DNA of 64,000 bases, from contig JAFKFH010000018.1 in NCBI GenBank assembly GCA_017307375.1, positions 62,001-126,000 of the forward strand, given 5' to 3'. This document shows, piece after piece, positions 1 to 64,000 of this stretch. The notes under the pieces are model-generated. The model saw nothing but the letters and a program-made list of their open reading frames with translations, was not told the origin of the DNA and made no database searches. The position numbers were made by a program, and so were the translations under genes. The stretch comes from Alphaproteobacteria bacterium (GTDB lineage Bacteria > Pseudomonadota > Alphaproteobacteria > Ferrovibrionales > Ferrovibrionaceae). The number at the start of each line of letters is the position of its first letter. Position 1 is the first letter of the stretch.

Positions 1-235
1 GGCCGGCGCGGTCGAGCGCGTAGAGATCGTCGCAGCCGCCGATATGCTTGCCGTCGATGAAGATCTGCGGCACCGAGGTCCGCCCGGCGGCACGGCCGGT
101 CATCTCGTCGCGCTTGGGCGGATCCACCGTCACGTCGTACTCGGTATATTCCTGCCCCTTCTTCTGCAGAAGCGACTTCGCCCGCGAGCAATAGGGGCAC
201 CAGGCGGTGGTGTAGATCTCGATATTGTGGGCCAC
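1..235 (-). CDS. grxC: Glutaredoxin 3, C-terminus cut by window edge
   Basis: A small thiol-disulfide oxidoreductase of the cytoplasm that uses glutathione to reduce protein and mixed disulfides. The visible part starts at a GTG codon (233-235) and gives about 78 residues. It has the redox motif CPYC near residues 13-16 and the glutathione-binding TSVPQIFI and GGCDD segments. Glutaredoxin 3 is usually 85-90 residues, so only the last helix is missing. It follows comF on the same strand after about 110 bases, an order common in alphaproteobacteria. Confidence 0.93.
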   Translation of the reverse strand, partial: MAHNIEIYTTAWCPYCSRAKSLLQKKGQEYTEYDVTVDPPKRDEMTGRAAGRTSVPQIFIDGKHIGGCDDLYALDRAG

Positions 236-344
236 GGGACAACCTCGTTTCGGCGATACGGAAACGTTTATATCGTGCGCCGGTCGTCCGAGACAACGCG
301 GGCGGGCGTCAATGCTCGTATGCATTGCAGGAATTGCCGCGACT

Positions 345-1112
345 TCAGATCGACCGATCGTCGTCCCGGACAACCCGCGCCAGCGTCAGCACGTCGACCC
401 GGGCCGCGCCGGCCTGCAGCAGGACGCGAGCACAGGCGGTGACGGTTGCGCCGGTGGTGAACACGTCGTCGATCAGCAAGACCCGCAGGCCCGTCACCGC
501 CCGGCCGGGACGCAAGGCGATCGCCCCGGCCACGTTGCGCCGGCGCGCCTCGCGGCCGAGGCCGCCCTGGGTCGGCGTCGCCCGCGGCCGGATCAGCAGG
601 TCGACCGCGGCCGGCCGGCCGGTTTCGCGGGCCACGGCTAGGGCCAGCAGGGCCGACTGGTTGTAGCGCCGGCGCCACAGGCGCCAGCGATGCAGCGGCA
701 CCGGCACGACAAGATCGCAATCGGTGGTCAGGTCGATAGCGGCACGGGCAAGCCATCGCCCGTACGGAACCGAGCGCTCGGTTCGGTCGGCATGCTTGAA
801 CGAAAGCACCAGGTCGCGGCTATGCTCGTCATAGACGAATACCGATCGCGCACGTTCGAACAAGGGTGGTTCGGCGATGCAGGACGGGCACAAGGTTCCC
901 ACGCCTTCGTCCCGGCCGAAGGGCAGGCCGCAGCAGGCGCAGAACGGCGGGGCGATGAAGCGGATGCGGCCCCAGCAGTCGGGGCAGAGCTGGCCGGGGC
1001 GGTCGACCAGCCTGCGGCAGCCGAGGCATTGCGGCGGCAAAAGCACGTCGAGCAAAGCTGACCCGACGGTCAAAATTTTACGCTTGGCCCATGTCGATAT
1101 CGCCGCTGTCAT
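345..1112 (-). CDS. comF: ComF family phosphoribosyltransferase-like protein
   Basis: 255 residues. The N-terminal third holds paired cysteines (C29/C32, C43/C46, C58-C61, C75/C78) that look like zinc-ribbon ligands. The C-terminal part is a type I phosphoribosyltransferase fold with the PRPP loop VLLIDDVFTTGATV near residues 211-224. ComF proteins are linked to DNA uptake and processing in competent bacteria, but the reaction is not settled and in many alphaproteobacteria the role is unknown. It starts at ATG 1112, only 17 bases from the divergent methyltransferase gene, so the two promoters must overlap. Confidence 0.9.
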   Translation of the reverse strand: MTAAISTWAKRKILTVGSALLDVLLPPQCLGCRRLVDRPGQLCPDCWGRIRFIAPPFCACCGLPFGRDEGVGTLCPSCIAEPPLFERARSVFVYDEHSRDLVLSFKHADRTERSVPYGRWLARAAIDLTTDCDLVVPVPLHRWRLWRRRYNQSALLALAVARETGRPAAVDLLIRPRATPTQGGLGREARRRNVAGAIALRPGRAVTGLRVLLIDDVFTTGATVTACARVLLQAGAARVDVLTLARVVRDDDRSI

Positions 1113-1129
1113 GTTAGGGTCCGGCCGAA

Positions 1130-2035
1130 ATGACCTCCGGGACCCCCATATTGTTCGATCGTGCCGCGCTGCGCGCCCGCCGGGCGCGGGCCGCGGGCAA
1201 TTTCGCCGCGCACGACTTCCTCTATCGCGAGATCGCCGACCGGCTGGCCGACCGGCTGGACGACGTGGTGCGGCAATTCCCGGTGGCGCTCGACCTCGGC
1301 ACCCGCGGCGGCCTGCTGGCCGAGGTGCTGGGACGCCGCGGCGGCATCGAGACGCTGGTGCGGATGGACCTGGCGCCCGGTTTCGTCAGCCCGGGACCGG
1401 GCGTGGTCGGCGACGAGGAATTCCTGCCCTTCGCGGCGGCCAGCTTCGACCTGGTCTTCAGCGTGCTGGGGCTGCACTGGGTCAACGACCTGCCCGGCGC
1501 GCTGCTGCAGATCAACCGCGCGCTGCGCCCCGACGGGCTGTTCGTCGGCGCCTTCTTCGGCGGCGCGACGCTGATGGAACTGTCGGACGCCCTGCGCCGT
1601 GCGGAAAGCGAGATCGAGGGGGCGCTGAGCCCGCGCACCGCGCCGCTGGCCGATCTGCGCGATGCCGCCGGGCTGATGCAGCGCGCGGGGTTTGCGTTGC
1701 CGGTCGTCGATTGCGAGACCGTCACCGTCACCTACGCCGACCCCTTCGCGCTGATGCGCGACCTGCGCGGCATGGCCGAGACCAATGTCGGCGCGGCACG
1801 CCGGCGCAGCTTCAGCCGCCGGGCCACGCTGTTCCGCGCCGCCGAGATCTACATGGCCGAGCATGCCGGGCCGGACGGCCGCATCCCCGCCACCTTCGAC
1901 GTCATCACCGTGATGGGCTGGCATCCCGCCGCCAACCAGCAGCAGCCCGCCCGCCGCGGCAGCGCCAATGCGCGCCTTGCCGACGCCCTCGACGCGATCG
2001 AGCATTCCACGGGCGAGAAGCCCGGCAGCCACTGA
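1130..2035 (+). CDS. Class I SAM-dependent methyltransferase (BioC/NDUFAF5-like)
   Basis: 301 residues with a Rossmann-type SAM-binding domain. Motif I reads LDLGTRGG around residues 54-61, and the segment LPFAAASFDLVFS fits motif II/III of the methyltransferase_11 family. The long N-terminal helix before motif I and the overall length match the BioC/NDUFAF5 branch. That branch covers malonyl-ACP methylation in biotin synthesis and arginine hydroxylation in complex I assembly. No biotin genes are nearby, so the complex I assembly-type role is as likely. The substrate cannot be told from sequence. Confidence 0.82.
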   Translation: MTSGTPILFDRAALRARRARAAGNFAAHDFLYREIADRLADRLDDVVRQFPVALDLGTRGGLLAEVLGRRGGIETLVRMDLAPGFVSPGPGVVGDEEFLPFAAASFDLVFSVLGLHWVNDLPGALLQINRALRPDGLFVGAFFGGATLMELSDALRRAESEIEGALSPRTAPLADLRDAAGLMQRAGFALPVVDCETVTVTYADPFALMRDLRGMAETNVGAARRRSFSRRATLFRAAEIYMAEHAGPDGRIPATFDVITVMGWHPAANQQQPARRGSANARLADALDAIEHSTGEKPGSH

Positions 2036-2068
2036 CCCCAGCCTCATGGACGAAAGCATAAGAGGATC

Positions 2069-2629
2069 ATGATCAAGCAGACCAGCTTCTATTTCCTGCG
2101 TCATGGCGAGACCGAATGGAACCGGCTGCGCCGCTGCCAGGGTCGGAGCGACATTCCACTGAACGAGACCGGCATCGCGCAGGCCCACGCCGCCAAGGAA
2201 CGGATGCGCGGCCTGGAGATCGGCACGATCTGCGTCAGCCCGCTGATCCGCGCCCGCCAGACCGCCGAGATCGTCAACGAAGTGCTGCAGCGCCCGATCG
2301 TCGTGATCGACGACCTGCAGGAAATCTCGTTCGGCCCCTATGAAGGGACCGAGCCGGGGCCGTGGTACACCGACCTGCTGAAGGGTGTCGCCCACGAGGG
2401 CGTCGAATCGATCGAAGACTTCTTCGCCCGCGCCCTGACCGGGCTGAACAAGGCGCTGGAACACGAGGGTCCGGTGCTGATCGTCGCCCATGGCGGCGTG
2501 TTCTGGTCGGTGCAGCATCATGCGGCCCTGGGGCCGCGCAACGTCATTCCCAATGCGGTGCCGCTGCGCCTCGACCATGGCCCCGACGGCTGGATCAGCG
2601 AGCTGATGGAGGCGGTCGAGGCGGCCTGA
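2069..2629 (+). CDS. Histidine phosphatase family protein (phosphoglycerate mutase-like)
   Basis: 186 residues. The phospho-accepting RHGE motif lies at residues 11-14, the second arginine at R61 (LIRARQTA), the acidic residue at E85 and the second histidine at H141 (VAHGG), so the full catalytic set of the histidine phosphatase superfamily is present. These enzymes remove phosphate from small metabolites or proteins; the substrate is not predictable here. Start ATG 2069 follows AAGAGG. It probably forms one transcript with the methyltransferase before it (33-base gap) and the transporter after it (16 bases). Confidence 0.88.
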   Translation: MIKQTSFYFLRHGETEWNRLRRCQGRSDIPLNETGIAQAHAAKERMRGLEIGTICVSPLIRARQTAEIVNEVLQRPIVVIDDLQEISFGPYEGTEPGPWYTDLLKGVAHEGVESIEDFFARALTGLNKALEHEGPVLIVAHGGVFWSVQHHAALGPRNVIPNAVPLRLDHGPDGWISELMEAVEAA

Positions 2630-2645
2630 CGCCCCGGCAGACTTC

Positions 2646-3527
2646 ATGCAGTTCTACGAGCGCCTGTTCGGCACCGGCACCCGGCGCGGCGTAGCCTCGA
2701 TGACGCTGAGCATGATGCTGTTCATCGTCAACGATTCGCTGGTCAAGGTGGTCAGCGCCTCGCTGGGGGCTGGCCAGCTGATCGCGATCCGCGGGCTGAT
2801 CGCCTCGCTGATCGTGCTGGCGCTCATCGCCGGCACCGGCGCGGCCCGCCATCTGCGGCGGGCCTGGAGCGGGCCGACGGTGTGGCGCGGCGTGCTCGAC
2901 ATGGTCGGCAGCCTGCTCTACCTGCTGGCCCTGTTCCACATGCCGATCGGCAATGCCACCGCGATCAACATGACCTCGCCGCTGGGCATGACCGCGGCCG
3001 CCGCCCTGTTCCTGAAGGAAAGCGTGGGCTGGCGGCGGTGGAGCGCCGTGGTCGTCGGGTTCTGCGGCGTGCTGATGGTGGTGCAGCCGCGGGCCGACGG
3101 TTTCAACTACTGGTCGCTGCTGGCGATCGGCGCGGTCTTCTTCGTCGTCGCCCGCGACCTGATGACCCGCCGGATGCGCGCCGACATCCCGTCGCTGATC
3201 ATCGTCCTGTCGGCCTCGGTCGTAGTGATGCTGGGGGCGCTCGGCTTTTCGCTGGTCGAAGGCTGGAAGCCCGTCGGCTGGAGCGATATCGCGCTGCTCA
3301 GCCTCGCCGCCGCCTTCGTCATCGGCGGCTATTACCTGATCGTCGACGCGATGCGCCATGGCGCGCTGTCGGTGGTCGGGCCGTTTCGCTATACCGCGCT
3401 GATCTGGGCATTGCTGTCGGGCTATCTCGTCTGGGGCGACGTCCCCAACCTGCTGGCCGTTTCCGGCATCGCCGTCATCGTCGGCAGCGGCCTGTACGTG
3501 CTGCATCGCGAACGCGTCGGCCGATAA
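2646..3527 (+). CDS. DMT superfamily (EamA) inner-membrane transporter
   Basis: 293 residues, almost all in about ten hydrophobic segments. Two EamA repeats are visible: residues about 15-145 and 155-290, each with the pattern in which the helix pair ends in a Gly/Pro-rich turn. Members export amino acids, riboflavin, nucleobases or drugs; the cargo is unknown. It ends at 3527, directly abutting the stop of the convergent DUF1850 gene at 3528, with no room for an intergenic terminator. Confidence 0.88.
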   Translation: MQFYERLFGTGTRRGVASMTLSMMLFIVNDSLVKVVSASLGAGQLIAIRGLIASLIVLALIAGTGAARHLRRAWSGPTVWRGVLDMVGSLLYLLALFHMPIGNATAINMTSPLGMTAAAALFLKESVGWRRWSAVVVGFCGVLMVVQPRADGFNYWSLLAIGAVFFVVARDLMTRRMRADIPSLIIVLSASVVVMLGALGFSLVEGWKPVGWSDIALLSLAAAFVIGGYYLIVDAMRHGALSVVGPFRYTALIWALLSGYLVWGDVPNLLAVSGIAVIVGSGLYVLHRERVGR

Positions 3528-3917
3528 TCAGCCCCGGCAGCCCCAGCCCAGCGTCACCGCCCCCTCCTCCGCCACCGGAATCAGACGGTCGAGCGGCATG
3601 CAGCCGCCCTGCCAGCACAGCCGGTAGTCGGCGGTGAAATGCGACCGGGTCAGGCGCAGCACCGCCTGCGGCGGCAATGCGGGGTGGTAGGTCCAGGCAC
3701 CGTCGACCAGCACGGCGTCGGCCGGCGGTTCCATCCCCGCGCCGGAGCCGCGGATGCGGGCGGCGGCAACAGTCAGCCGCCCGTCGTCGCGGATCCGCCA
3801 ATCCTCCTCCCACACGATCTTCTCGACCGAATGGGTCCAGGCCAGGGTGAAATCCCGCACCGGCACCGCCGCCTCGGCCAGGCCGAGCGTGGCACCAAGG
3901 CAGAGCGACAGGATCAC
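3528..3917 (-). CDS. DUF1850 domain protein, partner of the TRAP permease
   Basis: 129 residues from GTG 3917, with a hydrophobic N-terminus that looks like a signal peptide or anchor. The body contains the DUF1850 pattern, including WTHSVEKIVWEEDW and the cysteine pair CWQGGC, then LGWGC near the end. DUF1850 proteins are found next to or fused with TAXI-type TRAP permeases, as here, and their role is not established. The GTG start overlaps the permease stop (GTGA), so translation is probably coupled to that gene. Confidence 0.85.
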   Translation of the reverse strand: MILSLCLGATLGLAEAAVPVRDFTLAWTHSVEKIVWEEDWRIRDDGRLTVAAARIRGSGAGMEPPADAVLVDGAWTYHPALPPQAVLRLTRSHFTADYRLCWQGGCMPLDRLIPVAEEGAVTLGWGCRG

Positions 3918-6013
3918 GCAGGCTGCGCCTGGCGGCGATTCTGCCACCAGTGCCAGCCGATCACGGCCGCCGACAGGGCGAACCCGATCTCGTCGGTCCA
4001 GGCCTGGTTGGCGACGAGGAACAAGGCGGCGATGCCGGCCAGGATCCGTTCGGGCCACGACATCGGGCCGATCAGATAGCCGATCGCGGTGCCGCCCCAC
4101 AGCCCGACGGCCAGCAGGGCCTTGACCAGCACATAGGCGACCGCCGGGACCGTCACGTTGTTCCCCTGCAGCATCAGTTCGGGCGCATAGACCGCCATGA
4201 ACGGCACGACGAAACCGGCCGCGGCAATGCGGGTGGCCATCCAGCCGATCTCCTGGTGGCCGGCGCGCGCGATCGGCGCGGCGGCGAGTGCCGCCAGCGC
4301 CACCGGCGGGGTCAGGTCGGCCATGATGCCGAAATAGAACACGAACATGTGCGAGACGATCAGCGGCACGCCGAGCTTGAGTAGCGCGGGCGCCGCCATC
4401 GCCGCGGTGATGATGTAGGACGGGATCGTCGGCAGGCCGGTGCCCAGCACGATCGAGATGACCATCGTCAGCACGAGGCTGAGGAACAGGCTTTTCTCGC
4501 CCAGCGCCATGGTGACGCCGGCGACCGAGGTGGCAAGGCCCGTCAGGCTGAACACGCCGATGACGGTACCGACCAGCGCGCAGGCGACGCCGACCGACAA
4601 GGCGCTCTTGGCCCCGTCGACCAGGCTGTGCGTCAGCAGCATCAGCGTGTCGCGCCCGCCCTTGACGACGAACGAAACCGCGACCAATGCCGCTATCATC
4701 AGCATGATCGGGCCGATGCCGTAGGCCTGGAACAGGCCCCAGGAGGCGATTCCCAGGATCGCCCAGAACACCATGCGGGCGACGGTGCGGTTCAGGTTGC
4801 CGGCGATGGTCGAGCCGATGATGAAGATCGCGGTCAGCGCCAGCCCCGCGGTGCCGGCAAACAGCGGCGTGTAGCCGGAGAACAGCAGGAAGACCAGCGC
4901 CCCCAGGGGCAGCAGCAGGTGCCATTGCCGCTTCAGCGCGGCGATCGCGCTGGGGCATTCCTCCTTGGTCATCCCGCGCAGCCCGGCCCGGCCGGCCTCA
5001 AGATGCACGACCCAGAAGGCGGTGGCGTAATAGAGCATCGCCGGGATCGCCGCGGCGATGCAGATGTCGACATAGGGCACGTTGATGGTCTCGGCCATGA
5101 TGAAGGCGACCGCGCCCATCACCGGCGGCATGATCTGGCCGCCCATCGCCGCCGTCGCCTCGACCGCGCCGGCAAAGGCCGGGCGATAGCCGAAGCGCTT
5201 CATCAGCGGGATGGTGAACTGGCCGGTGGTGACGACATTGGCGATGCCCGAGCCGTTGATGGTGCCCATGAAGCCCGAGGCGATCACCGCCACCTTGGCC
5301 GGACCGCCACGGGTATGGCCGACGGTGCCGAGCGCCACGTCCGAGAACAGGTTGATCATGCCGGCCTTCTCGAGGAAGGCGCCGAACAGGATGAACAGGA
5401 AGATGTAGGTCGCCGAGACCAGCGTCGGGATGCCGTACACCCCTTCGGTCGACATCGCCAGCTGGTCGATCACCTGCTCGTAGCCGTAACCGCGATGGTT
5501 GAGCGGCGACGGCAGGTACTGGCCGAGGAAGGCATAGGCGATGAAGGCAAGGCAGAACAGCGGCAGCCCCATGCCCATGATGCGCCGCGACGCCTCGAAG
5601 ATCAGCACGAGGTTGAGCGTGCCGACGACGAGGTCGAGCGTCGACGGGTCGCCGGCACGCTGGATCAGTTCGCCCTCGAAGGCCATCTGATAGGCGCCGA
5701 GCGCGAAGGCGACGATTGCGAGGATCCAGTCGTACCAGGGCACGTGATGGCGCGGAACCCCGGGCCGGGCACCGAAGAAGGCGAAGGTCAGGAACAGCAG
5801 GAAGCCGACATGGTAGGCCCGCGTCACCAGGCTCGAGAACGGCGTGAAGGCCGCCGTGTAGATCTGGAATGCCGAGAAGATCAGCGCCACCACGAACAGC
5901 ACCTTGGCGCCGGTGCCGATGATCTTGGCCGGGATGCGCTCGACCTCGGCCAGGATTTCCTCGGCCGTCGGGACCGGCGGTTCGTTCGGGTTCAGGGCGG
6001 CTTGATTGGTCAT
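3914..6013 (-). CDS. Fused TRAP transporter permease (4TM/12TM, DctQM type)
   Basis: 699 residues. The first 200 residues carry the four-helix small-subunit part and the remainder the 12-helix large subunit, seen as a long run of hydrophobic segments with the typical FMGTINGSGIANVVTTGQFT stretch. This fused form is characteristic of TRAP systems that use a TAXI-type binding protein, which is encoded 90 bases upstream. It imports a carboxylate-like solute with sodium across the inner membrane; the solute is unknown. The short gap to the binding-protein gene holds a strong hairpin that could lower permease expression. Confidence 0.95.
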   Translation of the reverse strand: MTNQAALNPNEPPVPTAEEILAEVERIPAKIIGTGAKVLFVVALIFSAFQIYTAAFTPFSSLVTRAYHVGFLLFLTFAFFGARPGVPRHHVPWYDWILAIVAFALGAYQMAFEGELIQRAGDPSTLDLVVGTLNLVLIFEASRRIMGMGLPLFCLAFIAYAFLGQYLPSPLNHRGYGYEQVIDQLAMSTEGVYGIPTLVSATYIFLFILFGAFLEKAGMINLFSDVALGTVGHTRGGPAKVAVIASGFMGTINGSGIANVVTTGQFTIPLMKRFGYRPAFAGAVEATAAMGGQIMPPVMGAVAFIMAETINVPYVDICIAAAIPAMLYYATAFWVVHLEAGRAGLRGMTKEECPSAIAALKRQWHLLLPLGALVFLLFSGYTPLFAGTAGLALTAIFIIGSTIAGNLNRTVARMVFWAILGIASWGLFQAYGIGPIMLMIAALVAVSFVVKGGRDTLMLLTHSLVDGAKSALSVGVACALVGTVIGVFSLTGLATSVAGVTMALGEKSLFLSLVLTMVISIVLGTGLPTIPSYIITAAMAAPALLKLGVPLIVSHMFVFYFGIMADLTPPVALAALAAAPIARAGHQEIGWMATRIAAAGFVVPFMAVYAPELMLQGNNVTVPAVAYVLVKALLAVGLWGGTAIGYLIGPMSWPERILAGIAALFLVANQAWTDEIGFALSAAVIGWHWWQNRRQAQPA

Positions 6014-6042
6014 GACGATCCTGGCGCTTCGGGCAACGGCAA

Positions 6043-6074
6043 AGGCGCGCGCCCCGTCCGGGGGCCGCGCGCCT
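6043..6074 (-). terminator. Intercistronic hairpin between TAXI and TRAP permease genes
   Basis: Nine-base arms (6043-6051 and 6066-6074) pair perfectly and are extended by an inner C4/G4 stem. There is no T-run after it on the minus strand. It lies between the binding-protein gene and the permease gene of the same operon. Such hairpins often stabilise the 5' transcript or attenuate read-through, giving more binding protein than permease; that role is inferred. Confidence 0.55.
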
Positions 6075-6103
6075 CGATCGGTCGGCGATGGCGACGTCCG
6101 CGG

Positions 6104-7054
6104 CTACTGGCGGACGCCCACTTCCTTGAAATACTTCTCGGCGCCGGGATGCAGCGGCACCGGGTACTTGCCGCCGGCATCGGCCCGGTTGATCGCCTTG
6201 GCAGCGGCATGGGCCGCGGCCAGTTCGGGCAGGTTGTCGTACATCGCCTTGGTCATGGTGTAGACGGCATCGGCCGGCACGCCCTCGTGGGTCACGAGAT
6301 AGTTGACGATCGCGGCGGTGGCCACGTCCTTCTCCTGACCCTTGTAGGTCCCGGCCGGGATGTTGACCGCGACATAGGCGGAATCACCGACCTTGGCCAC
6401 GGTTTCGGCCGGCACGGCCACGACGGTGATGTCGATCGAGGTGGCGAGGTCGCGGATCGAGGCGACGCCCAACCCTGCCGACTGCAGCGTCGCATCGAGC
6501 TGGCGGTTCTTCATCAGCTCGACCGATTCGCCGAACGGCAGGTACTCGGTCTTGCCGAGATCCGAATAGCTGAGGCCGGCGGCCTTCAGGATGGCGCGGG
6601 CGTTGAGCTCGGTGCCCGATTTCGGTGCGCCGACCGAGACCCGCTTGCCCTTGAGGTCGGCGATCGACTTGATGCCCGAATCGGCCGAGGCCACGATCTG
6701 GATATAGTTCGGATAGATCGGTGCGATCGCCCGCAGCTTGGTCAGCTTGGCCTTGAAGCCGGCATCCTCGACCCCGTTCCAGGCATCGGACAGCGAATCG
6801 CCCAAGCTGAAGGCGATCTCGCCCTTGCCCTGCTGCAGCAGGTTCAGGTTTTCGACCGACGCCTTGGTCGCCTGGACGGTGACCTTCGATTTCGGCAGCG
6901 CCTTGCCGTAGATGTTCGACAGCGCGACCCCGAGCGGATAGTAGACACCCGAGGTGCCGCCGGTCAGCACGTTGATGAAATCCTGGGCCTGGGCCGGCAG
7001 TGCGGCAGCCCCGAGCGTCAGGGCCGCGACGGCGGCGACGATGTGACGGCGCAT
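6104..7054 (-). CDS. TAXI family TRAP transporter solute-binding protein
   Basis: 316 residues, periplasmic. The first 24 residues are a Sec signal peptide ending PAQAQ. The mature part has the TAXI-family opening (INVLTGGTSGVYYPLG) and the GAPKSGTELNARAI and AYVAVNIPAGTY stretches typical of the family. Start ATG 7054 was chosen because GGGGGAGG sits six bases before it; an in-frame ATG 21 bases further upstream lacks a site. It captures the solute for the fused permease downstream. Known TAXI proteins bind glutamate, alpha-ketoglutarate or other carboxylates; the ligand here is open. Confidence 0.93.
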   Translation of the reverse strand: MRRHIVAAVAALTLGAAALPAQAQDFINVLTGGTSGVYYPLGVALSNIYGKALPKSKVTVQATKASVENLNLLQQGKGEIAFSLGDSLSDAWNGVEDAGFKAKLTKLRAIAPIYPNYIQIVASADSGIKSIADLKGKRVSVGAPKSGTELNARAILKAAGLSYSDLGKTEYLPFGESVELMKNRQLDATLQSAGLGVASIRDLATSIDITVVAVPAETVAKVGDSAYVAVNIPAGTYKGQEKDVATAAIVNYLVTHEGVPADAVYTMTKAMYDNLPELAAAHAAAKAINRADAGGKYPVPLHPGAEKYFKEVGVRQ

Positions 7055-7158
7055 GGTTCCTCCCCCGATATTCACGAATTGTTTGGCCTTCCCCCGAACG
7101 ATAGCCGATGCGACTGGCTTATGCCAGACTGCGGCCCGGCCCCGATCGGAGTAGCCCT

Positions 7159-7977
7159 TTGCATTTCCGCCGTTTTCTGGCCACGCTCGGCCTGTTCGCC
7201 GTCGCTGCGGCCCAGCCCGCCGCGGCCCAGGACATCTCCTGGAGCATCTGGACGCTCGACGACATCACCGCGCTGATGCCGAAGCTGGACGGCAAGGACT
7301 GGGACATCCGGCTGGGCGCCGGTACGGTCGTCGTTCCGAAGTATGAGGGCGCGAAGAACTTCAAGGCCATGCCGCTGCCGCTGATCGACGTGACCTGGAA
7401 GGACCGGGTCTATCTGAACCCGGTCAACGGTGCCGGCGTCTATGTCGTCGACACGCCTGAATTCGACCTCGGCGTCGGCGTGACCTACCGCTTCGGGCGC
7501 GACCAGGACGACAGTGCCCGACTGAAGGGCCTGGGCGACATCGACGGCGGGCTGGCCGGCAGGATCTTCGCCGCCTACTGGGCGGGGCCGTTCAGCGTCT
7601 ATGCCAACGCCACCTCGGATTTCGGCGGCCGGCAGAGCGCGACCGGCGAGGTCGGCGCGCTCGGCCTGATGCCGCTCTCGGAAAAGCTGGCGCTGCGCGC
7701 GACCGCCTTCACGACCTGGGCCGACGACCGCAACATGGAAACCTTCTACGGCGTCACGGCCACGCAATCGGCCAAGTCCGGCCTGCCCCAGTTCAACGCC
7801 AAGGGTGGTTTCAAGCGGGCCGACGCGGCGATCGCCCTCAGCTATCGGTTCGCGCCTTCCTGGTCGCTCGACCTCTCGGTCGGGACCGGCTACCTGCTTG
7901 GCGACGCGGCCGACAGCCCGGTCACCGAACGCCGCTGGCAGCCGCTGGGCACCGCCTTCATCGCCTATCGGTTCTGA
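7159..7977 (+). CDS. MipA/OmpV family outer-membrane protein
   Basis: 272 residues from TTG 7159, preceded by GGAG seven bases upstream; an in-frame ATG at 7108 would add 17 residues that do not look like a leader. Residues 1-24 form a signal peptide ending PAAAAQ-like AQ. The rest alternates amphipathic strands and ends in YRF, with a terminal aromatic as in outer-membrane beta barrels. The family scaffolds murein hydrolases (MipA) or acts as porins; which applies here is unknown. It is divergent from the TAXI gene. Confidence 0.78.
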   Translation: MHFRRFLATLGLFAVAAAQPAAAQDISWSIWTLDDITALMPKLDGKDWDIRLGAGTVVVPKYEGAKNFKAMPLPLIDVTWKDRVYLNPVNGAGVYVVDTPEFDLGVGVTYRFGRDQDDSARLKGLGDIDGGLAGRIFAAYWAGPFSVYANATSDFGGRQSATGEVGALGLMPLSEKLALRATAFTTWADDRNMETFYGVTATQSAKSGLPQFNAKGGFKRADAAIALSYRFAPSWSLDLSVGTGYLLGDAADSPVTERRWQPLGTAFIAYRF

Positions 7978-7982
7978 GGCGG

Positions 7983-7997
7983 TTACCCCAGGGGTAA
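7983..7997. repeat. Palindrome TTACCCC-A-GGGGTAA after the MipA-like gene
   Basis: A 15-base perfect palindrome directly after the stop of the MipA-like gene, followed 18 bases later by a second copy of GGGTAATT. It could be the closing stem of a weak terminator or a protein site in front of the MATE gene. There is no T-run. Confidence 0.35.
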
Positions 7998-8048
7998 TTG
8001 CCGCTGCCCGGGTAATTCCGGAAGGTCGCCGGCAGGAGGATCCTGCCG

Positions 8049-9386
8049 ATGAACGCTCATGACCGGACCTGGCGGCTGCTCAACGCCCCCGTCGTCCCGA
8101 CGCTGCTGCGTCTGGCTGCCCCCAATCTGGGCGAGGCCGGTGCGCGTGTCGCCTTCATTGCCGCCGATGCCGTCTTCGTCGGCTGGCTCGGCACCGATGC
8201 GCTGGCCGGGGTCTCGCTGGCCTTCCCGATCTTCCTCGTCATCCAGATGGCATCGGCCAGCGGCATCGGTGCCGGCGTCGCCTCCGCCATCGCCCGCGCG
8301 CTGGGCGGCGGGCGGCAGCGGGATGCCTCGCTGCTGGCCGCCCAGTCCGTCATGCTGGCCCTGGCCCTGGGAATCGCCACGACGGCACCGATGCTGGCCG
8401 CAGGGCCTGCGATCTACCGCGCCATGGGCGCGACGGGCATCGCACTCGACGCGGCCGTCAGCTATTCGGCCGTGATCTTCGGCGGCATCGCGGCGGTCTG
8501 GCTGATGAATACGCTGGCCAACGTGGTGCGCGGCACCGGGGTCATGACGGTGCCGGCCGCGGCCGTCGTGATCGGCGAGGCCGTGCATCTCGGCCTGTCG
8601 CCGGCCCTGATCCTCGGCCTGGGACCGTTTCCGCGGCTGGGCGTGGTCGGGGCCGGGCTCGCCGTCATCGGCTGCTATGTCGCCGGCACCCTGGTGCTGC
8701 TTGCCTGGCTGCTGGGCGGCCGCGGGCTGGTGCGGCTGGCGCCCGAGGGTTTCGCGCCGCGGCGCCGGCTGCTGGCCGATATCCTCAAGGTCGGCGGCCC
8801 CGCCGGTCTCGGTATCCTGCAATGGCAGATCGCGACGGTTGCCGCCACCGGGCTGATCGCCGGTTTCGGCAGTGCTGCGCTGGCCGGGTACGGCGCGGCC
8901 ACGCGGCTGGAACTGCTGCAGATGCCGCTGAGCTTTGCGCTGGGCACCGCGGTGATCACCCTGGTCGCCACCGCGACCGGTGCCGGCGACCATGGCCGCG
9001 CCGCCCGGGTCGCGCGGGCCGGCACGCTGGTCGCCACCCTGATCGGCTGCCTGTTCGGGCTGGTGGCGACGCTGCTGCCTGCCGGCTGGATCGGCATGTT
9101 TTCCCACGACCCGGCGGTTGTCGCCGAGGGCGCCGCTTATCTGCAGGCCGTCGGCTGGAGCTATCCGCTGCTCGGTATCGGTCTTGGCCTGACCTTCGCG
9201 GCGCAAGGCACGGGCCGGGCATTGGGGCCGTTCCTGGCAGGCACCGCCCGGCTGGTCGTGATCGCCGGCGGCGGCTGGATCGTGGCGACGCTGGGCAGCG
9301 GCTTCACCGGGATGGCGCTCGCCATCGCCGGCGGCACCGCGGTCTATGCCGGCTGGATGGCCGCGGTCAGAAGGGTCAGTGGATGA
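8049..9386 (+). CDS. MATE family multidrug efflux transporter
   Basis: 445 residues with twelve predicted membrane segments in two related halves, as in the MATE (multi antimicrobial extrusion) family. These inner-membrane antiporters export cationic drugs or metabolites in exchange for sodium or protons. Start ATG 8049 has AGGAGGATCC upstream. The last 11 bases overlap the convergent mutT-like gene, so the two transcripts are antisense at their ends. The substrate cannot be told from sequence. Confidence 0.9.
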   Translation: MNAHDRTWRLLNAPVVPTLLRLAAPNLGEAGARVAFIAADAVFVGWLGTDALAGVSLAFPIFLVIQMASASGIGAGVASAIARALGGGRQRDASLLAAQSVMLALALGIATTAPMLAAGPAIYRAMGATGIALDAAVSYSAVIFGGIAAVWLMNTLANVVRGTGVMTVPAAAVVIGEAVHLGLSPALILGLGPFPRLGVVGAGLAVIGCYVAGTLVLLAWLLGGRGLVRLAPEGFAPRRRLLADILKVGGPAGLGILQWQIATVAATGLIAGFGSAALAGYGAATRLELLQMPLSFALGTAVITLVATATGAGDHGRAARVARAGTLVATLIGCLFGLVATLLPAGWIGMFSHDPAVVAEGAAYLQAVGWSYPLLGIGLGLTFAAQGTGRALGPFLAGTARLVVIAGGGWIVATLGSGFTGMALAIAGGTAVYAGWMAAVRRVSG

Positions 9387-9780
9387 GGTCGCGCAGCATC
9401 GCGACCAGCGGCAGGTCGGCCGGCGGCATCGGCAGCTTGCCCATCTCCATCGGCCGCACCCATTTGAGCCGCTGCCCCTCCAGCGGCCGCACCATCCCCT
9501 CCCACCGCCGGCAGAGATAGAGCGGCATCAGCAGGTGGAAGGTTTCGTATTCGTGCGAGGCGAAGGTGAAAGGCGCCAGGCAGGTCGGCGGCACGGTGAT
9601 GTCGAGCTCTTCCTTCAGCTCGCGGATCAGCGCCGCCTCCGGCATCTCGCCCTCGGCCACCTTGCCGCCGGGAAATTCCCAGGTCCCGGCCAGCGGCTTG
9701 CCCTCCGGCCGTTCGGCCAGCAGGACCCGGCCGTCCGCGTCGATCAGCGCGGCCGCGACGACCAGGACCAGCTTCTTCAC
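9376..9780 (-). CDS. mutT: (Deoxy)nucleoside triphosphate pyrophosphohydrolase, MutT-like
   Basis: 134 residues. The Nudix box lies at residues 39-61 (G39, E45, R53-E54, E57-E58), with Asp instead of the usual Gly after EEL. The family member MutT removes 8-oxo-dGTP from the nucleotide pool and so prevents A:T to C:G mutations. The GTG start at 9780 overlaps the argJ stop (GTGA). The order PPIase, argJ, mutT recurs in alphaproteobacteria and supports the identification. Confidence 0.88.
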   Translation of the reverse strand: MKKLVLVVAAALIDADGRVLLAERPEGKPLAGTWEFPGGKVAEGEMPEAALIRELKEELDITVPPTCLAPFTFASHEYETFHLLMPLYLCRRWEGMVRPLEGQRLKWVRPMEMGKLPMPPADLPLVAMLRDLIH

Positions 9781-11012
9781 GAACGGTAGTCGGCGTTGAT
9801 GTCGATGTAGCCGTGGGTCAGGTCGCAGGTCCAGACCACGGCCTTGGCCTTGCCGACCCCGACATCGACCGCCAGGCGGACTTCCGAGCCGCGCACATGC
9901 TCGTTAGCACGGGCGTCGTCGTAGTTCGGCAGCACCGTGCCGTTCCTGGCCACGAGCTGGTCGCCGATCCACACCGCCAGCTTGTCGCGGTCGGCCTTCT
10001 CGGCCGACTTGCCGACAGCCATGACGATGCGGCCCCAATTGGCGTCGCCGCCGGCGATCGCCGTCTTGACCAGCGGCGAGTTGGCGATCGCCCGGGCGAT
10101 GACGCGGGCCGACGCCTTGGTCGCGGCACCGGCCACCTCGACGGTGATGAACTTGGTGGCACCCTCGCCGTCGCGGGCGACCAGCTGGGCCAGTTCGGTC
10201 AGCACCTGGTTCAACGCCGCCTTGAACGCCTTCAGCCGGGGATCGGCGGCGCGCTCGACCTTCTTGTGCTTGACCGCGCCGGTGGCAAACAGAAGCAGCG
10301 TGTCCGAGGTCGAGGTGTCGCCGTCGACCGTCATGCAGTTGAACGAGACGTCGTTGCCCTGCTTGAGCAGCGCCTGCAGCACCGGCGCCGGGATCGCGGC
10401 GTCGGTGACGACGAAGGCCAGCATCGTCGCCATGTCCGGCGCGATCATGCCCGAGCCCTTGCAGATCCCGGCGATCGTCACCTTCTGGCCGTCGATCTTG
10501 GCGGTGGCGAAGGCGCCCTTGGCGAAGGTGTCGGTGGTCTTGATGCAGGCGGCGGCCTTGGCCCAGTCGGCATCGCTGAGCGACTTGGCGAGCTTGCCCG
10601 CCGTCGTCACCAGCTTGTCGGCGGGCAGCTGCTGGCCGATGATTCCGGTCGAGGCGAGGAAAACTTCCCCGGCCTTGCAGCCGAGCGCCTTGGCGACGCC
10701 GGCGGCCGACTGCTCGACCGCCTGCTTGCCGGCCTTGCCGGTAAAGACGTTGGCGATGCCGGCATTGACCAGCAGCGCGCGGGCCTTGCCGCCCTTCAGC
10801 TTGGCCCGGCACCAGTCGACCGGAGCGCCCGGCATCGACGAACGGGTGAAGACGCCGGCGACCGTGGTGCCCTTGGGAAAGGACATCAGCAGGGTATCGT
10901 CACGCCCCTTGTAGCGAATGCCGCTGTTGCCCGTCGCAAGCATCAGGCCCGCGATCGGCGGCAGGACGGGAAAGCTTGCGGGGGCAAGCGGCGATACGGG
11001 ATGCTCGGCCAT
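9777..11012 (-). CDS. argJ: Bifunctional glutamate N-acetyltransferase / N-acetylornithine acetyltransferase
   Basis: 411 residues. ArgJ moves acetyl from N-acetylornithine to glutamate, closing the acetyl cycle of arginine synthesis in the cytoplasm. The self-cleavage site that yields the alpha and beta chains is intact: MATML with nucleophile Thr196 within KGSGMIAPDMATML. ATG 11012 is preferred because AAGGAGAAG stands before it; an in-frame TTG at 11030 would lie upstream of that site. It lies 28 bases after the PPIase gene and is overlapped by mutT, so the three form an operon. Confidence 0.95.
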   Translation of the reverse strand: MAEHPVSPLAPASFPVLPPIAGLMLATGNSGIRYKGRDDTLLMSFPKGTTVAGVFTRSSMPGAPVDWCRAKLKGGKARALLVNAGIANVFTGKAGKQAVEQSAAGVAKALGCKAGEVFLASTGIIGQQLPADKLVTTAGKLAKSLSDADWAKAAACIKTTDTFAKGAFATAKIDGQKVTIAGICKGSGMIAPDMATMLAFVVTDAAIPAPVLQALLKQGNDVSFNCMTVDGDTSTSDTLLLFATGAVKHKKVERAADPRLKAFKAALNQVLTELAQLVARDGEGATKFITVEVAGAATKASARVIARAIANSPLVKTAIAGGDANWGRIVMAVGKSAEKADRDKLAVWIGDQLVARNGTVLPNYDDARANEHVRGSEVRLAVDVGVGKAKAVVWTCDLTHGYIDINADYRS

Positions 11013-11040
11013 CGGCGGCTTCTCCTTCAAGCGACGCGGG

Positions 11041-11892
11041 TCAGTTGGCCGGCTTGACCGGCGAACCGTCCTGATTGAATTCCTCGACCTTGGCGCCCTT
11101 GCGCAGCTCGGCCATCTTGGCGACGATCAGCTCTTGCGCCATGTCCTGCTTGATCTGCTCCTTGACCTCGTCGAAGGCCGGCGGCGGGGCGGTGCGCTTG
11201 TCCTCGAGCAGGATGATGTGATAGCCGAACTGGCTCTTGACCGGTGTATGGGTGTAGTCGCCCTTGTTCTTCAGGGCGAAGGCCGCGGTCGAGAATTCCG
11301 GCACCATCACCTCGCGGGTGAAATAGCCGAGATCGCCGCCCTGGCCCGACGACCCGTCGATCGAGTACTTCTTCGCCAGCTCGGCGAAATTGCCGCCCTT
11401 CTCGAGCTCGGCGATCACCTTCTTGGCCTCGGCCTCGTCGCGCACCAGGATGTGGCGGGCGTGAACCTCTTCCTTGGCCGGCTGGGCCTTGATCATCTCG
11501 TCGTACTTCTTCTTCAGCACGGCGTCGGTCAGCTCGGCCTCGACCGCGCGGGTCAGGTAGACCTGCTGGATGATGCGCTCGCGCACCTCGGCCATCTGGC
11601 GCTTGACTTCCGGGTCGTCGCCGAGCTTGGCCTTCTCGGCGGCCTGGTCGATCAGCTTGGCGGTGACGAGCTGGTCGCGCATGCGGTCAAACAGCACTTC
11701 CTTGGGCAGCTGGCGGTACTGCGCCGGCAGGGTCTCGATCGCCCTCATGACGTCGTCGCGGCGAATCTCGGCGCCGTTGACGCGCGCCACCACGGGATTG
11801 CCGGCAGTCTGGGCCGATACGGCGATCGGCGCGACCAGGAGGCCGGCGGCGAGGCTGAGCGCCAGGAGACGCACGCGGACGGGGGAAGTCAT
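11041..11892 (-). CDS. Periplasmic peptidylprolyl isomerase (parvulin, PrsA/SurA-like)
   Basis: 283 residues with a signal peptide (1-27, ending AVSAQ). Residues about 143-240 form a rotamase (parvulin) domain with HARHILV, GGDLGYF and the closing FGYHIILLED. An N-terminal helical chaperone region (about 30-140) surrounds it as in SurA/PrsA proteins. It helps fold exported and outer-membrane proteins. Start ATG 11892 has AAGGA about ten bases upstream. First gene of the PPIase-argJ-mutT run. Confidence 0.9.
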   Translation of the reverse strand: MTSPVRVRLLALSLAAGLLVAPIAVSAQTAGNPVVARVNGAEIRRDDVMRAIETLPAQYRQLPKEVLFDRMRDQLVTAKLIDQAAEKAKLGDDPEVKRQMAEVRERIIQQVYLTRAVEAELTDAVLKKKYDEMIKAQPAKEEVHARHILVRDEAEAKKVIAELEKGGNFAELAKKYSIDGSSGQGGDLGYFTREVMVPEFSTAAFALKNKGDYTHTPVKSQFGYHIILLEDKRTAPPPAFDEVKEQIKQDMAQELIVAKMAELRKGAKVEEFNQDGSPVKPAN

Positions 11893-11940
11893 CTCAGGGG
11901 ATCCTTGCAGTTCTACAGGCAGCCGGATGCGGAAGGCCCG

Positions 11941-11976
11941 GCGGGCGCGGGCAGCATAGCGTCTTCCCGCGCCCGC
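11941..11976 (-). terminator. Hairpin between lipid-transport operon and PPIase gene
   Basis: Perfect 11-base arms (11941-11951 and 11966-11976) with a 14-base loop, located after the last gene of the Mla/Pqi-type operon and before the PPIase gene on the same strand. No T-run follows, so termination may need Rho; position suggests it separates the two operons. Confidence 0.55.
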
Positions 11977-12012
11977 ACAAGCGGCGGGAATCGGGCGGTT
12001 TCATGACCAAAT

Positions 12013-12615
12013 TCAGCTTTTTGCCGGCACCCGCGCGAGCGCCTGGGCGATATCGGCAGAGACCGCGGCGAAGGCCTTGGACAGCGCGGCGGCGGCGGCC
12101 GGATAGTTCGGCTGGCCGGCCGGTGCCCCCGTCGCCTCGGTCAGCGCGAACCGCGCCCCGGCCAGTTCGCGCTTGCTGTCGCCGTCGACGACCGACCAGC
12201 GCCCGGCCAGCACCGCCCGCCCCTCGGCGTCGATCTCGCAGGCCATCAGTTCGACGAATACCTCGATTTCGACGCGGGCGCCGGTGCGCGTCGGCAGCAT
12301 GACGACCCGGTCGGAGGCGAGCAGCCACGACAGGTTCTCGGTCACCACCCGCTGGGCGTTGACCGCCAGCCCCTCGGCCCAGCGCGAATCGGGGCTGAGC
12401 AGGATTTCGTTGGTCCGGGTGCGCGAGACGATCTCGGCCCGGTCGAGATATTCGGGCACGGCGGCGGCGGCCACGCCGATCGAGGGCCCGCGCGGCTGCG
12501 GCCCGGACGGTACCGCCGCCGCGGTCAGCACATAGAGCCGGGGCGGCGGGGTGGTCGAGCAGGCGGCGGCGGCAACGGCGAAGGCGAGCGCCAGGACGAG
12601 GCGGAGGACGATCAT
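12013..12615 (-). CDS. PqiC/ABC-type transport auxiliary lipoprotein
   Basis: 200 residues. The leader ends in the lipobox AAAC with the lipid-bearing Cys19. The family signature (PRLYVLTA near the start, IGVAAAAVPEYLDRAEIV, then LDxW-like SRWAEGL) fits the PqiC/YmbA-type auxiliary lipoproteins. They sit in the outer membrane and complete MCE-protein tunnels for lipids. Its ATG overlaps the stop of the MCE gene (ATGA), so it is the last gene of the four-gene operon and probably delivers or receives lipid at the outer membrane. Confidence 0.85.
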   Translation of the reverse strand: MIVLRLVLALAFAVAAAACSTTPPPRLYVLTAAAVPSGPQPRGPSIGVAAAAVPEYLDRAEIVSRTRTNEILLSPDSRWAEGLAVNAQRVVTENLSWLLASDRVVMLPTRTGARVEIEVFVELMACEIDAEGRAVLAGRWSVVDGDSKRELAGARFALTEATGAPAGQPNYPAAAAALSKAFAAVSADIAQALARVPAKS

Positions 12616-13652
12616 TTGCGACCCGTGATCAAGGCGTTGGGATTGCGTTCCAGGGTTTCGGCCAGGCCGCGAAGGGCCCGGGTCGTCGAGGCGAGGTTGC
12701 GCAGGATCTGGTCGATGTCGGCGCGCGACGAGGTCCCCTCGCCGAACACGGTATTGACCCCGACCAGGGCGGTGTCGGCATCCTTCAGCGCCTTCTCGAC
12801 CAGGCGGAGCGAGCGCTGCAGGTCGCGGCCGACCGCGTCGCCCTGCGTCTCGTAGACCTTCATCGTCCGCTTGAGCTGGTCGAGCGTGGCGCCCAGTTCG
12901 GTCTTCAGCTCGCGCACCACGACCTGCATGTCGCGCATCGCGTCGGCGGCCGAGGCCGAGGCACGGCTGAGGTTGTCGCCGACCGGCTTGACCTGGGTCC
13001 GCACGTCGCCCAGCGTCGCCCGCAGTTCGGACGACGAGGCGGCGAGGTCGATCATCATCTGCCGCGTCTCCGGCGAGGAGAGCAGCCCGTCGAGCGAGGT
13101 CAGCACCTTCAGCGCGGTGTGGCCGATATCCTGCAGCGGCAGCTTCGACAGCTCGTTCTTCAGCGTGTCGAGCATGGTGTCGACAGCCGGGATCTCGGGC
13201 ACCGACTTGTCGGTGCCGATCAGGCGGATCGGCGTGCGCGGCATGAAGTCGAGTTCGACGAACAGCTGGCCGGTCACGATCGACTGCATCTGCAACTGGG
13301 CGCGCAGGCCGCGCCGCACCGCCTCCTCGATCGTGGTCGAGAAATGCTGGCCGTCGTCGCCGATCAGCTCGGCCCGGCCGGGTTCGAAGGCGATGTAGAC
13401 GGGAATGCGGGCCCGGTACTGCTCCATGTCGATCTCGATCTTGACCTGGGTGACCTCGCCGATCTTGACGCCGCGCAGGCTGACCGGGGCACCGACCGAC
13501 AGGCCGTTGACCGAACCGTCGAAGAAGACCACCGCCTTGGCCCGATTGTCGACCAGCCGGCCCGCTCCCAGGATCACCACGGTGGCCACGATAAGGACGA
13601 TGGCGCCGAGGACGAAGCCGCCGATCAGCTTCGGATTGGCCTTCTTGCTCAT
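12612..13652 (-). CDS. MlaD/PqiB family MCE-domain lipid-transport protein
   Basis: 346 residues. One membrane helix (about 9-30) anchors the protein in the inner membrane. An MCE domain follows (about 38-118, with FFDGSVNGLSVGAPVSLRGV), then a long helical C-terminal part rich in heptad-like Leu patterns. That long tail is more like Pqi/Yrb or Mce proteins that span the periplasm than the short MlaD of E. coli. It overlaps the ATPase gene by ATGA and the lipoprotein gene by ATGA. Expected to form a hexameric ring for phospholipid transfer. Confidence 0.9.
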   Translation of the reverse strand: MSKKANPKLIGGFVLGAIVLIVATVVILGAGRLVDNRAKAVVFFDGSVNGLSVGAPVSLRGVKIGEVTQVKIEIDMEQYRARIPVYIAFEPGRAELIGDDGQHFSTTIEEAVRRGLRAQLQMQSIVTGQLFVELDFMPRTPIRLIGTDKSVPEIPAVDTMLDTLKNELSKLPLQDIGHTALKVLTSLDGLLSSPETRQMMIDLAASSSELRATLGDVRTQVKPVGDNLSRASASAADAMRDMQVVVRELKTELGATLDQLKRTMKVYETQGDAVGRDLQRSLRLVEKALKDADTALVGVNTVFGEGTSSRADIDQILRNLASTTRALRGLAETLERNPNALITGRK

Positions 13653-14410
13653 TGGGTCTCCATCTCGCCGCGGCGCAGGAAGGCGCGGACCTTGGCGTCG
13701 GGGCAGTTTTCCAGCATGTCGCGGGGCGAGCCGGTGGCGATCATCGTGCGCCGGTCGGCACAGAGGAACACGCCGTTGTCGCCGATCGCGAAGATCGAGG
13801 CCAGCTCGTGGGTGACGATGACGATGGTCGCCCCCAGGCTGTCGCGCAGTTCCAGGATCAGGTCGTCCAGGCGCTTGGCGCTGAGCGGATCGAGGCCGGC
13901 GGACGGTTCGTCGAAGAACAGGATGTCGGGATCGAGCGCCATGGCGCGTGCCAGCCCCGCGCGCTTCTTCATGCCGCCCGAGATTTCCGACGGATAATGG
14001 TTCTCGAACCCGCGCAGGCCGACCAGGGCGAGCTTGAGCCGCACCACGTCGGCGCGTTCGCGCGGCGACAGCGGCGAATAGAGCTGCAGCGGCAGCGCGA
14101 CGTTCTCGGCCAGCGTCATCGACGACCACAGCGCGCCCGACTGGAACAGCACGCCGAAGCGCCGGCTCATCGCCTGGCGCCGCTCGTCGTCGGCGGCCCA
14201 GAAGGCTTCGCCGTCATAGTGGACGTCGCCGCGGCCCGGGCGCTGCAGGCCGATCAGGTGGCGCAGCAGCGTCGACTTGCCGCAGCCCGAATCGCCCATG
14301 ATGACGAAGACGTCGCCGGTATTGATCTGGAAGGTCAGGTTGCGCTGGACCGCGAAATCCCCGAACACCATGTCGAGGTCGCGCACGTCGATGCGGGGCT
14401 GGCCGGTCAT
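13649..14410 (-). CDS. ABC transporter ATP-binding protein, MlaF-like
   Basis: 253 residues. Walker A GDSGCGKST at 39-47, the signature SGGMKKR at 144-150 and Walker B ILFFDEP at 163-169 are all intact. The MKKRAGLARA context is the form seen in MlaF/Mkl ATPases of lipid-transport systems. It supplies energy to the permease encoded just upstream (5 bases away) for moving phospholipids between membranes. Confidence 0.93.
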   Translation of the reverse strand: MTGQPRIDVRDLDMVFGDFAVQRNLTFQINTGDVFVIMGDSGCGKSTLLRHLIGLQRPGRGDVHYDGEAFWAADDERRQAMSRRFGVLFQSGALWSSMTLAENVALPLQLYSPLSPRERADVVRLKLALVGLRGFENHYPSEISGGMKKRAGLARAMALDPDILFFDEPSAGLDPLSAKRLDDLILELRDSLGATIVIVTHELASIFAIGDNGVFLCADRRTMIATGSPRDMLENCPDAKVRAFLRRGEMETQ

Positions 14411-14415
14411 GGGCG

Positions 14416-15531
14416 TCACCAGCCGAGGATGTTGAACAGCACGGCGAAGATGCCGTCGGCGACGATGATGAACAGGATGCCCATGACGACGGCGGTGGTG
14501 GTGGCCTGGCCGACCGCCGCCGCGCTGCGCCCGGCCTTGATGCCCTGCAGGCAGCCGGAGACCGCGACGATGATGCCGAAGATCGCGCTCTTGCCGATGC
14601 CGATGGCAAAATCGCCGAGCGAGGCCGCCCCCTGCGTCTGCAGCAGATAGCCGTTGACCGAGACGTCCAGCATGCCCATCGCCACGATCAGCCCGCCCAG
14701 CACGCCCATCAGGTTGGCGTAGATGCAGAGCAGCGGGGTCATCAGGATCAGGGCCAGCATGCGCGGCAGGACCAGGAATTCCATCGCCGAGATGCCGAGC
14801 GTCTGCAGCGCGTCGATCTCCTCGTTGCCCTGCATCGCGCCGATCTGGGCGGCGAAGGCGGCGCCGGTGCGGCCGGCCAGCACAATCGCGGTCATCACCG
14901 CCGCCATCTCGCGCGCCATCGCGATGACGACGAGATTGGCGACATAGATGTCGGCGCCGAACTGCGCCAGCTGCACCGCGCCCACGAACGCGAGGATCAG
15001 GCCCATCAGCAGCGAGATGACGGTGACGATCGGCAGCGCCTCGGCGCCGCATTCCTGGATCAGCAGGGCGAGGTCGGAGCCGCGGAAGCGGGCCCGGCGG
15101 GTGAACAGCAGGGCGAAGGCGCGTGCGGCCTCGCCGATGAAACCGACGGTATCGCCGATGTCGCGGCCCGCCTGGATGGTCGACCGGCCCAGCCGCTCGA
15201 TGAAGCCGGTGCGCCGTTCGTCCTTGCCGGTGCCCTTGCGCTCCGGCACGGCGATCGCCACCGCCAGCAGCTTGGCGGCCCCGGCCGGCAGGCCCGACAG
15301 GTCGAGCGGCGTGCCGCGCGCGCGGCAGGCCTCGGCCAGCACCAGCACCCAGCTGGCCAGCGACGAATCCCAGGCGCCGACGGCCGCGCCGTCGACGCGG
15401 ACCTGCGCCACGCCCTCCAGCGCCGGATCCACGCCGTCGTGGCCGGGTACGCCGTCCTTGATCTGCCAGTCCCCCGCGAGCCGCACGATAAGGCTGCCCG
15501 CGTCACCCCTGTCGAAAGTCACGCGTTCCAT
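14416..15531 (-). CDS. MlaE family ABC permease with N-terminal STAS-like domain
   Basis: 371 residues from ATG 15531; a GTG at 15549 is a possible alternative. Residues about 1-100 are a soluble STAS-like region of the type seen in long MlaE permeases. The rest is the membrane domain with five or six helices and the conserved AGRTGAAFAAQIGAM and NEEIDALQTLGI stretches. It is the first gene of the operon and forms the inner-membrane channel of the MCE lipid transporter. The STAS part may replace a separate MlaB; there is no mlaB or mlaC gene here. Confidence 0.9.
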   Translation of the reverse strand: MERVTFDRGDAGSLIVRLAGDWQIKDGVPGHDGVDPALEGVAQVRVDGAAVGAWDSSLASWVLVLAEACRARGTPLDLSGLPAGAAKLLAVAIAVPERKGTGKDERRTGFIERLGRSTIQAGRDIGDTVGFIGEAARAFALLFTRRARFRGSDLALLIQECGAEALPIVTVISLLMGLILAFVGAVQLAQFGADIYVANLVVIAMAREMAAVMTAIVLAGRTGAAFAAQIGAMQGNEEIDALQTLGISAMEFLVLPRMLALILMTPLLCIYANLMGVLGGLIVAMGMLDVSVNGYLLQTQGAASLGDFAIGIGKSAIFGIIVAVSGCLQGIKAGRSAAAVGQATTTAVVMGILFIIVADGIFAVLFNILGW

Positions 15532-15593
15532 CGCGGCGGACTGTCGCACAAAAGGATGACGTTTTGAACGGTGCCGAACGCCGCGGGGCGCAA

Positions 15594-16547
15594 TCAGTTG
15601 CCGAGCTGTTCGAGCACCATTTCAGCCGCGACCAGATCTTCCAGCGCCGCGCCGACCGATTTGAACAGCGTCATCTCCTCCGGCTGCTGCCGGCCGCGGA
15701 CCCGGCCGCGGGCCAGGTCGAACAGGTCGCCCTGGATATGGCCCTCGCCGATGATGCCGCGCCGGATCGGATCGACCAGGTCGCCGGCCTCGGCCAGGGC
15801 GCCGCTGCGGGTATCGACGAAGACGCGGGCGATGCGGATGCCGAGATCGTCGATCTCGCGCATCTTCGGGGTGAAGCCGCCGACGAGGTCGACATGCTGG
15901 CCCGGGCGCAGCCAGGTACCCTTGATCACCGGTTCGGCCGACAGGGTCGCGCAGGAAATGACGTCGGCCTGGCGCACCGCGCCTTCGAGATTGTCGGTGA
16001 CGATGAAGGCCGGGCCGCGCATCCGCTGCGACAGGTCGGCGGCCAGCGCCCGGGCGCGGGCGATCGAGCGGTTCCACAGCAGGACCTGGCGGATCGGCCG
16101 TACCGCGCAATGAGCGCCGATCAGATGGGGGGCCAGCGCCCCGGCCCCGATCATCAGCAGCACTTCCGATTCGAGCCGCGACAGGAACCCGGAGGCCAGC
16201 GCCGAGGCCGCCGCGGTGCGGCGCAGCGTCAGCGCCGTGCCGTCGAGCAGGGCCAGCGGCATGCCCGTCCGGCCGTCGAGCAGCGTGTAGTTGCCGATCA
16301 CCGAGGGCAGGCCGACGCGGGTATTGCCGGGAAAGATCGTCACCGTCTTGATGCCGATATGCCGGCCGGGGATCCAGGCCGGCATCACCAGCAGCGTGCC
16401 GTCGGGTGTCGCCCGGTCGACCGGGACGACGTGGTGGTGGCGGGGCGGTACCGAGGCCCCGTCATGGAAGGCACGCCGCAGACGCTCGATCAGCGGGCTG
16501 TAGGCGAGCACGCGGTGGATGGTTTCTGCATCGACCTGGCGCAGCAT
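15594..16547 (-). CDS. Ornithine cyclodeaminase/mu-crystallin family protein
   Basis: 317 residues. The NAD-binding half has MIGAGALAPHLI near the middle and IxxAT-like SCATLSAEPV; the N-terminal half has the substrate-binding KTVTIFPGN and TALRT-like TLRRTAAAS segments. Members include ornithine cyclodeaminase, alanine dehydrogenase and delta-1-pyrroline-2-carboxylate reductase. The dimension and motif set suit the reductase/ketimine group, but the substrate is not certain. It stands alone, between the mla-type operon and lapA, all on the minus strand. Confidence 0.82.
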   Translation of the reverse strand: MLRQVDAETIHRVLAYSPLIERLRRAFHDGASVPPRHHHVVPVDRATPDGTLLVMPAWIPGRHIGIKTVTIFPGNTRVGLPSVIGNYTLLDGRTGMPLALLDGTALTLRRTAAASALASGFLSRLESEVLLMIGAGALAPHLIGAHCAVRPIRQVLLWNRSIARARALAADLSQRMRGPAFIVTDNLEGAVRQADVISCATLSAEPVIKGTWLRPGQHVDLVGGFTPKMREIDDLGIRIARVFVDTRSGALAEAGDLVDPIRRGIIGEGHIQGDLFDLARGRVRGRQQPEEMTLFKSVGAALEDLVAAEMVLEQLGN

Positions 16548-16657
16548 CTGGTCCTCGTTTCCCGGCGCGCCGTCCGCTTCGGCGGTAGCGACGTGCCGGC
16601 CTGTCCCCGCACCGGACGATGTCCGGCCGTGCCCCTAGTCCAGGTGCAGGGCCTGTC

Positions 16658-16969
16658 TCATTCCGGCGCCGGCAGGGCGGCCGAGGCCGGAAGGTGGGTA
16701 CGCAGCTGCGCCACTTCTCGGCGCAGGGCCTGGGCCTCGCGGGCCAGCGCCTTCTCGCGCCGGCGCCGCGCCGCCTGGGCCAGGTAAAGCGACAACGCCC
16801 CGGCAAGATAGCCGAGAAACGCCGCGCCGAGCAGCAAAAGGATCAGCGGCGCCTCGAGATCGAAGGGCAGCGGGCTGAGGGACAGCAGCGCCGGCGCCCG
16901 GTTGGCGACGGCCAGCAGCGCGACGATCAGGAGAACGGGGGCGAGCCCCAGCCAGAAGCGCCAGCCCAT
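16658..16969 (-). CDS. LapA domain membrane protein
   Basis: 103 residues with two membrane helices (about 5-25 and 40-62), followed by a charged coiled coil (about 65-90) on the cytoplasmic side. This is the layout of LapA (YciS-like), which in enterobacteria partners LapB to control LPS synthesis through LpxC. In alphaproteobacteria it is usually found next to ihfB, as here (9 bases away). No lapB is visible. Confidence 0.8.
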   Translation of the reverse strand: MGWRFWLGLAPVLLIVALLAVANRAPALLSLSPLPFDLEAPLILLLLGAAFLGYLAGALSLYLAQAARRRREKALAREAQALRREVAQLRTHLPASAALPAPE

Positions 16970-16978
16970 CGCGGGCCG

Positions 16979-17299
16979 TCAGCCGGTCTTGTCGTCGGGC
17001 GCGGCGTCCTGCACGTCGTCCGAAATGTTGAGCTTTTCGCGCAGTTCCTTGCCGGTCTTGAAGAACGGCACGCATTTCTCGGCCACCTCGACGGCGGCGC
17101 CGGTGCGCGGGTTGCGGCCGGTGCGGGCCGGGCGGCGCTTGACCGAGAAGGCGCCGAAGCCGCGCAGCTCGACCCGGTCGCCGCGGGCCAGCGCGGCGCT
17201 GATCTCGTCGAAGATCGTGGCGACGATCCGCTCGATATCGCGCTGGAAAAGATGCGGATTGCGCTCGGCCAATCGCTGGATCAATTCCGACTTGATCAC
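16979..17299 (-). CDS. ihfB: Integration host factor, beta subunit
   Basis: 106 residues from GTG 17299, with GGGAGGG in front. The bacterial histone-like fold is clear: [11 protein letters not shown] at the start, then the DNA-inserting arm with [21 protein letters not shown] including the proline that kinks DNA. IHF is a heterodimer with the alpha subunit (encoded elsewhere); it bends DNA about 160 degrees and helps sigma-54 promoters, replication and recombination. The C-terminus is about ten residues longer and acidic, as in other alphaproteobacterial forms. Confidence 0.93.
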
Positions 17300-17357
17300 G
17301 CCGATCCCTCCCGCTCGAGATGACCGACGCCGGGGCTCTCCCGCCCGCCAGGCACGC

Positions 17358-18278
17358 TCAGTCGGAGCGAGGTTGCCAAACCGAGACCAGCCCGTCAAGG
17401 GTAAGTCGTTCTGGAATAAGCGATTTTCCGATCAGGGCCAGGGCGCTCTCGGCCAGCACCCCACGTTTGCCGTTATAGTCGTAGTCGTAGACCGGCAGGC
17501 TGCGCGCCACATTCTTCGCGCTGGCCAGCCAGGCCCGCGCCTCGGGCTCGGCCCCGATCTCGTCGACCAGCTTGAATTCGGCGGCCCGGGTGCCGTTGTA
17601 GACCCGGCCGTCGGCCAGCTCGACCACGCGGTCGCGCGGCAGCGCCCGGCGCTCGACCACCCGGTCGATGAACCAGCGGTGGGTCTCGTCGACCAGGCCC
17701 TGCAGCGCCTGGCGCCCGGCCGCGTCGAGCGGCCGGGTCAGCGACGGCTGGTCCTTCAGCGCGCCGGCCTTCACCGTCTCGGCGGTCACGCCGATCTTGT
17801 CGAGCAGGCCCGAAACCTCGGCCGACTGGATGATCACGCCGATCGACCCGGTCAGCGAGGTGTCGCCGGCATAGATGCGGTCGGCCGCGACCGCCGCGAG
17901 ATAGCCGGCGGAAGCGCCGAGCGTGCCGATGACGGCGACGACCGGCTTCTTCTCCGATACCCGGCGCAGCTGGCGGTAGAGCGCCTCGCCGCCATAGGTC
18001 GAGCCGCCGGGGCTGTCGATGCGCAGGATCAGCGCCCGGGCCTTCGGATCGTCGCGCACGTCGGCCAGCGCCGCGTCGAGCCGCCGGTTCTCGGCGATCA
18101 CGCCGCTAACGGTGATGCGCGCGACATGCGGCCGCTCGAGCCAGGTGCCGTCGGGATCCCAGGCAAAGGCCGCGGCGACGCAGGCGGCCACCGCCAGCAC
18201 GACGGCCGCGACCCGCCACGACCGCAGGCGGCGGCGCAACCGCCGCCGTTCGATCAGCCCCTCGGCATCGAGCGCCAT
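17358..18278 (-). CDS. sppA: Signal peptide peptidase SppA, short (36 kDa) type
   Basis: 306 residues. One N-terminal membrane helix (about 22-40) holds the enzyme at the outer face of the inner membrane. The Ser-Lys dyad is present: Ser123 in GASAGY and Lys175 in GALKD, 52 residues apart as in the short Bacillus SppA. It degrades cleaved signal peptides. The upstream segment DSPGGST at 88-94 is the ClpP-like oxyanion strip. Runs with ihfB and lapA on the minus strand. Confidence 0.92.
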
Positions 18279-18284
18279 CCGCCG

Positions 18285-18467
18285 TCAGTGCCCGTGGCCG
18301 TGGCCGGCACCGTCCTTCAGCCGATAGCGCCGCCCGCAATAGGGGCAGTCGATCTGGGTCTTTTCGCCCATGTTCAGATAGACGCGGGGATGGCCGAGGG
18401 CCAGGTTGCCGCCGTCGCAGGCGACGACATGGTCGGTCACCTCGATCTCTTCCAGAACCTCAGACAC
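18285..18467 (-). CDS. Small zinc-finger protein (zf-CHCC, NDUFS6-like)
   Basis: 60 residues from GTG 18467 with AGGGGGAG upstream. Cys17, His26 and the pair in DCPYCGRRY form the CHCC zinc site shared with the NDUFS6 accessory subunit of mitochondrial complex I. In alphaproteobacteria the protein is a small partner or assembly factor of complex I. The His-rich tail (GHGHGH) may also bind metal. It lies 6 bases before sppA and probably shares its transcript. Confidence 0.85.
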   Translation of the reverse strand: MSEVLEEIEVTDHVVACDGGNLALGHPRVYLNMGEKTQIDCPYCGRRYRLKDGAGHGHGH

Positions 18468-18600
18468 TTCCGAATTCTCCCCCTGGGCCGCGAGCCCAAG
18501 ATTGACCTGTCACTGGCGCGGATGATACCGATGGCGCCGCCGGACGCAACCCAAGCCCTGCGGCCGGTCAACAACGCCGTCGCAAAGCGCCCCAAAATCC

Positions 18601-19569
18601 GTGTCCCAGTCGCATCCGCCAGCCTCGAACGAGGCAAGCCTGCCCGCCGCCGCCATCTCCGCCAGGGGCCTCGTCAAGGTCTATCGCGGCCGGCTGGGCG
18701 AGAAGCGCGCGCTGCAGGGCATCGACCTCGACATTCCGCGCGGCTCGATGTTCGGCCTGCTCGGCCCCAACGGTGCCGGCAAGTCGACCTTCATCAACAT
18801 CCTGGCCGGCCTCGTCAACAAGACCGAGGGCCGCGTGCGCGTCTGGGACCGCGATATCGACCGCGACCCGCGCGGGGCGCGGGCAGCCATCGGCATCGTG
18901 CCCCAGGAACTCAATATCGACCCGTTCTTCACGCCGCGCGAGCTGATGGAGCTGCATGCCGGGCTGTACGGCGTGCCCCGGCGCGAGCGGCGCACCGCCG
19001 AGATCCTGGCCGCGGTCGGGCTGGCCGACAAGGCCGACGCCTATGCCCGCACGCTGTCGGGCGGCATGCGCCGGCGCCTCCTGGTTGCCAAGGCGATGGT
19101 GCACAACCCGCCGGTACTGGTGCTGGACGAGCCGACCGCCGGCGTCGACGTCGAGCTGCGCCAGCAGCTGTGGGCCCATGTGCGCGAGCTGAACCGGGCC
19201 GGGGTGACGGTGATCCTGACCACCCATTACCTCGAAGAGGCCGAGGAGCTGTGCGATCGCATCGCGATCATCAACAAGGGCCAGCTCGTCGCCTGCGACA
19301 CCACGCCGAACCTGATCTCGCGGCTCGACCGCAAGGACCTGCGCATCACCGTCGCCGAACCGCTGGCGGCGGTGCCCGAGATCCTGTCGGCCTTCGGCGC
19401 GACCTGGGACCCGGAGGGCAAGGCGCTGCATTTCAGCTATCGCCCCAGCGAACAGCCGATCCAGCGCCTGCTGGCCGCGGTGCAGGCCGCCGGGCTCTCG
19501 GTCACCGACCTGTCGACGCGCGAGGCCGACCTCGAGGACCTGTTCCTGGAGATGACGCGCGGCAACTGA
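18601..19569 (+). CDS. ABC transporter ATP-binding protein (ABC-2 export type), no partner permease nearby
   Basis: 322 residues from GTG 18601. Walker A GPNGAGKST at 55-63, signature LSGGMRRR at 152-159 and Walker B VLVLDEP at 172-178 are intact. The family pattern (VPQELNIDPFFTPRE, then a C-terminal extension of about 80 residues) matches the CcmA/YadG-type ATPases of ABC-2 exporters. No ABC-2 permease gene is next to it on either side, so its partner must be elsewhere. What it exports is unknown. Confidence 0.88.
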   Translation: MSQSHPPASNEASLPAAAISARGLVKVYRGRLGEKRALQGIDLDIPRGSMFGLLGPNGAGKSTFINILAGLVNKTEGRVRVWDRDIDRDPRGARAAIGIVPQELNIDPFFTPRELMELHAGLYGVPRRERRTAEILAAVGLADKADAYARTLSGGMRRRLLVAKAMVHNPPVLVLDEPTAGVDVELRQQLWAHVRELNRAGVTVILTTHYLEEAEELCDRIAIINKGQLVACDTTPNLISRLDRKDLRITVAEPLAAVPEILSAFGATWDPEGKALHFSYRPSEQPIQRLLAAVQAAGLSVTDLSTREADLEDLFLEMTRGN

Positions 19570-19579
19570 CGCCGCCCCC

Positions 19580-19594
19580 CGGCAAAACTTGCCG
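19580..19594 (+). terminator. Small hairpin after the orphan ABC ATPase gene
   Basis: Six-base arms CGGCAA/TTGCCG with a three-base loop, 10 bases after the stop of the ATPase gene. Weak and without a T-run; a possible Rho-dependent end. Confidence 0.3.
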
Positions 19595-19647
19595 ATCGCC
19601 CGACTGCACGACCGTGCCAACCCCTTGAATTTGCAGGGCAGACCGGC

Positions 19648-19663
19648 TGGCACGCCGCCTGCA
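19648..19663 (+). promoter_or_regulatory. Sigma-54-type promoter (-24/-12)
   Basis: TGGCACG-CCGC-CTGCA matches the sigma-54 consensus TGGCACG-N4-TTGCA at all positions but one, with correct GG and GC spacing. It lies 40 bases before the ATG of the gene at 19703, leaving a short leader. If real, transcription needs RpoN and an enhancer-binding activator. No activator gene is in the window. Confidence 0.6.
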
Positions 19664-19702
19664 TCGCCCACCCCGTAGCTTTACGAGTACGAGGGAGCGA
19701 CC

Positions 19703-20278
19703 ATGTCCACAGCCCTGCTGCGCGCCGCCATCGAGCGCGCTGCCCAGAAGCGCGGCGGCGGCGATCTGCGCCAGGCCGAACCGACCCTGTCGATGCGCGA
19801 GGCGGTGGCCGCCGCGACCGCGCCGCGGCAGGCCGCGCCGCGCCGCGCCGCCACCGCCCCCCAGCCGCAGCAGCCTCAGCCGGCCCCGGCCCCGCCCGCA
19901 CCGCCGCCCCCGATCGTGCTGGTCTCCGAGCAGCAGGCGGCCGGCCCCGGCCGCCCGATCGGCGCGGCGCAGTTCGCCCGCTCGATCCTCGATGCCGAGC
20001 GGCGCGAATGCGCGCGTGCGATGCGCGAGACGGTGACCGGCGTCGATGCCGGCGAGTTCGCCTCGCTGGTCCAGGTGATCGCCAAGCTGAAGGCGCGCTA
20101 CGCGGCGATGGTGCTGGAACTCGGCCGGTCCGAACGGGTCGGCTCGAACTCGATCGTCGCCACGATCAAGACGCTGCGCGAACAGATCGAGGAACTGGAA
20201 AAGGGCCTGGGCTTCCTGCGCCAGGCGGTGGCCGACGGCGAGATCCGCGTGGCCGGGGTGCAGCCGCCCGCCCACTGA
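19703..20278 (+). CDS. Unknown protein with Pro/Ala-rich N-terminus and C-terminal coiled coil
   Basis: 191 residues, no family recognised. Residues about 45-75 are a Pro/Ala/Gln-rich spacer that is probably disordered. Residues about 80-180 are helical with an acidic/basic heptad pattern (KTLREQIEELEKGL), suggesting a coiled coil. No signal peptide or membrane segment. GAGGGAG precedes ATG 19703. A sigma-54-like promoter lies in front, which in alphaproteobacteria is often linked to flagella, nitrogen or stress functions, but none of these is shown by the protein itself. Confidence 0.75.
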   Translation: MSTALLRAAIERAAQKRGGGDLRQAEPTLSMREAVAAATAPRQAAPRRAATAPQPQQPQPAPAPPAPPPPIVLVSEQQAAGPGRPIGAAQFARSILDAERRECARAMRETVTGVDAGEFASLVQVIAKLKARYAAMVLELGRSERVGSNSIVATIKTLREQIEELEKGLGFLRQAVADGEIRVAGVQPPAH

Positions 20279-20307
20279 CGGCGCCCACGACGCGGCCGGC
20301 GGCGAAA

Positions 20308-20330
20308 GGCAAGCAAAAGAATCGCTTGCC
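20308..20330 (+). terminator. Hairpin after the coiled-coil gene
   Basis: Perfect seven-base arms GGCAAGC and GCTTGCC around a nine-base A-rich loop, 30 bases after the stop of the gene at 19703 and 60 bases before the next start. No T-run. Confidence 0.4.
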
Positions 20331-20391
20331 GAATCGCCCTGGCCCGGCGTGCAATACCCGTGATCGGCTGCTTACGAGGAGCGTGAACGCG

Positions 20392-20808
20392 ATGGCGTCG
20401 GGGATGTCGGGTACGCCGCGACCGGGAAGGCCGGCTGCCCCTGGCGGCAGGCGCCCCGACGTGCTGTCGGCGGTGACGGGCGGGGCCGAGCTCGACCGCG
20501 TCACCCTGAAGGCCGTGGCGATTCTGGCCGGGGCCGTCGAATCCTGCGCCGGCCCCTCCAACATGGCCAGCCACGCGCTCCAGGCGGTGCTCAAGACCCG
20601 CTCGCGCCCGGCGCTGGCCTTTGCCGGCCGCGCCTTCGACCTGCTCGAGCCGCGGCTGCGCCGCCGCATCGCCGACACCGCCGACCGCGCCGCGCAGGAC
20701 CTGGTCCGCCCGGCCCTGCCGCGCTTCCTCTCCGCCCCGCTCAAGCCGGTGCACTGGGAAGTCGACTACCGCAAGCCCGGCGTGATGGTGACGAAAAAAG
20801 AGCCCTGA
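20392..20808 (+). CDS. Unknown basic protein of 138 residues
   Basis: No family recognised. The first 25 residues are Gly/Pro/Arg-rich and probably disordered; residues about 35-105 look helical ([37 protein letters not shown]), and the tail is basic. No signal peptide. ATG 20392 was chosen because GAGGAGC lies 10 bases upstream; the GTG at 20383 is too close to that site. It follows the coiled-coil gene by 113 bases on the same strand and ends 73 bases before the tRNA. Confidence 0.65.
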
Positions 20809-20881
20809 GCGAAGCCGATCGGCGCCGTTGCAACCCGGGAACAAACCCGCTAAGGTCCGCGCCACATCGACCGGCCGGCAT

Positions 20882-20958
<77 letters not shown>

Positions 20959-21211
20959 CTTCGGTACAGAAGTCTGACCGTCGGCTACGCTTGGTTTGCT
21001 CCCTCAGGCGACGATAGCCGAGTTCCCCTTCCAGCTGTTCGGATGCGGTCAGCGGGCGTTCCTTGCGAGATCTGGCCATTGGCCCGGAATCGCCGAACGA
21101 AGCTCTGGAAAGTATGGCCTTTTCCACGCTGGAAGCCTCTGGGCGCCGTGGCGCAAAGGTACTTGCGCGTGACGGCGCGGGATGAAAGCGCCGCAGGGGC
21201 GGAGGCGGCCG
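20959..21211. other. Gene-free stretch after the tRNA
   Basis: About 250 bases with no convincing gene on either strand. Reading frames here run through the tRNA or lack start sites and family features. No second copy of the tRNA 3' end (which would mark an attachment site) was seen in this stretch. It may be remnant DNA of the decayed locus that follows. Confidence 0.5.
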
Positions 21212-21397
21212 TCATGACGATATCAGGCTCGCCGCCGTCGTCACCGGCAGATAGAGGGTGCGCGGCCGCCGGACCAAAGGTGTGAAGCCAAAGGCCGCAT
21301 AGAAGGCCGCCGCGCTGTCGTCTATGACGTCGGCGAAGATGGCATGCGCCCCGATAGGCGCAGTCGCCACGGTCTTGATGGCGAAGCGGACGCTCAC
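21212..21397 (-). pseudogene. Truncated GNAT acetyltransferase toxin (TacT-like) fragment
   Basis: Only about 61 residues remain, starting at a GTG 11 bases after the antitoxin stop. They match the last third of GNAT toxins: IGAHAIFADVIDDSAAAFYAAFGFTPL, shortened here as the helix-strand-helix leading to AFYAAFGF, then a LYLP strand. Family members have about 160-170 residues, so the N-terminal 100 or so, including the acetyl-CoA P-loop, are gone. TacT toxins acetylate aminoacyl-tRNA; this fragment cannot. The loss looks like an internal deletion. Confidence 0.72.
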
Positions 21398-21408
21398 CGG
21401 CGCTCAAT

Positions 21409-21684
21409 CTACTCGGCATGACGCTGCGCGACGCGGGCCAGCCTCTCGTTCGGCTTGGGCGGATCGATCAGCGCCTCGGCAAAGTGGATTTGATCCTCGC
21501 GCGCGAGACGCAGGATCTCGGCGTCCTCGACGACGCGCCTTGCGTCCTCGCCGGCGGTGGCGATCAGATAGCCGGTCAGGGTCAGGCCGCGCAGACCGGC
21601 GGCGCGCTGCATCAGGTCATAGACCTGGACCGGGATACGCGCTTCCAATCGGGCGGTCTCGGCTTCAGCTGGGGGCTTGGGCAT
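21409..21684 (-). CDS. DUF1778 family antitoxin (TacA-like)
   Basis: 91 residues with the ribbon-helix-helix DNA-binding start (ARLEARIPVQVYDLMQRAA) and the C-terminal toxin-wrapping segment (AEALIDPPKPNERL) of TacA/DUF1778 antitoxins. ATG 21684 has GGGAGG six bases upstream. It normally neutralises a GNAT toxin and represses its own operon. Here it is whole while the toxin gene after it is truncated, so it is an orphan. A perfect inverted repeat lies in its promoter. Confidence 0.88.
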   Translation of the reverse strand: MPKPPAEAETARLEARIPVQVYDLMQRAAGLRGLTLTGYLIATAGEDARRVVEDAEILRLAREDQIHFAEALIDPPKPNERLARVAQRHAE

Positions 21685-21711
21685 CGGAGCCTCCCACGGA
21701 GTGCATCGTAC

Positions 21712-21726
21712 ACGGCAAAATGCCGT
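21712..21726 (-). promoter_or_regulatory. Palindromic operator in the antitoxin promoter
   Basis: ACGGCA-AAA-TGCCGT, a perfect inverted repeat, lies between a TTGAAC -35-like box and a TACGAT -10-like box of the antitoxin gene on the minus strand. This is where a ribbon-helix-helix antitoxin would bind to repress itself. Binding is inferred. Confidence 0.6.
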
Positions 21727-21778
21727 AAAGTTCAAGAATGCCAGTCGATCCGGTGTTCCCGGGACCAAGCCGGGATAG

Positions 21779-21799
21779 CCGTGGTGCGCGAAACCACGG
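21779..21799. repeat. Inverted repeat CCGTGGT-N7-ACCACGG
   Basis: Perfect seven-base arms around GCGCGAA in the 200-base gap upstream of the antitoxin gene, with a second small stem (CCCGG/CCGGG) about 20 bases before it. The pair resembles intergenic repeat hairpins found in many copies in alphaproteobacterial genomes, but a copy count cannot be made from this window. The rest of the gap (21685-21884) holds no gene. Confidence 0.4.
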
Positions 21800-21884
21800 G
21801 GCGGCAACGCGGCCGGCTTCATACCTATTCGGAGTATCTGGCCTTGCTCGATTGCGGCACGGATCCCTTGCCGGGCTGACGCAT

Positions 21885-22088
21885 CTACGGCCGCAACGCC
21901 GCCCCGCTCTGCGCACCGCTGACCTCGGCCTCGCATTTGCGACTATCAGCAGCCAGCTGGTCGCGGCACACGCTCCGCCGCCATGCCTGGCCCGTCGCGG
22001 AGAGCTGCTGCGGCGTGCAGGCGGCAAGCGCCGAGGTCGCGGCGGTCAATGCCAGGGCCAGCAGCAGGCATCGGGTTCGGGTCAGCAT
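21885..22088 (-). CDS. Small putative lipoprotein
   Basis: 67 residues. A short basic start and hydrophobic core lead to the lipobox ALAAC, so the mature chain begins at Cys24 and has about 44 residues with two further cysteines (SVCRDQL and RKCEAEV). No family recognised. It follows the XRE regulator gene by five bases and probably belongs to the same operon as the DUF2975 protein and that regulator. Confidence 0.6.
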   Translation of the reverse strand: MLTRTRCLLLALALTAATSALAACTPQQLSATGQAWRRSVCRDQLAADSRKCEAEVSGAQSGAALRP

Positions 22089-22093
22089 CGCCG

Positions 22094-22324
22094 TCACTCG
22101 CCGGGGGCTTTCGGGTCGGTGTCGCGTTCGAAGCGCAGCAGGTCGCCCGGCTGGCAGTCGAGGTATTCGCAGATGCGCTCGAGCGTCTCGAACCGGATGC
22201 CCTTCACCTTTCCCTGCTTGAGCAGCGAGAGGTTGGCCTCGGTGATGCCGACGTATTCGGCCAGCGCCTTGGACCGCACATGCCGTTCGGCGAGCACGAC
22301 GGCGAGCTTCACCCGTATCGGCAC
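22094..22324 (-). CDS. XRE/Cro-CI family transcriptional regulator (YozG-like)
   Basis: 76 residues, a single helix-turn-helix domain (about 15-65, AEYVGITEANLSLLKQGKVK). Regulators of this small type are encoded with DUF2975 membrane proteins in many bacteria, as here: the GTG start lies nine bases after the DUF2975 stop. It probably controls its own operon through the inverted repeat upstream of the DUF2975 gene. The signal is not known. Confidence 0.88.
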   Translation of the reverse strand: MPIRVKLAVVLAERHVRSKALAEYVGITEANLSLLKQGKVKGIRFETLERICEYLDCQPGDLLRFERDTDPKAPGE

Positions 22325-22333
22325 CGCCGGCCC

Positions 22334-22912
22334 TCACACGAACTGCTGGTTTTCGTCGGCGATCTCGGTCGCCTCGGCCAGGATCCACGCGATCAGCCCC
22401 ACCATCGCCGCGAACAGGAGCGACAGGAGCGTGTCGGACCCGACATTGATCACGAGGCTGTGCCCCCCGGTCGGGCTGGCCCCGCTGAGCACGACGCCGA
22501 GCGCCGCTCCGGCCAGCGGCTGGAGCAGGGCCGAGATCGCCGCGGCCACCGCGAAGGCGCGCAAGCCGCCGATCGCTTCCCGCGAGAAGACATGCCCGGC
22601 GGCGAAGGCGGCAAAGCAGCGCCTGGCCGCGAACAGGCCATAGACCAGGGCGGCCAGCGGCGTCATCGCGATGGCAAACGTGCCGAGGCGCAGCGTCGTC
22701 GCCAGCTCGGCCGGCGGCGCAAGCTGCAAGCCCGCCTGCCGGAACAGGCCTTCGGCCGGCGTCACCCACCAATAGACGGCCAAGCCGAGGGTCAGCAGCG
22801 CCGCCACGGCGAGACACGCATGGGCCATGATCGCGCTGACCCGGCGGATCCGGTTCATCCGGTCGGCACGCGCCGCGGCCGCGGGGTCGGGACTGTAGCG
22901 TCGACGATTCAT
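22334..22912 (-). CDS. DUF2975 family membrane protein
   Basis: 192 residues with four membrane segments (about 30-50, 75-95, 115-140 and 155-180). The soluble loop includes RRCFAAFAAGHVFSREAI, the conserved part of DUF2975. Function is unknown; the constant pairing with an XRE regulator suggests a membrane sensor or anti-regulator. AAAGGAGC precedes ATG 22912, and an AT-rich palindromic promoter region lies 40-70 bases upstream. Confidence 0.88.
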   Translation of the reverse strand: MNRRRYSPDPAAAARADRMNRIRRVSAIMAHACLAVAALLTLGLAVYWWVTPAEGLFRQAGLQLAPPAELATTLRLGTFAIAMTPLAALVYGLFAARRCFAAFAAGHVFSREAIGGLRAFAVAAAISALLQPLAGAALGVVLSGASPTGGHSLVINVGSDTLLSLLFAAMVGLIAWILAEATEIADENQQFV

Positions 22913-22948
22913 GGTCAGCTCCTTTGACGCGCCGAGGATATGTGGCTT

Positions 22949-22976
22949 ATTATTGTTTTACAATAATTTCTTATTG
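22949..22976 (-). promoter_or_regulatory. AT-rich inverted repeat and promoter of the DUF2975/XRE operon
   Basis: ATTATTG-TTTTA-CAATAAT is a perfect seven-base inverted repeat (22949-22967), followed by a third half-site TTATTG (22971-22976). On the minus strand it covers a TTGTAA -35-like box with TATCCT 17 bases on. In DNA this GC-rich such a block stands out, and it is the likely operator of the XRE regulator. It also lies before the plus-strand gene at 23005. Confidence 0.6.
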
Positions 22977-23004
22977 TTAGGCCGTTATCCGCCAGGAGGT
23001 GCCC

Positions 23005-23373
23005 ATGCCCGCCCGTCACATCGGAGCAATCGCCGCGCTCATTGCCGGAACCTGCTGCCTTGCGGCGGCACCGGCCGGCGCCCAAGGCCCAACCGCTGCC
23101 GGCGGCATTTCCGTCGCCCAGGTCATCCAGATGGTCGACCAGGCACCATCCAATGCGGTGGCGCGGCAGGTCCTGGCCGCCTACCTCGCCGGTGTCGGCG
23201 AAGCGGCCGGCGTCGTGGTTGCCGCGGCCGGCGCGGCCTGCCAGCGGCCGCTCAGCCTCGCCGCCGACGATGCCGGTCGTGTCGTGAAAGCCGCAACGGC
23301 CGGCGGCGCCGCCGCGGCGACGCCGCTGATCGTCGGCGACATGCTGGCCCGGGCCGCCTGCCGGTTGCGCTGA
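23005..23373 (+). CDS. Small secreted protein, possibly Rap1a/Tai-like
   Basis: 122 residues with a signal peptide (1-26, ending AGAQG). The mature part has the pattern of Rap1a/Tai proteins: a helix VARQVLAAYLAGVGEA, a central Cys, a second helix and a final LARAACRL. Those proteins are immunity factors for type VI amidases, but most members in non-T6SS contexts have no known role and no effector is nearby. The match is by pattern only. AGGAGG lies five bases before ATG 23005. Confidence 0.6.
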   Translation: MPARHIGAIAALIAGTCCLAAAPAGAQGPTAAGGISVAQVIQMVDQAPSNAVARQVLAAYLAGVGEAAGVVVAAAGAACQRPLSLAADDAGRVVKAATAGGAAAATPLIVGDMLARAACRLR

Positions 23374-23388
23374 CCCGGGCCGCCACGG

Positions 23389-24330
23389 TTACCTCTTCAA
23401 TCCGATCAGGCCGATCGCCGCGAGCAGGCCCAGGGTGAGCAGAGCGAGCCCGGCAACCTGCAGCAGCGTCGGCAGTTCGCCGGTGAGCGGCACGCCGACC
23501 AGGATGGCCACGGCCGGCACCAGGGCCGGAAACACCGCCGCACGCGCCGGCCCGATCAGTTCCACCGCCTTGGTGAAGGCGATGACGGCGACGACACCGG
23601 ACAGCACGCCCTGGACCACGATCTGCCCGGCCAGCATCGCCGGCGCGGTCCGCGCCAGCCGGTCGAGGCCTTCGACCGCAAGATAGCCAGGAACGAAGGC
23701 AGCCGCCGACAGCACCGAGACGGCGGCCGTCGCCGGCAGCGGCGCGACCTTCCACAGCTTGGTCAGCAGCGTGAACAGCGCCCACATGCCGCCGGCAACG
23801 ATGAACATCGCATCGCCCAGCGGGGTCAGCGAGCCGCCGGCGAGCAGGCCGGGACCGGCAATCACCGCGAGGCCGGCGAGCATGACGGCGACCCCTGCCA
23901 GCCTGGCTGCGGTCGGCCGATCCTTGAGCACGACGGCGGCGAGGGCGATGCCGAGGATGGTCAGCGCCGCCGGCTGCATCACCGCGCCATGGGCGAGCGG
24001 CGCGAAGCGATAGCCGCCGACCCCGATCAGGATGAACAGCGGGCCAACCAGCAGCGACAGGATCGCCGCGCGCCCCCAGCCGACGCCGCCGCAGCGGCGC
24101 AGCCCCTTGCCCAGCAGCCAGGGCAGCATGATCAGGCCGGCGACGCCGTAGCGGATGAAGGCGATGTCGGCCGGGGCCAGTCCGGCACTGACGCCGGCCT
24201 TGGCCATCGCCAGATAGGAACCCCAGATGGCGGCCGCCGCGAGGCCGAGGGCAATGCCCCGGGCCTCGGGCGTCGTGAAGGCCGACGGCTGCAATGCCGC
24301 AGCCGGGGAGATGTCGGTGGCGCTTTTCAT
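23389..24330 (-). CDS. DMT superfamily (EamA) transporter
   Basis: 313 residues with ten hydrophobic segments in two EamA repeats (about 28-160 and 170-305). The start contains a 25-residue soluble N-terminus before the first helix. Such inner-membrane carriers export amino acids or related small molecules. It follows the peroxiredoxin-like gene by 18 bases on the same strand, so the two are probably co-transcribed. The cargo is unknown. Confidence 0.87.
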   Translation of the reverse strand: MKSATDISPAAALQPSAFTTPEARGIALGLAAAAIWGSYLAMAKAGVSAGLAPADIAFIRYGVAGLIMLPWLLGKGLRRCGGVGWGRAAILSLLVGPLFILIGVGGYRFAPLAHGAVMQPAALTILGIALAAVVLKDRPTAARLAGVAVMLAGLAVIAGPGLLAGGSLTPLGDAMFIVAGGMWALFTLLTKLWKVAPLPATAAVSVLSAAAFVPGYLAVEGLDRLARTAPAMLAGQIVVQGVLSGVVAVIAFTKAVELIGPARAAVFPALVPAVAILVGVPLTGELPTLLQVAGLALLTLGLLAAIGLIGLKR

Positions 24331-24348
24331 GATGACCTCGCTGTCCGA

Positions 24349-24996
24349 TCAGATGGCGGCGAGTTCGCGCAGCACCGCAATCGCCTCGGCCGGATCGAGC
24401 CGCCGGCGATAATCGGGGTCGACGGAGGCCAGCGCGATCCGCCCGCCCCGTTCGACCACGTAGCTCGCCGGCATCGGCAGCGACCAGCGATCGTCGCCGT
24501 TGCGGGCAGGCAGGTCGTGGCCGAACTTCCGATAGAGCTCCCGGATGGCCGGCGACAGCTCGAAGCGGATGCCCAGCCTGTCGGCCAGCCGGCCGCGGTC
24601 GTCCGACAGCACGTCGAAGGCGAGCGCATTCTTCTCGGCGGTCGACAGGGTATTGTCCGGAGTCTCGGGCGAGACCGCGACGAGGCGGGCGCCAAGGGCC
24701 GCGATCTCGGCCAGGCGCTGCTGGTAGGCGCGAAGCTCGAGGTTGCAATACGGGCACCAGCCGCCGCGATAGAAGGTGACCACCAGGGCGCTTTCGGCCG
24801 CCAGCGCCGCGAGATCGACCGCAACCCCGTTCTGGTTGAGCAGCGTCACGGCGGGGAACTGCGCCCCTTGCCCGAGCGACCGGGCCGCCAGCGGCAGCAG
24901 CGCGGCATTGTCGTCCGCGACGAGCCGCGCGGTTTCGGCGCCCACCCGTTCGAGCCAGGCCGCCTTGAAGGAATCGAGTTCGACTTGCAGCGACAT
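24349..24996 (-). CDS. Peroxiredoxin-like (AhpC/TSA family) protein
   Basis: 215 residues with a thioredoxin fold. The redox site is CPYC (Cys81 and Cys84) in FYRGGWCPYC, which marks the peroxiredoxin-like group with a thioredoxin-style pair rather than the usual PxxxTxxC. The C-terminal half has the FDVLSDDRGRLADRLGI stretch of the family. It probably reduces peroxides or disulfides in the cytoplasm. It follows the crotonase-like gene by 44 bases, and the LysR regulator beyond may control all three. Confidence 0.83.
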   Translation of the reverse strand: MSLQVELDSFKAAWLERVGAETARLVADDNAALLPLAARSLGQGAQFPAVTLLNQNGVAVDLAALAAESALVVTFYRGGWCPYCNLELRAYQQRLAEIAALGARLVAVSPETPDNTLSTAEKNALAFDVLSDDRGRLADRLGIRFELSPAIRELYRKFGHDLPARNGDDRWSLPMPASYVVERGGRIALASVDPDYRRRLDPAEAIAVLRELAAI

Positions 24997-25040
24997 AGGT
25001 TGATCTTCCTTGTATCGGGATCGGGTATCGGCACGCCGGG

Positions 25041-25823
25041 TCAGGCGGCCGGGTTCATCTGCCGGACCAGCGCGTTCGCGCTGGCCCCTTCGAGGGCCAG
25101 GCCATAGCCGACCTCGCGGACGATCCGCTCCTTCAGCGGCTGGATGAAATGGATGCGGGTGTTGCGCCGCGTGACCTCGGGCTGCCGCAGACAGCGTGCG
25201 GCCAGTTCGCGGGCGGCGCGCACCGCCTGCCCGTCCTCGACCAGGACGTTCACCACGCCCCAGGCGGCGGCGGTCTCGGCGCTGACCGGCGCCGGATCGA
25301 GCAGGAACGAAGCGGCGCGGCCGGCACCGGCGCGATAGGACCAGGTGGTGAAGATGCCGTCGCCGGGGACGATGCCGCCGGCAAAATGCGGCAGATCGGC
25401 AAAGCTCGCCCCCCTGCCCGCCACGATCACGTCGGCGAGCAGGGCGTATTCGGTATGGACATGCGCCCGGCCCTCGATCGCCGCGATCATCGGCACGCGG
25501 ATGTTGGCGAGGTTTTCGAGGATCTGGGTGCCCTCGTCATGCACCTTCGACCAGATATCGGCGTCGCCGACCTTGCCGAAGCTGCCGAAATCGATCTCGG
25601 CCATCCAGTCGCCGATGCCGGTCAGGATGACGACCTTGTTGGCCCGGTCGCGGCCGATCGCGTAGAACGCGTCGACGAACTGGTCGTGGTCGCCGGCGTC
25701 GAACCGGATCGGCCCGCCGCCGGTATGCATCTCGACGAGCAGGACGCCCTGGTCGTCGCGGCTCATGCGCAGGTGGTCGTACTGCCCGAAATAGTCCGGG
25801 GCCGGGTTGTTCGTGGTGCTCAT
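25041..25823 (-). CDS. Crotonase superfamily hydrolase, 6-oxocamphor hydrolase-like
   Basis: 260 residues. The chain follows 6-oxocamphor hydrolase closely: the start YFGQYDHLRM, then ANKVVILTGIGDW, EIDFGSFG, the block VPMIAAIEG, and LPHFAGGIVPGDG. In the camphor enzyme, the His and Asp of the PHF...PGDG segment serve catalysis in cleaving a cyclic beta-diketone. It is therefore more likely a C-C bond hydrolase than an enoyl-CoA hydratase. ATG 25823 is 128 bases from the divergent LysR gene. The substrate is unknown; camphor itself is not implied. Confidence 0.78.
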   Translation of the reverse strand: MSTTNNPAPDYFGQYDHLRMSRDDQGVLLVEMHTGGGPIRFDAGDHDQFVDAFYAIGRDRANKVVILTGIGDWMAEIDFGSFGKVGDADIWSKVHDEGTQILENLANIRVPMIAAIEGRAHVHTEYALLADVIVAGRGASFADLPHFAGGIVPGDGIFTTWSYRAGAGRAASFLLDPAPVSAETAAAWGVVNVLVEDGQAVRAARELAARCLRQPEVTRRNTRIHFIQPLKERIVREVGYGLALEGASANALVRQMNPAA

Positions 25824-25943
25824 GATCGTCGCGCGCCTCGCGGCGCGGCTCCTTGTTGCGACCGTGCGGCGGACCGTCCGGGCCGCCGTGCGCCCAAGGT
25901 GCCCCATTCACCCGGCTTGATGTATGCCCAGCGAATTCATATC

Positions 25944-25966
25944 ATTCATACATGAAACGTATGAAT
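25944..25966 (+). promoter_or_regulatory. LysR-type operator overlapping the regulator's start codon
   Basis: ATTCATAC-N7-GTATGAAT is a perfect eight-base inverted repeat and contains the T-N11-A core of LysR boxes. A further half-site, ATTCATAT, precedes it at 25935-25942. The repeat covers both possible ATG starts of the LysR gene (25952 and 25961), so binding would block transcription of the regulator directly. It can also act on the divergent crotonase-like operon. Confidence 0.62.
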
Positions 25967-26869
25967 ACCCTCGACCTCATCGCCCCGATCCGGACGTTCG
26001 TGCGCGTGGTCGAGACCGGCAGCTTTACCGCGGTGGCGGCCGAGCAGAATACGACGCAGCCGACGATCAGCCGCCAGATCGCCGGGCTGGAGGACCATCT
26101 CGGCACCCGCCTGCTGACCCGCACCACCCGGGCACTGGCCCCGACCGACGACGGCCGGACCTTCTACGACCACGCCTTGCGGGTTCTAGAAGCGGTTGCC
26201 GAGGCGGAAGGCGTGGTCGGGCGCCGCCGCGGCCGGCCGTCGGGCCTGCTGCGCCTGGCGACGCCGGTGGTGTTCGGGCGCCTGCATGTCGTGCCGCGCC
26301 TGCCCGCCTTCCTCGCCCGCCACCCGGAGGTCGCGGTGGACCTGATCATGAGCGACGGTTTCGTCGATCTGGTCGAACAGGGCATCGACGTCGCCATCCG
26401 CGTCGGCGAAGTGACCGACCCGGGCCTGATCGTCCGGCGCATCGGCATGGTCCGCCGCGTCACCGTCGCCACGTCCGCCTATCTCCGGCGGCGGCACGCC
26501 CCGGCCTGCCCCGCCGATCTCGCCGACCACGACTGCATCGTCTATACGCGGCTGGCGACCGGCAACCGCTGGACGTTCGAGGGGCCGAAGGGGCCGGTCA
26601 CGGTCGACGTGGCGGGCCGGTTCAGGGCCGACAATTCGGAGGCGGTGCGCGACGGCGTGCTCGGCGGTCTCGGCATCGCCGTCATTCCCGCCTTCGCCTT
26701 CACCGACGAGATCGCAACCGGGGCGGTCCAGGTGCTGCTGAAGGAATTCGAGCCGCGGCCGTTGCCGATGCACGCCGTCCATCCGTCGCGCCGCTTCGTG
26801 CCGATGAAGGTGCGCGCCATCGTCGACTATCTGGCCGACGAGTTCGCCCGCGATCCGCTGATGTCATGA
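25952..26869 (+). CDS. LysR family transcriptional regulator
   Basis: 305 residues from ATG 25952; ATG 25961 is equally possible and gives the more usual spacing to the helix-turn-helix. The DNA-binding domain (about 10-65) contains GSFTAVAAEQNTTQPTISRQI, and the co-inducer-binding domain fills the rest. It lies divergently from the crotonase-like gene and probably senses a substrate or product of that enzyme. The operator overlaps its own start. Confidence 0.9.
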   Translation: MKRMNTLDLIAPIRTFVRVVETGSFTAVAAEQNTTQPTISRQIAGLEDHLGTRLLTRTTRALAPTDDGRTFYDHALRVLEAVAEAEGVVGRRRGRPSGLLRLATPVVFGRLHVVPRLPAFLARHPEVAVDLIMSDGFVDLVEQGIDVAIRVGEVTDPGLIVRRIGMVRRVTVATSAYLRRRHAPACPADLADHDCIVYTRLATGNRWTFEGPKGPVTVDVAGRFRADNSEAVRDGVLGGLGIAVIPAFAFTDEIATGAVQVLLKEFEPRPLPMHAVHPSRRFVPMKVRAIVDYLADEFARDPLMS

Positions 26870-26903
26870 CACGCGGTCTGAGGTGCCCGCCGATGCCGGT
26901 CGT

Positions 26904-27503
26904 TCACGCGCCGCGCCCCTTGCGGGGCCGCGCGACCAACCCCGCGATCAACCCTTCCGCCGCCCGCATCAGCTGCCGCCGGTCGCCATAGACCCGTTCC
27001 ATCACCGCGATGCCGCGGGTGAAGGTGACGACCACCAGCGCGGCCTGGGCCGGGTCGACGGTCAGTTGCCGGCGCACCGCCGGGCGCGACAGCGCGGCCG
27101 CGACCGCGGCGGTCATGCCGTCGAGCAGGTCGCGCAGCCGGGCCTGGATCGTCGCGCTGGCCAGACTGCCGTCGGCCGCGGTCTTCGTCGTCAGGCAGCC
27201 GCGCGGCGGTGCGCCGGCCGTCATGTTGGCGATGATCGTCTCGAAGAAGCGCGCCAGTATCCGGCCGGCATCGTCGCCCTCGAGACTGGCGCGGCAGAGG
27301 TCGAGCAGGCCCGCGGCATAGCGGTCGTAGGCGCGCAGGAAGATCGCTTCCTTGTCGCCATAGGCATTGTAGAGTGAACCGCGCTGCACCCCGGTCGCCG
27401 CGGCCAGATCCGGCATCGAGGTCGCGGCCACGCCCTGGCGCCAGAACAACGCCAGCGCCTCGGCCAGTACCGTTTCCTCATCGAACTGCCTGACGCCCGC
27501 CAC
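26904..27503 (-). CDS. TetR/AcrR family transcriptional regulator
   Basis: 199 residues from GTG 27503, chosen because GGAGG stands five bases before it; a GTG at 27515 has no site. The helix-turn-helix is at about 20-60 (TSMPDLAAATGVQRGSLYNAYGDKE). The C-terminal ligand domain resembles the TetR_C group found with efflux genes (PRGCLTTKTAAD). It is divergent from the MFS gene and most likely represses it, with a small inducer releasing the block. Confidence 0.9.
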   Translation of the reverse strand: MAGVRQFDEETVLAEALALFWRQGVAATSMPDLAAATGVQRGSLYNAYGDKEAIFLRAYDRYAAGLLDLCRASLEGDDAGRILARFFETIIANMTAGAPPRGCLTTKTAADGSLASATIQARLRDLLDGMTAAVAAALSRPAVRRQLTVDPAQAALVVVTFTRGIAVMERVYGDRRQLMRAAEGLIAGLVARPRKGRGA

Positions 27504-27524
27504 CCGGACCTCCACCCAACATTC

Positions 27525-27540
27525 TTGACAATACCGTCAA
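27525..27540. promoter_or_regulatory. Inverted repeat between TetR and MFS genes
   Basis: TTGAC-AATACC-GTCAA is a perfect five-base inverted repeat midway between the divergent TetR and MFS genes. Two further TGACA copies follow at about 27544 and 27553. The layout is typical for a TetR operator controlling both promoters. Confidence 0.55.
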
Positions 27541-27591
27541 ACATGACAACCCTGACAAAGATGGCGGAAAAACCGCGCTGAGGCGAGAGCG

Positions 27592-28785
27592 ATGATGGCC
27601 CCGGAGACCAGGCACGAATTCCGCCGCGAACTGCTGGTGGCGCTGGGGCTGTCGATCGGCGCGGCGGTGGCGCTGGGGCTGTCGCGCTTCGCCTATGGCC
27701 TGCTGCTGCCGCCGATGCGCAGCGATCTCGGCTGGAGCTATGTCGAGGCCGGGGCGCTCAACACCGCGAACGGCGCCGGTTATATCGTCGGCGCGCTGCT
27801 GTCGGCCTGGGCCGCCGGCCGCTGGGGCGCCCGGGCCGGCTTTCTGGCCGGCTTCGCGGTCAGCGTGCTGATCCTGTTCGCGACCGCGGCCACGACGAGC
27901 TTTACCGCCCTGTTCGCGCTGCGCACGCTGGGCGGCGTCGCGACGGCGCTGACCTTCATTCTCGGCGCGGGTCTCGCCGCCGCGATCTGCCCGTCCCAGG
28001 ATCCGCGCCGGCGCAGCACGCTGATGGGCCTCTATGTCGCGGGCGTCGGCCTCGGCACGGTGGCCGCCGGCGTCGCGATCCCGCTGATCCTCGGCGACGA
28101 CGCGCGGCGCTGGCCGGCGGGCTGGATCGTGCTGGGCATTCTCGCCACCGCCGGGCTGCCGCTCGCCTGGTGGGCGTCGCGCGCGGTGCCGGTGGCGGCC
28201 GGGCGCGGCAGCGCGCTGCTGCAGGCGGCGGAATTGCGCCGGCTCGCCCCGACCTTCCTGGCCTATGGCCTGTTCGGCGCCGGCTATGTCGGCTACATGA
28301 CCTTCATCATCGCGCTATTGCGCAACCAGGGCGGCAGCGGCGCGCAGATGGCGTGGTTCTGGTTCGTGCTGGGGCTGATGTCGGCGGTGTCGACCATGCT
28401 GTGGGGCCGGGCGCTCGGCGCGCTGCACGAAGGCCGCGGCCCGGCCCTGGTCTTTGCCATCGCCACGCTCGGCACCCTGCCGGTGCTGCTCGCCACCGGG
28501 CCGGTCGCGATGTTCGCCTCGGCCTTCCTGTTCGGCGGCAGTTTCCTGGCCGGCCCGGCGGCGGTCGCGATCGTCGCCCAGCGCCAGCTGCCGCCGGCGG
28601 CGTGGACCGCGGCGATTTCGCTGCTGACCGTCGGCTTCGCCTTCGGCCAGGCGGTCGGGCCGATCCTGGCCGGCGCGATTTCGGACGCCACCGGCAACAT
28701 CGCCGCGGGGTTCTGGGTGTCGCCGGCGCTGCTGGGGCTTGCCGCCTGCGCCAGCCTGATGCAGCGGTCGTCGGCAAAGGGCTGA
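27592..28785 (+). CDS. YbfB/YjiJ family MFS transporter
   Basis: 397 residues with twelve membrane segments. The opening LGLSRFAYGLLLPPMRSDLGWSY, given here in parts as SRFAYGLLLPPM and LGWSYVEAG, is the signature of the YbfB/YjiJ branch of the major facilitator superfamily. Such carriers export drugs, acids or sugars from the cytoplasm. ATG 27592 (or 27595) follows GAGGCGAGAG. The divergent TetR gene and the operator between them suggest inducible efflux. Confidence 0.9.
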   Translation: MMAPETRHEFRRELLVALGLSIGAAVALGLSRFAYGLLLPPMRSDLGWSYVEAGALNTANGAGYIVGALLSAWAAGRWGARAGFLAGFAVSVLILFATAATTSFTALFALRTLGGVATALTFILGAGLAAAICPSQDPRRRSTLMGLYVAGVGLGTVAAGVAIPLILGDDARRWPAGWIVLGILATAGLPLAWWASRAVPVAAGRGSALLQAAELRRLAPTFLAYGLFGAGYVGYMTFIIALLRNQGGSGAQMAWFWFVLGLMSAVSTMLWGRALGALHEGRGPALVFAIATLGTLPVLLATGPVAMFASAFLFGGSFLAGPAAVAIVAQRQLPPAAWTAAISLLTVGFAFGQAVGPILAGAISDATGNIAAGFWVSPALLGLAACASLMQRSSAKG

Positions 28786-28809
28786 ACGGCAACCGGCCGC
28801 CGGCGATCG

Positions 28810-29676
28810 TCAGTCGGCGGCGGGCAGGCCGTCGCGCAGCACGGCGATCGCCGCGTCGACCACACGGCCGCGCCGGTCGCGGGCATAAAGGCCGTATTGC
28901 ACGGCAAGCACCGCGGGCAAGCCGGCATCGGGCCGCAGCACCCGCATCGTGCCCGGCCGGATCGCATCGCGCGGCAGCAGGCCGATGCCCAGGCCGCATT
29001 CGATCCCGGCCTGCAGCGCGGTCAGGCTCTGACTGGTCAGGACGATACGATAGGCGCGCCCGCCGGCGGCCAGCGCCTCGACCATCCGGCGACGCCACGG
29101 GCAGGTCGCGCCGAAGGCGGCAAGGTCGAGCGGCTGCCGCGGATCCGGCACCCGGTCGGCCGCCCCGACCCAGAGCAGTTCGACGTTCCAGGTGAACAGC
29201 GCATCGCCGGCCACGACCGAGGTCGGGGCGATCATCAGGTCGAGATCGCCATCATCCCAGGTGCGGCCGAGCGCCACGCTGTGCTCGACCGTCACGTCCA
29301 GGGCAAGATCGGGAAAGGCACGGCGCAGGCGGCCGAGTGCCGACGGCAGGGTCGAGGTGGAAAGCTCCTCGGCCAGACCCACGCGCACCGCGCCCGAGAG
29401 TCCGGCAAGGCTGAAGCGCGCCGCGGCTTCGTCGCCAAGGGCCAGCATGCGGACGGCATAACCGAGGAACAGCTCGCCATCCGCGGTCGTCACCACGCCG
29501 CGTCCGGTGCGCTGGAACAGGCGGCGGCCGAGCATGTCCTCCAGCCGCCGGATCTGCATGCTCACCGCCGATTGCGCCCGGCCGGCCTGCGCGGCGACCC
29601 GGCTGAGGCTGCCCTGCCGGCAGACGGCGACGTAAAGCCGGAGGAGGTCGAGGCTGATCTGGTCCGATATCATCAT
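28810..29676 (-). CDS. LysR family transcriptional regulator
   Basis: 288 residues from ATG 29676 (29673 is also possible; AGGAA is next to both). The helix-turn-helix is at about 8-55 (GSLSRVAAQAGRAQSAVSMQI), followed by the substrate-binding domain. Its subfamily (DLLRLYVAVCRQGSLSRVA, CPWRRRMVEAL) resembles regulators of redox or efflux genes. It is divergent from the quinone oxidoreductase gene, with a palindrome between them, and probably controls it. Confidence 0.88.
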   Translation of the reverse strand: MMISDQISLDLLRLYVAVCRQGSLSRVAAQAGRAQSAVSMQIRRLEDMLGRRLFQRTGRGVVTTADGELFLGYAVRMLALGDEAAARFSLAGLSGAVRVGLAEELSTSTLPSALGRLRRAFPDLALDVTVEHSVALGRTWDDGDLDLMIAPTSVVAGDALFTWNVELLWVGAADRVPDPRQPLDLAAFGATCPWRRRMVEALAAGGRAYRIVLTSQSLTALQAGIECGLGIGLLPRDAIRPGTMRVLRPDAGLPAVLAVQYGLYARDRRGRVVDAAIAVLRDGLPAAD

Positions 29677-29694
29677 TTCCTGATGTCTGATCTC

Positions 29695-29706
29695 ACTGAT
29701 ATCAGT
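29695..29706. promoter_or_regulatory. Palindrome ACTGATATCAGT between LysR and oxidoreductase genes
   Basis: A perfect 12-base palindrome 19 bases upstream of the LysR start, accompanied by related GATATCATCA and CTGATGTCTGATC elements between it and the start codon. The cluster sits in the 92-base divergent promoter region and is the best operator candidate for the LysR regulator. Confidence 0.5.
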
Positions 29707-29768
29707 CTGCATGAATAGCTTCGGATCCACTATCTCGGCCGTCATCGGCAGAGAAGGAGGAATTTCCG

Positions 29769-30743
29769 ATGCAGGCAATCCGCGTCCACCGCCATGGCGG
29801 CCCCGAGGTCATGACGCTCGACGATGTCGCGGCCGGCCCGCCGCGCGCCGGCGAGGTCCGCGTGCGTCACCGCGCGATCGGGGTCAATTTCGTCGACACC
29901 TATTTTCGCAGCGGCGCCTATGCCCCGCCGGCCCTGCCGTTCATTCCGGGCAACGAGGCCGCCGGCGAGATCCTGGAGGTCGGCGCCGGGGTCGAAGATT
30001 TTGCGCCGGGGGATCGCGTCGCCTATGTCGCGGTGCTCGGCGCCTATGCCGAGGCGCGCAATGTCGACGCGCGCCTCGTCGTCCGCCTGCCGCACGCCAT
30101 CGGTTTCGAGCAGGCCGCGACGATGATGCTGAAGGGGCTCACGGCACATTATCTGCTGCACCGGACGTTCAGCGTTGGCGCCGGGCATACGGTCCTGATC
30201 CACGCCGCCGCCGGCGGCCTCGGCCTGATCCTGACGCAGTGGGCCAGGCATCTGGGCGCGCGCGTGATCGGCACCGTCGGCTCGGCCGCCAAGGCCAGGC
30301 TGGTCCAAGCCCGCGGCGCCGACCATGTGATCGACTACGAACGGGAGGATTTCGCGGCCCGCATCCGCGAGATCACCGGCGGCAGGGGCGTCGACGTCGT
30401 CTATGACGGGGTCGGCCGCAAGACCTTCGCCGGCTCGCTCGCCTCATTGCGGCCGCTCGGGCTGCTGGTCAGCCATGGCGCCGCATCCGGCCCGGTCGAG
30501 CCGTTCGACATCGCGCTGCTGATGCAGAAGGGGTCGCTCTATGCGACCTCGCCGCAGCTCTTCACCCATCTGGAGAACCGGGAGGACGTGGTGGCGATGA
30601 GCCGGCATCTGTTCGATGTGGTTGCCAGCGGGGCAGTGCGCATGACGATCGAAGCCAGCCTGCCGCTGTCCGAGGCCGCCGAGGCGCACCGGCTGCTCGA
30701 AGGGCGGGCGACATCGGGTGCCATGGTGCTGATACCCGACTGA
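29769..30743 (+). CDS. NADPH:quinone oxidoreductase (zeta-crystallin-like)
   Basis: 324 residues of the medium-chain dehydrogenase/reductase family, zinc-less type. The NADPH-binding segment AAAGGLGLILTQWA is near residues 147-160, and the N-terminal GroES-like domain has GVNFVDTYFRSGAY. These cytoplasmic enzymes reduce quinones or enones by one or two electrons. AGAAGGAGG stands nine bases before ATG 29769. Control by the divergent LysR gene is likely. Confidence 0.92.
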   Translation: MQAIRVHRHGGPEVMTLDDVAAGPPRAGEVRVRHRAIGVNFVDTYFRSGAYAPPALPFIPGNEAAGEILEVGAGVEDFAPGDRVAYVAVLGAYAEARNVDARLVVRLPHAIGFEQAATMMLKGLTAHYLLHRTFSVGAGHTVLIHAAAGGLGLILTQWARHLGARVIGTVGSAAKARLVQARGADHVIDYEREDFAARIREITGGRGVDVVYDGVGRKTFAGSLASLRPLGLLVSHGAASGPVEPFDIALLMQKGSLYATSPQLFTHLENREDVVAMSRHLFDVVASGAVRMTIEASLPLSEAAEAHRLLEGRATSGAMVLIPD

Positions 30744-30935
30744 TCGCCGGCGACGGCCGGCAACATTCGAATACCTATAATAGTGGTGGTTATGTAAAGT
30801 TATTATCTTACTTGAGTGAAATAAAACACGCCTCGTTTTACCTATTGAACGCAGCAATGAAAAGATCATGCCACAGTTTGTTGTGCGGCGCTTTGTCATC
30901 TGATCAAAAGGAGGAAACCACCCAATCTTAGACAC
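30744..30935 (+). other. AT-rich leader of the diguanylate cyclase gene
   Basis: About 190 bases without a gene. The middle (30770-30890) is far richer in A and T than its neighbours and contains several TATAAT-like words. It probably holds the cyclase promoter and an untranslated leader. The sequence AAGGAGG at about 30908-30914 is the only ribosome-binding site and lies far from the ATG. Confidence 0.45.
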
Positions 30936-32429
30936 ATGCATCGCAACCTTCGCTTTCTCTTGCTCTTCTCCGCGATGGTCGCGGTAACGGTGTCCGGAAC
31001 GCTGATCGTCGTTGTCGGGGACTATCTCGCAACACTTGATTACCACCATCGTGTGGCCACCAGCATGGCCCAGGTGATCGACGTCCATCTGCGGCGGCTG
31101 ACGCAAGGTGCGGAAATCGCGCTGAAACGCACCGTCGAGCTGGCATCGGCCGCCGGCGGCAGCGCCGGGCTGCACGACCAGGAGGCGTGGCGGCAGATCC
31201 GCGACTATCTCGATCCGGTCACCGGCGGCGACACCATCTGGATCGTGGATCGCGACGGCAAGGTGGTGCTCGATTCATCGTCGTTTCCCGGCAGCGGGGC
31301 CCGCGTGGCCGATCGGGCCTATTTCGCGGCCGGCCGGCAGGACACGGGGGTGTTCGTCGGCCCGGCGATCCGCTCGCGCCTGACCGACCGGATCGTCATC
31401 ACCTTGACCCGCGGGCTGCGGGACGCCGAAGGCCGGTTCGACGGGGTCGCCGGCATCAACATCGATGCCGACTGGCTGCTCTCCTTCTATGCGCTGCTGC
31501 AGCCGGAGATGAAGGCCGAGATCGCGGTCTTCCGCCGCGACGGCAGCACGGTCATCAACAATCGCGACCTCATGGCGATGATCGACCCGGCGGCCGACCC
31601 GGTCCCCCTGTGGTATCATGGGGGATCGATGCCGCCGGCCGGCCTTCTCGCCGATTTCGATCCCGACGCACATCTGGTGGCGCGCGCGGAAGTCGAGGGC
31701 TACGACCTGGAAGTCGTCGTCCGCCTCGACCGCGGCGAGGCACTGGCGCGCTGGCAGGTGCGCACCCGGAACAACGCCATCGTCGCGGCATTGGGCGGCA
31801 TGACGCTCGCCGCCGTGGTGCTGCTGGGCATACGATCGTTCGAGCGCGAGCGCGCAGCACTCGCCGCGGCCAGGGAGGCGTCGGCCGAACTGGCGCTCGC
31901 CCGGCACGATGCGCTGACCGGCCTGGCCAGCCGCGGCCTGTTCCTGGAACTGGCGAACGCGGCGGCGGCGCATGCCGCGGGACAGGGCGATCATGTCGCG
32001 GCGCTCTACATCGACCTCGACGGCTTCAAGCTGGTCAATGACCGCTTCGGTCACGATCGCGGCGACGCGGTACTGATCGAGGCCGCGCGCGTCATCGACG
32101 GGGCGATCCGCAGCGCCGATATCGCCGGCCGGATCGGCGGCGACGAATTCGTCGTCTGCCTGATCGGCCCGGCGGCCGCGATCGGCCGGGCGATGCAACA
32201 CGCCGCCGAGCGCATCCAGGCCGGCGTCGCCGGCATCGGCGACGGCGTCGCCTGCAGCATCGGCATGGCCAGCGCCGCGGCCGACCGGGTCGACCTGCCG
32301 GCACTGCTGCGTCAGGCCGACGAGGCGATGCGCGAGGCCAAGGCCCAGGGCAAGAACCGGATCGTCATGGCCCCCCCCCCCGGCGGCACGGCACCGCAGA
32401 GACGAGACGGGCAAGGCCGGCGACCATAG
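30936..32429 (+). CDS. Diguanylate cyclase with periplasmic Cache sensor
   Basis: 497 residues. Two membrane helices (about 5-28 and 273-292) flank a periplasmic dCache/PDC domain with DSSSFPGSGARVADRAYF. The GGDEF domain follows (about 318-480). The active site GGDEF is intact at 401-405 and the product-inhibition site RSAD lies at 392-395, exactly five residues ahead. It should make cyclic di-GMP in response to an external small molecule. The nearest Shine-Dalgarno sequence (AAGGAGG) is 21 bases from the ATG, an odd distance. Near the 3' end there is a run of 11 C. Confidence 0.92.
   Translation: MHRNLRFLLLFSAMVAVTVSGTLIVVVGDYLATLDYHHRVATSMAQVIDVHLRRLTQGAEIALKRTVELASAAGGSAGLHDQEAWRQIRDYLDPVTGGDTIWIVDRDGKVVLDSSSFPGSGARVADRAYFAAGRQDTGVFVGPAIRSRLTDRIVITLTRGLRDAEGRFDGVAGINIDADWLLSFYALLQPEMKAEIAVFRRDGSTVINNRDLMAMIDPAADPVPLWYHGGSMPPAGLLADFDPDAHLVARAEVEGYDLEVVVRLDRGEALARWQVRTRNNAIVAALGGMTLAAVVLLGIRSFERERAALAAAREASAELALARHDALTGLASRGLFLELANAAAAHAAGQGDHVAALYIDLDGFKLVNDRFGHDRGDAVLIEAARVIDGAIRSADIAGRIGGDEFVVCLIGPAAAIGRAMQHAAERIQAGVAGIGDGVACSIGMASAAADRVDLPALLRQADEAMREAKAQGKNRIVMAPPPGGTAPQRRDGQGRRP
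32369..32381 (+). repeat. Run of 11 C in the GGDEF gene
   Basis: A homopolymer of 11 C (32371-32381) encodes part of Ala-Pro-Pro-Pro near the C-terminus. Runs of this length are prone to slippage. Frame changes would alter only the last 15 or so residues, after the GGDEF domain. Confidence 0.8.
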
Positions 32430-32478
32430 CCCCCGGTGAAGCCGCAGCTACCCACCCCTACGATCGCCTGCATCACGC

Positions 32479-34302
32479 CTAAGCGGCGCGGCGGAAGAAG
32501 CCGGCATTGGCCACGAGGGCCCGGGCAGCCTCGGCCATCGCGGCGGCTTCGTCCGGCGGCAGCCGGCGGGCGAGCAGACCGAGCGAACGGCCTGCCTGCT
32601 CCGGCTGCCGGGCCACGCGTCCGAGCCGGCGGAGAACCGCCGCGATCCGCGGGGTCGTCGGATACTCCCGCAGATGCAGGATCGCCTGGCCCAGCCCGAG
32701 CACGGCAAGGCCGCCATCGAGCGGCGCCGGCTCGGCCTCGCCGGCCTTCTCGCTCCAGCGCGCGAGGCGCAGCAGGCGGTGATGCAGCCGGGCACGCCAG
32801 GCGAGGCGGCGGGCCGGCGCATCGGGCCGGCTGGCCATCGCCTGCAGATCGTGCACCATCATCGCGATCAGCATGTCGCGCCGGCGCCGGGCATCGGCCG
32901 GCCAGGCCAGGCGGAAGCTGATCCAGGCGACCAGCGGACCGGCGACGACGGCCGCGGCGGTCGCAACCGACGTCTCGACCGTGCCGGCCAGCGGAAAGGC
33001 CGGCTGCAGCAGCAGGAGCATGGCCAGGTTGACGTCGAAGCCGGCGGCCATGGTCCGGCGGTGGGCCACCGGCAACGCGCCCGCCAGCATGAACGGCAGG
33101 GTCAGCAGGATGAGATCGAGCCCGGAACCGCCATGCGGCCAGACCAGCCAGCGGCAGGCCAGCGCGGCGATGACGCCGGCGAGCTGGCCGGCACCGACGA
33201 AACGCATGGTTCCGGCCGGATCGTCGAAGGTCGAGAACAGCGAGATCATCACCGAGGTGCCGAGCAGCATGTAGGCACCGCCCGGCCAGCCGGTGCCCTG
33301 CCACAGGGCGCCGACCAGCAGCATGGTCAGGAGGGCGCGGCATGCCGCCCGGCGCGCGCCCAACCAGTCGCGATGCAGGACGATTTCCGGCCTGTCGGCA
33401 AGCGTCACGTTACCGAGCGCCGCGGCGACGGCCTCGAGCCCCGCGACCGGCTTCACCAGCGACGCGACTTCCGCCATGTCGACGGCAGCATCGAGTGCGT
33501 CGGCGGCCCGGTCCAGGCGATCGGCATCGGCCGCAGCGACGCGGCCGGGCGCTGACGTCAGCAACGCCACCTGGGCGACCACGAGGCCGCGCAGACCGTG
33601 CGCGGCCCGCCGCAGGCGCAGCGAGCCGGCGCCATGGGTATCGAGCAGATCGTCGACCGCGGCAAGTTCCGACAGCAGGGCGCGGCGCGCGGCCGTATCG
33701 GCAGCGGCACCGCGCAGCCGGGCGGCGAAGTCACGCAGGCAACGAGCCACCAGCCGCCGGATCCGGCCGGCAACATCGCTCTCGGCCGCCTGCGGCGTGA
33801 ACACCAGGCCGACCAGTACCGCGACGACGACGCCGGTCATGACGGTGAGGAAGCGGTCCAGGCCCAACCCCAAGATTTGATCGGGGTGCGGTGTGTCGAG
33901 CAGCGCGACCATCGCGGCGGAATAGCCGGCAAGAATGCTGCCATAGGAAGAAAAGCCGCGCAGCAGGTTGCCGAGACCGGCACAGAGGCCGATCCACAGG
34001 CTGAGGCCCGTGATCATCGGGACCGGCTGGCCGCCGGTGGCGACCACCAGGCCGATGCCGACCAGCACGCCGACGGCGGTGCCGAGCGCACGGAACAGGC
34101 CTTTCTCGATCAGCAGGCCGCGAACCGGCTGGGCCGCGGCCCAGACCGTCATCGCCGACCACTGCGGATGCTGCAAGCCCAACGCCCAGGCGACGACCAG
34201 CGCCGCGCAGGCGGCGAGCGCCGTGCGCAAGGCAAAGCCCAGCCGCGCGGGATCGAAGCCGAGCCGCGACAGGAAGCCTGCAGGGGACGCGTGCGGTGTC
34301 AT
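32479..34302 (-). CDS. FUSC family inner-membrane exporter (AaeB/YccS-like)
   Basis: 607 residues. Two groups of membrane helices (about 20-160 and 315-470) are separated by a soluble helical segment, and a cytoplasmic tail ends the chain. This double FUSC layout is that of aromatic-acid exporters such as AaeB. The conserved HPQWSAMTVW motif lies in the first block. Its ATG overlaps the MarR stop (ATGA), so the regulator and exporter form one operon. It probably exports aromatic carboxylic acids or similar compounds. Confidence 0.88.
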   Translation of the reverse strand: MTPHASPAGFLSRLGFDPARLGFALRTALAACAALVVAWALGLQHPQWSAMTVWAAAQPVRGLLIEKGLFRALGTAVGVLVGIGLVVATGGQPVPMITGLSLWIGLCAGLGNLLRGFSSYGSILAGYSAAMVALLDTPHPDQILGLGLDRFLTVMTGVVVAVLVGLVFTPQAAESDVAGRIRRLVARCLRDFAARLRGAAADTAARRALLSELAAVDDLLDTHGAGSLRLRRAAHGLRGLVVAQVALLTSAPGRVAAADADRLDRAADALDAAVDMAEVASLVKPVAGLEAVAAALGNVTLADRPEIVLHRDWLGARRAACRALLTMLLVGALWQGTGWPGGAYMLLGTSVMISLFSTFDDPAGTMRFVGAGQLAGVIAALACRWLVWPHGGSGLDLILLTLPFMLAGALPVAHRRTMAAGFDVNLAMLLLLQPAFPLAGTVETSVATAAAVVAGPLVAWISFRLAWPADARRRRDMLIAMMVHDLQAMASRPDAPARRLAWRARLHHRLLRLARWSEKAGEAEPAPLDGGLAVLGLGQAILHLREYPTTPRIAAVLRRLGRVARQPEQAGRSLGLLARRLPPDEAAAMAEAARALVANAGFFRRAA

Positions 34303-34748
34303 GCGCGATCCTCGCCCAGCGGGGGAAGGCGGCGGGCGATCCGGGCGAAAACGTCCATCACCCGGGTAAGATCGGCATCGCTGACATCGGCGAGGATCTC
34401 GGCTTCCCGGCCGTTCAACAGGCGCAGGATATCGGCCACGGCGACGCGCCCGGGGCCGGTCAGATAGATCAGCCTGGCACGACGGTCGGCGGGATCGGTC
34501 CGCCGCTCGACCAGCCCGCGCGCGACCAGGATGTCGAGCAGGCGAACGAGGCTCGAGGCATCGAGCCCGACCAGCGCCGCCAGCGCCTTCTGGCTGATGC
34601 CATCGCCAGATTCATGCAGATGGACAAGCGGCGCCCAGGTCGCGTCGGTCAGCCCGGCCTCGGCCAGCCGGGTGTCGAGCGTGCGTCGCCAGCGCCGGGC
34701 CAGCAGCGCGAATTCGAGACCGAAACGGGTACGCGGATGAGGGTCCAT
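34299..34748 (-). CDS. MarR family transcriptional regulator
   Basis: 149 residues with a winged helix (about 50-110, ISQKALAALVGLDASSLVRLLD and the wing RRTDPADRRARL). MarR proteins bind inverted repeats and let go when small phenolic acids bind. It is the first gene of the pair with the FUSC exporter, and the palindrome just upstream suggests self-repression of the operon. Confidence 0.9.
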   Translation of the reverse strand: MDPHPRTRFGLEFALLARRWRRTLDTRLAEAGLTDATWAPLVHLHESGDGISQKALAALVGLDASSLVRLLDILVARGLVERRTDPADRRARLIYLTGPGRVAVADILRLLNGREAEILADVSDADLTRVMDVFARIARRLPPLGEDRA

Positions 34749-34769
34749 GAATTCATTTGTGCATTAAAA

Positions 34770-34788
34770 TGATTTGAATTGCAAATCA
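34770..34788 (-). promoter_or_regulatory. MarR operator candidate
   Basis: TGATTTG-AATTG-CAAATCA, perfect seven-base arms, 21 bases upstream of the MarR start in an AT-rich patch. Length and spacing fit MarR-family sites. It would control both marR and the exporter gene. Confidence 0.6.
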
Positions 34789-34898
34789 AATTGTCTGCCC
34801 GGCGCGCTGGCCACCCCCGGGCGGATACAGGAACCAGTCACGCCACCTGGCGTTCTACCGGCTCGAAACCGCAATCCGTAACGGGCCGAGAGGACATC

Positions 34899-35432
34899 AT
34901 GCCTAAGAAGCATCTTATTGCCGTCTGCATCCTGGCCGGTCTCGCCGCCGGCACCGGCGTCGCCCCCGCCATCGCCCAGTCGAGCCCGCCGGTCGCCGTC
35001 AACGCACCGGACATGCAGGAAAGCTTTCTGCAGAAGGTCGTGCGGTCGAACGCGTTCGAGATCCAGACCAGCCAGCTGGCGCTCGAGCGCACGACGAATA
35101 CCGAAGTCAAGGCGTTCGCCCAGCAGATGATCACCGATCACACCAAGGCCAAGGACGAGCTGGCGGTGCTGCTCAAGGCGCTCAACATCACCGAACCCTC
35201 GGCCGCCCTGGAACCGGCGCAGATCCAGGAGATCAAGCTGATGCAGGCCGAGCAGAACCAGGATTTCGATCGTCTCTACATCAACGCGCAGAACAACGCC
35301 CATGTCGAGGCGGTGGCCCTGTTCCGGCAGTTCAGCGCATCGGGCTCGCCCGCCGAAGTCCGGGCCTGGGCGGCCAAGACCCTGCCCACGCTGGAGCAGC
35401 ATCTCGCCCACGTGCAGAAGCTGAAGAAGTAA
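34899..35432 (+). CDS. DUF4142 family secreted protein
   Basis: 177 residues with a signal peptide (1-25, ending PAIAQ). The mature part is a four-helix bundle of the ferritin-like DUF4142 type (SNAFEIQTSQLALERTTN, FAQQMITDHTKA, HVEAVALFRQF). These periplasmic or outer-membrane proteins are often induced in stress and solvent tolerance; biochemical function is unknown. ATG 34899 has AGAGGA just ahead. Divergent from the MarR gene; a strong hairpin follows. Confidence 0.88.
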   Translation: MPKKHLIAVCILAGLAAGTGVAPAIAQSSPPVAVNAPDMQESFLQKVVRSNAFEIQTSQLALERTTNTEVKAFAQQMITDHTKAKDELAVLLKALNITEPSAALEPAQIQEIKLMQAEQNQDFDRLYINAQNNAHVEAVALFRQFSASGSPAEVRAWAAKTLPTLEQHLAHVQKLKK

Positions 35433-35451
35433 GCGGCCACGCCGGCACCGG

Positions 35452-35489
35452 CGTCGGGGGGAAGGATCCGGCGATCCTTCCCCCCGACG
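35452..35489 (+). terminator. Strong terminator hairpin after the DUF4142 gene
   Basis: Perfect 17-base arms (35452-35468 and 35473-35489) close on a four-base CGGC loop, one of the longest stems in the window. It is followed by TGTTTGCAG, a poor T-run. It ends the DUF4142 transcript 19 bases after the stop codon. Confidence 0.75.
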
Positions 35490-35532
35490 TGTTTGCAGCG
35501 TTATAAATTGTCACCGCTCAGCGGAGCGGGCC

Positions 35533-36169
35533 ATGGCCGGGGAGATCGTTTTCTATACGCATCCGATGTCGCGTGGCCGCATCGTCCGCTGGATGCTCGA
35601 GGAAGTCGGCCAGCCCTATCGCACGGAAATCCTCGATTTCTCGACGACGATGAAGGCGCCGTCCTATCGCGCGGTCAACCCGATGGGCAAGGTGCCGGCG
35701 ATCCGCCACGGCGATGCCGTGGTCACCGAAGCGGCTGCCATCTGCGCCTATCTGGCGGATGCCTTTCCGCAGGCCGGCCTTTGCCCGGCAAGCGGCCCGG
35801 CACGGGCCTCCTATTTTCGCTGGATGTTCTTTGCCGCCGGCCCCCTGGAGGCGGCCACGACCAACAATGCCCTGGGTTTCGTCGCACCGGCCGAGCGCGC
35901 GCGTATGCTCGGCTATGGCACGCTCGCCCAGGTGCTCGACACGCTCGAAGGCCCTTGCCGGCGGCAGCTACATCGCCGGTGACGACTTCAGCGCGGCCGA
36001 TGTCTATGTCGGCTCGCAGCTTGGCTGGGGCATGATGGTCGGATCGATCGAACCCAGGCCGGCATTTGCCGGCTACTGGCAGCGTCTGGCCGACCGGCCG
36101 GCCGCAATCCGTGCGAAGGACATCGACGATGCGCTGATGGTCCCCGCCGGCCCCGGCCAGGCGGGCTAG
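35533..36169 (+). pseudogene. Glutathione S-transferase gene with a frameshift
   Basis: The N-terminal thioredoxin-like domain (FYTHPMSRGRIVRWMLEEVG, VNPMGKVPAIRHG) reads in frame from ATG 35533, then breaks at about 35952. The remainder (AGGSYIAGDDFSAADVYVGS) continues in the next frame to the stop at 36169. Dropping one C from the CCC at 35952-35954 restores one reading frame of about 211 residues, the normal GST size. As written, the product would stop after 149 residues without a complete helical domain. It may be a real mutation or a sequencing error. Confidence 0.85.
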
Positions 36170-36186
36170 GGTCGGCCGATCTGACG

Positions 36187-36489
36187 TCAGCCGATGTCGC
36201 CGCGGCGGTCGTAGGCCAGGACGATCGGCCGGCTGTCCGCCGGAGCCCGGCGCAAGCTGCCGGGCGCTGCCGCATCGGACTCGATCTCCACCTCTTGCCC
36301 GATCGTGGCGCCGAACGCGCTCATCGCTTCGCGCAGCCGTTCCTGCGCCATCCTCCTGCCCGCCGAAACCGCCTGCCCCCGGTTGGCCGAGCGGGCGAGC
36401 GTGTCGCTCAACCTGGCAAATGCGTCGGACACGGCTCCGCCTTTCGACGCAAGACACGATTTTCCCGGGACAACAGGTTGTTGCGGCAT
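36187..36489 (-). CDS. Unknown small protein of 100 residues
   Basis: No family recognised. The central part (about 20-60) is helical and basic (FARLSDTLARSANRG, MAQERLREAMSAFG), and the tail is acidic. The gene is supported by an excellent GGAGGAGA six bases before ATG 36489. It is divergent, over 88 bases, from the HTH gene at 36578, so the two may share control. Confidence 0.6.
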   Translation of the reverse strand: MPQQPVVPGKSCLASKGGAVSDAFARLSDTLARSANRGQAVSAGRRMAQERLREAMSAFGATIGQEVEIESDAAAPGSLRRAPADSRPIVLAYDRRGDIG

Positions 36490-36577
36490 CGGTTCTCCTC
36501 CACCCTAATGGTCTGGAAGCTACCCGGTCGGGCAGCGTCAAGTCTGGCGCTCCGACCGTGCAACCTTGGAGACATCG

Positions 36578-37681
36578 ATGAACACTCGGCCACGCGGGCC
36601 GCGCGCCCATCTGGACGCGGCGATCGCCAGACGCCTGATGCCCAACAGCGAATTGACGATGCGGGCCCTGGCAAAGGCTTCGGGCTACAGCGAGGCGACG
36701 ATCAGGCGCGCCCGCAACGGCGAAACCGGCCATATCGACGCCGAGATGCTGTTCGCCCTGTCCGAAGTCTTCGCGCGCCGCGGCGATCACGACTTCCTGG
36801 TCGAGATCTTCGGCATCACCGTCGCCACGCCGGCGATGAACGGAGGCGATCTCTGCTACTGGATCACCGAGGACGGGGCCGTCAATGCGGCGCCGTTCGG
36901 ACATGCCCGATTCGTGCGCGACGCGTTGCGGCTGGGCCCGGACGAGGCCTTCGACGCGATCGCCTACGGTATTCGCGCCATGGGCTGGATCGAAATCACG
37001 ATCCGGGCCAATGGCCGGCTGACGGTGCGCCGTCACCTCGTCAACGCCGCGGCCGACGCCGGTCGGCGGGCCGCCGACTGGCTGGCCGAGCAAGGCCGCA
37101 CCTTCAGCGAGATCGAGATCCTGAGCCTGCAGGGCGACAGTTGGAGCCGCCGGCGCTACGACACGATCCGCGCTGCCGCCCAGTCGCTGGCCGTGCCGGT
37201 CGGCGATGCCATTTCCGATCATATTTCGGTCCATATCGCAACCAAACGCCTGTCGTTCAACCACATCGCCGATCCGGTGCAGATCGCGGCGCTGCGCCAC
37301 TGGAACGGGCCGGATACCGAGGTCGACAGCCTGATGCGGGCGATCACCGCGGCCGGCGGCTCGGCCAATTATTCGCTGCTGAGAAAGGAGGACGATGGCT
37401 ACACGCTGCTGACCCTCGGCGCCGCCAACCGGCTGCGCCACGATCTCGCCGGGCGCTCGCTGCGCCTCCTGCGCGATCAGCACTATGTCGACCTCGTCGA
37501 ACAGCAGTTCGACACCCTGCCCAGCGAAGGGGTGCGGTTCGACGACCTCGACATCCAGGCCAGGACCGATCGCGGCGGCTATCGCCGGCTCGCCCTGTCC
37601 GCCAGCGGTCCCGGCGGTGACCGCTATGCCGTCACCGTCACGGACATCTATCGGAAACCACAACAAGCGGTAATCCAATGA
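36578..37681 (+). CDS. Unknown protein with N-terminal helix-turn-helix
   Basis: 367 residues. Residues about 20-75 form an XRE-like helix-turn-helix (ALAKASGYSEATIRRARNG), which suggests DNA binding. The remaining 290 residues match no family I recognise; they are mixed alpha/beta with no membrane segment. ATG 36578 is preferred over a TTG 12 bases upstream because GGAGA precedes it. Its stop overlaps the ATG of the next gene (ATGA), so the two products are made together and probably work together. Confidence 0.72.
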   Translation: MNTRPRGPRAHLDAAIARRLMPNSELTMRALAKASGYSEATIRRARNGETGHIDAEMLFALSEVFARRGDHDFLVEIFGITVATPAMNGGDLCYWITEDGAVNAAPFGHARFVRDALRLGPDEAFDAIAYGIRAMGWIEITIRANGRLTVRRHLVNAAADAGRRAADWLAEQGRTFSEIEILSLQGDSWSRRRYDTIRAAAQSLAVPVGDAISDHISVHIATKRLSFNHIADPVQIAALRHWNGPDTEVDSLMRAITAAGGSANYSLLRKEDDGYTLLTLGAANRLRHDLAGRSLRLLRDQHYVDLVEQQFDTLPSEGVRFDDLDIQARTDRGGYRRLALSASGPGGDRYAVTVTDIYRKPQQAVIQ

Positions 37682-38514
37682 TACCTGACACAAGACATTT
37701 CCTCGACGCCCTGACCTGCAGCGCGCTGCCTGCGATCGAACGCCCGTTCATCGCCGGCCGCATCGCCCCCGCCCTGGTCCGGGCCGCCCGCGAGGCCGAC
37801 CTGGTGCCGATGGTCAGCCACAGCCTGGACACACTGGTCGAGATCAAGGCGATCGACCCCGAGCGGGCATTCCTGTCACAGCTTTCGACCCCGGCGCTGC
37901 ATCCCGATGCGGGACCTGCCGATACCGCGATCGTCCTGTTGATGCGGGATGGCCAACCCGTGGCATCGGCGTCGCTGCGGCTGCGCTGGATCGAGGGCAA
38001 CCTGCAGGACGCGATCGAGACCAAGTCGCTGTTCTATGCCGATCCCGGCCAGGCGCCGGAGGCCGAGCTGATCGTCTGCCGCGCCACCAAGGCACGGGAT
38101 ATCCGGGCCTGCCATGTCATCGTCGCCGGCGCGCTCTGGGTGGCCAGGTCGGCGACCACGGTCGACAGCCGGATGATCAAGCTGCTGGTCCGCTTCCTCA
38201 ATCTGCTGGCCATGGCGAACTACCACTGGTCCTGGTGCATCTCGTTCTCGCTGCCGCCACTGATGCGTCAGGCCTTTCCGATCTATGGCGCCGACGGGAT
38301 CGAGCATGGCGTCTACATGGATATCGGCAATCGCCGCGTCGAAACCGTGCTGGTTCATGCAAGCCGCGCCCGGTTCCTCGACAACCTGCTGTCCCCGGCC
38401 TATCTCGACCTCGGCCACGACCTCGATGGCCTGACCGACCACGACCTCGCCCGCGCCAGCCGCGCGGCCGCGGAAACGCGTCTGCGCCGCGTCCATCTCG
38501 ACGCGATGCACTGA
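37678..38514 (+). CDS. Unknown protein, possible GNAT-like fold
   Basis: 278 residues, no family recognised with confidence. The pattern of a strand with a bend (IVLLMRDGQPVASASLRLRW), a later strand, a long helix and a closing segment WCISFSLPPLMRQAFPIYGA recalls N-acyltransferases of the GNAT or homoserine-lactone-synthase type. That is only an impression; the acetyl-CoA loop is not visible. It has no signal peptide. It is translationally coupled to the HTH gene upstream and followed by a strong terminator 155 bases on. Confidence 0.65.
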   Translation: MIPDTRHFLDALTCSALPAIERPFIAGRIAPALVRAAREADLVPMVSHSLDTLVEIKAIDPERAFLSQLSTPALHPDAGPADTAIVLLMRDGQPVASASLRLRWIEGNLQDAIETKSLFYADPGQAPEAELIVCRATKARDIRACHVIVAGALWVARSATTVDSRMIKLLVRFLNLLAMANYHWSWCISFSLPPLMRQAFPIYGADGIEHGVYMDIGNRRVETVLVHASRARFLDNLLSPAYLDLGHDLDGLTDHDLARASRAAAETRLRRVHLDAMH

Positions 38515-38669
38515 CCTTCCGGGCCTGCAGGGCCCGAACCTGACCACGGCCAGCGCCTGTCTCGCGGCCCCGTCGACCGTCTCCAAGCCGACACACGCCC
38601 CCCGATTCTTTCAGGCAGAAGCCATGCCGGCCCGTCGCTGACGGCGAGAAACGGCGCCCGCCCCCGTCG

Positions 38670-38700
38670 CGTCGCCGGGCAGGGCCTTTGCCCGGCGACG
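38670..38700 (+). terminator. Terminator hairpin before the iron locus
   Basis: Perfect 12-base arms (38670-38681 and 38689-38700) with a seven-base loop, followed by ATCTTCATTTG. It closes the two-gene unknown operon and insulates it from the iron-uptake genes. Bases 38515-38669 hold no gene. Confidence 0.7.
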
Positions 38701-38712
38701 ATCTTCATTTGT

Positions 38713-38727
38713 TGCGAATAATTCTTA
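38713..38727 (+). promoter_or_regulatory. Fur-box-like site upstream of the ECF sigma gene
   Basis: TGCGAAT-A-ATTCTTA has the 7-1-7 inverted form of Fur sites and keeps the GAAT-A-ATTC core. It is 20 bases before the sigma-factor start. Repression by an iron-loaded Fur/Mur-type regulator is inferred from position and from the gene content that follows. Confidence 0.55.
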
Positions 38728-38746
38728 TCCACACTAGCTTGCGGCC

Positions 38747-39244
38747 ATGCAGGATTCGGTACTGCACCGCAGCTTCCGCGACCACCAGCGCGACTTGCTC
38801 CGCTTTCTGATGCGGCGGCTGCGCTGTGCCTTCACCGCGCGCGACCTGGCCCACGACCTCTACCTGAAGCTCGACGATGTCGACGGAGCGACCGGCATCG
38901 GCAACGGCCGCGCCTATCTGTTCCGCATGGCCGCCAACCTTGCCAGCGACCACCTGCGCGGCGAGGCACGCCGCGGCGAGATCCTGCGCGAGGCACAAGA
39001 CCTGCTCGACGGCGGCGCGGACTGGCGGACGCCCGAGCGCGACGTGATCGCGCGCGACGAACTGCAGCGGCTGCACCGCGAGGTGGCGGCCCTGCCCGAG
39101 CTCAGCCGCCGCATCTTCCAGTTGAATAGATTCGAAGGTCGTACTCATCGCGAAATCGCGGCGCGACTGGGCGTCTCGGTGACGACGGTCGAGAACCACA
39201 TCCGCAAGGTGATGGACCGCCTGGCGGCGGCGCGCGACCAATGA
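38747..39244 (+). CDS. ECF sigma factor, FecI type
   Basis: 165 residues with sigma region 2 (DLAHDLYLKLDDV, then RAYLFRMAANLASDHLR) and region 4 (LPELSRRIFQLNRFEGRTHREIA, HIRKVMDRL). It should direct RNA polymerase to the receptor gene downstream when iron-siderophore is sensed outside. The ATG of the FecR gene overlaps its stop by four bases, so sigma and anti-sigma are made in coupled fashion. Confidence 0.93.
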   Translation: MQDSVLHRSFRDHQRDLLRFLMRRLRCAFTARDLAHDLYLKLDDVDGATGIGNGRAYLFRMAANLASDHLRGEARRGEILREAQDLLDGGADWRTPERDVIARDELQRLHREVAALPELSRRIFQLNRFEGRTHREIAARLGVSVTTVENHIRKVMDRLAAARDQ

Positions 39245-40167
39245 CGACCGACCGGACCGCGCGCGGCTGGGTGGTCCGCCTGGCGTCGGGCGAGATGGAC
39301 GAGGGCGAACTCGACCGCTTCAAGGCGTGGCTCTCGGCCGATCCGTCCCACCGGGCGGCCTTCGAGCGGGAGCGCCTGAGGTGGCGCGACCTCGCCGCGC
39401 TGGCGCCGGCGTTTGCCGCTCCGCCGCAATGCCGGCGGCAACGCCGCCTGGTCCTCGCCGCCGCGCTGGCCGTCGCCGCCTGCCTTGCCGTCTTCGTCGC
39501 CTGGCCCCCGCTACGCCTGGCGCTGCTGACCGACCACGCGACCGGGCCGGGCCAGCGCGCCAGCATCACCCTGCCCGACGGGTCGGTCGTCGAACTCAAC
39601 ACCGACAGCGCCATTGCGGTCCACTACTCGCCGGGCGAGCGGCGCATCGATCTGTTGCGCGGCGAGGCCCTGTTTGCCGTTCGCAGCGACAAGACCCGGC
39701 CGTTTCGCGTCGCGGCCAGGGGCGGAACCGCCCAGGCCGTCGGCACGGCCTTCGTCGTGCGCGACCGGGACGGTCTCGTGGTCACGACCGTCACCGAGGG
39801 CACCGTCGCGGTCGCCTCTCCCGAACAAGCGGAACCCGGCGGCGTTCTGCTCGCAGCCCCCGGCGACCAGATCGCCTATGCCGAGGGCCAGCCGCCACGC
39901 CGCCTCGGCCGCGCCGATATCGGCGCGGTGACCGCCTGGCGGCAGGGCGGCATCGTGCTCGACGGGGCACGCTTCAGCGATGCGCTGGCCGAACTCGAGC
40001 GTTACCGGCCGGGCAGGATCTTGCTGCTGGGCCGCGATCCGGCAACGCTACGGCCGGTCAGCGGCATCTTCGCCACCGACCGCATCGACGCCGCAATTGC
40101 CGGTCTGGCCGCGACCCATGGCCTGACGGTAAGCCATGTCGGCAGCCTGCTGACGATCCTGCGCTGA
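39241..40167 (+). CDS. FecR family anti-sigma/sensor protein
   Basis: 308 residues. A cytoplasmic N-terminal domain (about 1-75, WVVRLASGEMDEGELDRFKAWL), one membrane helix (about 78-98) and a periplasmic FecR domain (GQRASITLPDGSVVELN, YSPGERRIDLLRGEALF) appear in order. The C-terminus meets the receptor's N-terminal signalling domain and passes the signal to the sigma factor. It sits between the sigma and receptor genes, the standard order. Confidence 0.93.
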   Translation: MTTDRTARGWVVRLASGEMDEGELDRFKAWLSADPSHRAAFERERLRWRDLAALAPAFAAPPQCRRQRRLVLAAALAVAACLAVFVAWPPLRLALLTDHATGPGQRASITLPDGSVVELNTDSAIAVHYSPGERRIDLLRGEALFAVRSDKTRPFRVAARGGTAQAVGTAFVVRDRDGLVVTTVTEGTVAVASPEQAEPGGVLLAAPGDQIAYAEGQPPRRLGRADIGAVTAWRQGGIVLDGARFSDALAELERYRPGRILLLGRDPATLRPVSGIFATDRIDAAIAGLAATHGLTVSHVGSLLTILR

Positions 40168-40173
40168 AAAAAA

Positions 40174-40188
40174 AACCTTCGGCAGGTT
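40174..40188 (+). terminator. Hairpin after fecR
   Basis: AACCT-TCGGC-AGGTT follows the fecR stop and a run of nine A, and then GGGGTTTTCCCC, a 12-base palindrome. The stem is short and no T-run follows on the plus strand, so it may only weaken read-through into the receptor gene, which likely has its own sigma-dependent promoter in the next 100 bases. Confidence 0.35.
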
Positions 40189-40228
40189 GGGGTTTTCCCC
40201 TCCCCACCCGTCACATCTCTGCCGGTTC

Positions 40229-40251
40229 ATGCAAATGCGGGGCATTTGCAT
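40229..40251 (+). promoter_or_regulatory. Nine-base inverted repeat before the receptor gene
   Basis: ATGCAAATG-CGGGG-CATTTGCAT, perfect arms, 34 bases upstream of the receptor start. It could be a regulator site or a hairpin in the leader. It resembles no Fur box well enough to name a factor. Confidence 0.5.
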
Positions 40252-40284
40252 ATGTGTTTCTTTGCTTTGGGGGATTTCCAGTCG

Positions 40285-42759
40285 ATGGCACGAGGTTCGA
40301 GGGTATTGGTTCTGTCGGCAGCGCTGATGGCCGGCTTGCCCGGCCTGGACGGCCCGGCCATGGCGCAAGTCCAGCCGCCGGGATCGAGCCAGGCGGCGGC
40401 ACGCAACTTTGCGATCCCGGCACAGCCACTCGGCCAGGCCCTGCGCCTGTTCGCCGACCAGTCCGGCTACCAGCTCGCCTATGCCACCGAGGACATGCAG
40501 GGCGCGACCACCCGCGGCGTCAATGGCAGCCACACGCCGGAAGCCGCCCTGCAGATCCTGCTGAGCGGGACTGGCATCGGCTATCGCGTGACGGCGTCAA
40601 ATACCGTCACGCTGTCACGCCAGGCAAGCCAAGGCAGTGCCGACGTCACGACGCTCGGCGCCGTGACGGTTCAGGGACAGGCCTATCAGGATGCCTGGGG
40701 CCCGGTGCAGGGCTATGTCGCGCAACGCAGCCTGACCGCCACCAAGACCGACACCCCGCTGATCGAGACGCCGCAGTCGATCTCGGTGGTGACCCGCGAC
40801 GAGATGGAGGCGCGTGCCGCGCGCACCGTCGGCGACGCCCTGTCCTACACGGCCGGCGTCAGTACCGGTCGTACCGGCGAATCGTCCTATTTCGGCGGTG
40901 ACGGCATATCGATCCGCGGGTTCGGCGGCGACGGCACCACCGGCGTCTCGTTCAACGAATATGTCGACGGCATGCGGCTGCGCGGCTCGGGCTACGTCAC
41001 CGCGGGTCTCGATCCCTTCCTGTTCGAACGCGTCGAGGTGATCAAGGGTCCGGCGTCGGTACTGTACGGCCAGTCGACGCCCGGCGGCATCGTCAACATG
41101 GTGTCAAAGCGCCCGACGCTGACGCCGCTGAACCAGGCCGAGCTGCAGGTCGGCAACTACAACCGCCTGCAGGGGTCGTTCGATCTGTCGGGGCCGGTCG
41201 ACAAGGGCGGGGAATTCCTCTACCGCCTGTCCGGCCTGGCCCTGCGCACCGACACCCAGACCGACTTCTCGCATCGCCAGCGCACGGCATTGGCCCCGTC
41301 CTTCACCTGGCGGCCGACCAACGACACGTCGCTGACCTTGCTGACCAGCTACCAGCATGACGACTTCGCCGGCTCGCCGCTGAACTTCCTGCCGACGATC
41401 GGCACGGTGGTGAAGAACCCCTACGGCAAGCTGTCGACCAGCTTTTTCGCCGGCGATCCGAACTACAACAAATGGGACCGCACGACCTACGCCGGCGGCT
41501 GGCTGTTCGAGCATCGCTTCAACGAAACCTGGACCGTGCGGCAGAACACCCGCTATGTCCGCAACAACCTCGACTACAACGGCGTCTATCAGAACAGCCT
41601 GCAGGCCAACCTGCAGACCGTCACCCGCTCGGCCTTCAGCCTGATCGAGCATTCCAACGACCTGACGGTAGACAACCAGGTTCAGGCGAACTTCGCGACC
41701 GGCGGCCTCTACCACACCGCGCTGTTCGGCGTCGACGGCCAGAGCTTTGCCTTCGATACCTATCGCGGCATCGCGACGGCCCAGCCGCTCAACATCTGGC
41801 GGCCGGTCTATTACCAGCAGATCCCGATGCCGGTGCTCTACCAGTCGAACCGGCAGACCGGCGGCCAGGCCGGGCTCTACGCCCAGGACCAGATCCGCTA
41901 CGGCAATACCCAGCTGCTGGTGGGCATCCGCCAGGACTGGACCGGCAACACCGTCAAGAACCGCCTGAACGGTGCCAAGACCGATTCCTCGGCCGATGCC
42001 TTCACCAAGCGGGCCGGGCTGATCCATGTCTTCGATGCCGGGCTGGCGCCGTATGTCTCCTACGCCGAATCGTTCGAGCCGACCGCCGGCACCGACTATT
42101 CCGGCCAGCCGTTCAAGCCATCGAAGGGGCGGCAGTATGAAGCCGGCGTGAAGTACCAGCCGAACGGGGTCGATGCCTTCGTCACCCTGTCGGCCTTCAA
42201 TCTGACCCGCACCAACGTGCTGACCACCGATTCCGCGCACCCGAACTACAACGTACAGACTGGCGAGATCCGCTCGCGCGGCATCGAGCTCGAGGGCAAG
42301 GCGACGCTGGCCGCGGGCCTGAACCTGACCGCCGCCTATACCTTCCTCGATGCCGAGGTGACGCAGAGCAACGATACGGTCACCGGTCTCTACGGCGTGC
42401 GCGCGCCGATGAAGGGCAAGACGCCGGTCGCCGTGCCGCGCCATGCCGCCTCGGCCTGGGCGGACTACACCATGCCGCGCGGCAAGCTTGCCGGCCTCGG
42501 CCTCGGCCTCGGCGTCCGCTATGTCGGGGAAACCTACGGCGATCCGGCGAATGTGACCAAAGTGCCGGCCTTCACCCTGTTCGACGCCGCCGTCCACTAC
42601 GACCTCGCCGGGCTGTCCGACGCGATGGCGGGCTGGCGTGCCTCGGTCAATGCGACCAACCTGTTCGACAAGGAATACGTCTCGGCCTGCACCGCGGTCG
42701 ACCGCTGCTACTACGGGCTCAGCCGGACGGTCATGGCGACGGTGCGCTACCGCTGGTGA
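40285..42759 (+). CDS. TonB-dependent siderophore receptor with signalling (STN) domain
   Basis: 824 residues. A signal peptide (1-28) leads to an STN domain (about 40-115, FAIPAQPLGQALRLFADQSG), then the plug (about 150-260, ETPQSISVVTRDEME) and a 22-strand barrel ending in a terminal Trp. The STN domain marks a transducer that signals to FecR. ATG 40285 was chosen because GGGGGA lies upstream and a proper leader follows; upstream in-frame starts would spoil the leader. It imports a ferric siderophore, probably of hydroxamate type by family (FhuA/FiuA-like). Confidence 0.93.
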   Translation: MARGSRVLVLSAALMAGLPGLDGPAMAQVQPPGSSQAAARNFAIPAQPLGQALRLFADQSGYQLAYATEDMQGATTRGVNGSHTPEAALQILLSGTGIGYRVTASNTVTLSRQASQGSADVTTLGAVTVQGQAYQDAWGPVQGYVAQRSLTATKTDTPLIETPQSISVVTRDEMEARAARTVGDALSYTAGVSTGRTGESSYFGGDGISIRGFGGDGTTGVSFNEYVDGMRLRGSGYVTAGLDPFLFERVEVIKGPASVLYGQSTPGGIVNMVSKRPTLTPLNQAELQVGNYNRLQGSFDLSGPVDKGGEFLYRLSGLALRTDTQTDFSHRQRTALAPSFTWRPTNDTSLTLLTSYQHDDFAGSPLNFLPTIGTVVKNPYGKLSTSFFAGDPNYNKWDRTTYAGGWLFEHRFNETWTVRQNTRYVRNNLDYNGVYQNSLQANLQTVTRSAFSLIEHSNDLTVDNQVQANFATGGLYHTALFGVDGQSFAFDTYRGIATAQPLNIWRPVYYQQIPMPVLYQSNRQTGGQAGLYAQDQIRYGNTQLLVGIRQDWTGNTVKNRLNGAKTDSSADAFTKRAGLIHVFDAGLAPYVSYAESFEPTAGTDYSGQPFKPSKGRQYEAGVKYQPNGVDAFVTLSAFNLTRTNVLTTDSAHPNYNVQTGEIRSRGIELEGKATLAAGLNLTAAYTFLDAEVTQSNDTVTGLYGVRAPMKGKTPVAVPRHAASAWADYTMPRGKLAGLGLGLGVRYVGETYGDPANVTKVPAFTLFDAAVHYDLAGLSDAMAGWRASVNATNLFDKEYVSACTAVDRCYYGLSRTVMATVRYRW

Positions 42760-43016
42760 AGGCGCTCGACATCGCATCGCGCGTCGGTGCGGCCGTGGTC
42801 GGGGGATATGCCCTGGCCACGGCCGCGGCGCTTGGCGCGACCGCCCTGCCCGGGACCCGGGCCGAGGCGGTGCAGATCGGCATCATGCTCGGCTTCCTCG
42901 CCTATGCGGCGGCCATGATCTGGGCCTTCGCCGCGCGCAGCGCCATCCGCGCCTGGGCCGGCCTGATCGGACCGGCCGCCGTGCTGGCCCTGATCGGCTG
43001 GATCGGCGCATCATGA
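42756..43016 (+). CDS. DUF3649 family small membrane protein
   Basis: 86 residues with three membrane segments, the last followed by FAARSAIRAW as in DUF3649 proteins. These are encoded with PepSY and DUF3325 proteins next to siderophore receptors. They probably belong to an inner-membrane complex for reducing or handling the ferric siderophore. The GTG start overlaps the receptor stop (GTGA). Confidence 0.8.
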   Translation: MKALDIASRVGAAVVGGYALATAAALGATALPGTRAEAVQIGIMLGFLAYAAAMIWAFAARSAIRAWAGLIGPAAVLALIGWIGAS

Positions 43017-44497
43017 AATACGGCTTTCGTCGAACGATGGCCTGGGCGCATGGCTGGGCCGGGCTGGTGGTCGGCTGGCTGCTGTTCGCCGTGTTCCTGA
43101 CCGGGACGCTGAGCTTCTATCGCCAGGAGATCACCGCCTGGATGCGCCCGGAATGGCGGCCCGGACCAGCCATCGAGCGCAGCCTGGCGGCCGATCGGGC
43201 CGAAGCACGGCTCAAGACGATCGGCAGGCAGGCCAATCGCTGGCTGATCGACCTGCCTGACGGCCGCGACCGTGCCGCCCATCTCGCGGTCTGGCGCGAC
43301 CCCGGACAGGCCCCGCGCTTTCAGCGCGAGGAATTCGATCCTGCCGCCGACCGCCCCGTCGATGCCCGGCGGACCTATGGTGGCGACTTCCTCTACTACT
43401 TTCATTTCGACCTGCAGATGCCGTCGATCTGGGGCCGTCTGCTGGTCGGGCTCGCCGCCGTGATCATGCTGGCGCTGATCGTCTCGGGCATCGTCGTGCA
43501 TGTCCGCATCTTCAAGGACTTCTTCACCTTCCGGCCGCAGAAGGGAGGGCAGCGTGCCTGGCTCGACGCCCACAACGCCGTCGGCGTGATGGCCCTGCCC
43601 TTCCATCTGATGATCACCTATACCGGCCTCGTCACGCTGATGTTCCTCTACCTGCCCTGGGGCATCGACCTCGCCTATCGCGGCGACCGCGCGGCATTCT
43701 ACGCCGAGGCCGCCCTGGCCCAGTCGCCGCCGGCCCCCACGGGCAAGGCCGTTCCGCTGGTGCCGCTGGGCCCGCTGGTCGCCACGGCGGAGGCGCACTG
43801 GGGCCTGCCCGCCGGCCGCATCGACGTCTACCGGCCTGGCGATGCCGCGGCAGTCGTGCGGATTCATGCCGCCGATTCCTCGGGCCTGGCCCATCGCCGT
43901 CACCAGATTGCGTTCGACGGCACGACGGGCGCCATCCTGGCGGTGGAAGACGGCCGGCCGGCCGGCATCGTCAGGGCCGTGATGTACGGCCTGCATCTCG
44001 GCCGCTTCGCCGGACCGACCCTGCGGCTGCTCTATGTCGTCGCCGGCCTGGCCGGAACGGCGATGATCGCCACCGGCCTGGTCCTGTGGCTGGTCAAGCG
44101 CCGGCCGCGCCGCCAGCGCCTGATCGAAGGATTGAACGTCGGCGCGATGGCCGGCCTCGTCATCGCCATCGCAGCCTTCTTCTGGGCGAACCGTCTGATC
44201 CCGGCCGAACGGGCCGGTCGCGACGATCTCGAAGCCGTCGTCTTCTTCGCCACCTGGGCAGTGGCGGCCGTCCACGGCGCCTGCCGGCCGCACCTCAGGG
44301 CGTGGACTGAACAGCTTGGCTTCGCCGCCCTGCTCTATGGAGGCCTGCCCGTCCTCAACGCGGCTACGTCCGGCCGCCATCTCGGCCACAGCGTGGCCCA
44401 GGGGGACTGGATGCTCGCCGGCTTCGATCTCGCCGGTCTCGCCATCGGCCTGTTCCTCGGCTGGCTGTCGCTGCGGGTGGCGCGATGCTCGCGCTGA
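43013..44497 (+). CDS. PepSY-associated membrane protein (iron-siderophore reductase type)
   Basis: 494 residues. The start (RTMAWAHGWAGLVVGWLLFAVFLTGTL, here shortened as AHGWAGLVVGWLLF) is the PepSY_TM signature. Helices lie at about 15-40, 150-175, 195-215, 340-365 and in a C-terminal group (380-490). Conserved histidines in the helices (HxxH-like AHGW, HAHN-like LDAHNAVG) may bind haem. Relatives such as FoxB and FsrB reduce ferric siderophores in the periplasm, so iron release is the likely task. It overlaps its neighbours on both sides. Confidence 0.88.
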   Translation: MKYGFRRTMAWAHGWAGLVVGWLLFAVFLTGTLSFYRQEITAWMRPEWRPGPAIERSLAADRAEARLKTIGRQANRWLIDLPDGRDRAAHLAVWRDPGQAPRFQREEFDPAADRPVDARRTYGGDFLYYFHFDLQMPSIWGRLLVGLAAVIMLALIVSGIVVHVRIFKDFFTFRPQKGGQRAWLDAHNAVGVMALPFHLMITYTGLVTLMFLYLPWGIDLAYRGDRAAFYAEAALAQSPPAPTGKAVPLVPLGPLVATAEAHWGLPAGRIDVYRPGDAAAVVRIHAADSSGLAHRRHQIAFDGTTGAILAVEDGRPAGIVRAVMYGLHLGRFAGPTLRLLYVVAGLAGTAMIATGLVLWLVKRRPRRQRLIEGLNVGAMAGLVIAIAAFFWANRLIPAERAGRDDLEAVVFFATWAVAAVHGACRPHLRAWTEQLGFAALLYGGLPVLNAATSGRHLGHSVAQGDWMLAGFDLAGLAIGLFLGWLSLRVARCSR

Positions 44498-44820
44498 TCG
44501 GCCTGGCCTATGCCGGCCTGGCATGGCTATGCTTGGCGATGGATCGCCACCACCGCCAGGTGACGGGTGCCGCGGTCGGCGCCGCCTTCGCCCGCTCGCT
44601 CCGGCTTGCCGGATCCGTCGCGCTGGCCCTGTCGTTTGCCGCAGCGGTCGCCGCCGACGGCTGGAGCTTCGGCCCGGTTGCCTGGTTCGGCGGCGTGACC
44701 GCGGCGGGCCTTGCGCTCGTCCTGCTGCTGCCCTACCGGCCGAGGCTGGCGGTCGGGCTGAGCCTGGCGGGATGCCTGGTCGCCATCCTCGATGTGGCCG
44801 CCGGCGCGCTTCTACGCTGA
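44485..44820 (+). CDS. DUF3325 family membrane protein
   Basis: 111 residues with three or four membrane segments and the DRHHRQVTG loop of DUF3325. It is the last gene of the iron-uptake run, overlapping the PepSY gene by 13 bases. Its role is unknown; it always travels with such iron loci. Confidence 0.85.
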   Translation: MLALIGLAYAGLAWLCLAMDRHHRQVTGAAVGAAFARSLRLAGSVALALSFAAAVAADGWSFGPVAWFGGVTAAGLALVLLLPYRPRLAVGLSLAGCLVAILDVAAGALLR

Positions 44821-44873
44821 CACGTGATCTGCTATCTCTGACGACCGGACCCGGTCCTGCAGAGAGCGATCAG

Positions 44874-46037
44874 ATGAAACGGCGCCGGCTTCTCTCGCTT
44901 CTCGCTGGCGCCGCCATGGCCCCGCATCTTTCCTTGCCCGCCGATGCGCAACCTGCCGGCGGCTGCAACGGTCCGGCCGTGCTGGACGATGGCTGGCCCG
45001 TAGCCGGCCGCGACCGCCATGTCGACCACGATGCGCTGTGCAGGATGGCCGACCGCTTGGGCGGCGGCAGCGCCAACATCCATGCCGTCGCGGTCGTCCA
45101 TGGGGGCAGCCTCGTGTTCGAGCGATATTTCAGCGGGCTCGACGAAGTTCCCGGCCACTTCTACGGCCGCCGCGTCGAAGACGTCGCCTTCGGCACGGAC
45201 ACGCTGCACGACATGAAGTCGGTCTCGAAGAGCGTTGCCTCGCTCGTCGTCGGCATCGCGATCGACCGCGGTCTCATATCGGGCGTCGACGAACCGATCT
45301 TCAGCTTCTTTCCAGAATTGTCCGATCTGCGTTCGCCCGAAAAGGACCGCATCCGGCTGTCGCATGTGCTGGACATGTCGATGGGTCTGGCCTGGGTCGA
45401 GGCGACACCGGCAACGGGCAATTTCGACAACGACGAAGCCCGCATGAACATGGCGTGGGACCCGTGCCGCTACGTCCTCGGCCGGCCGGTCACGGCCCCG
45501 GCCGGCCAGGAATTCTTCTACAATACCGGGGCCCTGAGGCTGGTATCGGCCATTATCCGCAAGGCCACCGGACAGCCGCTGGACGACTTCGCCCGGTCGG
45601 CCTTGTTCGACCCGATCGGCATCACCGGCGCGGTCTGGGACCGGGTCAGGGGCGAAACCGATGCCGGTGGCGGGTTGCGCCTGCGCCCCCGCGACATGGC
45701 CAGGATTGGCCAGCTCGTCCTGGCCGGCGGGCGCTGGAACGATCGGCAGGTCGTGTCCCGGGACTGGCTTGCCACATCGACGGAAGCGAGGCGCAAGGCC
45801 GTCGACAACATGTCCTACGGATTCCTCTGGTGGCTCGGCGATGCCCGGCTCCAGGGGCGGGATTTCCGCTGGATCGGCGCGCTGGGACGCGGCGGCCAGT
45901 CGATCCGCATCGTGCCCGAACTCGATCTCGTCGTCGTGGTGACGGCAGGCTATTATCAGGACTACAGTCCCCGCGCGTTCCAGACGCAGTACGGCGTGTT
46001 TCGCGATGTCCTGCGTGCCGTGGCGCCGACGGGCTGA
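44874..46037 (+). CDS. Serine hydrolase (class C beta-lactamase/esterase fold)
   Basis: 387 residues. A leader with three arginines (1-26, KRRRLLSLLAGAAM) looks like a Tat or Sec signal peptide. The catalytic SxxK is Ser116-Val-Ser-Lys119 (in KSVSKS), and the second motif appears as FYNTG. The fold is shared by class C beta-lactamases, D-peptidases and esterases; most members of this branch are esterases or peptidases rather than antibiotic-resistance enzymes. It is 53 bases after the iron operon and could be part of it, but has no clear link. Confidence 0.85.
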   Translation: MKRRRLLSLLAGAAMAPHLSLPADAQPAGGCNGPAVLDDGWPVAGRDRHVDHDALCRMADRLGGGSANIHAVAVVHGGSLVFERYFSGLDEVPGHFYGRRVEDVAFGTDTLHDMKSVSKSVASLVVGIAIDRGLISGVDEPIFSFFPELSDLRSPEKDRIRLSHVLDMSMGLAWVEATPATGNFDNDEARMNMAWDPCRYVLGRPVTAPAGQEFFYNTGALRLVSAIIRKATGQPLDDFARSALFDPIGITGAVWDRVRGETDAGGGLRLRPRDMARIGQLVLAGGRWNDRQVVSRDWLATSTEARRKAVDNMSYGFLWWLGDARLQGRDFRWIGALGRGGQSIRIVPELDLVVVVTAGYYQDYSPRAFQTQYGVFRDVLRAVAPTG

Positions 46038-46086
46038 GCCGATTGTTGAACAGCACCTGTCACCCGAACATCCCCGAGGTTCGACC

Positions 46087-47073
46087 ATGCAGCGACGCGT
46101 TCTGGGGGCCGGCGGCCCCGCAGTCTCGGCCATCGGCCTCGGCTGCATGGGAATGTCGGAGTTCTACGGACCGCGCGACGACGAGGGTTCGCGCGCCACG
46201 CTCGCCGCGGCGCTCGATCACGGCATCGATTTCTTCGACACTGCCGATACCTACGGTCTCGGCCACAACGAGACGCTGATCGGCGGCTTTCTGCGCGGGC
46301 GGGCGACACCGGTCACGATCGCCACGAAGTTCGGCATCGTGCGCGAACCTGGTCGCTATGATCGCCGCATCGACAATTCGCCGGCCTACATCGCCCAGGC
46401 CTGCGAGGCATCGTTGCGCCGGCTGGGGATCGAGACCATCGATCTCTATTACCTGCATCGCCGCGACCCGTCGGTACCGATCGAGGACGCGGTGGGCGCG
46501 ATGGCCCGGCTGGTGGAAACCGGCAAGGTTCGCCGGCTTGGCCTGTCGGAAGTTTCGGTCGACAGCCTGCGGCGTGCCCATGCTGTCCATCCGATCGCGG
46601 CGGTACAGAGCGAATATTCGCTGTGGTCGCGCGAGCCCGAGCGCGGCATGCTCGCCGCCTGCGCCGAACTCGGCGTGGCCTTCGTCGCCTATTCGCCGCT
46701 GGGCCGTGCCTTCCTGACCGGCTCGATTGCCGGTACCGGCGATCTGGCGGCAGACGACTTCCGCCGCCACAGCCCGCGTTTCCAGGGCGAGGCGCTGGAC
46801 CGCAACATCGCCCTGACACGGCAGCTGGCGGATTTTGCCGCGATGCGCGGGGCGACGCCGGCGCAGATCGCCCTGGCCTGGATCCTGGCGCGGGAACCGC
46901 ATGTCGTGCCGATTCCCGGCACCAAGCGCGTCCGCTACCTGGCAGAGAACGTCGCCGCGGCCGAGATAGCGATGTCGGCCGCCGAGGTCGCGACGCTCGA
47001 CCGGATCTTCGCACCCGAGGCGGTCGCCGGCGCGCGCTATCCGGCGGCGGGCATGACCGGGATAGAAACCTAG
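46087..47073 (+). CDS. Aldo/keto reductase
   Basis: 328 residues, NADPH-dependent. The catalytic tetrad is complete: Asp51, Tyr56, Lys81 and His124, in the FFDTADTYG, TKFG and YYLHRRD contexts. The end of the chain carries the NADPH phosphate-binding PIPGTKRVRYLAEN. It is of the AKR13/YakC-like type that reduces aldehydes. Its last four bases overlap the stop of the convergent GST gene (CTAG). Confidence 0.92.
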   Translation: MQRRVLGAGGPAVSAIGLGCMGMSEFYGPRDDEGSRATLAAALDHGIDFFDTADTYGLGHNETLIGGFLRGRATPVTIATKFGIVREPGRYDRRIDNSPAYIAQACEASLRRLGIETIDLYYLHRRDPSVPIEDAVGAMARLVETGKVRRLGLSEVSVDSLRRAHAVHPIAAVQSEYSLWSREPERGMLAACAELGVAFVAYSPLGRAFLTGSIAGTGDLAADDFRRHSPRFQGEALDRNIALTRQLADFAAMRGATPAQIALAWILAREPHVVPIPGTKRVRYLAENVAAAEIAMSAAEVATLDRIFAPEAVAGARYPAAGMTGIET

Positions 47074-47738
47074 CCCTCGACCGCGCGCCGGGACATGAAC
47101 AGCTTCAACCCTTCCTCCATCTCGGTCCAGACTTGGCCGAGATGGGGATCGGCCTTCGCCACCGCGTCATACCCGGCGATGGCCGGATGGTCGGCGAGCA
47201 GATCCGGCCTGCCGGCAAAGGCCATCAGCCCGCCGATGGCAAAGCGCATCGGGGTCAGCCAGGCATCGGCGGTGGTCAAACGGTCGCCGAACGCATAGCG
47301 CCCGGGCGCCAGCAACGGTTCAAGCTGTCCCAGGGCTTCGTCGAACTTCGCAAACTGCGCCGAAACCGCCGCATGATCCCGGTGCTTCGCATCGAGCAGG
47401 CCGAACAGCGGCATCATCGCCGTCGTCACGTAGTTTTCCGCGATCTGGGTGATCAGGCGGACCCGGGCGCGGTCGGCGGCCCCGGTCGGGCGCAGCGGCG
47501 GACTGGGGAAGGCGTCTTCGAGGTATTCGACGATAACCCCGGATTCCGGCAGCGCGGTACCATCGTCCAGTATCAGTACCGGCACGCGGCCGAGCGGATT
47601 CAGCGCACGATAGTCGGGGGATCGGGCCCAGTCGGCCGGCGCCTGGACGATTTCGACGTCGAGGTCCTTGGCGTGGATCACCGCCCGCACGCGGGCGGCG
47701 AACGGCGACAGCGGCAGGGAATAGAGTTTCACCGGCAT
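47070..47738 (-). CDS. Glutathione S-transferase
   Basis: 222 residues from ATG 47738. The N-terminal thioredoxin-like domain (about 1-80) has the YSLPLSPFAARVR start and the PES of glutathione binding (ALPESGVIVEYL), and the C-terminal domain is all helical (about 90-210). The catalytic residue at the start is probably Ser rather than Tyr or Cys. It conjugates or reduces electrophiles with glutathione. The intact counterpart to the frameshifted gene at 35.5 kb, but the two are not close relatives. Confidence 0.88.
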   Translation of the reverse strand: MPVKLYSLPLSPFAARVRAVIHAKDLDVEIVQAPADWARSPDYRALNPLGRVPVLILDDGTALPESGVIVEYLEDAFPSPPLRPTGAADRARVRLITQIAENYVTTAMMPLFGLLDAKHRDHAAVSAQFAKFDEALGQLEPLLAPGRYAFGDRLTTADAWLTPMRFAIGGLMAFAGRPDLLADHPAIAGYDAVAKADPHLGQVWTEMEEGLKLFMSRRAVEG

Positions 47739-47829
47739 TCCTTCGCGGTTTTGCTTACTGCTGCCGTCATAGCGCATCCGCACTGAGCCTTGATTGGAAA
47801 AACGCGGCAAGCCGTGTTTGACTTCCCCC

Positions 47830-48297
47830 ATGACCGATCCGGCCGACTTCGTCCTGCCGCCCGGTGCCGACAGGAAACTGGCGGCACTTCATGACTTGTG
47901 GCTGGACCGGCGCGGCGCGCGCCGTTGGCCGGCCCGGGCCGATTTCGACGTGATCGAGTTCAAGCCGTGGATGGGCTGGCTGGCGTTGCTCGACGTCATC
48001 GAGGGCGGCACGGACCTGCGGTTCCGGGTATTCCCGAGCCTGCATGCCCAGCGCATCCACGCCGATCTCACCGGGCAGACGGTGCGGGACAATCCCGCCA
48101 TCCGCGAGATGACCAAGCGATCGTATTTCGAGTGCATCGCGACCGGTCGGCCGCTTTACGGCAAGCTGGCGGAAGACCTGACGGCGGCGCGCTTCCGCTA
48201 TTCCTGGAACCGGATCATCCTGCCGCTGGGCACAACCGAGGCTGCGGTCGACATGATCATGGTCTGCGTGACCGAGGACTATTACCGCGCCTTCTGA
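47830..48297 (+). CDS. PAS_5 family protein (copy 1 of 3)
   Basis: 155 residues forming one PAS-like domain of the PF07310 type. The shared core reads LWLDRRGARRWPARADFDVIE, shown in parts as WLDRRGARRWP and ADFDVIEFKPWMGW, then DLRFRVF and a final MVCVTEDYY. The family is common in alphaproteobacteria, lacks an output domain and has no known ligand or partner. Two more copies lie at 59.3 and 62.9 kb. ATG 47830 is preferred to a TTG 36 bases upstream. Confidence 0.83.
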   Translation: MTDPADFVLPPGADRKLAALHDLWLDRRGARRWPARADFDVIEFKPWMGWLALLDVIEGGTDLRFRVFPSLHAQRIHADLTGQTVRDNPAIREMTKRSYFECIATGRPLYGKLAEDLTAARFRYSWNRIILPLGTTEAAVDMIMVCVTEDYYRAF

Positions 48298-48480
48298 TCA
48301 GGCGCGGATGTCGATCGACTGGCCCACGCCCTTGCCGGGTGCGGACTGCACGGCAGTCGGCTGCTGCACCGGGGGCGGGGCCGGCGGCTGGTTCTCTTGC
48401 CGGCGCTCGACCTGGCGCGACTGAAGCTGGGCCTGATAGGCCCCGGACAGGCCGGGCGAATTGGCGGAAATGGCGTTCAT
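48298..48480 (-). CDS. Unknown small protein with a Pro/Gln-rich middle
   Basis: 60 residues, no family named with confidence. The start (MNAISANSPGLSGAYQAQ) and the end (VGQSIDIRA) resemble small putative motility proteins of the YjfB kind, between which lies a Pro/Gln-rich stretch. AGGGGGA stands six bases before ATG 48480. Its stop abuts the stop of the convergent PAS_5 gene. Confidence 0.6.
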   Translation of the reverse strand: MNAISANSPGLSGAYQAQLQSRQVERRQENQPPAPPPVQQPTAVQSAPGKGVGQSIDIRA

Positions 48481-48636
48481 GGCGGTTCCCCCTAATGGCG
48501 TATCGTCGGGGCGCACACTAGTCGCTGTTGCGGTAATCCGGGGTCAACCCTCGTCACGAATCGTCATCGGGCGGGCTTTCCGATACTGCCGGGCTGGCTT
48601 AGACTTGCACCCATCACGCGATCGGGGTAGCCGACC

Positions 48637-48837
48637 ATGGCCGAGATCATCAACCTCAACCGGTTCCGCAAGGCGCGCGCCCGCGCCGAACGCGAGGCGC
48701 AGGCCGACGCAAACCGCCTGCTGCACGGCCGCACCAAGGCCGAAAAGACCCAGACCACCGCCGAACGGCGGCTGACCGACCGCCGGCTGGACGGCGCCCG
48801 GCTGGATCCGGAGCCGGACCCGCCCAAGGCGGGCTGA
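48637..48837 (+). CDS. DUF4169 family small protein
   Basis: 66 residues, highly charged and helical. The opening MAEIINLNRFRKARARAERE and the tail with LDGARLDPE follow the DUF4169 pattern found in alphaproteobacteria. Function unknown; it often stands next to ribbon-helix-helix or fumarase genes, neither of which is here. Confidence 0.82.
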   Translation: MAEIINLNRFRKARARAEREAQADANRLLHGRTKAEKTQTTAERRLTDRRLDGARLDPEPDPPKAG

Positions 48838-48847
48838 GCGAAGGGGC

Positions 48848-50251
48848 CTATTGCGGCAGGATCTTGCCGGGGTTCATCAGGTTGGCGGGATCGAGGGCCT
48901 GCTTGATCGCCCGCATCACCGCAACGGCCTCGCCATGCTCGGCGATCAGGAACTTCGACTTGCCCAGGCCGATCCCGTGCTCGCCGGTGCAGGTTCCGTC
49001 CATCGCCAGCGCCCGCATCACCAGCCGGTCGTTGAGCCGCTCGGCCTCGGCCAGTTCGCGCGGGTCGTTCGGATCGATGATGAAGGTCAGGTGGAAATTG
49101 CCGTCGCCGACATGACCGACCAGCGGCGCGATCACGAAGCTGTCGGCAATGTCCTTCTTGGTTTCCATGATGCATTCGGCCAGACGGGAGATCGGCACGC
49201 AGACGTCGGTCGCCCACATCCGCGAGCCCGCGCGCAGGGCGCTGTTGGCATAGGCCGCATCGTGGCGGGCCTGCCATAGCCGCGTCCGCTCCTCGGGCTT
49301 CGTCGTCCAGCTGAAGCCCTGGCCGCCATTGTCGCTGGCGATCGCCTGAACGATCTCGGCCTGTTCCTTGACCCCGGCATTGGTGCCGTGAAATTCCAGG
49401 AACAAGGTGTTGCGCACCGGCAGGTCGAGCTTGGAATAGCGGTTGATCGCATCGATCTGGACGTCGTCGAGCAGTTCGATCCGTGCCACGGGAATCCCCG
49501 ACTGGATCGTCTGGATGACGGTGTCGACGGCTCCTTCCAGTGTCGCGAAGCCGCAGACCGCCGAGGACATCGCCTCGGGGATGCCATAGAGGCGCAGGGT
49601 GATCTCGGTGATGATGCCGAGCGTGCCTTCCGACCCGACGAAGATGCGGGTCAGATCGTAGCCGGCAGCCGACTTGCGCGCCCGCCGGGCGGTGCGGATG
49701 ACCCGGCCGTCGGCCATCACCACGGTCACCGACAGCACGTTTTCGCGCATCGTGCCGTAACGGACCGCATTGGTGCCGGAGGCCCGCGTCGCGGTCATGC
49801 CGCCGATCGAGGCATTGGCACCCGGATCGATCGGAAAGAACAGGCCGGTATCGCGGATATGTTCGTTCAATTGCTTGCGGGTGACACCAGGTTCGACCAC
49901 CACGTCGAGATCCTCGACGTTCACCTTCAGCACCCGGTTCATCCGCGTCGTGTCGATGCAGATGCCGCCGGCGACGGCCGTGACATGGCCTTCGAGCGAG
50001 GTGCCGGTGCCGAACGGGATGATCGGCACGCCGTGGCGGGCGCAGATCTTGACCGCGGCCACGATCTGTTCGGTCGAGGTCGCGAACAGCACGCCATCCG
50101 GCGCCATCGGCTCGTGCCAGCTCTCATCCTTGCCGTGATGGTCGCGCACCGCCCGGGCGGTCGAGAAATCATCGCCGGCGAGCGACCTCAGTTCGGCCAC
50201 GCAGGCTTCGACGGCGGCGGTTTCGGGGCGGGCGACGGCTGCGGTGGCCAT
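48848..50251 (-). CDS. FAD-linked D-lactate/glycolate dehydrogenase (GlcD/DLD type)
   Basis: 467 residues. The FAD-binding PCMH domain (about 50-235) has IIPFGTGTSLEGH and DPGANASIGGM; the C-terminal oxidase domain (about 235-465) has the metal-site motifs GHVGDGNFH and GEHGIGLGK. This size and motif set suit D-lactate dehydrogenase (cytochrome) or GlcD. No glcE or glcF gene follows, which makes single-subunit D-lactate or related hydroxyacid oxidation more likely. Electrons would enter the respiratory chain. Confidence 0.88.
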   Translation of the reverse strand: MATAAVARPETAAVEACVAELRSLAGDDFSTARAVRDHHGKDESWHEPMAPDGVLFATSTEQIVAAVKICARHGVPIIPFGTGTSLEGHVTAVAGGICIDTTRMNRVLKVNVEDLDVVVEPGVTRKQLNEHIRDTGLFFPIDPGANASIGGMTATRASGTNAVRYGTMRENVLSVTVVMADGRVIRTARRARKSAAGYDLTRIFVGSEGTLGIITEITLRLYGIPEAMSSAVCGFATLEGAVDTVIQTIQSGIPVARIELLDDVQIDAINRYSKLDLPVRNTLFLEFHGTNAGVKEQAEIVQAIASDNGGQGFSWTTKPEERTRLWQARHDAAYANSALRAGSRMWATDVCVPISRLAECIMETKKDIADSFVIAPLVGHVGDGNFHLTFIIDPNDPRELAEAERLNDRLVMRALAMDGTCTGEHGIGLGKSKFLIAEHGEAVAVMRAIKQALDPANLMNPGKILPQ

Positions 50252-50361
50252 TGGCGGCGTTCCTTGCGCAGGTAATCCGGAAGACCAAAGACCCTACATC
50301 ACCGGCAGCGCCAGCGCCAACGCCGCTTGGAGAAGCCCGCCGCAGCCACTAGATTTGAGGG

Positions 50362-50868
50362 ATGACGCGCATTTTCCCACTTGCCGCCCTGCTCATCCTT
50401 TTGACGCAGCCCGCCTGGGCCGCCTGCACCGAGATCGCGGCGCCCAAGGTCGACTGGGGCGACTGCACCTTCGATCGGACGACCCTGACCGGCGTCGACC
50501 TCACCGGGGCCAGCCTGCGCAACACCAGCTTCAACTCGGCCAACCTGCGCGGCGCGACGCTCAGCGGCGTCGACGCCAGGCGGGCCAAGTTCGTCGCCAC
50601 CGACCTGGGGCAGGCACGGCTGGATCGCGCCCGGCTCAACGAAGCCGACTTCACCCGCGCCGACCTGACCGAGACGCGCTTCGCCGAGGCCGATCTGCGC
50701 CGCGCCCGCTTCTACGGCGCCAGCCTGAAAGGGGCCAATTTCGCCGGGGCACGCCTCGACGGTGCCGATTTCTACGGCGCCGACCTCTCCGGCGCGATCT
50801 GGACCGATGGCCGGCTGGTCTGCGCCGAAGGGTCGGTCGGCCAGTGCCACCGCCCACCGGGATCCTGA
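50362..50868 (+). CDS. Secreted pentapeptide-repeat protein
   Basis: 168 residues with a signal peptide (1-20, ending AWAAC). Residues about 35-150 carry some twenty A(D/N)LXX repeats, which fold as a right-handed square beta helix. Unlike the cytoplasmic, DNA-mimicking kind, this one is exported, and its mature end carries two cysteines that could form a disulfide. Function unknown. The second pentapeptide protein, at 53.6 kb, is unrelated in layout. Confidence 0.85.
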   Translation: MTRIFPLAALLILLTQPAWAACTEIAAPKVDWGDCTFDRTTLTGVDLTGASLRNTSFNSANLRGATLSGVDARRAKFVATDLGQARLDRARLNEADFTRADLTETRFAEADLRRARFYGASLKGANFAGARLDGADFYGADLSGAIWTDGRLVCAEGSVGQCHRPPGS

Positions 50869-50984
50869 CCTTCCGGCTCCCGGCGGGGCCGAACAGTGGC
50901 GCATGGACGTTTGCCGCGTGTCACGGTATCAGCATTGCAACCAGCGCCGACGACTCGGCCTCCGAACAACGGCACAAGATACCG

Positions 50985-51494
50985 ATGGCTGACCTGAAAT
51001 CATCGCCCAACCCGCTGTTCCTGCGCGAGGAGGAATTGCGCCAGGGCATCGAGTTGCTGTTCTACGCCTATCGCGACTTCACCGCCGACCCCGACGCCAT
51101 CCTCGAACGCTACGGTTTCGGACGCGCCCACCACCGGGTCCTGCATTTCGTCGGCCGCAACCCCGGCATCACCATCGCCCAGCTTCTGGCGATCCTGCGC
51201 ATCACCAAGCAGAGCCTGTCGCGTGTCCTGGGCGTGCTGCTGGAGGACGGCTACGTCGAACAGCGCCAGGGCCTGCGCGATCGCCGCCAGCGCCAGCTGT
51301 TCCTGACCGAGAAGGGCCAGGCGCTGGAGGAGGAACTGCGCCAGGTCCAGCAGGCCCGGGTCGCCCGCGCCTACCGCGAGGCCGGGGCCGAGGCGGTCGC
51401 AGGCTATCGCCAGGTGCTGGCCGGACTGATCGACGAGGAGGATCGCGAGCGGATCCTCAAGACCATCCTGCGCGACGGGAGCAGCCGGCGATGA
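50985..51494 (+). CDS. MarR family transcriptional regulator
   Basis: 169 residues with a winged helix-turn-helix (about 55-110, ITIAQLLAILRITKQSLSRVLG and the wing RQGLRDRRQRQL). It begins an operon: its stop overlaps the ATG of the response regulator by four bases (ATGA). A MarR protein fixed to an OmpR-type regulator and kinase is a recurrent alphaproteobacterial arrangement. The signal is not known. Confidence 0.9.
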   Translation: MADLKSSPNPLFLREEELRQGIELLFYAYRDFTADPDAILERYGFGRAHHRVLHFVGRNPGITIAQLLAILRITKQSLSRVLGVLLEDGYVEQRQGLRDRRQRQLFLTEKGQALEEELRQVQQARVARAYREAGAEAVAGYRQVLAGLIDEEDRERILKTILRDGSSRR

Positions 51495-52177
51495 GCGTCA
51501 GCGACGGCGAAGCCCACCTGCTGGTCGTCGACGACGACGAACGCCTCGGCCAGTTGCTCAAGCGCTATCTCGGCGACAACGGCTTTCGCGTCACCGTGGC
51601 CGGCGACGCGGCGGCGGCGCGCGGCCAGCTCGCCGCCTTCCACTTCGACCTGCTGATCGTCGACGTGATGATGCCCGGCGAAACCGGGCTGAGCCTCGTT
51701 GCCGACCTGCGCCGCACCAGCCGCGTGCCGGTCCTGATGCTGACGGCGATGGGCGAACCGTCGGACCGTATCGCCGGGCTCGAGGCCGGGGCCGACGACT
51801 ACCTCGCCAAGCCGTTCGAACCCCGGGAACTGCTGCTGCGCATCGGCGCCGTGCTGCGCCGCGCCCACGCGGTGCCGACCGAGGCGCGCAGCCTGCGTTT
51901 CGGGCCCTTCGAATTCGATCCCAAACGCGGCGAGCTGACGCGGGACGGCCAGCCGGTCGCGCTGACCTCGGGCGAAGCGATGCTGCTGCGCCTGTTCGCG
52001 GCCAATCCCGGGGCGACGATCAGCCGTGCCGACCTGGCCCAGAAGACCGGCGGCGGCGAAGGCCGCGCCATCGACGTGCAGATCACCCGCCTGCGCCGCA
52101 AGATCGAGGACGAACCCAAGAACCCCCGCTACCTGCAGACGGTGTGGGGCGAGGGTTATGTCCTCTGGGCCGACTAG
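51491..52177 (+). CDS. OmpR-type response regulator
   Basis: 228 residues. The receiver domain has acidic DDD at 14-16, the phospho-acceptor Asp58 in IVDVMMPG and Lys107 in LAKPFEP, so it should accept phosphate. The winged-helix effector domain (about 130-226) ends in VWGEGYVLW. It lies between the MarR gene and a kinase gene that lacks its own histidine, so the phosphate may come from another kinase or from a small donor. Confidence 0.93.
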   Translation: MSVSDGEAHLLVVDDDERLGQLLKRYLGDNGFRVTVAGDAAAARGQLAAFHFDLLIVDVMMPGETGLSLVADLRRTSRVPVLMLTAMGEPSDRIAGLEAGADDYLAKPFEPRELLLRIGAVLRRAHAVPTEARSLRFGPFEFDPKRGELTRDGQPVALTSGEAMLLRLFAANPGATISRADLAQKTGGGEGRAIDVQITRLRRKIEDEPKNPRYLQTVWGEGYVLWAD

Positions 52178-52191
52178 CGGGCGCGCAGGCC

Positions 52192-53493
52192 ATGGGCAAG
52201 GTCAAGCGCGGCCTGCCCCGCACGCTGTTCGGCCGGGCGCTGCTGATGCTGACGGTGCCGCTGGTGGTGGTGCAACTGGTCACCAGCTTCATGTTCTACG
52301 ACCGCCACTGGCAGACGATCTCGCGCCGTCTGGCGCTGGGGCTGGGCGGCGAGATCGCGGTGCTGATCGAGGCGCGCGAGCGCCTGCCGCGCGAGGACCA
52401 GCGGTTGATCGCCCACCAGCTGCGCACGCAACTAGAAGTCGAGACCAGCTTCGATCCCGGCGCACGGCTGGCCGACAGCGGCTCGGCCCTTCTGCCCTAT
52501 CGCTCGGTGATCGAGCGGGCGCTGGCCGAACGTATCCTGATGCCGTTCGTACTGGACGAGACCAGCGACGGTTTCATCGCCATCCATGTCCAGCTGCCCG
52601 ATGGCGTGCTGACCGCGGTCACCACCGACAAACGCGTCTTCTCGACTACCACCTGGCTGTTCACCGCCTGGACCATCGGGCTGAGCCTGATTCTGCTCGG
52701 CATCGCGATGTTGTTCCTGCGCAACCTGGTCCGCCCGATCACCCGGCTGGCCACCGCGGCCCAGGCGTTCGGCAAGGGCCAGGGCATCGGCGATTACCGG
52801 CCGTCCGGGGCGGCCGAGATCCGCCAGGCCGGCACGGCCTTCCTGGCCATGCGCCAGCGTATCGAGCGCCAGATCACCCAGCGCAACGCGCTGCTGGCCG
52901 GCGTTTCGGCCGATCTGCGGGCACCGCTCGCCCGCATGGCCGGCACGCTCGACGCCCTGGCGCCGGTCGCCGAGGTGGCCGAGTTGCAGCGCGACGTCGC
53001 CGAGATGACGCGGATGATCGACGGTTATCTCGCCTTCATCCAGGGTGGCGCAGGCGAGCCGCCGGCGCCGGTACGCCTCGATCTGCTGTTTGCCGAGCTG
53101 GCTGCCGATGCGCGCCGCCAGGGCCGCCAGATCATGACCGAGGTGCCGGCCGGCCTGGCCCTGACCGCACGGCCCCAGGCCCTGAAACGGTGCCTGGCCA
53201 ATCTCGTCGACAACGGCCTGCGCTATGGCCGCAACGTGACCCTCACCGGCTGGGCGCAGGACGGCGGCGTCAAGATCGCCGTCGACGACGACGGCCCGGG
53301 CATCCCACCCGAACGGCGGGAAGACGTATTCCGGCCGTTCGTGCGCCTCGACCCGTCGCGCAACCAGGCAACCGGCGGCATCGGGCTGGGCCTGACGATC
53401 GCGCGCGACGTGGCGCGCAGCCATGGTGGCGACCTGACGCTCGGCCGGGCACCTGCGGGTGGTCTGCGCGCCCTGGTCTACCTGCCCGCGTAA
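52192..53493 (+). CDS. EnvZ-like sensor kinase lacking the phospho-acceptor His
   Basis: 433 residues. Two membrane helices (about 12-32 and 160-182) enclose a periplasmic sensor; HAMP and dimerisation regions follow. The ATP-binding domain is intact (LANLVDNGLRYG, DDDGPGIPP, GGIGLGLTIARDVARSHGG). However the H-box, normally GVSHDLRTPL, reads GVSADLRAPL, with Ala240 in place of the histidine (codon GCC, 52909-52911). The protein therefore cannot autophosphorylate there. It may act as a phosphatase, an ATP-driven sensor or with a partner kinase. ATG 52192 follows the regulator gene by 14 bases. Confidence 0.9.
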   Translation: MGKVKRGLPRTLFGRALLMLTVPLVVVQLVTSFMFYDRHWQTISRRLALGLGGEIAVLIEARERLPREDQRLIAHQLRTQLEVETSFDPGARLADSGSALLPYRSVIERALAERILMPFVLDETSDGFIAIHVQLPDGVLTAVTTDKRVFSTTTWLFTAWTIGLSLILLGIAMLFLRNLVRPITRLATAAQAFGKGQGIGDYRPSGAAEIRQAGTAFLAMRQRIERQITQRNALLAGVSADLRAPLARMAGTLDALAPVAEVAELQRDVAEMTRMIDGYLAFIQGGAGEPPAPVRLDLLFAELAADARRQGRQIMTEVPAGLALTARPQALKRCLANLVDNGLRYGRNVTLTGWAQDGGVKIAVDDDGPGIPPERREDVFRPFVRLDPSRNQATGGIGLGLTIARDVARSHGGDLTLGRAPAGGLRALVYLPA

Positions 53494-53595
53494 CTGGACA
53501 ATTGCCCACGAGATGGTCGTTGCATTTCAACGGCCAAGCGCCAATATCTTTAAGTACAATTTAATGGGTCGCGCCGTTGCGGGCGGACAGGAACG

Positions 53596-54963
53596 ATGAA
53601 CCAGATGGCGGCACCCCAGGACGGCGGCATTGCGCTCACGCGCATTGACCAGACTCGCCTGAACGACATGCTTTACGCCCATCAGCTCTATGTCGCCAAG
53701 AAGCAGGGTGGCAAGCGTGCGATGCTGTCGTTCCATGACCTGTCCGGCCTCGATTTCAGCGATCGCGACCTCAGCCAGGCGGACTTCTCCTCCTCGCGCC
53801 TGTCCGGCGCCAACCTGTCGAATGCCAGCTGCCAGGGGGCGAGCTTTCTGGGCGCGGACCTGACGCTGGCCGACCTGACCGGCGCGGACCTGACGCGCGC
53901 GGACCTGCGCGGCGCCTGCCTGCACGGCGCCACCCTCGACGCCGCCAATTTCACCGAGGCCGATTTCCGCGAGGCAAGCCTCGCCCGCTATGGCAACGAC
54001 GCCGCCAAGCGCCTGACCTTCGAAAAGGTCACGACCGACCTGAGCCAGCTGTCGGCGCGGGGCGCCAACCTGTCGGGCGCCCGTCTCGCCAACATGGCCG
54101 TGATCGATTCCGACCTGTCCGACGCGATCCTCAGCCACGCCGATCTGCGCCGCACCGACCTGCGCAATTCCGATCTCAGCCGCGCGCGCCTCGATTCGGC
54201 CGATCTGTCCGGTGCCAACTGCCAGGGCACGCGCATGGTCGAGGCGTCGCTGATCGACGCCAAGCTGACCGGCACGCGCTTCCGCGGCGCCGATCTCACC
54301 GGGGCCAAGGTCGATCCGGCCGCCGCCGAGCGGGCCGATATCAAGAGTGCCCTGGGCCGCGCCGAGGAGCAGGAGCGCGAACAGGAACTGGCCGAGACGC
54401 TGGCCCGCCACGATGTCTGGGTCCAGTCCGGCAGCCGCGACGGCGCCCGGGCCGACCTGCGCCGCATCGATCTTTCCGGCCATGCGCTGCGCGGCGCCAA
54501 TCTCGCCGCCGCGCTGATGCAGGATTGCCAGTTGCGCGGCGCCGATCTCAGCCGCGGGATCCTGGCCATGGCCGACCTGACCGCCGGCGACCTGGCCGGC
54601 GCCAATCTCGCCAATGCCGACCTGCGGGGCATTACGCTGGTCGGCGCCCAGTTGGCCGATGCCAACCTGTCGGGCGCCGATCTCAGCCCGGTGCAGAACA
54701 TCGGCGGCCGGGGACAGAGCATCGCGTCCAACCTCGACCGCGCCGACCTGACCGGCGCGCGGCTGCGCGGCACCGTGCTGCGCGGGGTCAAGCTGGTCGG
54801 TGCGAAGCTGACCAATGCCGACCTGCGCGATGCCGACCTTACCGGCGCCAACCTCTCCGAAGCCGACCTCACCGGCGCCCGCCTCGACGGGGCCCGCCTC
54901 GAGGAAGCGCTGCTGCGCACCGCGACCGGCCTGCCCGACGCGATCCGGGCCCAGGTCATATAG
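53596..54963 (+). CDS. Long cytoplasmic pentapeptide-repeat protein with two repeat blocks
   Basis: 455 residues. Two blocks of A(D/N)LXX repeats (about 48-238 and 284-440) form two beta-helix rods. They are joined by a charged helical linker (about 243-275, SALGRAEEQEREQELAETLA). The N-terminal 45 residues are not repeats. No signal peptide, unlike the protein at 50.4 kb. Long pentapeptide proteins can mimic DNA and protect gyrase, but most have no known role. It follows the kinase gene by 102 bases with an AT-rich promoter-like gap. Confidence 0.88.
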   Translation: MNQMAAPQDGGIALTRIDQTRLNDMLYAHQLYVAKKQGGKRAMLSFHDLSGLDFSDRDLSQADFSSSRLSGANLSNASCQGASFLGADLTLADLTGADLTRADLRGACLHGATLDAANFTEADFREASLARYGNDAAKRLTFEKVTTDLSQLSARGANLSGARLANMAVIDSDLSDAILSHADLRRTDLRNSDLSRARLDSADLSGANCQGTRMVEASLIDAKLTGTRFRGADLTGAKVDPAAAERADIKSALGRAEEQEREQELAETLARHDVWVQSGSRDGARADLRRIDLSGHALRGANLAAALMQDCQLRGADLSRGILAMADLTAGDLAGANLANADLRGITLVGAQLADANLSGADLSPVQNIGGRGQSIASNLDRADLTGARLRGTVLRGVKLVGAKLTNADLRDADLTGANLSEADLTGARLDGARLEEALLRTATGLPDAIRAQVI

Positions 54964-54976
54964 GATAATTTTCCAG

Positions 54977-55771
54977 CTACCAGCCAGCGGGCCTGGCCCG
55001 GCGGTCGAGGAAGCGGCCCACCCCGGCGGCAATCTCCGGCGTAGTGGCCAGCGCCTCGAACTGACCGGCCTCGATCGCCAGCCCCTCGCCGATCGCGACA
55101 TTCAGCCCGCGGGTCACCGCGGCCAGCGCGGCGGCTACCGGACGCGCGCCCTTGGCAATGATGCGCCGGGCCAGGGCGCGGGCTTCGTCGAGCAGCCGGC
55201 CATGCGGCACCACGTCGTTGATCAGCCCGATGTCGCGCGCCGCGGCGGCCGAAATCGAATCGCCGGTCAGGATCATCGCCAGGGCCCGCTTGCGGCCGAT
55301 CAGCCGGGGCAGACGCTGCGATCCGCCGAATGGCGGGGGAAAGCCCAGATCGATCTCGGGCTTGGCAAAGCGGGCCCGGTCGGAGGCGATGGCGAGGCTG
55401 GCGGCCTCGACCACCTCGCACCCGCCGCCATAGGCGAGACCGTTCACCGCGGCGATCACCGGCTTCGGATAGGCCTCGATCCGCGCCGTGAAGCGCTGGC
55501 CGCGCTGGACGAAATCGCGCATCACGGTGGCGATGCCCTGGTCGAGGCTGCGGGCAAGCCCGTGGATGTCGGCCCCGGCGCTGAAGGCATGGTCGCCCTG
55601 CCCGGTCAGGATGACCGCGCCGATCGCGGGATCGACGACGATCTCGTCGAAGGCCGCCATCAGCCGGTCGATGACCTCATGGTCCAGCGCGTTCAGCCGT
55701 GCCGGGCGGTTGATGCTGAGAAGCGCGATGCCGTCTTCGTCGGTGCGCAACAGGACAGGATCTTCGTTCAT
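54977..55771 (-). CDS. Enoyl-CoA hydratase/isomerase family protein
   Basis: 264 residues of the crotonase fold. The oxyanion segment SAGADIHG and the two catalytic glutamates (GGGCE and KPEIDLG) are present, so a hydratase activity is plausible. It acts on acyl-CoA in beta-oxidation or a related pathway. The ribosome-binding site GGAG is inside an 11-base hairpin just before ATG 55771. It may be co-transcribed with the LysR gene upstream on the same strand. Confidence 0.9.
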   Translation of the reverse strand: MNEDPVLLRTDEDGIALLSINRPARLNALDHEVIDRLMAAFDEIVVDPAIGAVILTGQGDHAFSAGADIHGLARSLDQGIATVMRDFVQRGQRFTARIEAYPKPVIAAVNGLAYGGGCEVVEAASLAIASDRARFAKPEIDLGFPPPFGGSQRLPRLIGRKRALAMILTGDSISAAAARDIGLINDVVPHGRLLDEARALARRIIAKGARPVAAALAAVTRGLNVAIGEGLAIEAGQFEALATTPEIAAGVGRFLDRRARPAGW

Positions 55772-55774
55772 CGG

Positions 55775-55802
55775 ATCGCTCCGTCGTTGGTGACGGAGCG
55801 AT
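55775..55802 (-). promoter_or_regulatory. Hairpin covering the ribosome-binding site of the hydratase gene
   Basis: ATCGCTCCGTC pairs perfectly with GACGGAGCGAT (55775-55785 and 55792-55802) around a six-base loop. On the minus strand its 3' arm contains GGAG, the Shine-Dalgarno sequence, seven bases from the start codon. Folding would hide that site. It can equally serve as the terminator of the LysR gene upstream. Confidence 0.6.
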
Positions 55803-55833
55803 GATTCCGCCCGCCGCCCGCGGCGGCAAACGA

Positions 55834-56715
55834 CTAACCCTGCGGGGCGGGTGAAGCCCGCTCAACCTCGGCCTTCAGCCAGCGGGCGAAAGCGGCGACC
55901 TCCGGGCGGTCGCCGGCCGACGGGCCGGTGATCAGCCAGTGGCTGGTACCCGCCGCCACCGTGGGGCCGGCGGCCACCAAGCGGCCGGCAGCCAGGTCGC
56001 CATCGATCAGGGGCCGGCGGCCGATGGCGAAGCCCAGGCCGGCCGCAGCCGCGTCGATCGCCATGTGGATGGTATCGAAGGTGATGCCCGGCCGGCCGGC
56101 AGGCAGGGCAAGACCGGCAGCTTCGGCCCAGACCTCCCAGTCCTCGGTTACCGAGGCGACGTGCAGCAATGTCCATTGGCCGGAATCGGTGCCGGCCAGG
56201 GCCGGCGCGCAGACCGGCAGCAGCGTTTCGTCGAACAGCTTGACCGAGTCGAGCCCCGGCCAGGGGCCGCGGGCGACGCGGACGGCAAGGTCGACATCGT
56301 CGACCGGAAAACCGACCTGCCGGTGCGCGGTATCGAGGGTCAGGGCGATGTCGGGACGCAACCGGCGGAAGTCGTGAAGCCGCGGCAGCAGGAAGCGCGC
56401 GGCGAAGGTCGGTGCCAGGCTGACCGAGACCTGGCGCAGCCGTTGCGGTCCGGGCAGGCGCCGGGTGCCCACGGCGATCATCGCCAGCGCCTCGGATACG
56501 AAGGCCAGATAGTCGCGGCCGGCGGCGTTCAGCACTACGCCATTGGCGCGGCGGTCGAACAGGTCGGCACCCAGCCAGCGTTCGAGGGCCACCACGCCGT
56601 GGCTGACCGCCGACGGGGTCAGGCCCAGTTCCTCGGCCGCGGCCTTGAAGCTGCCCAGCCGGCCGGCCGCCTCGAACAGGCGCAGCGCCGGCAGGGGCGG
56701 CAGGCGCAGGGCCAC
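55834..56715 (-). CDS. LysR family transcriptional regulator (GcvA-like)
   Basis: 293 residues from GTG 56715. The opening LPPLPALRLFEAAGRLGSFKAAAEELGLTPSAVSH, seen as LPALRLFEAAGRLGSF and ELGLTPSAVSH, is that of the GcvA group, which controls glycine cleavage, beta-lactamase and other genes. The effector-binding domain follows. No divergent target is present; the enoyl-CoA hydratase gene downstream on the same strand is the closest candidate. Confidence 0.87.
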   Translation of the reverse strand: MALRLPPLPALRLFEAAGRLGSFKAAAEELGLTPSAVSHGVVALERWLGADLFDRRANGVVLNAAGRDYLAFVSEALAMIAVGTRRLPGPQRLRQVSVSLAPTFAARFLLPRLHDFRRLRPDIALTLDTAHRQVGFPVDDVDLAVRVARGPWPGLDSVKLFDETLLPVCAPALAGTDSGQWTLLHVASVTEDWEVWAEAAGLALPAGRPGITFDTIHMAIDAAAAGLGFAIGRRPLIDGDLAAGRLVAAGPTVAAGTSHWLITGPSAGDRPEVAAFARWLKAEVERASPAPQG

Positions 56716-56725
56716 GGGCGTCGGC

Positions 56726-57085
56726 TCAGAACAGGCGGCCGCCGTCCGGCACGGCCTGGGACGGGCCGATCAGCACCACGCCGCCATCCGCATCGGGAAA
56801 GCCGAGCGTCAGCACTTCCGACATGAACTTGCCGATCTGGCGCGGTGGAAAATTGACGACCGCGGCGACCTGGCGGCCGATCAGCGTCTCGGGCGTATAG
56901 TGGGTGGTGATCTGGGCCGACGAACGGCGGGTACCGATCTCGGCCCCGAAGTCGATGGTCAACTTGTAGGCCGGCTTGCGCGCCTCGGGGAAGGCGTCGA
57001 CGGCGACGATGGTGCCTACGCGGATGTCGACCTTCAGGAAATCGTCGAAAGTGATCTGTGCCGGCCGGCCGATGTCTGCGCCCAT
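56726..57085 (-). CDS. csaA: tRNA-binding/export chaperone CsaA
   Basis: 119 residues forming one OB-fold tRNA-binding domain. It has [23 protein letters not shown], seen in parts as [16 protein letters not shown], and the closing [11 protein letters not shown], characteristic of CsaA. CsaA is a dimer with tRNA-binding and chaperone-like, export-related activity. ATG 57085 follows GGGGAAGCAGGAC; a terminator of the phasin gene lies immediately upstream, so csaA must have another promoter or live on read-through. Confidence 0.9.
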
Positions 57086-57097
57086 GTCCTGCTTCCC

Positions 57098-57136
57098 CAA
57101 AAAGAACCGGGGCGGGACCTTATGGGTCCCGCCCCG
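57098..57136 (-). terminator. Rho-independent terminator of the phasin gene
   Basis: Perfect 12-base arms (57125-57136 and 57108-57119) with a five-base loop, followed on the minus strand by TTCTTTTT. It is the only clear intrinsic terminator with a T-run in the window. It lies between the phasin stop (57164) and the csaA start (57085). Confidence 0.82.
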
Positions 57137-57163
57137 CGGAAGCAAGCCTATGCGCCGAAACGC

Positions 57164-57622
57164 TTACTTCTTGGTGACCTTGGCCGCGCTCTGCTTGACC
57201 TCGTCCATCAGCTCGACGGCGCGCTTGTTGAACAGCTCGAGTACCTCGGCCTGGGCCTTCTGGGTGATCTCGCCCAGTTCCTTGACGTTGGCGACCGCCT
57301 TCTCGAACGCCGCCTTGGCATATTCGGCCTGCTTGGCCGCCGAAGCCTCGGCGCCGCCGGCGGTGAAGACGTCCTTGTAGGTCGACTGGAATTCCTCGAT
57401 CGCTTCGCGGAAGATCTCGGCCTGGCGCTTGGCCACGGTCTGGAAGCTCTCGGCGGTCAGGCGGTTGGCCTGGGTCAGCACCTCGAAGTTGCGCTTCTGC
57501 ACGGCCATGATGCCGTCGGCGTCGAACGTCGGCAGCTTGTCGAAGGTCGGCAGCTTGAAGTCGGCAAACATCTTGGTGAATTCGTTGGTGAAATTGGCGA
57601 ACGGCATGTCGGTCTTGGCCAT
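57164..57622 (-). CDS. phaP: Phasin family protein
   Basis: 152 residues, almost all helical and rich in Ala, Lys and Glu, with the phasin_2 pattern (FTNEFTKMFADFKLP, AVQKRNFEVLTQANRLTAESFQ). Phasins coat polyhydroxyalkanoate granules. ATG 57622 was chosen because GAGGGGAG precedes it. A clear sigma-70 promoter, TGC-rich repeats of the PhaR-operator kind and a strong terminator mark it as a highly expressed single-gene unit. It suggests that the cell stores polyhydroxybutyrate. Confidence 0.9.
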   Translation of the reverse strand: MAKTDMPFANFTNEFTKMFADFKLPTFDKLPTFDADGIMAVQKRNFEVLTQANRLTAESFQTVAKRQAEIFREAIEEFQSTYKDVFTAGGAEASAAKQAEYAKAAFEKAVANVKELGEITQKAQAEVLELFNKRAVELMDEVKQSAAKVTKK

Positions 57623-57693
57623 CGGGCGCTCCCCTCGGTTCGATCGGGTGGACGCAACGCGTGATGTTGCGTTGCAGCATCGCATTTGACGCT

Positions 57694-57742
57694 CTTTTAC
57701 GCAGGACCAGCCGGGTCGTCAACCCGATTTGTGCAGTGCAGC
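57694..57742 (-). promoter_or_regulatory. Phasin promoter with TGC-rich repeats
   Basis: On the minus strand TTGACG and TAAAAG are spaced by 17 bases (57717-57722 and 57694-57699), a good sigma-70 promoter. TGCTGCACTGCA lies just upstream of the -35 box and a second TGCTGCA just downstream of the -10 box (about 57673-57680). Similar TGC-rich elements are bound by the repressor PhaR in alphaproteobacteria; PhaR binding is inferred. Confidence 0.6.
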
Positions 57743-57782
57743 AAGAAATGGATAATTGGACGACCCGCTATTTGCCGTCCAA

Positions 57783-58388
57783 TCAGGCAGCGCGGCGCCG
57801 CCCCTGCCAGCGGCTGGCGAAGGCTTCGGCGCTCTTCAAGCGCTTGTCCAGCACCGCCATCGTCCTGGCCATATCGACACTGTCGTCGTCGCGCCAGGTC
57901 TTGAGCACGTCGAGATAAACGAGGCCGAGGCCCTTGCGGCGGGCAATGCCGGCGAGCCCGCCGGAATCGAGGCCCGCGGCCTCCAGCATCCACATCAGGC
58001 TGCGCTGCAACCCCTTCAGGCCGGCACACAGCGCCAGCGGATCCCGCCGGGTATCGCGCCAGATCGCCGTCAGCGCCTGGCGATGCGGCGCCATCGCGTC
58101 GAACCGCCGCATGATCACCGCGAACAGCCGGTCGCGCGGACTGTCGCCGGCGGCGTCATCGTCAGGGCCGGGCAGCATCTGCTGGTCCATCCGTCGCTGG
58201 AAGTCGTCGAGCAGGGCCAGCTTGGTCGGATAGCGGCGCAAGACGTCGGACAGCGGCAGGCCAGCAGCCTGGGCGATATCGCCGAGGGTCAGCCCGGCCC
58301 AGCCTTGCGCGGCGGCCAGGTCCATCGCGGTATCGACCGCGTCGCGGCCGGCGGGTTCTGCGGGCTGCGCGGGGGTGTCGCTGGCCAT
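57783..58388 (-). CDS. TetR family regulator (COQ9-like C-terminus)
   Basis: 201 residues. The helix-turn-helix is at about 30-60 (LTLGDIAQAAGLPLSDVLRRYPTK). The C-terminal half has HRQALTAIWRDTRRDP and RSLMWMLEAAGLDSGG, a pattern seen in the COQ9-related TetR group. The target is not known. It lies upstream of the phasin gene on the same strand and may affect polyhydroxybutyrate genes, but this is a guess from position. Confidence 0.82.
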   Translation of the reverse strand: MASDTPAQPAEPAGRDAVDTAMDLAAAQGWAGLTLGDIAQAAGLPLSDVLRRYPTKLALLDDFQRRMDQQMLPGPDDDAAGDSPRDRLFAVIMRRFDAMAPHRQALTAIWRDTRRDPLALCAGLKGLQRSLMWMLEAAGLDSGGLAGIARRKGLGLVYLDVLKTWRDDDSVDMARTMAVLDKRLKSAEAFASRWQGRRRAA

Positions 58389-58476
58389 GGCAAACCTCCT
58401 CGACGGTGATCACCGGCCCAATAGATAGGGCGGAACCGGGCGGATGCCCAGTGCCGCCAGTCGATTTTTCCGGCCC

Positions 58477-59184
58477 TCAGTCCCCCCGCCAGGCCCGCGC
58501 GGTCGCCGCGCTCAAGGTTTCGCGCAGCGGCGCGGCTTCCGGCAGCTTGCCCTGCGGGCGGCTCGAAAGCGCCCGCAGATCCGTCCCGGCCCCGTAGAGC
58601 GCATTGTTGCGGGGCAGATCGACCGAAGTCGAGGTCGCACCGAGCGCGCCGCCGGCGAACAGCCCCTCGCCCTCGGTCACCATCAGCACGTCGATGCCGG
58701 TCGCGGCCGAACCCGAGGCCGCGGCGCCGACACCGAGGTCGGCCAGCGCGACCGAGGTGGTGCCGCCGACATTGATCGAACCGTCCAGCAGGCGCTTGGT
58801 ACCGCCGTCGGCCATGATGGCAAGCACGCCGGCCGAGACCTGGGCGCCGGCCTGGAACCCGATCGAGGTGGTCGACAGGGTGATCACGATCGGGTCGCTC
58901 CAGTCGGTGCCGTGGCGCACGAGCAGGACGCCGCGGCCATCCTCGCCGGCAATGATGAAGCCGCCCCGCTTCAGTTCCGGAAAGATCGCAACCGCACGGG
59001 CACCGCCCAGCAGGTTGCGCAGCGCGCTCCAGCGGGCATCGTCGATGAAATGCTTCAACGCCCCGTTGGCCTTGCCAATCAGCGCCACGGCATCGGCGCG
59101 ATCATCGGCGCGCACCGGCCCGGTCGCCAGCGCCACGGGCAAAGACAACAGCAAGGAGAGCGACAGGAGTGTACGGCGCAGCAT
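58477..59184 (-). CDS. SYLF domain (Ysc84-type) lipid-binding protein
   Basis: 235 residues with a signal peptide (1-26, ending PVRAD). The SYLF domain (about 60-225) contains the characteristic GGFIIAGEDGRGVL, IGFQAGAQVSAGVL and DVLMVTEGEGLFAGG stretches. The family binds phosphoinositides in eukaryotes; in bacteria the proteins are exported and their role is unknown. It is divergent from the PAS_5 gene at 59.3 kb. Confidence 0.88.
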   Translation of the reverse strand: MLRRTLLSLSLLLSLPVALATGPVRADDRADAVALIGKANGALKHFIDDARWSALRNLLGGARAVAIFPELKRGGFIIAGEDGRGVLLVRHGTDWSDPIVITLSTTSIGFQAGAQVSAGVLAIMADGGTKRLLDGSINVGGTTSVALADLGVGAAASGSAATGIDVLMVTEGEGLFAGGALGATSTSVDLPRNNALYGAGTDLRALSSRPQGKLPEAAPLRETLSAATARAWRGD

Positions 59185-59288
59185 CGCGGTTCAGGGCCTT
59201 TCACAGCGATCCGAAGACGGCGGCAGCGTAACACGCCGCACTCCGGCGCCAATGCCAATACCGCGGCGATGTGCTACTATTACGCGAG

Positions 59289-59834
59289 ATGACACAAAGC
59301 CACGTCGCGACGCCCAGCCGCTGGGCCGATATCCTCGCCTTTACTGCCTACTGGCAGGGAAAACGTCCCGCCGACGGGCGGCTGCCGGGCCGCGCCGACC
59401 TTGACCCGCTGGAGATGAAGCCCTGGCTCGGCCACCTGTCGATTCTCGAGGTTGTCGATGGCGGTCGCGACTTCGTCTTCCGTCTCTACGGAACCGACCT
59501 GGCCGAGGCCGTGGGCTTCGACATGACGGGCAAGAGCGCGGCCGACTATCCCGGCGCGCGCAGCCAGGTCCTGGTCAGGACCTATCGCGCGGCGATTGCC
59601 GCCCGGCGCCCGTTGCTGTCCGCCTTCGTCGTCCGCTTCGCCGGCCGTATCGTCATGCCGGCCTGGGAACGGGTGGTGGCCCCGCTGGCCAGCGACGGCA
59701 ACACGGTCGACAAGCTGATCGTGCTGGCCTACCGGGTCGGGCTGGAGGGCGATATCGCCGCCTATCTGGCGGCGGCTGAGGCGGCCGAAGCCGCCGTCGC
59801 GGTGGTCGACGACCCGCCGGTCGAGTGGTTGTAG
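59289..59834 (+). CDS. PAS_5 family protein (copy 2 of 3)
   Basis: 181 residues. It shares the pattern of copy 1: TAYWQGKRPADGRLPGRADLD, seen as YWQGKRPADGRLPGRADL, then LEMKPWLGHLSILEVVDGG and DFVFRLYG. It has a 30-residue C-terminal extension rich in Ala and Val. ATG 59289 was chosen over a GTG 18 bases upstream; neither has a strong ribosome-binding site. No output domain, so partners are needed. Confidence 0.82.
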   Translation: MTQSHVATPSRWADILAFTAYWQGKRPADGRLPGRADLDPLEMKPWLGHLSILEVVDGGRDFVFRLYGTDLAEAVGFDMTGKSAADYPGARSQVLVRTYRAAIAARRPLLSAFVVRFAGRIVMPAWERVVAPLASDGNTVDKLIVLAYRVGLEGDIAAYLAAAEAAEAAVAVVDDPPVEWL

Positions 59835-59869
59835 GCGGCGCAGCCTGGGCGTGGCCTGGCTGCGCCGCC
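59834..59869. terminator. Bidirectional terminator hairpin between PAS_5 and dctP
   Basis: GGCGGCGCAGCC pairs perfectly with GGCTGCGCCGCC (59834-59845 and 59858-59869) around a 12-base loop. It begins at the last base of the PAS_5 stop codon and ends six bases before the stop of the convergent dctP gene, so it can serve both transcripts. No T-run. Confidence 0.7.
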
Positions 59870-59874
59870 CCCGG

Positions 59875-60873
59875 TCACATCTTCTTGTAGGCGTCGATCA
59901 CGGCCTGGCCCGAAGCCCCGGCCTTCTTGATCCAATCCGCAGTGAGGCTTTCGCCGATCTTCTTGAAGCCGGCCTCCAGTTCCGGCGAGGGCGGGCCGAC
60001 GACCATGCCCTTCTCCTTGAACTGGGCGAGGTACCAGGCCGACTTCTCCTCCGCGACCTTGAGACCGCGGGCCTCGGCCTCGGCGGCGGCCTTCAGCACG
60101 CCCTCCTGGGTCGGCTTGTCGAGCGCCTCGAACGCCGCCTTGTTGACGAAGGTGATGTTGCGCGGCAGCCAGGCCTGGGTGTCGTAGAAGTATTTCAGCG
60201 ATTCCCAGACCTTGATGTCGTAGCCGGTGGCACCCGACGAGGCGAAGGAATCGACGACCCCGGTGGCCAGCGCCTGCGCGAGTTCGGCGGCCTGCACGGT
60301 CACCGCCTGGGCGCCGACCGCCTCGCCGATGCGCGCGGTGCCGACATTGTAGGCACGCCACTTCAGGCCCTTCATGTCGGCGGTCGACTTCAGTTCCTTC
60401 TTCGAATAGATGCCCTGCGGCGGCCAGGGCACCGAGAACAGGACGAGCAGGCCCTGCGCCTCGAGCTTCTTGGCGATCTCGGGCTTGGCCGCCTTCCACA
60501 GCTTGACCGAGTCCGGGAAACTCGTCGCCAGGAACGGCACGACGTCGACGCCGAACAGCGGATCCTCGTTCTCGTGGATCGACATCAGCACTTCGCCCAT
60601 CTGGGCCTGGCCGGTCATCACCGCCCGCTTGATCTCGGGCGCCTTGAACAGCGAGGCGTTGGCATGGACGGTGATGGCGAGCTTGCCGCCGGTCGCCGCC
60701 TCGACGTCCTTGGCGAACTGCACCAGGTTCTCGGAATGGAAGTTGTCGGCCGGATAGGCGGCCGGCAGGTTCCACTTGGCCTGGGCCAGCGCCGGGCCGG
60801 CAGCGGCCAGCAGGGCCACGGCGGCACCGGCCAGGGCGACGGCGACACGCGCCTTGGTCAAACGAGCAATCAT
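59875..60873 (-). CDS. TRAP transporter DctP-type solute-binding protein
   Basis: 332 residues. A signal peptide (1-31, ending PALAQ) precedes the DctP domain with the conserved MKGLKWRAYN (arginine binds the carboxylate) and AFEALDKPTQEGVLKAA. The protein captures an organic acid in the periplasm and passes it to DctQM. It is the last gene of the operon dctQ-dctM-dctP, 33 bases after dctM. The ligand is probably a C4-dicarboxylate or sugar acid, but cannot be named. Confidence 0.93.
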   Translation of the reverse strand: MIARLTKARVAVALAGAAVALLAAAGPALAQAKWNLPAAYPADNFHSENLVQFAKDVEAATGGKLAITVHANASLFKAPEIKRAVMTGQAQMGEVLMSIHENEDPLFGVDVVPFLATSFPDSVKLWKAAKPEIAKKLEAQGLLVLFSVPWPPQGIYSKKELKSTADMKGLKWRAYNVGTARIGEAVGAQAVTVQAAELAQALATGVVDSFASSGATGYDIKVWESLKYFYDTQAWLPRNITFVNKAAFEALDKPTQEGVLKAAAEAEARGLKVAEEKSAWYLAQFKEKGMVVGPPSPELEAGFKKIGESLTADWIKKAGASGQAVIDAYKKM

Positions 60874-60906
60874 CGAATCCTCTCCCCTTGTTGAAGCCTT
60901 GCAGTC

Positions 60907-62211
60907 TCAGCCGAACGCGAGGTCCGGCAGGATGGTGACGATCTGCGGAAACACGGTGATGATGGCGACCGCCGCGACCAGCAGGAAGAAGAACGGCAGG
61001 GCGGCCTTGGCCACCGTGTTGGAATCCTTGCCCGACATGGTCTGCAGCACGAACAGGTTGAAGCCGACCGGCGGCGATACCTCGGCCATCTCCACGACCA
61101 GCACGAGGAAAATGCCGAACCAGACGAGGTCGAAGCCGGCCTGCTTGACCATCGGGATGACGACGGTGGTGGTCAGCACGATCATCGAAATGCCGTCGAG
61201 CGCGGTACCCAGCACGATGTACATGACCGTCAGCGCCGCGATCAGGCCATAGGGTCCCAGATGCAGCGAATCGACCCAGCTCGCCAGCGCGGCCGGGATG
61301 CCGGTATAGCCCATCGAGATCGACATGAACGAGGCGCCGGCCAGGATCAGCATGATCATGCAGGTGATGCGGGTCGCCCCCATCACGCTGGCCCAGAACG
61401 CCTCCCAGCTCAGCGCCTTCTGCCACCAGGCGATGGCGAGCGAGCCGGCCACACCCCAGGCGGCGCATTCGGTGGCCGTGGCCCAGCCGAACAGCAGCGA
61501 GACGAAGACCAGCGTGATCAGCGCCAGGCACGGGATGAGATTCAGCGACTCCTTCAGCTTTTCGCCGAAGCTGCGCCGCGGCTCGGCCGGCGGGGTCTTC
61601 CCCGGATTGAGCAGCGACCAGACGATGATGTAGCCGGAATAGAGCGCCATCACCAGGAAGCCCGGCAGGAAGCCGGCCAGGAAGACCTGGATGATCGAGA
61701 CGTTGGCCGCCACCGCGTAGACCACCATGGTGATCGAGGGCGGAATCAGGATGCCGAGCGTGCCGGCACCGGCAAGCGAGCCGAGCGAGACGGTCTGGTC
61801 ATAGCCGCGCTTGTTCAATTCGGGCAGCGCGATCTTGGCGACGGTGGCGCAGGTTGCCGCCGACGAGCCGGAAACCGAACCGAACAGGCCGCAGGCCAGC
61901 ACGTTGACATGCATCAGCCGGCCGGGCAGCCAGTTCAGCCAGGGGGCGAGCCCCCTGAACATCTCTTCCGACAATCGGGTGCGGAAAAGAATCTCGCCCA
62001 TCCAGATGAACAACGGCAGCGCAGCCAGCGTCCACGAGGCCGAATTGCCCCAGACCGTCGTCGCCAGCACCGAGCCGGCGGGAATGCCCCCGCCGACGAA
62101 CTGCATGCCGACCCAGCCGCAGGCCATCAGGGCGATGGCGATCCAGACACCGCCGGCCAGCAGCAGGATGAGGAAGCCCAGCAGCAGGGCGGAAATCTCG
62201 AGCATTTCCAT
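60907..62211 (-). CDS. TRAP transporter large permease (DctM)
   Basis: 434 residues with about 12 membrane segments, including LGILIPPSITMVVYA and SPPVGFNLFVLQTMSG-type motifs of DctM. It forms the translocation path and drives uptake with sodium. ATG 62211 is four bases after the dctQ stop, so the permease subunits are translated together. The second TRAP permease of the window (3.9-6.0 kb) is of a different, fused type. Confidence 0.94.
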   Translation of the reverse strand: MEMLEISALLLGFLILLLAGGVWIAIALMACGWVGMQFVGGGIPAGSVLATTVWGNSASWTLAALPLFIWMGEILFRTRLSEEMFRGLAPWLNWLPGRLMHVNVLACGLFGSVSGSSAATCATVAKIALPELNKRGYDQTVSLGSLAGAGTLGILIPPSITMVVYAVAANVSIIQVFLAGFLPGFLVMALYSGYIIVWSLLNPGKTPPAEPRRSFGEKLKESLNLIPCLALITLVFVSLLFGWATATECAAWGVAGSLAIAWWQKALSWEAFWASVMGATRITCMIMLILAGASFMSISMGYTGIPAALASWVDSLHLGPYGLIAALTVMYIVLGTALDGISMIVLTTTVVIPMVKQAGFDLVWFGIFLVLVVEMAEVSPPVGFNLFVLQTMSGKDSNTVAKAALPFFFLLVAAVAIITVFPQIVTILPDLAFG

Positions 62212-62215
62212 CGGG

Positions 62216-62773
62216 TCAGACCCCGCTCTGCACGGCGCGCTCGACCGCTTCCTCGGCGGTCTGCGGCGGCGGCTTCTCGTAGCGCGGCTCGCCGCCCATG
62301 ACGACGTGGACGAACTCGTCGACGAAGGCGATCATCAGGATCACCAGGCCGCCGGCATAGCCGAGTTGCGGGATCCACAGCGGCACCGCCAGCACGCCCT
62401 GGGCCATGTCGTTGAAGCGATAGGACATCCAGGTCATCTGCACGGCGTGCCAGGCGAAGAACCCGACGAAGCCCAGCCCGATGATCAGCGACGCGATCTC
62501 GAACACGCGGCGCGAGCGGCCGGAGAACCGGTCGATCAGCAGGCCGACGCGGATCATCTCGCCCGACTTGAAGGTATGGGCGAGCCCCAGGAACGCCGAG
62601 GCCGCCATGCACCAGGCGACGAAGTCGTCGCCGGCCGGCACGTTGAGACCGACCTCGCGCCCCAGCGACATCACCATCATCAGCAGGAAGATCGCGACCA
62701 GGAAGGCCCCCGCCAACCAGCCGGATACAAGATAAATGCGGTCGAGCGTCGACCGCAGAATCGAACCCATCAT
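62216..62773 (-). CDS. TRAP transporter small permease (DctQ)
   Basis: 185 residues with four membrane segments and the conserved WCMAASAFLGLAHTFKSGEMIRV, here seen as LGLAHTFKSGEMIRV. DctQ supports the large subunit and stabilises it. It is the first gene of the operon; a short spacer (62774-62918) separates it from the divergent PAS_5 gene and must hold the promoter of both. Confidence 0.92.
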   Translation of the reverse strand: MMGSILRSTLDRIYLVSGWLAGAFLVAIFLLMMVMSLGREVGLNVPAGDDFVAWCMAASAFLGLAHTFKSGEMIRVGLLIDRFSGRSRRVFEIASLIIGLGFVGFFAWHAVQMTWMSYRFNDMAQGVLAVPLWIPQLGYAGGLVILMIAFVDEFVHVVMGGEPRYEKPPPQTAEEAVERAVQSGV

Positions 62774-62918
62774 CGTGAATGCCCCCTTTATTGCCGACAG
62801 AGTGCGACGGCGACGGGGTCAATGCAATAACCACGCCGGGGTTGTGGATTGGATTTGTCGGCACCCGGGATCCGTGCCAGCCTTCACCGAGCGGGATGAG
62901 TTGGAGGGCAGGATTACG

Positions 62919-63443
62919 GTGTCGTCGCCCCTCGATGCGGTCCGGGACGGTCCGGTCACGCTGGATGTTGAGGACTATAGCCTGCTGTCGCCGTTCCTGG
63001 GCGGGTTCGCACGGTACTGGGAGGCGCGCCGGCGCGGCCGCGACATTCCCGACCGCGCCGACCTCGATGTCCTCGACCTCAAGCCCTGGCTGGGCTGGAT
63101 CAACGTGCTGGACGTGATCGACCAGGGCGAGGATTTCCGCTACCGCGTCTTCGGGACGCATCATGTGGCGCGGCTGGGTGCCGATCTGACCGGCCAGCGC
63201 GCGAGCGAGACCAAGCTGGCGGTGCGCGCCAACTTCACCCGCTTCCTGGGCCGGATCATCGCCGCCCGCCGGCCGGTGCTGACCGTCGTCAACCAGAAGA
63301 ACCTGGACAGCGACCACGTCTACGAATGGCGGCGGCTGGGCGTGCCGCTGACCCGCGGCGGGACGGCGGTCGATACGATCATGGTGCTGGCCGAGGCCGG
63401 CGACCTGACGCTTGTCGCCGCCGGCCCGGTCCTGAGCGCCTGA
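62919..63443 (+). CDS. PAS_5 family protein (copy 3 of 3)
   Basis: 174 residues from GTG 62919, with GGAGGGCAGG in front. It shares the pattern of the other copies: ARYWEARRRGRDIPDRADLDVLD, seen as YWEARRRGRDIPDRADLD, then LKPWLGWINVLDVIDQGEDF and YRVFG. An extra N-terminal stretch of about 25 residues precedes the domain. It is divergent from the DctPQM operon, so it may sense the transported acid or its pathway; that link is only positional. Confidence 0.83.
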   Translation: MSSPLDAVRDGPVTLDVEDYSLLSPFLGGFARYWEARRRGRDIPDRADLDVLDLKPWLGWINVLDVIDQGEDFRYRVFGTHHVARLGADLTGQRASETKLAVRANFTRFLGRIIAARRPVLTVVNQKNLDSDHVYEWRRLGVPLTRGGTAVDTIMVLAEAGDLTLVAAGPVLSA

Positions 63444-63449
63444 GCCCGG

Positions 63450-64000
63450 TCAGCCGGCGCCGATCGCGTGGACGATCACCTCGGCAGCGCGGATGCAGCG
63501 CGCGCGGTCGACATCGAGGTGGGTGGCGACCCGGATGGTGCGAGGCGCGAAGGCAGCGAGCAGCACGCCTTCGGCGCGGGCACGCGCCACCACCGTCGCG
63601 GCATCGGGGGCCGTGTCGGCCAGATGGAAGACGACGATGTTGGTCTGGACGGTCGCCGGATCGAGGATGACGCCGGGCACCCCGGCGAGGCCCTCGGCGA
63701 TCGCCCGGGCGTTGGCGTGATCGTCGCCCAGCCGGTCCAGGTGGTGGTCGAGCGCATGGAGGCCGGCGGCCGCCAGGATGCCGGCCTGGCGCAAGGCGCC
63801 GCCGAACATGCGCCGCGCCCGCACGCCCCGGGCCATGTCGGCGCGGGTGCCGGCGAGAACGCTGCCGACCGGACAGCCCAGCCCCTTGGACAGCGCCACC
63901 GAAACCATGTCGGCCGGCGCGGCCAGCTCGGCAAGGCTGATGCCCGTCGCGGCGGCGACATTGAAGAGTCGCGCGCCGTCGAGATAGACGCCGAGGCCGC
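63450..64000 (-). CDS. Threonine aldolase family protein, N-terminus beyond the window
   Basis: The visible 182 C-terminal residues belong to the PLP-dependent beta-eliminating lyase family. YLDGARLFNVAAA holds the Asp and Arg that bind PLP, and SKGLGCPVGSVLAG holds the lysine that forms the internal aldimine. These enzymes split threonine or allo-threonine to glycine and acetaldehyde. Family members have about 340 residues, so the first half is outside. Convergent with the PAS_5 gene, six bases apart. Confidence 0.92.
   Translation of the reverse strand, partial: GLGVYLDGARLFNVAAATGISLAELAAPADMVSVALSKGLGCPVGSVLAGTRADMARGVRARRMFGGALRQAGILAAAGLHALDHHLDRLGDDHANARAIAEGLAGVPGVILDPATVQTNIVVFHLADTAPDAATVVARARAEGVLLAAFAPRTIRVATHLDVDRARCIRAAEVIVHAIGAG

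Follow-up and report, generated by a model that had tools for sequence, protein, structure and literature searches.

The kinase locus

The window, the whole 64,000-nucleotide stretch of DNA analysed here, carries a sensor kinase gene preceded by genes for a MarR-family protein and an OmpR-type response regulator. These genes, and the features within the kinase, are as follows.

50985-51494, + strand: MarR-family regulator, 169 aa, its stop overlapping the response regulator start in ATGA (Pfam MarR_2, 59.4 bits)
51491-52177, + strand: response regulator of OmpR type, 228 aa, retaining D58 and K107 (Response_reg 96.6 bits, Trans_reg_C 67.7 bits)
52192-53493, + strand: EnvZ-like membrane sensor kinase without the phospho-acceptor His, 433 aa (open frame, Pfam, alignment)
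52720-52875, + strand: HAMP domain, residues about 177-228 (PF00672, 33.9 bits at 175-225)
52876-53061, + strand: degenerate DHp domain, residues about 229-290 (without HisKA match; longest DHp terminal branch, 1.98, n = 48)
52909-52911, + strand: GCC codon, Ala240 instead of the phospho-acceptor His (His in 86 of 86 rows apart from the two copies; the second copy has His too)
53062-53490, + strand: well-conserved ATP-binding (CA) domain, residues about 291-433 (HATPase_c, 78 bits)
53284-53310, + strand: G1 box, DDDGPGIPP (alignment)
53338-53361, + strand: F-box Phe383 to ATP-lid Arg390, intact in this kinase (alignment; the paralogue's stretch is without Phe383 and three residues shorter)
53377-53394, + strand: G2 box, GIGLGL (alignment)

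The kinase frame starts at 52192 and stops at 53491-53493, its translation including ...LLAGVSADLRAPLARMAGTL..., and two membrane helices were judged present by eye. Its best NCBIfam model is EnvZ (NF007004; 178.1 bits, below the curated cut-off of 415). By sequence, the cytosolic parts of CpxA and EnvZ are the solved structures nearest to it, as they are to the second copy, which is treated below. Compared with a canonical HisKA kinase, the acceptor His of the HisKA/DHp domain is missing, while HATPase_c is present with its N, G1, F and G2 motifs, all found in the alignment; set against EnvZ, the F-box and lid fall on its FQPFVRGDSAR segment. No match to HisKA (PF00512) was returned by the Pfam scan of this kinase.

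The original prediction described an H-box reading GVSADLRAPL with GCC at 52909-52911, functional-looking N, G1 and G2 motifs, a regulator retaining Asp58 and Lys107, and a MarR gene coupled to it by an ATGA overlap. Each of these holds: the H-box lies in an open frame, the motifs are in the alignment and the ATP-binding domain scores 78 bits, the two regulator residues were counted by hand on the translation, and the junction is ATGA at 51491-51494. The best NCBIfam model for the regulator is OmpR (NF007005; 224.5 bits, below the curated cut-off of 331). Both upstream genes are well preserved, with 1 of 55 conserved columns altered in the MarR protein (against 38 rows) and 3 of 81 in the regulator (against 46 rows). 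The order MarR, regulator, kinase seen in the window has its counterpart at relatives' loci, where, within limited flanks, a regulator lies near the kinase in 46 of 47 and a MarR gene in 38 of 47.

Pfam places pentapeptide-repeat proteins on both sides of the operon, at 50362-50868 (168 aa, with a signal-peptide-like start by eye) and 53596-54963 (455 aa). We rejected these neighbours as part of the system, neither being matched at the other loci searched; one scan of genome contigs gave three distant matches.

Alanine in an altered DHp domain

The codon for residue 240, GCC, is two bases away from CAC or CAT. We read the H-box column in 48 rows and then in 39 more, which, with rows from the same genome left out, represent 83 genomes. 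The best match in all 83 has His, a few of these matches being distant (27-31% identical) and perhaps not orthologues. Of the 96 genomes in the underlying search 95 had a match; among the 95 others, 12 were left unread, their match being absent, weak or partial. A real His-less class, which the original prediction had considered, finds no support in the genomes read, and we rejected it.

At the DNA level, an alanine H-box pattern, G[VI][ST]ADLR[TSA]P, matched in 2 of the 385 class genomes sampled, and in this spelling the window gene is the sole kinase. The other match (L060) was discarded as a kinase, its frame looking flavodoxin-like by eye. That the search works is indicated by a control in which the same pattern with a His codon matched in 34 of 41 genomes, with exactly one match in each of 18 family genomes.

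Ala240 is accompanied by other changes in the same domain. Among DHp columns at least 90% conserved in 82 relatives, 7 of 24 are changed in the window copy (T232N, M234L, H240A, T244A, T247A, L251G and A283I); the ATP domain has a single such change (A342G) among 28 columns. K250A and R284Q are further changes at columns at least 90% conserved in a smaller set of 46 rows, and L251, like the His, is identical in 86 of 86 other rows. The base composition at third codon positions is uniform, GC3 being 0.887 in the DHp stretch and 0.891 in the whole gene. None of the 26 CA columns conserved in at least 45 of 46 rows has been lost from the window copy, and thus its ATP domain has stayed constrained despite the missing acceptor. 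Judged from these sequences, Ala240 is real and the DHp domain is an evolved domain rather than the product of a single error. Relatives with an ordinary H-box, expected beforehand to signal a point mutation or sequencing error, do exist, but that conclusion is unsupported because the domain changed at several conserved positions jointly.

The window duplicate (L001) and three distant sequences (L031-L033) were left out of the alignments, a row truncated at a contig end (L042) was left out of the tree, column-loss and branch analyses, and the genome's own distant paralogues (L098-L100) were left out of the conserved-column counts.

A second copy in the same genome

The genome (7.54 Mb, one of 18 family genomes examined) encodes a second full-length kinase, 49% identical to the window kinase, at C9:234644-235954 (L034 2645-3955). 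The two group as sisters (99/93) in the 48-row tree, whose bootstrap was unsettled at the end (correlation 0.875). Two copies at E<=1e-60 occur, among the 18 family genomes, in this genome only, and a match at E<=1e-65 is present in 301 of 385 sampled class genomes, with two in this genome alone when up to four candidates were scored in each.

The genes of the two copies lie in different operons on different contigs. The second copy sits between a GT2 glycosyltransferase gene (TGATG overlap) and an O-antigen ligase gene (ATGA overlap), at L034 1743-4999, and the 5 kb of that locus show no MarR or regulator gene adjoining it. In 11 other family genomes no kinase match was found next to the GT2 gene, in flanks of ~1.5 kb downstream in ten and ~65 bases in one.

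In its H-box, GVSHDLRSPL, the second copy keeps the His, with T244S, and keeps T247, K250 and L251; nowhere else in the genome does the H-box pattern with His match. HisKA is recognized by Pfam (30.8, cut-off 26.9), and the N, G1 and G2 motifs are kept. Its F-box and lid stretch, however, is three residues shorter than that of the window copy and lacks Phe383, a residue that the window copy shares with 86 of 86 other rows. R385 and R390, found in 80 and 81 of the 86 rows, are missing or changed in one alignment. The shortened lid still has one Arg, which could substitute for one of the two and which is placed differently in the matches to CpxA and EnvZ. The loss of Phe383 is independent of where that arginine is placed. 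The lid arginines themselves are not universal, Arg385 being absent in 6 of 86 rows and Arg390 in 5 of 86. In three relatives (L083, L093 and L094) the ATP lid is short or rearranged and its usual arginines are missing, with the His kept.

The DHp domain of the second copy is changed too, with T244S, M272V and M275R, and the protein is divergent around TM1 (z -2.5; F35L, W40G). Position 275 (window numbering), in DHp helix 2, has Arg for a Met conserved in 80 of 82 relatives; if this residue lies in the dimer core, the change could disfavour a homodimer of the second copy. Neither copy's frame contains a stop.

Rates of change by domain

We measured terminal branches for each domain on a fixed tree of 48 rows. 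No row exceeds the window copy in DHp branch length (1.98, the next being 1.15), and its CA branch is ordinary (0.73, rank 18); in CA the longest branch belongs to the second copy (1.75, the next being 1.25), whose DHp branch is 0.68 (rank 8). When columns were resampled, the difference between the copies in log(DHp/CA) was above zero in 100 of 100 bootstraps (median 1.92, 95% interval 0.94-3.6). The longest-branch rank was retained in 72% of bootstraps for the window DHp, a branch that is poorly bounded (0.61-6.48), and in 94% for the CA domain of the second copy. Set against the 36 of 46 other rows with branches above 0.1 in both domains, log(DHp/CA) gave z 3.0 for the window copy and z -1.0, an ordinary value, for the second.

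Elsewhere the two proteins differ less from their relatives. For the sensor and membrane parts the window copy is ordinary (rank 29 of 48) and the second somewhat faster (rank 13), and HAMP is fairly fast in both (ranks 4 and 7 of 48), with 0 of 15 HAMP columns conserved in at least 45 of 46 rows changed in the window copy and 1 of 15 in the second. End branches in the whole tree are 0.93 and 1.25 for the window and second copies, against a median of 0.66 and values up to 1.31 in other rows. Counts of lost columns in DHp versus CA give p = 0.018 for the window copy, p = 1.0 for the second and p = 0.12 for the interaction (Fisher). The branch-length contrast is stronger than the plain counts, which point in the same direction and are too few for a significant interaction.

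Discussion

The genome holds two related kinases whose losses are complementary, together with a conserved regulator and MarR gene. We propose, giving the idea close to an even chance, that the kinases arose by duplication in this lineage and have since split the work of one EnvZ-like kinase between them as a heterodimer. The window copy has kept the ATP-binding catalytic domain and no longer has the His or the docking face for the regulator; the second copy has kept both of these and is without the F-box Phe and some of the ATP lid. As both retain the membrane, sensor and HAMP parts, they could pair. In such a dimer the ATP domain of the window subunit would act in trans, phosphorylating the His of its partner, which would then pass the phosphate to Asp58 of the window regulator; we infer that neither copy would work alone. 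The second copy is presumed to serve this regulator because the genome's next-closest regulator is only 49% identical to it and adjoins a kinase of its own.

Precedent for such chemistry exists. In EnvZ, ATP on one subunit phosphorylates the His of the other, and heterodimers of an H243A and a G2-box mutant phosphorylate in vitro; the cis kinases ArcB and EvgS, in the same study, do not complement (PMC4734776). Complementation needs trans chemistry, and the heterodimer reading therefore fails if this kinase family acts in cis. It should also be borne in mind that, once each copy has lost one domain's function, there is a sizeable probability that the losses fall on opposite domains by chance.

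The strongest competing explanation is that the second copy works as a kinase although its lid is unusual and shorter, and that the window copy is a non-catalytic subunit resembling DivL, which binds ATP and tunes its partner or the regulator. The second copy does keep the His, N, G1, G2 and one lid Arg, some relatives are likewise without one or both lid arginines, and DivL is itself a pseudokinase whose function requires neither kinase nor phosphatase activity (PMC4211667), which shows that proteins of this sort occur in the same bacterial class. We nevertheless think this explanation unlikely, if worth serious attention, as Phe383 is absent in the second copy alone, the CA domain of that copy is the fastest of 48, and a merely regulatory window copy has no obvious need of every strongly conserved CA residue. 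Decay of both copies would leave the MarR and regulator pair independent of them, supplied by acetyl phosphate or another kinase or acting without phosphate. The end branches of both copies are above the median, invariant residues have been lost, and other EnvZ-like kinases that keep the His are encoded in the genome (L098-L100). Against these points, the frames are free of stops, the window CA domain is constrained and relaxation has hit different domains in the two copies, which makes decay a quite unlikely account.

Among the mechanisms offered in the original prediction, action through a partner kinase is the one that the evidence favours, the candidate being the sister paralogue with its His intact and its F-box and ATP lid damaged. 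Another suggestion made there, phosphate-independent ATP sensing by the pair, may apply. The idea of a phosphatase is weakened. His-less mutants of EnvZ can keep phosphatase activity, and the window kinase, with its ATP domain and D241 intact, might be a dedicated phosphatase of its own regulator. Its T244, which we take to correspond to the phosphatase residue T247 of EnvZ, has become Ala, and T247, K250 and L251, presumably on the face that docks the regulator, are lost as well. Ala at 244 occurs with an intact His in 3 of 86 rows, so T244A alone is not decisive, and on the whole set of changes we judge the phosphatase improbable. It is hardly credible that the alanine reflects a sequencing or assembly error or contamination. 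This is the sole genome of its genus in the sample, with an estimated contamination of 2.07%, but two base changes would be required, nearby conserved residues differ too, GC3 is uniform, the operon order is that of relatives and the tree joins the window protein to the second copy from the same genome.

The system shares with EnvZ/OmpR the TM-HAMP-DHp-CA architecture and has EnvZ and OmpR as its best NCBIfam models. It differs in that both proteins fall below the equivalog cut-offs, in the MarR gene that overlaps the regulator gene, and in that two natural paralogues here bear the kinds of defect engineered in EnvZ. In Mycobacterium tuberculosis the split kinase HK1/HK2/TcrA has its His and ATP domains on separate natural proteins, partial ones from adjacent genes, whereas here there are two full-length membrane paralogues in distant operons. 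DivL, from Caulobacter and relatives, is a further likeness: it too is alphaproteobacterial, with the His replaced and the ATP motifs kept, and Magnetospirillum magneticum DivL has Ala at the His position (PMC4211667). DivL has PAS domains, Tyr throughout the homologues save the one named exception in M. magneticum, and a docking interface that binds DivK~P (PMC4211667). The window kinase, in contrast, is an EnvZ-like membrane kinase with altered docking-face residues; it has the Ala of a DivL-type protein and no PAS domain in the Pfam scan, HAMP being found there instead.

Mixed kinase pairs are already known. ChrS and HrrS of Corynebacterium glutamicum resemble the window pair as paralogous kinases of which one can be catalytically dead, and their native forms heterodimerise by two-hybrid (PMC9491836). 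The dead ChrS described there came from laboratory evolution, through a frameshift in the CA domain, did not need its own His and showed no significant heterodimerisation (PMC9491836). In Pseudomonas aeruginosa, heterodimers of the two sensor kinases GacS and RetS control output (PMC12189002); these are hybrid kinases, and RetS inhibits GacS, without a division of His and ATP domain between them.

No natural paralogous kinase pair with complementary His and ATP-lid loss appeared in the titles and abstract openings of the literature searched, a body outside which most subscription papers lie, and no paper on the PetP/PetR system was among the literature matches listed. It is doubtful, yet a real possibility, that the pair constitutes a natural obligate heterodimeric kinase in which one full-length membrane subunit contributes ATP catalysis only and the other acceptor and docking only. 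Since the subunits belong to the regulator operon and an O-antigen operon, such a kinase would behave as an AND gate, active only if both operons are expressed.

If this is true, a homodimeric sensor can turn into an obligate heterodimer after duplication, and a single-signal system can thereby acquire two-input logic. It would also counsel against taking every His-less kinase for a phosphatase or a scaffold, as the acceptor may sit in a distant paralogue.

Residue 20 of the window regulator (51548-51550) is Gly, where 43 of 46 relatives have Arg. This residue lies in a helix that we assume contacts the kinase, and the Gly is possibly an adjustment to the altered kinase.
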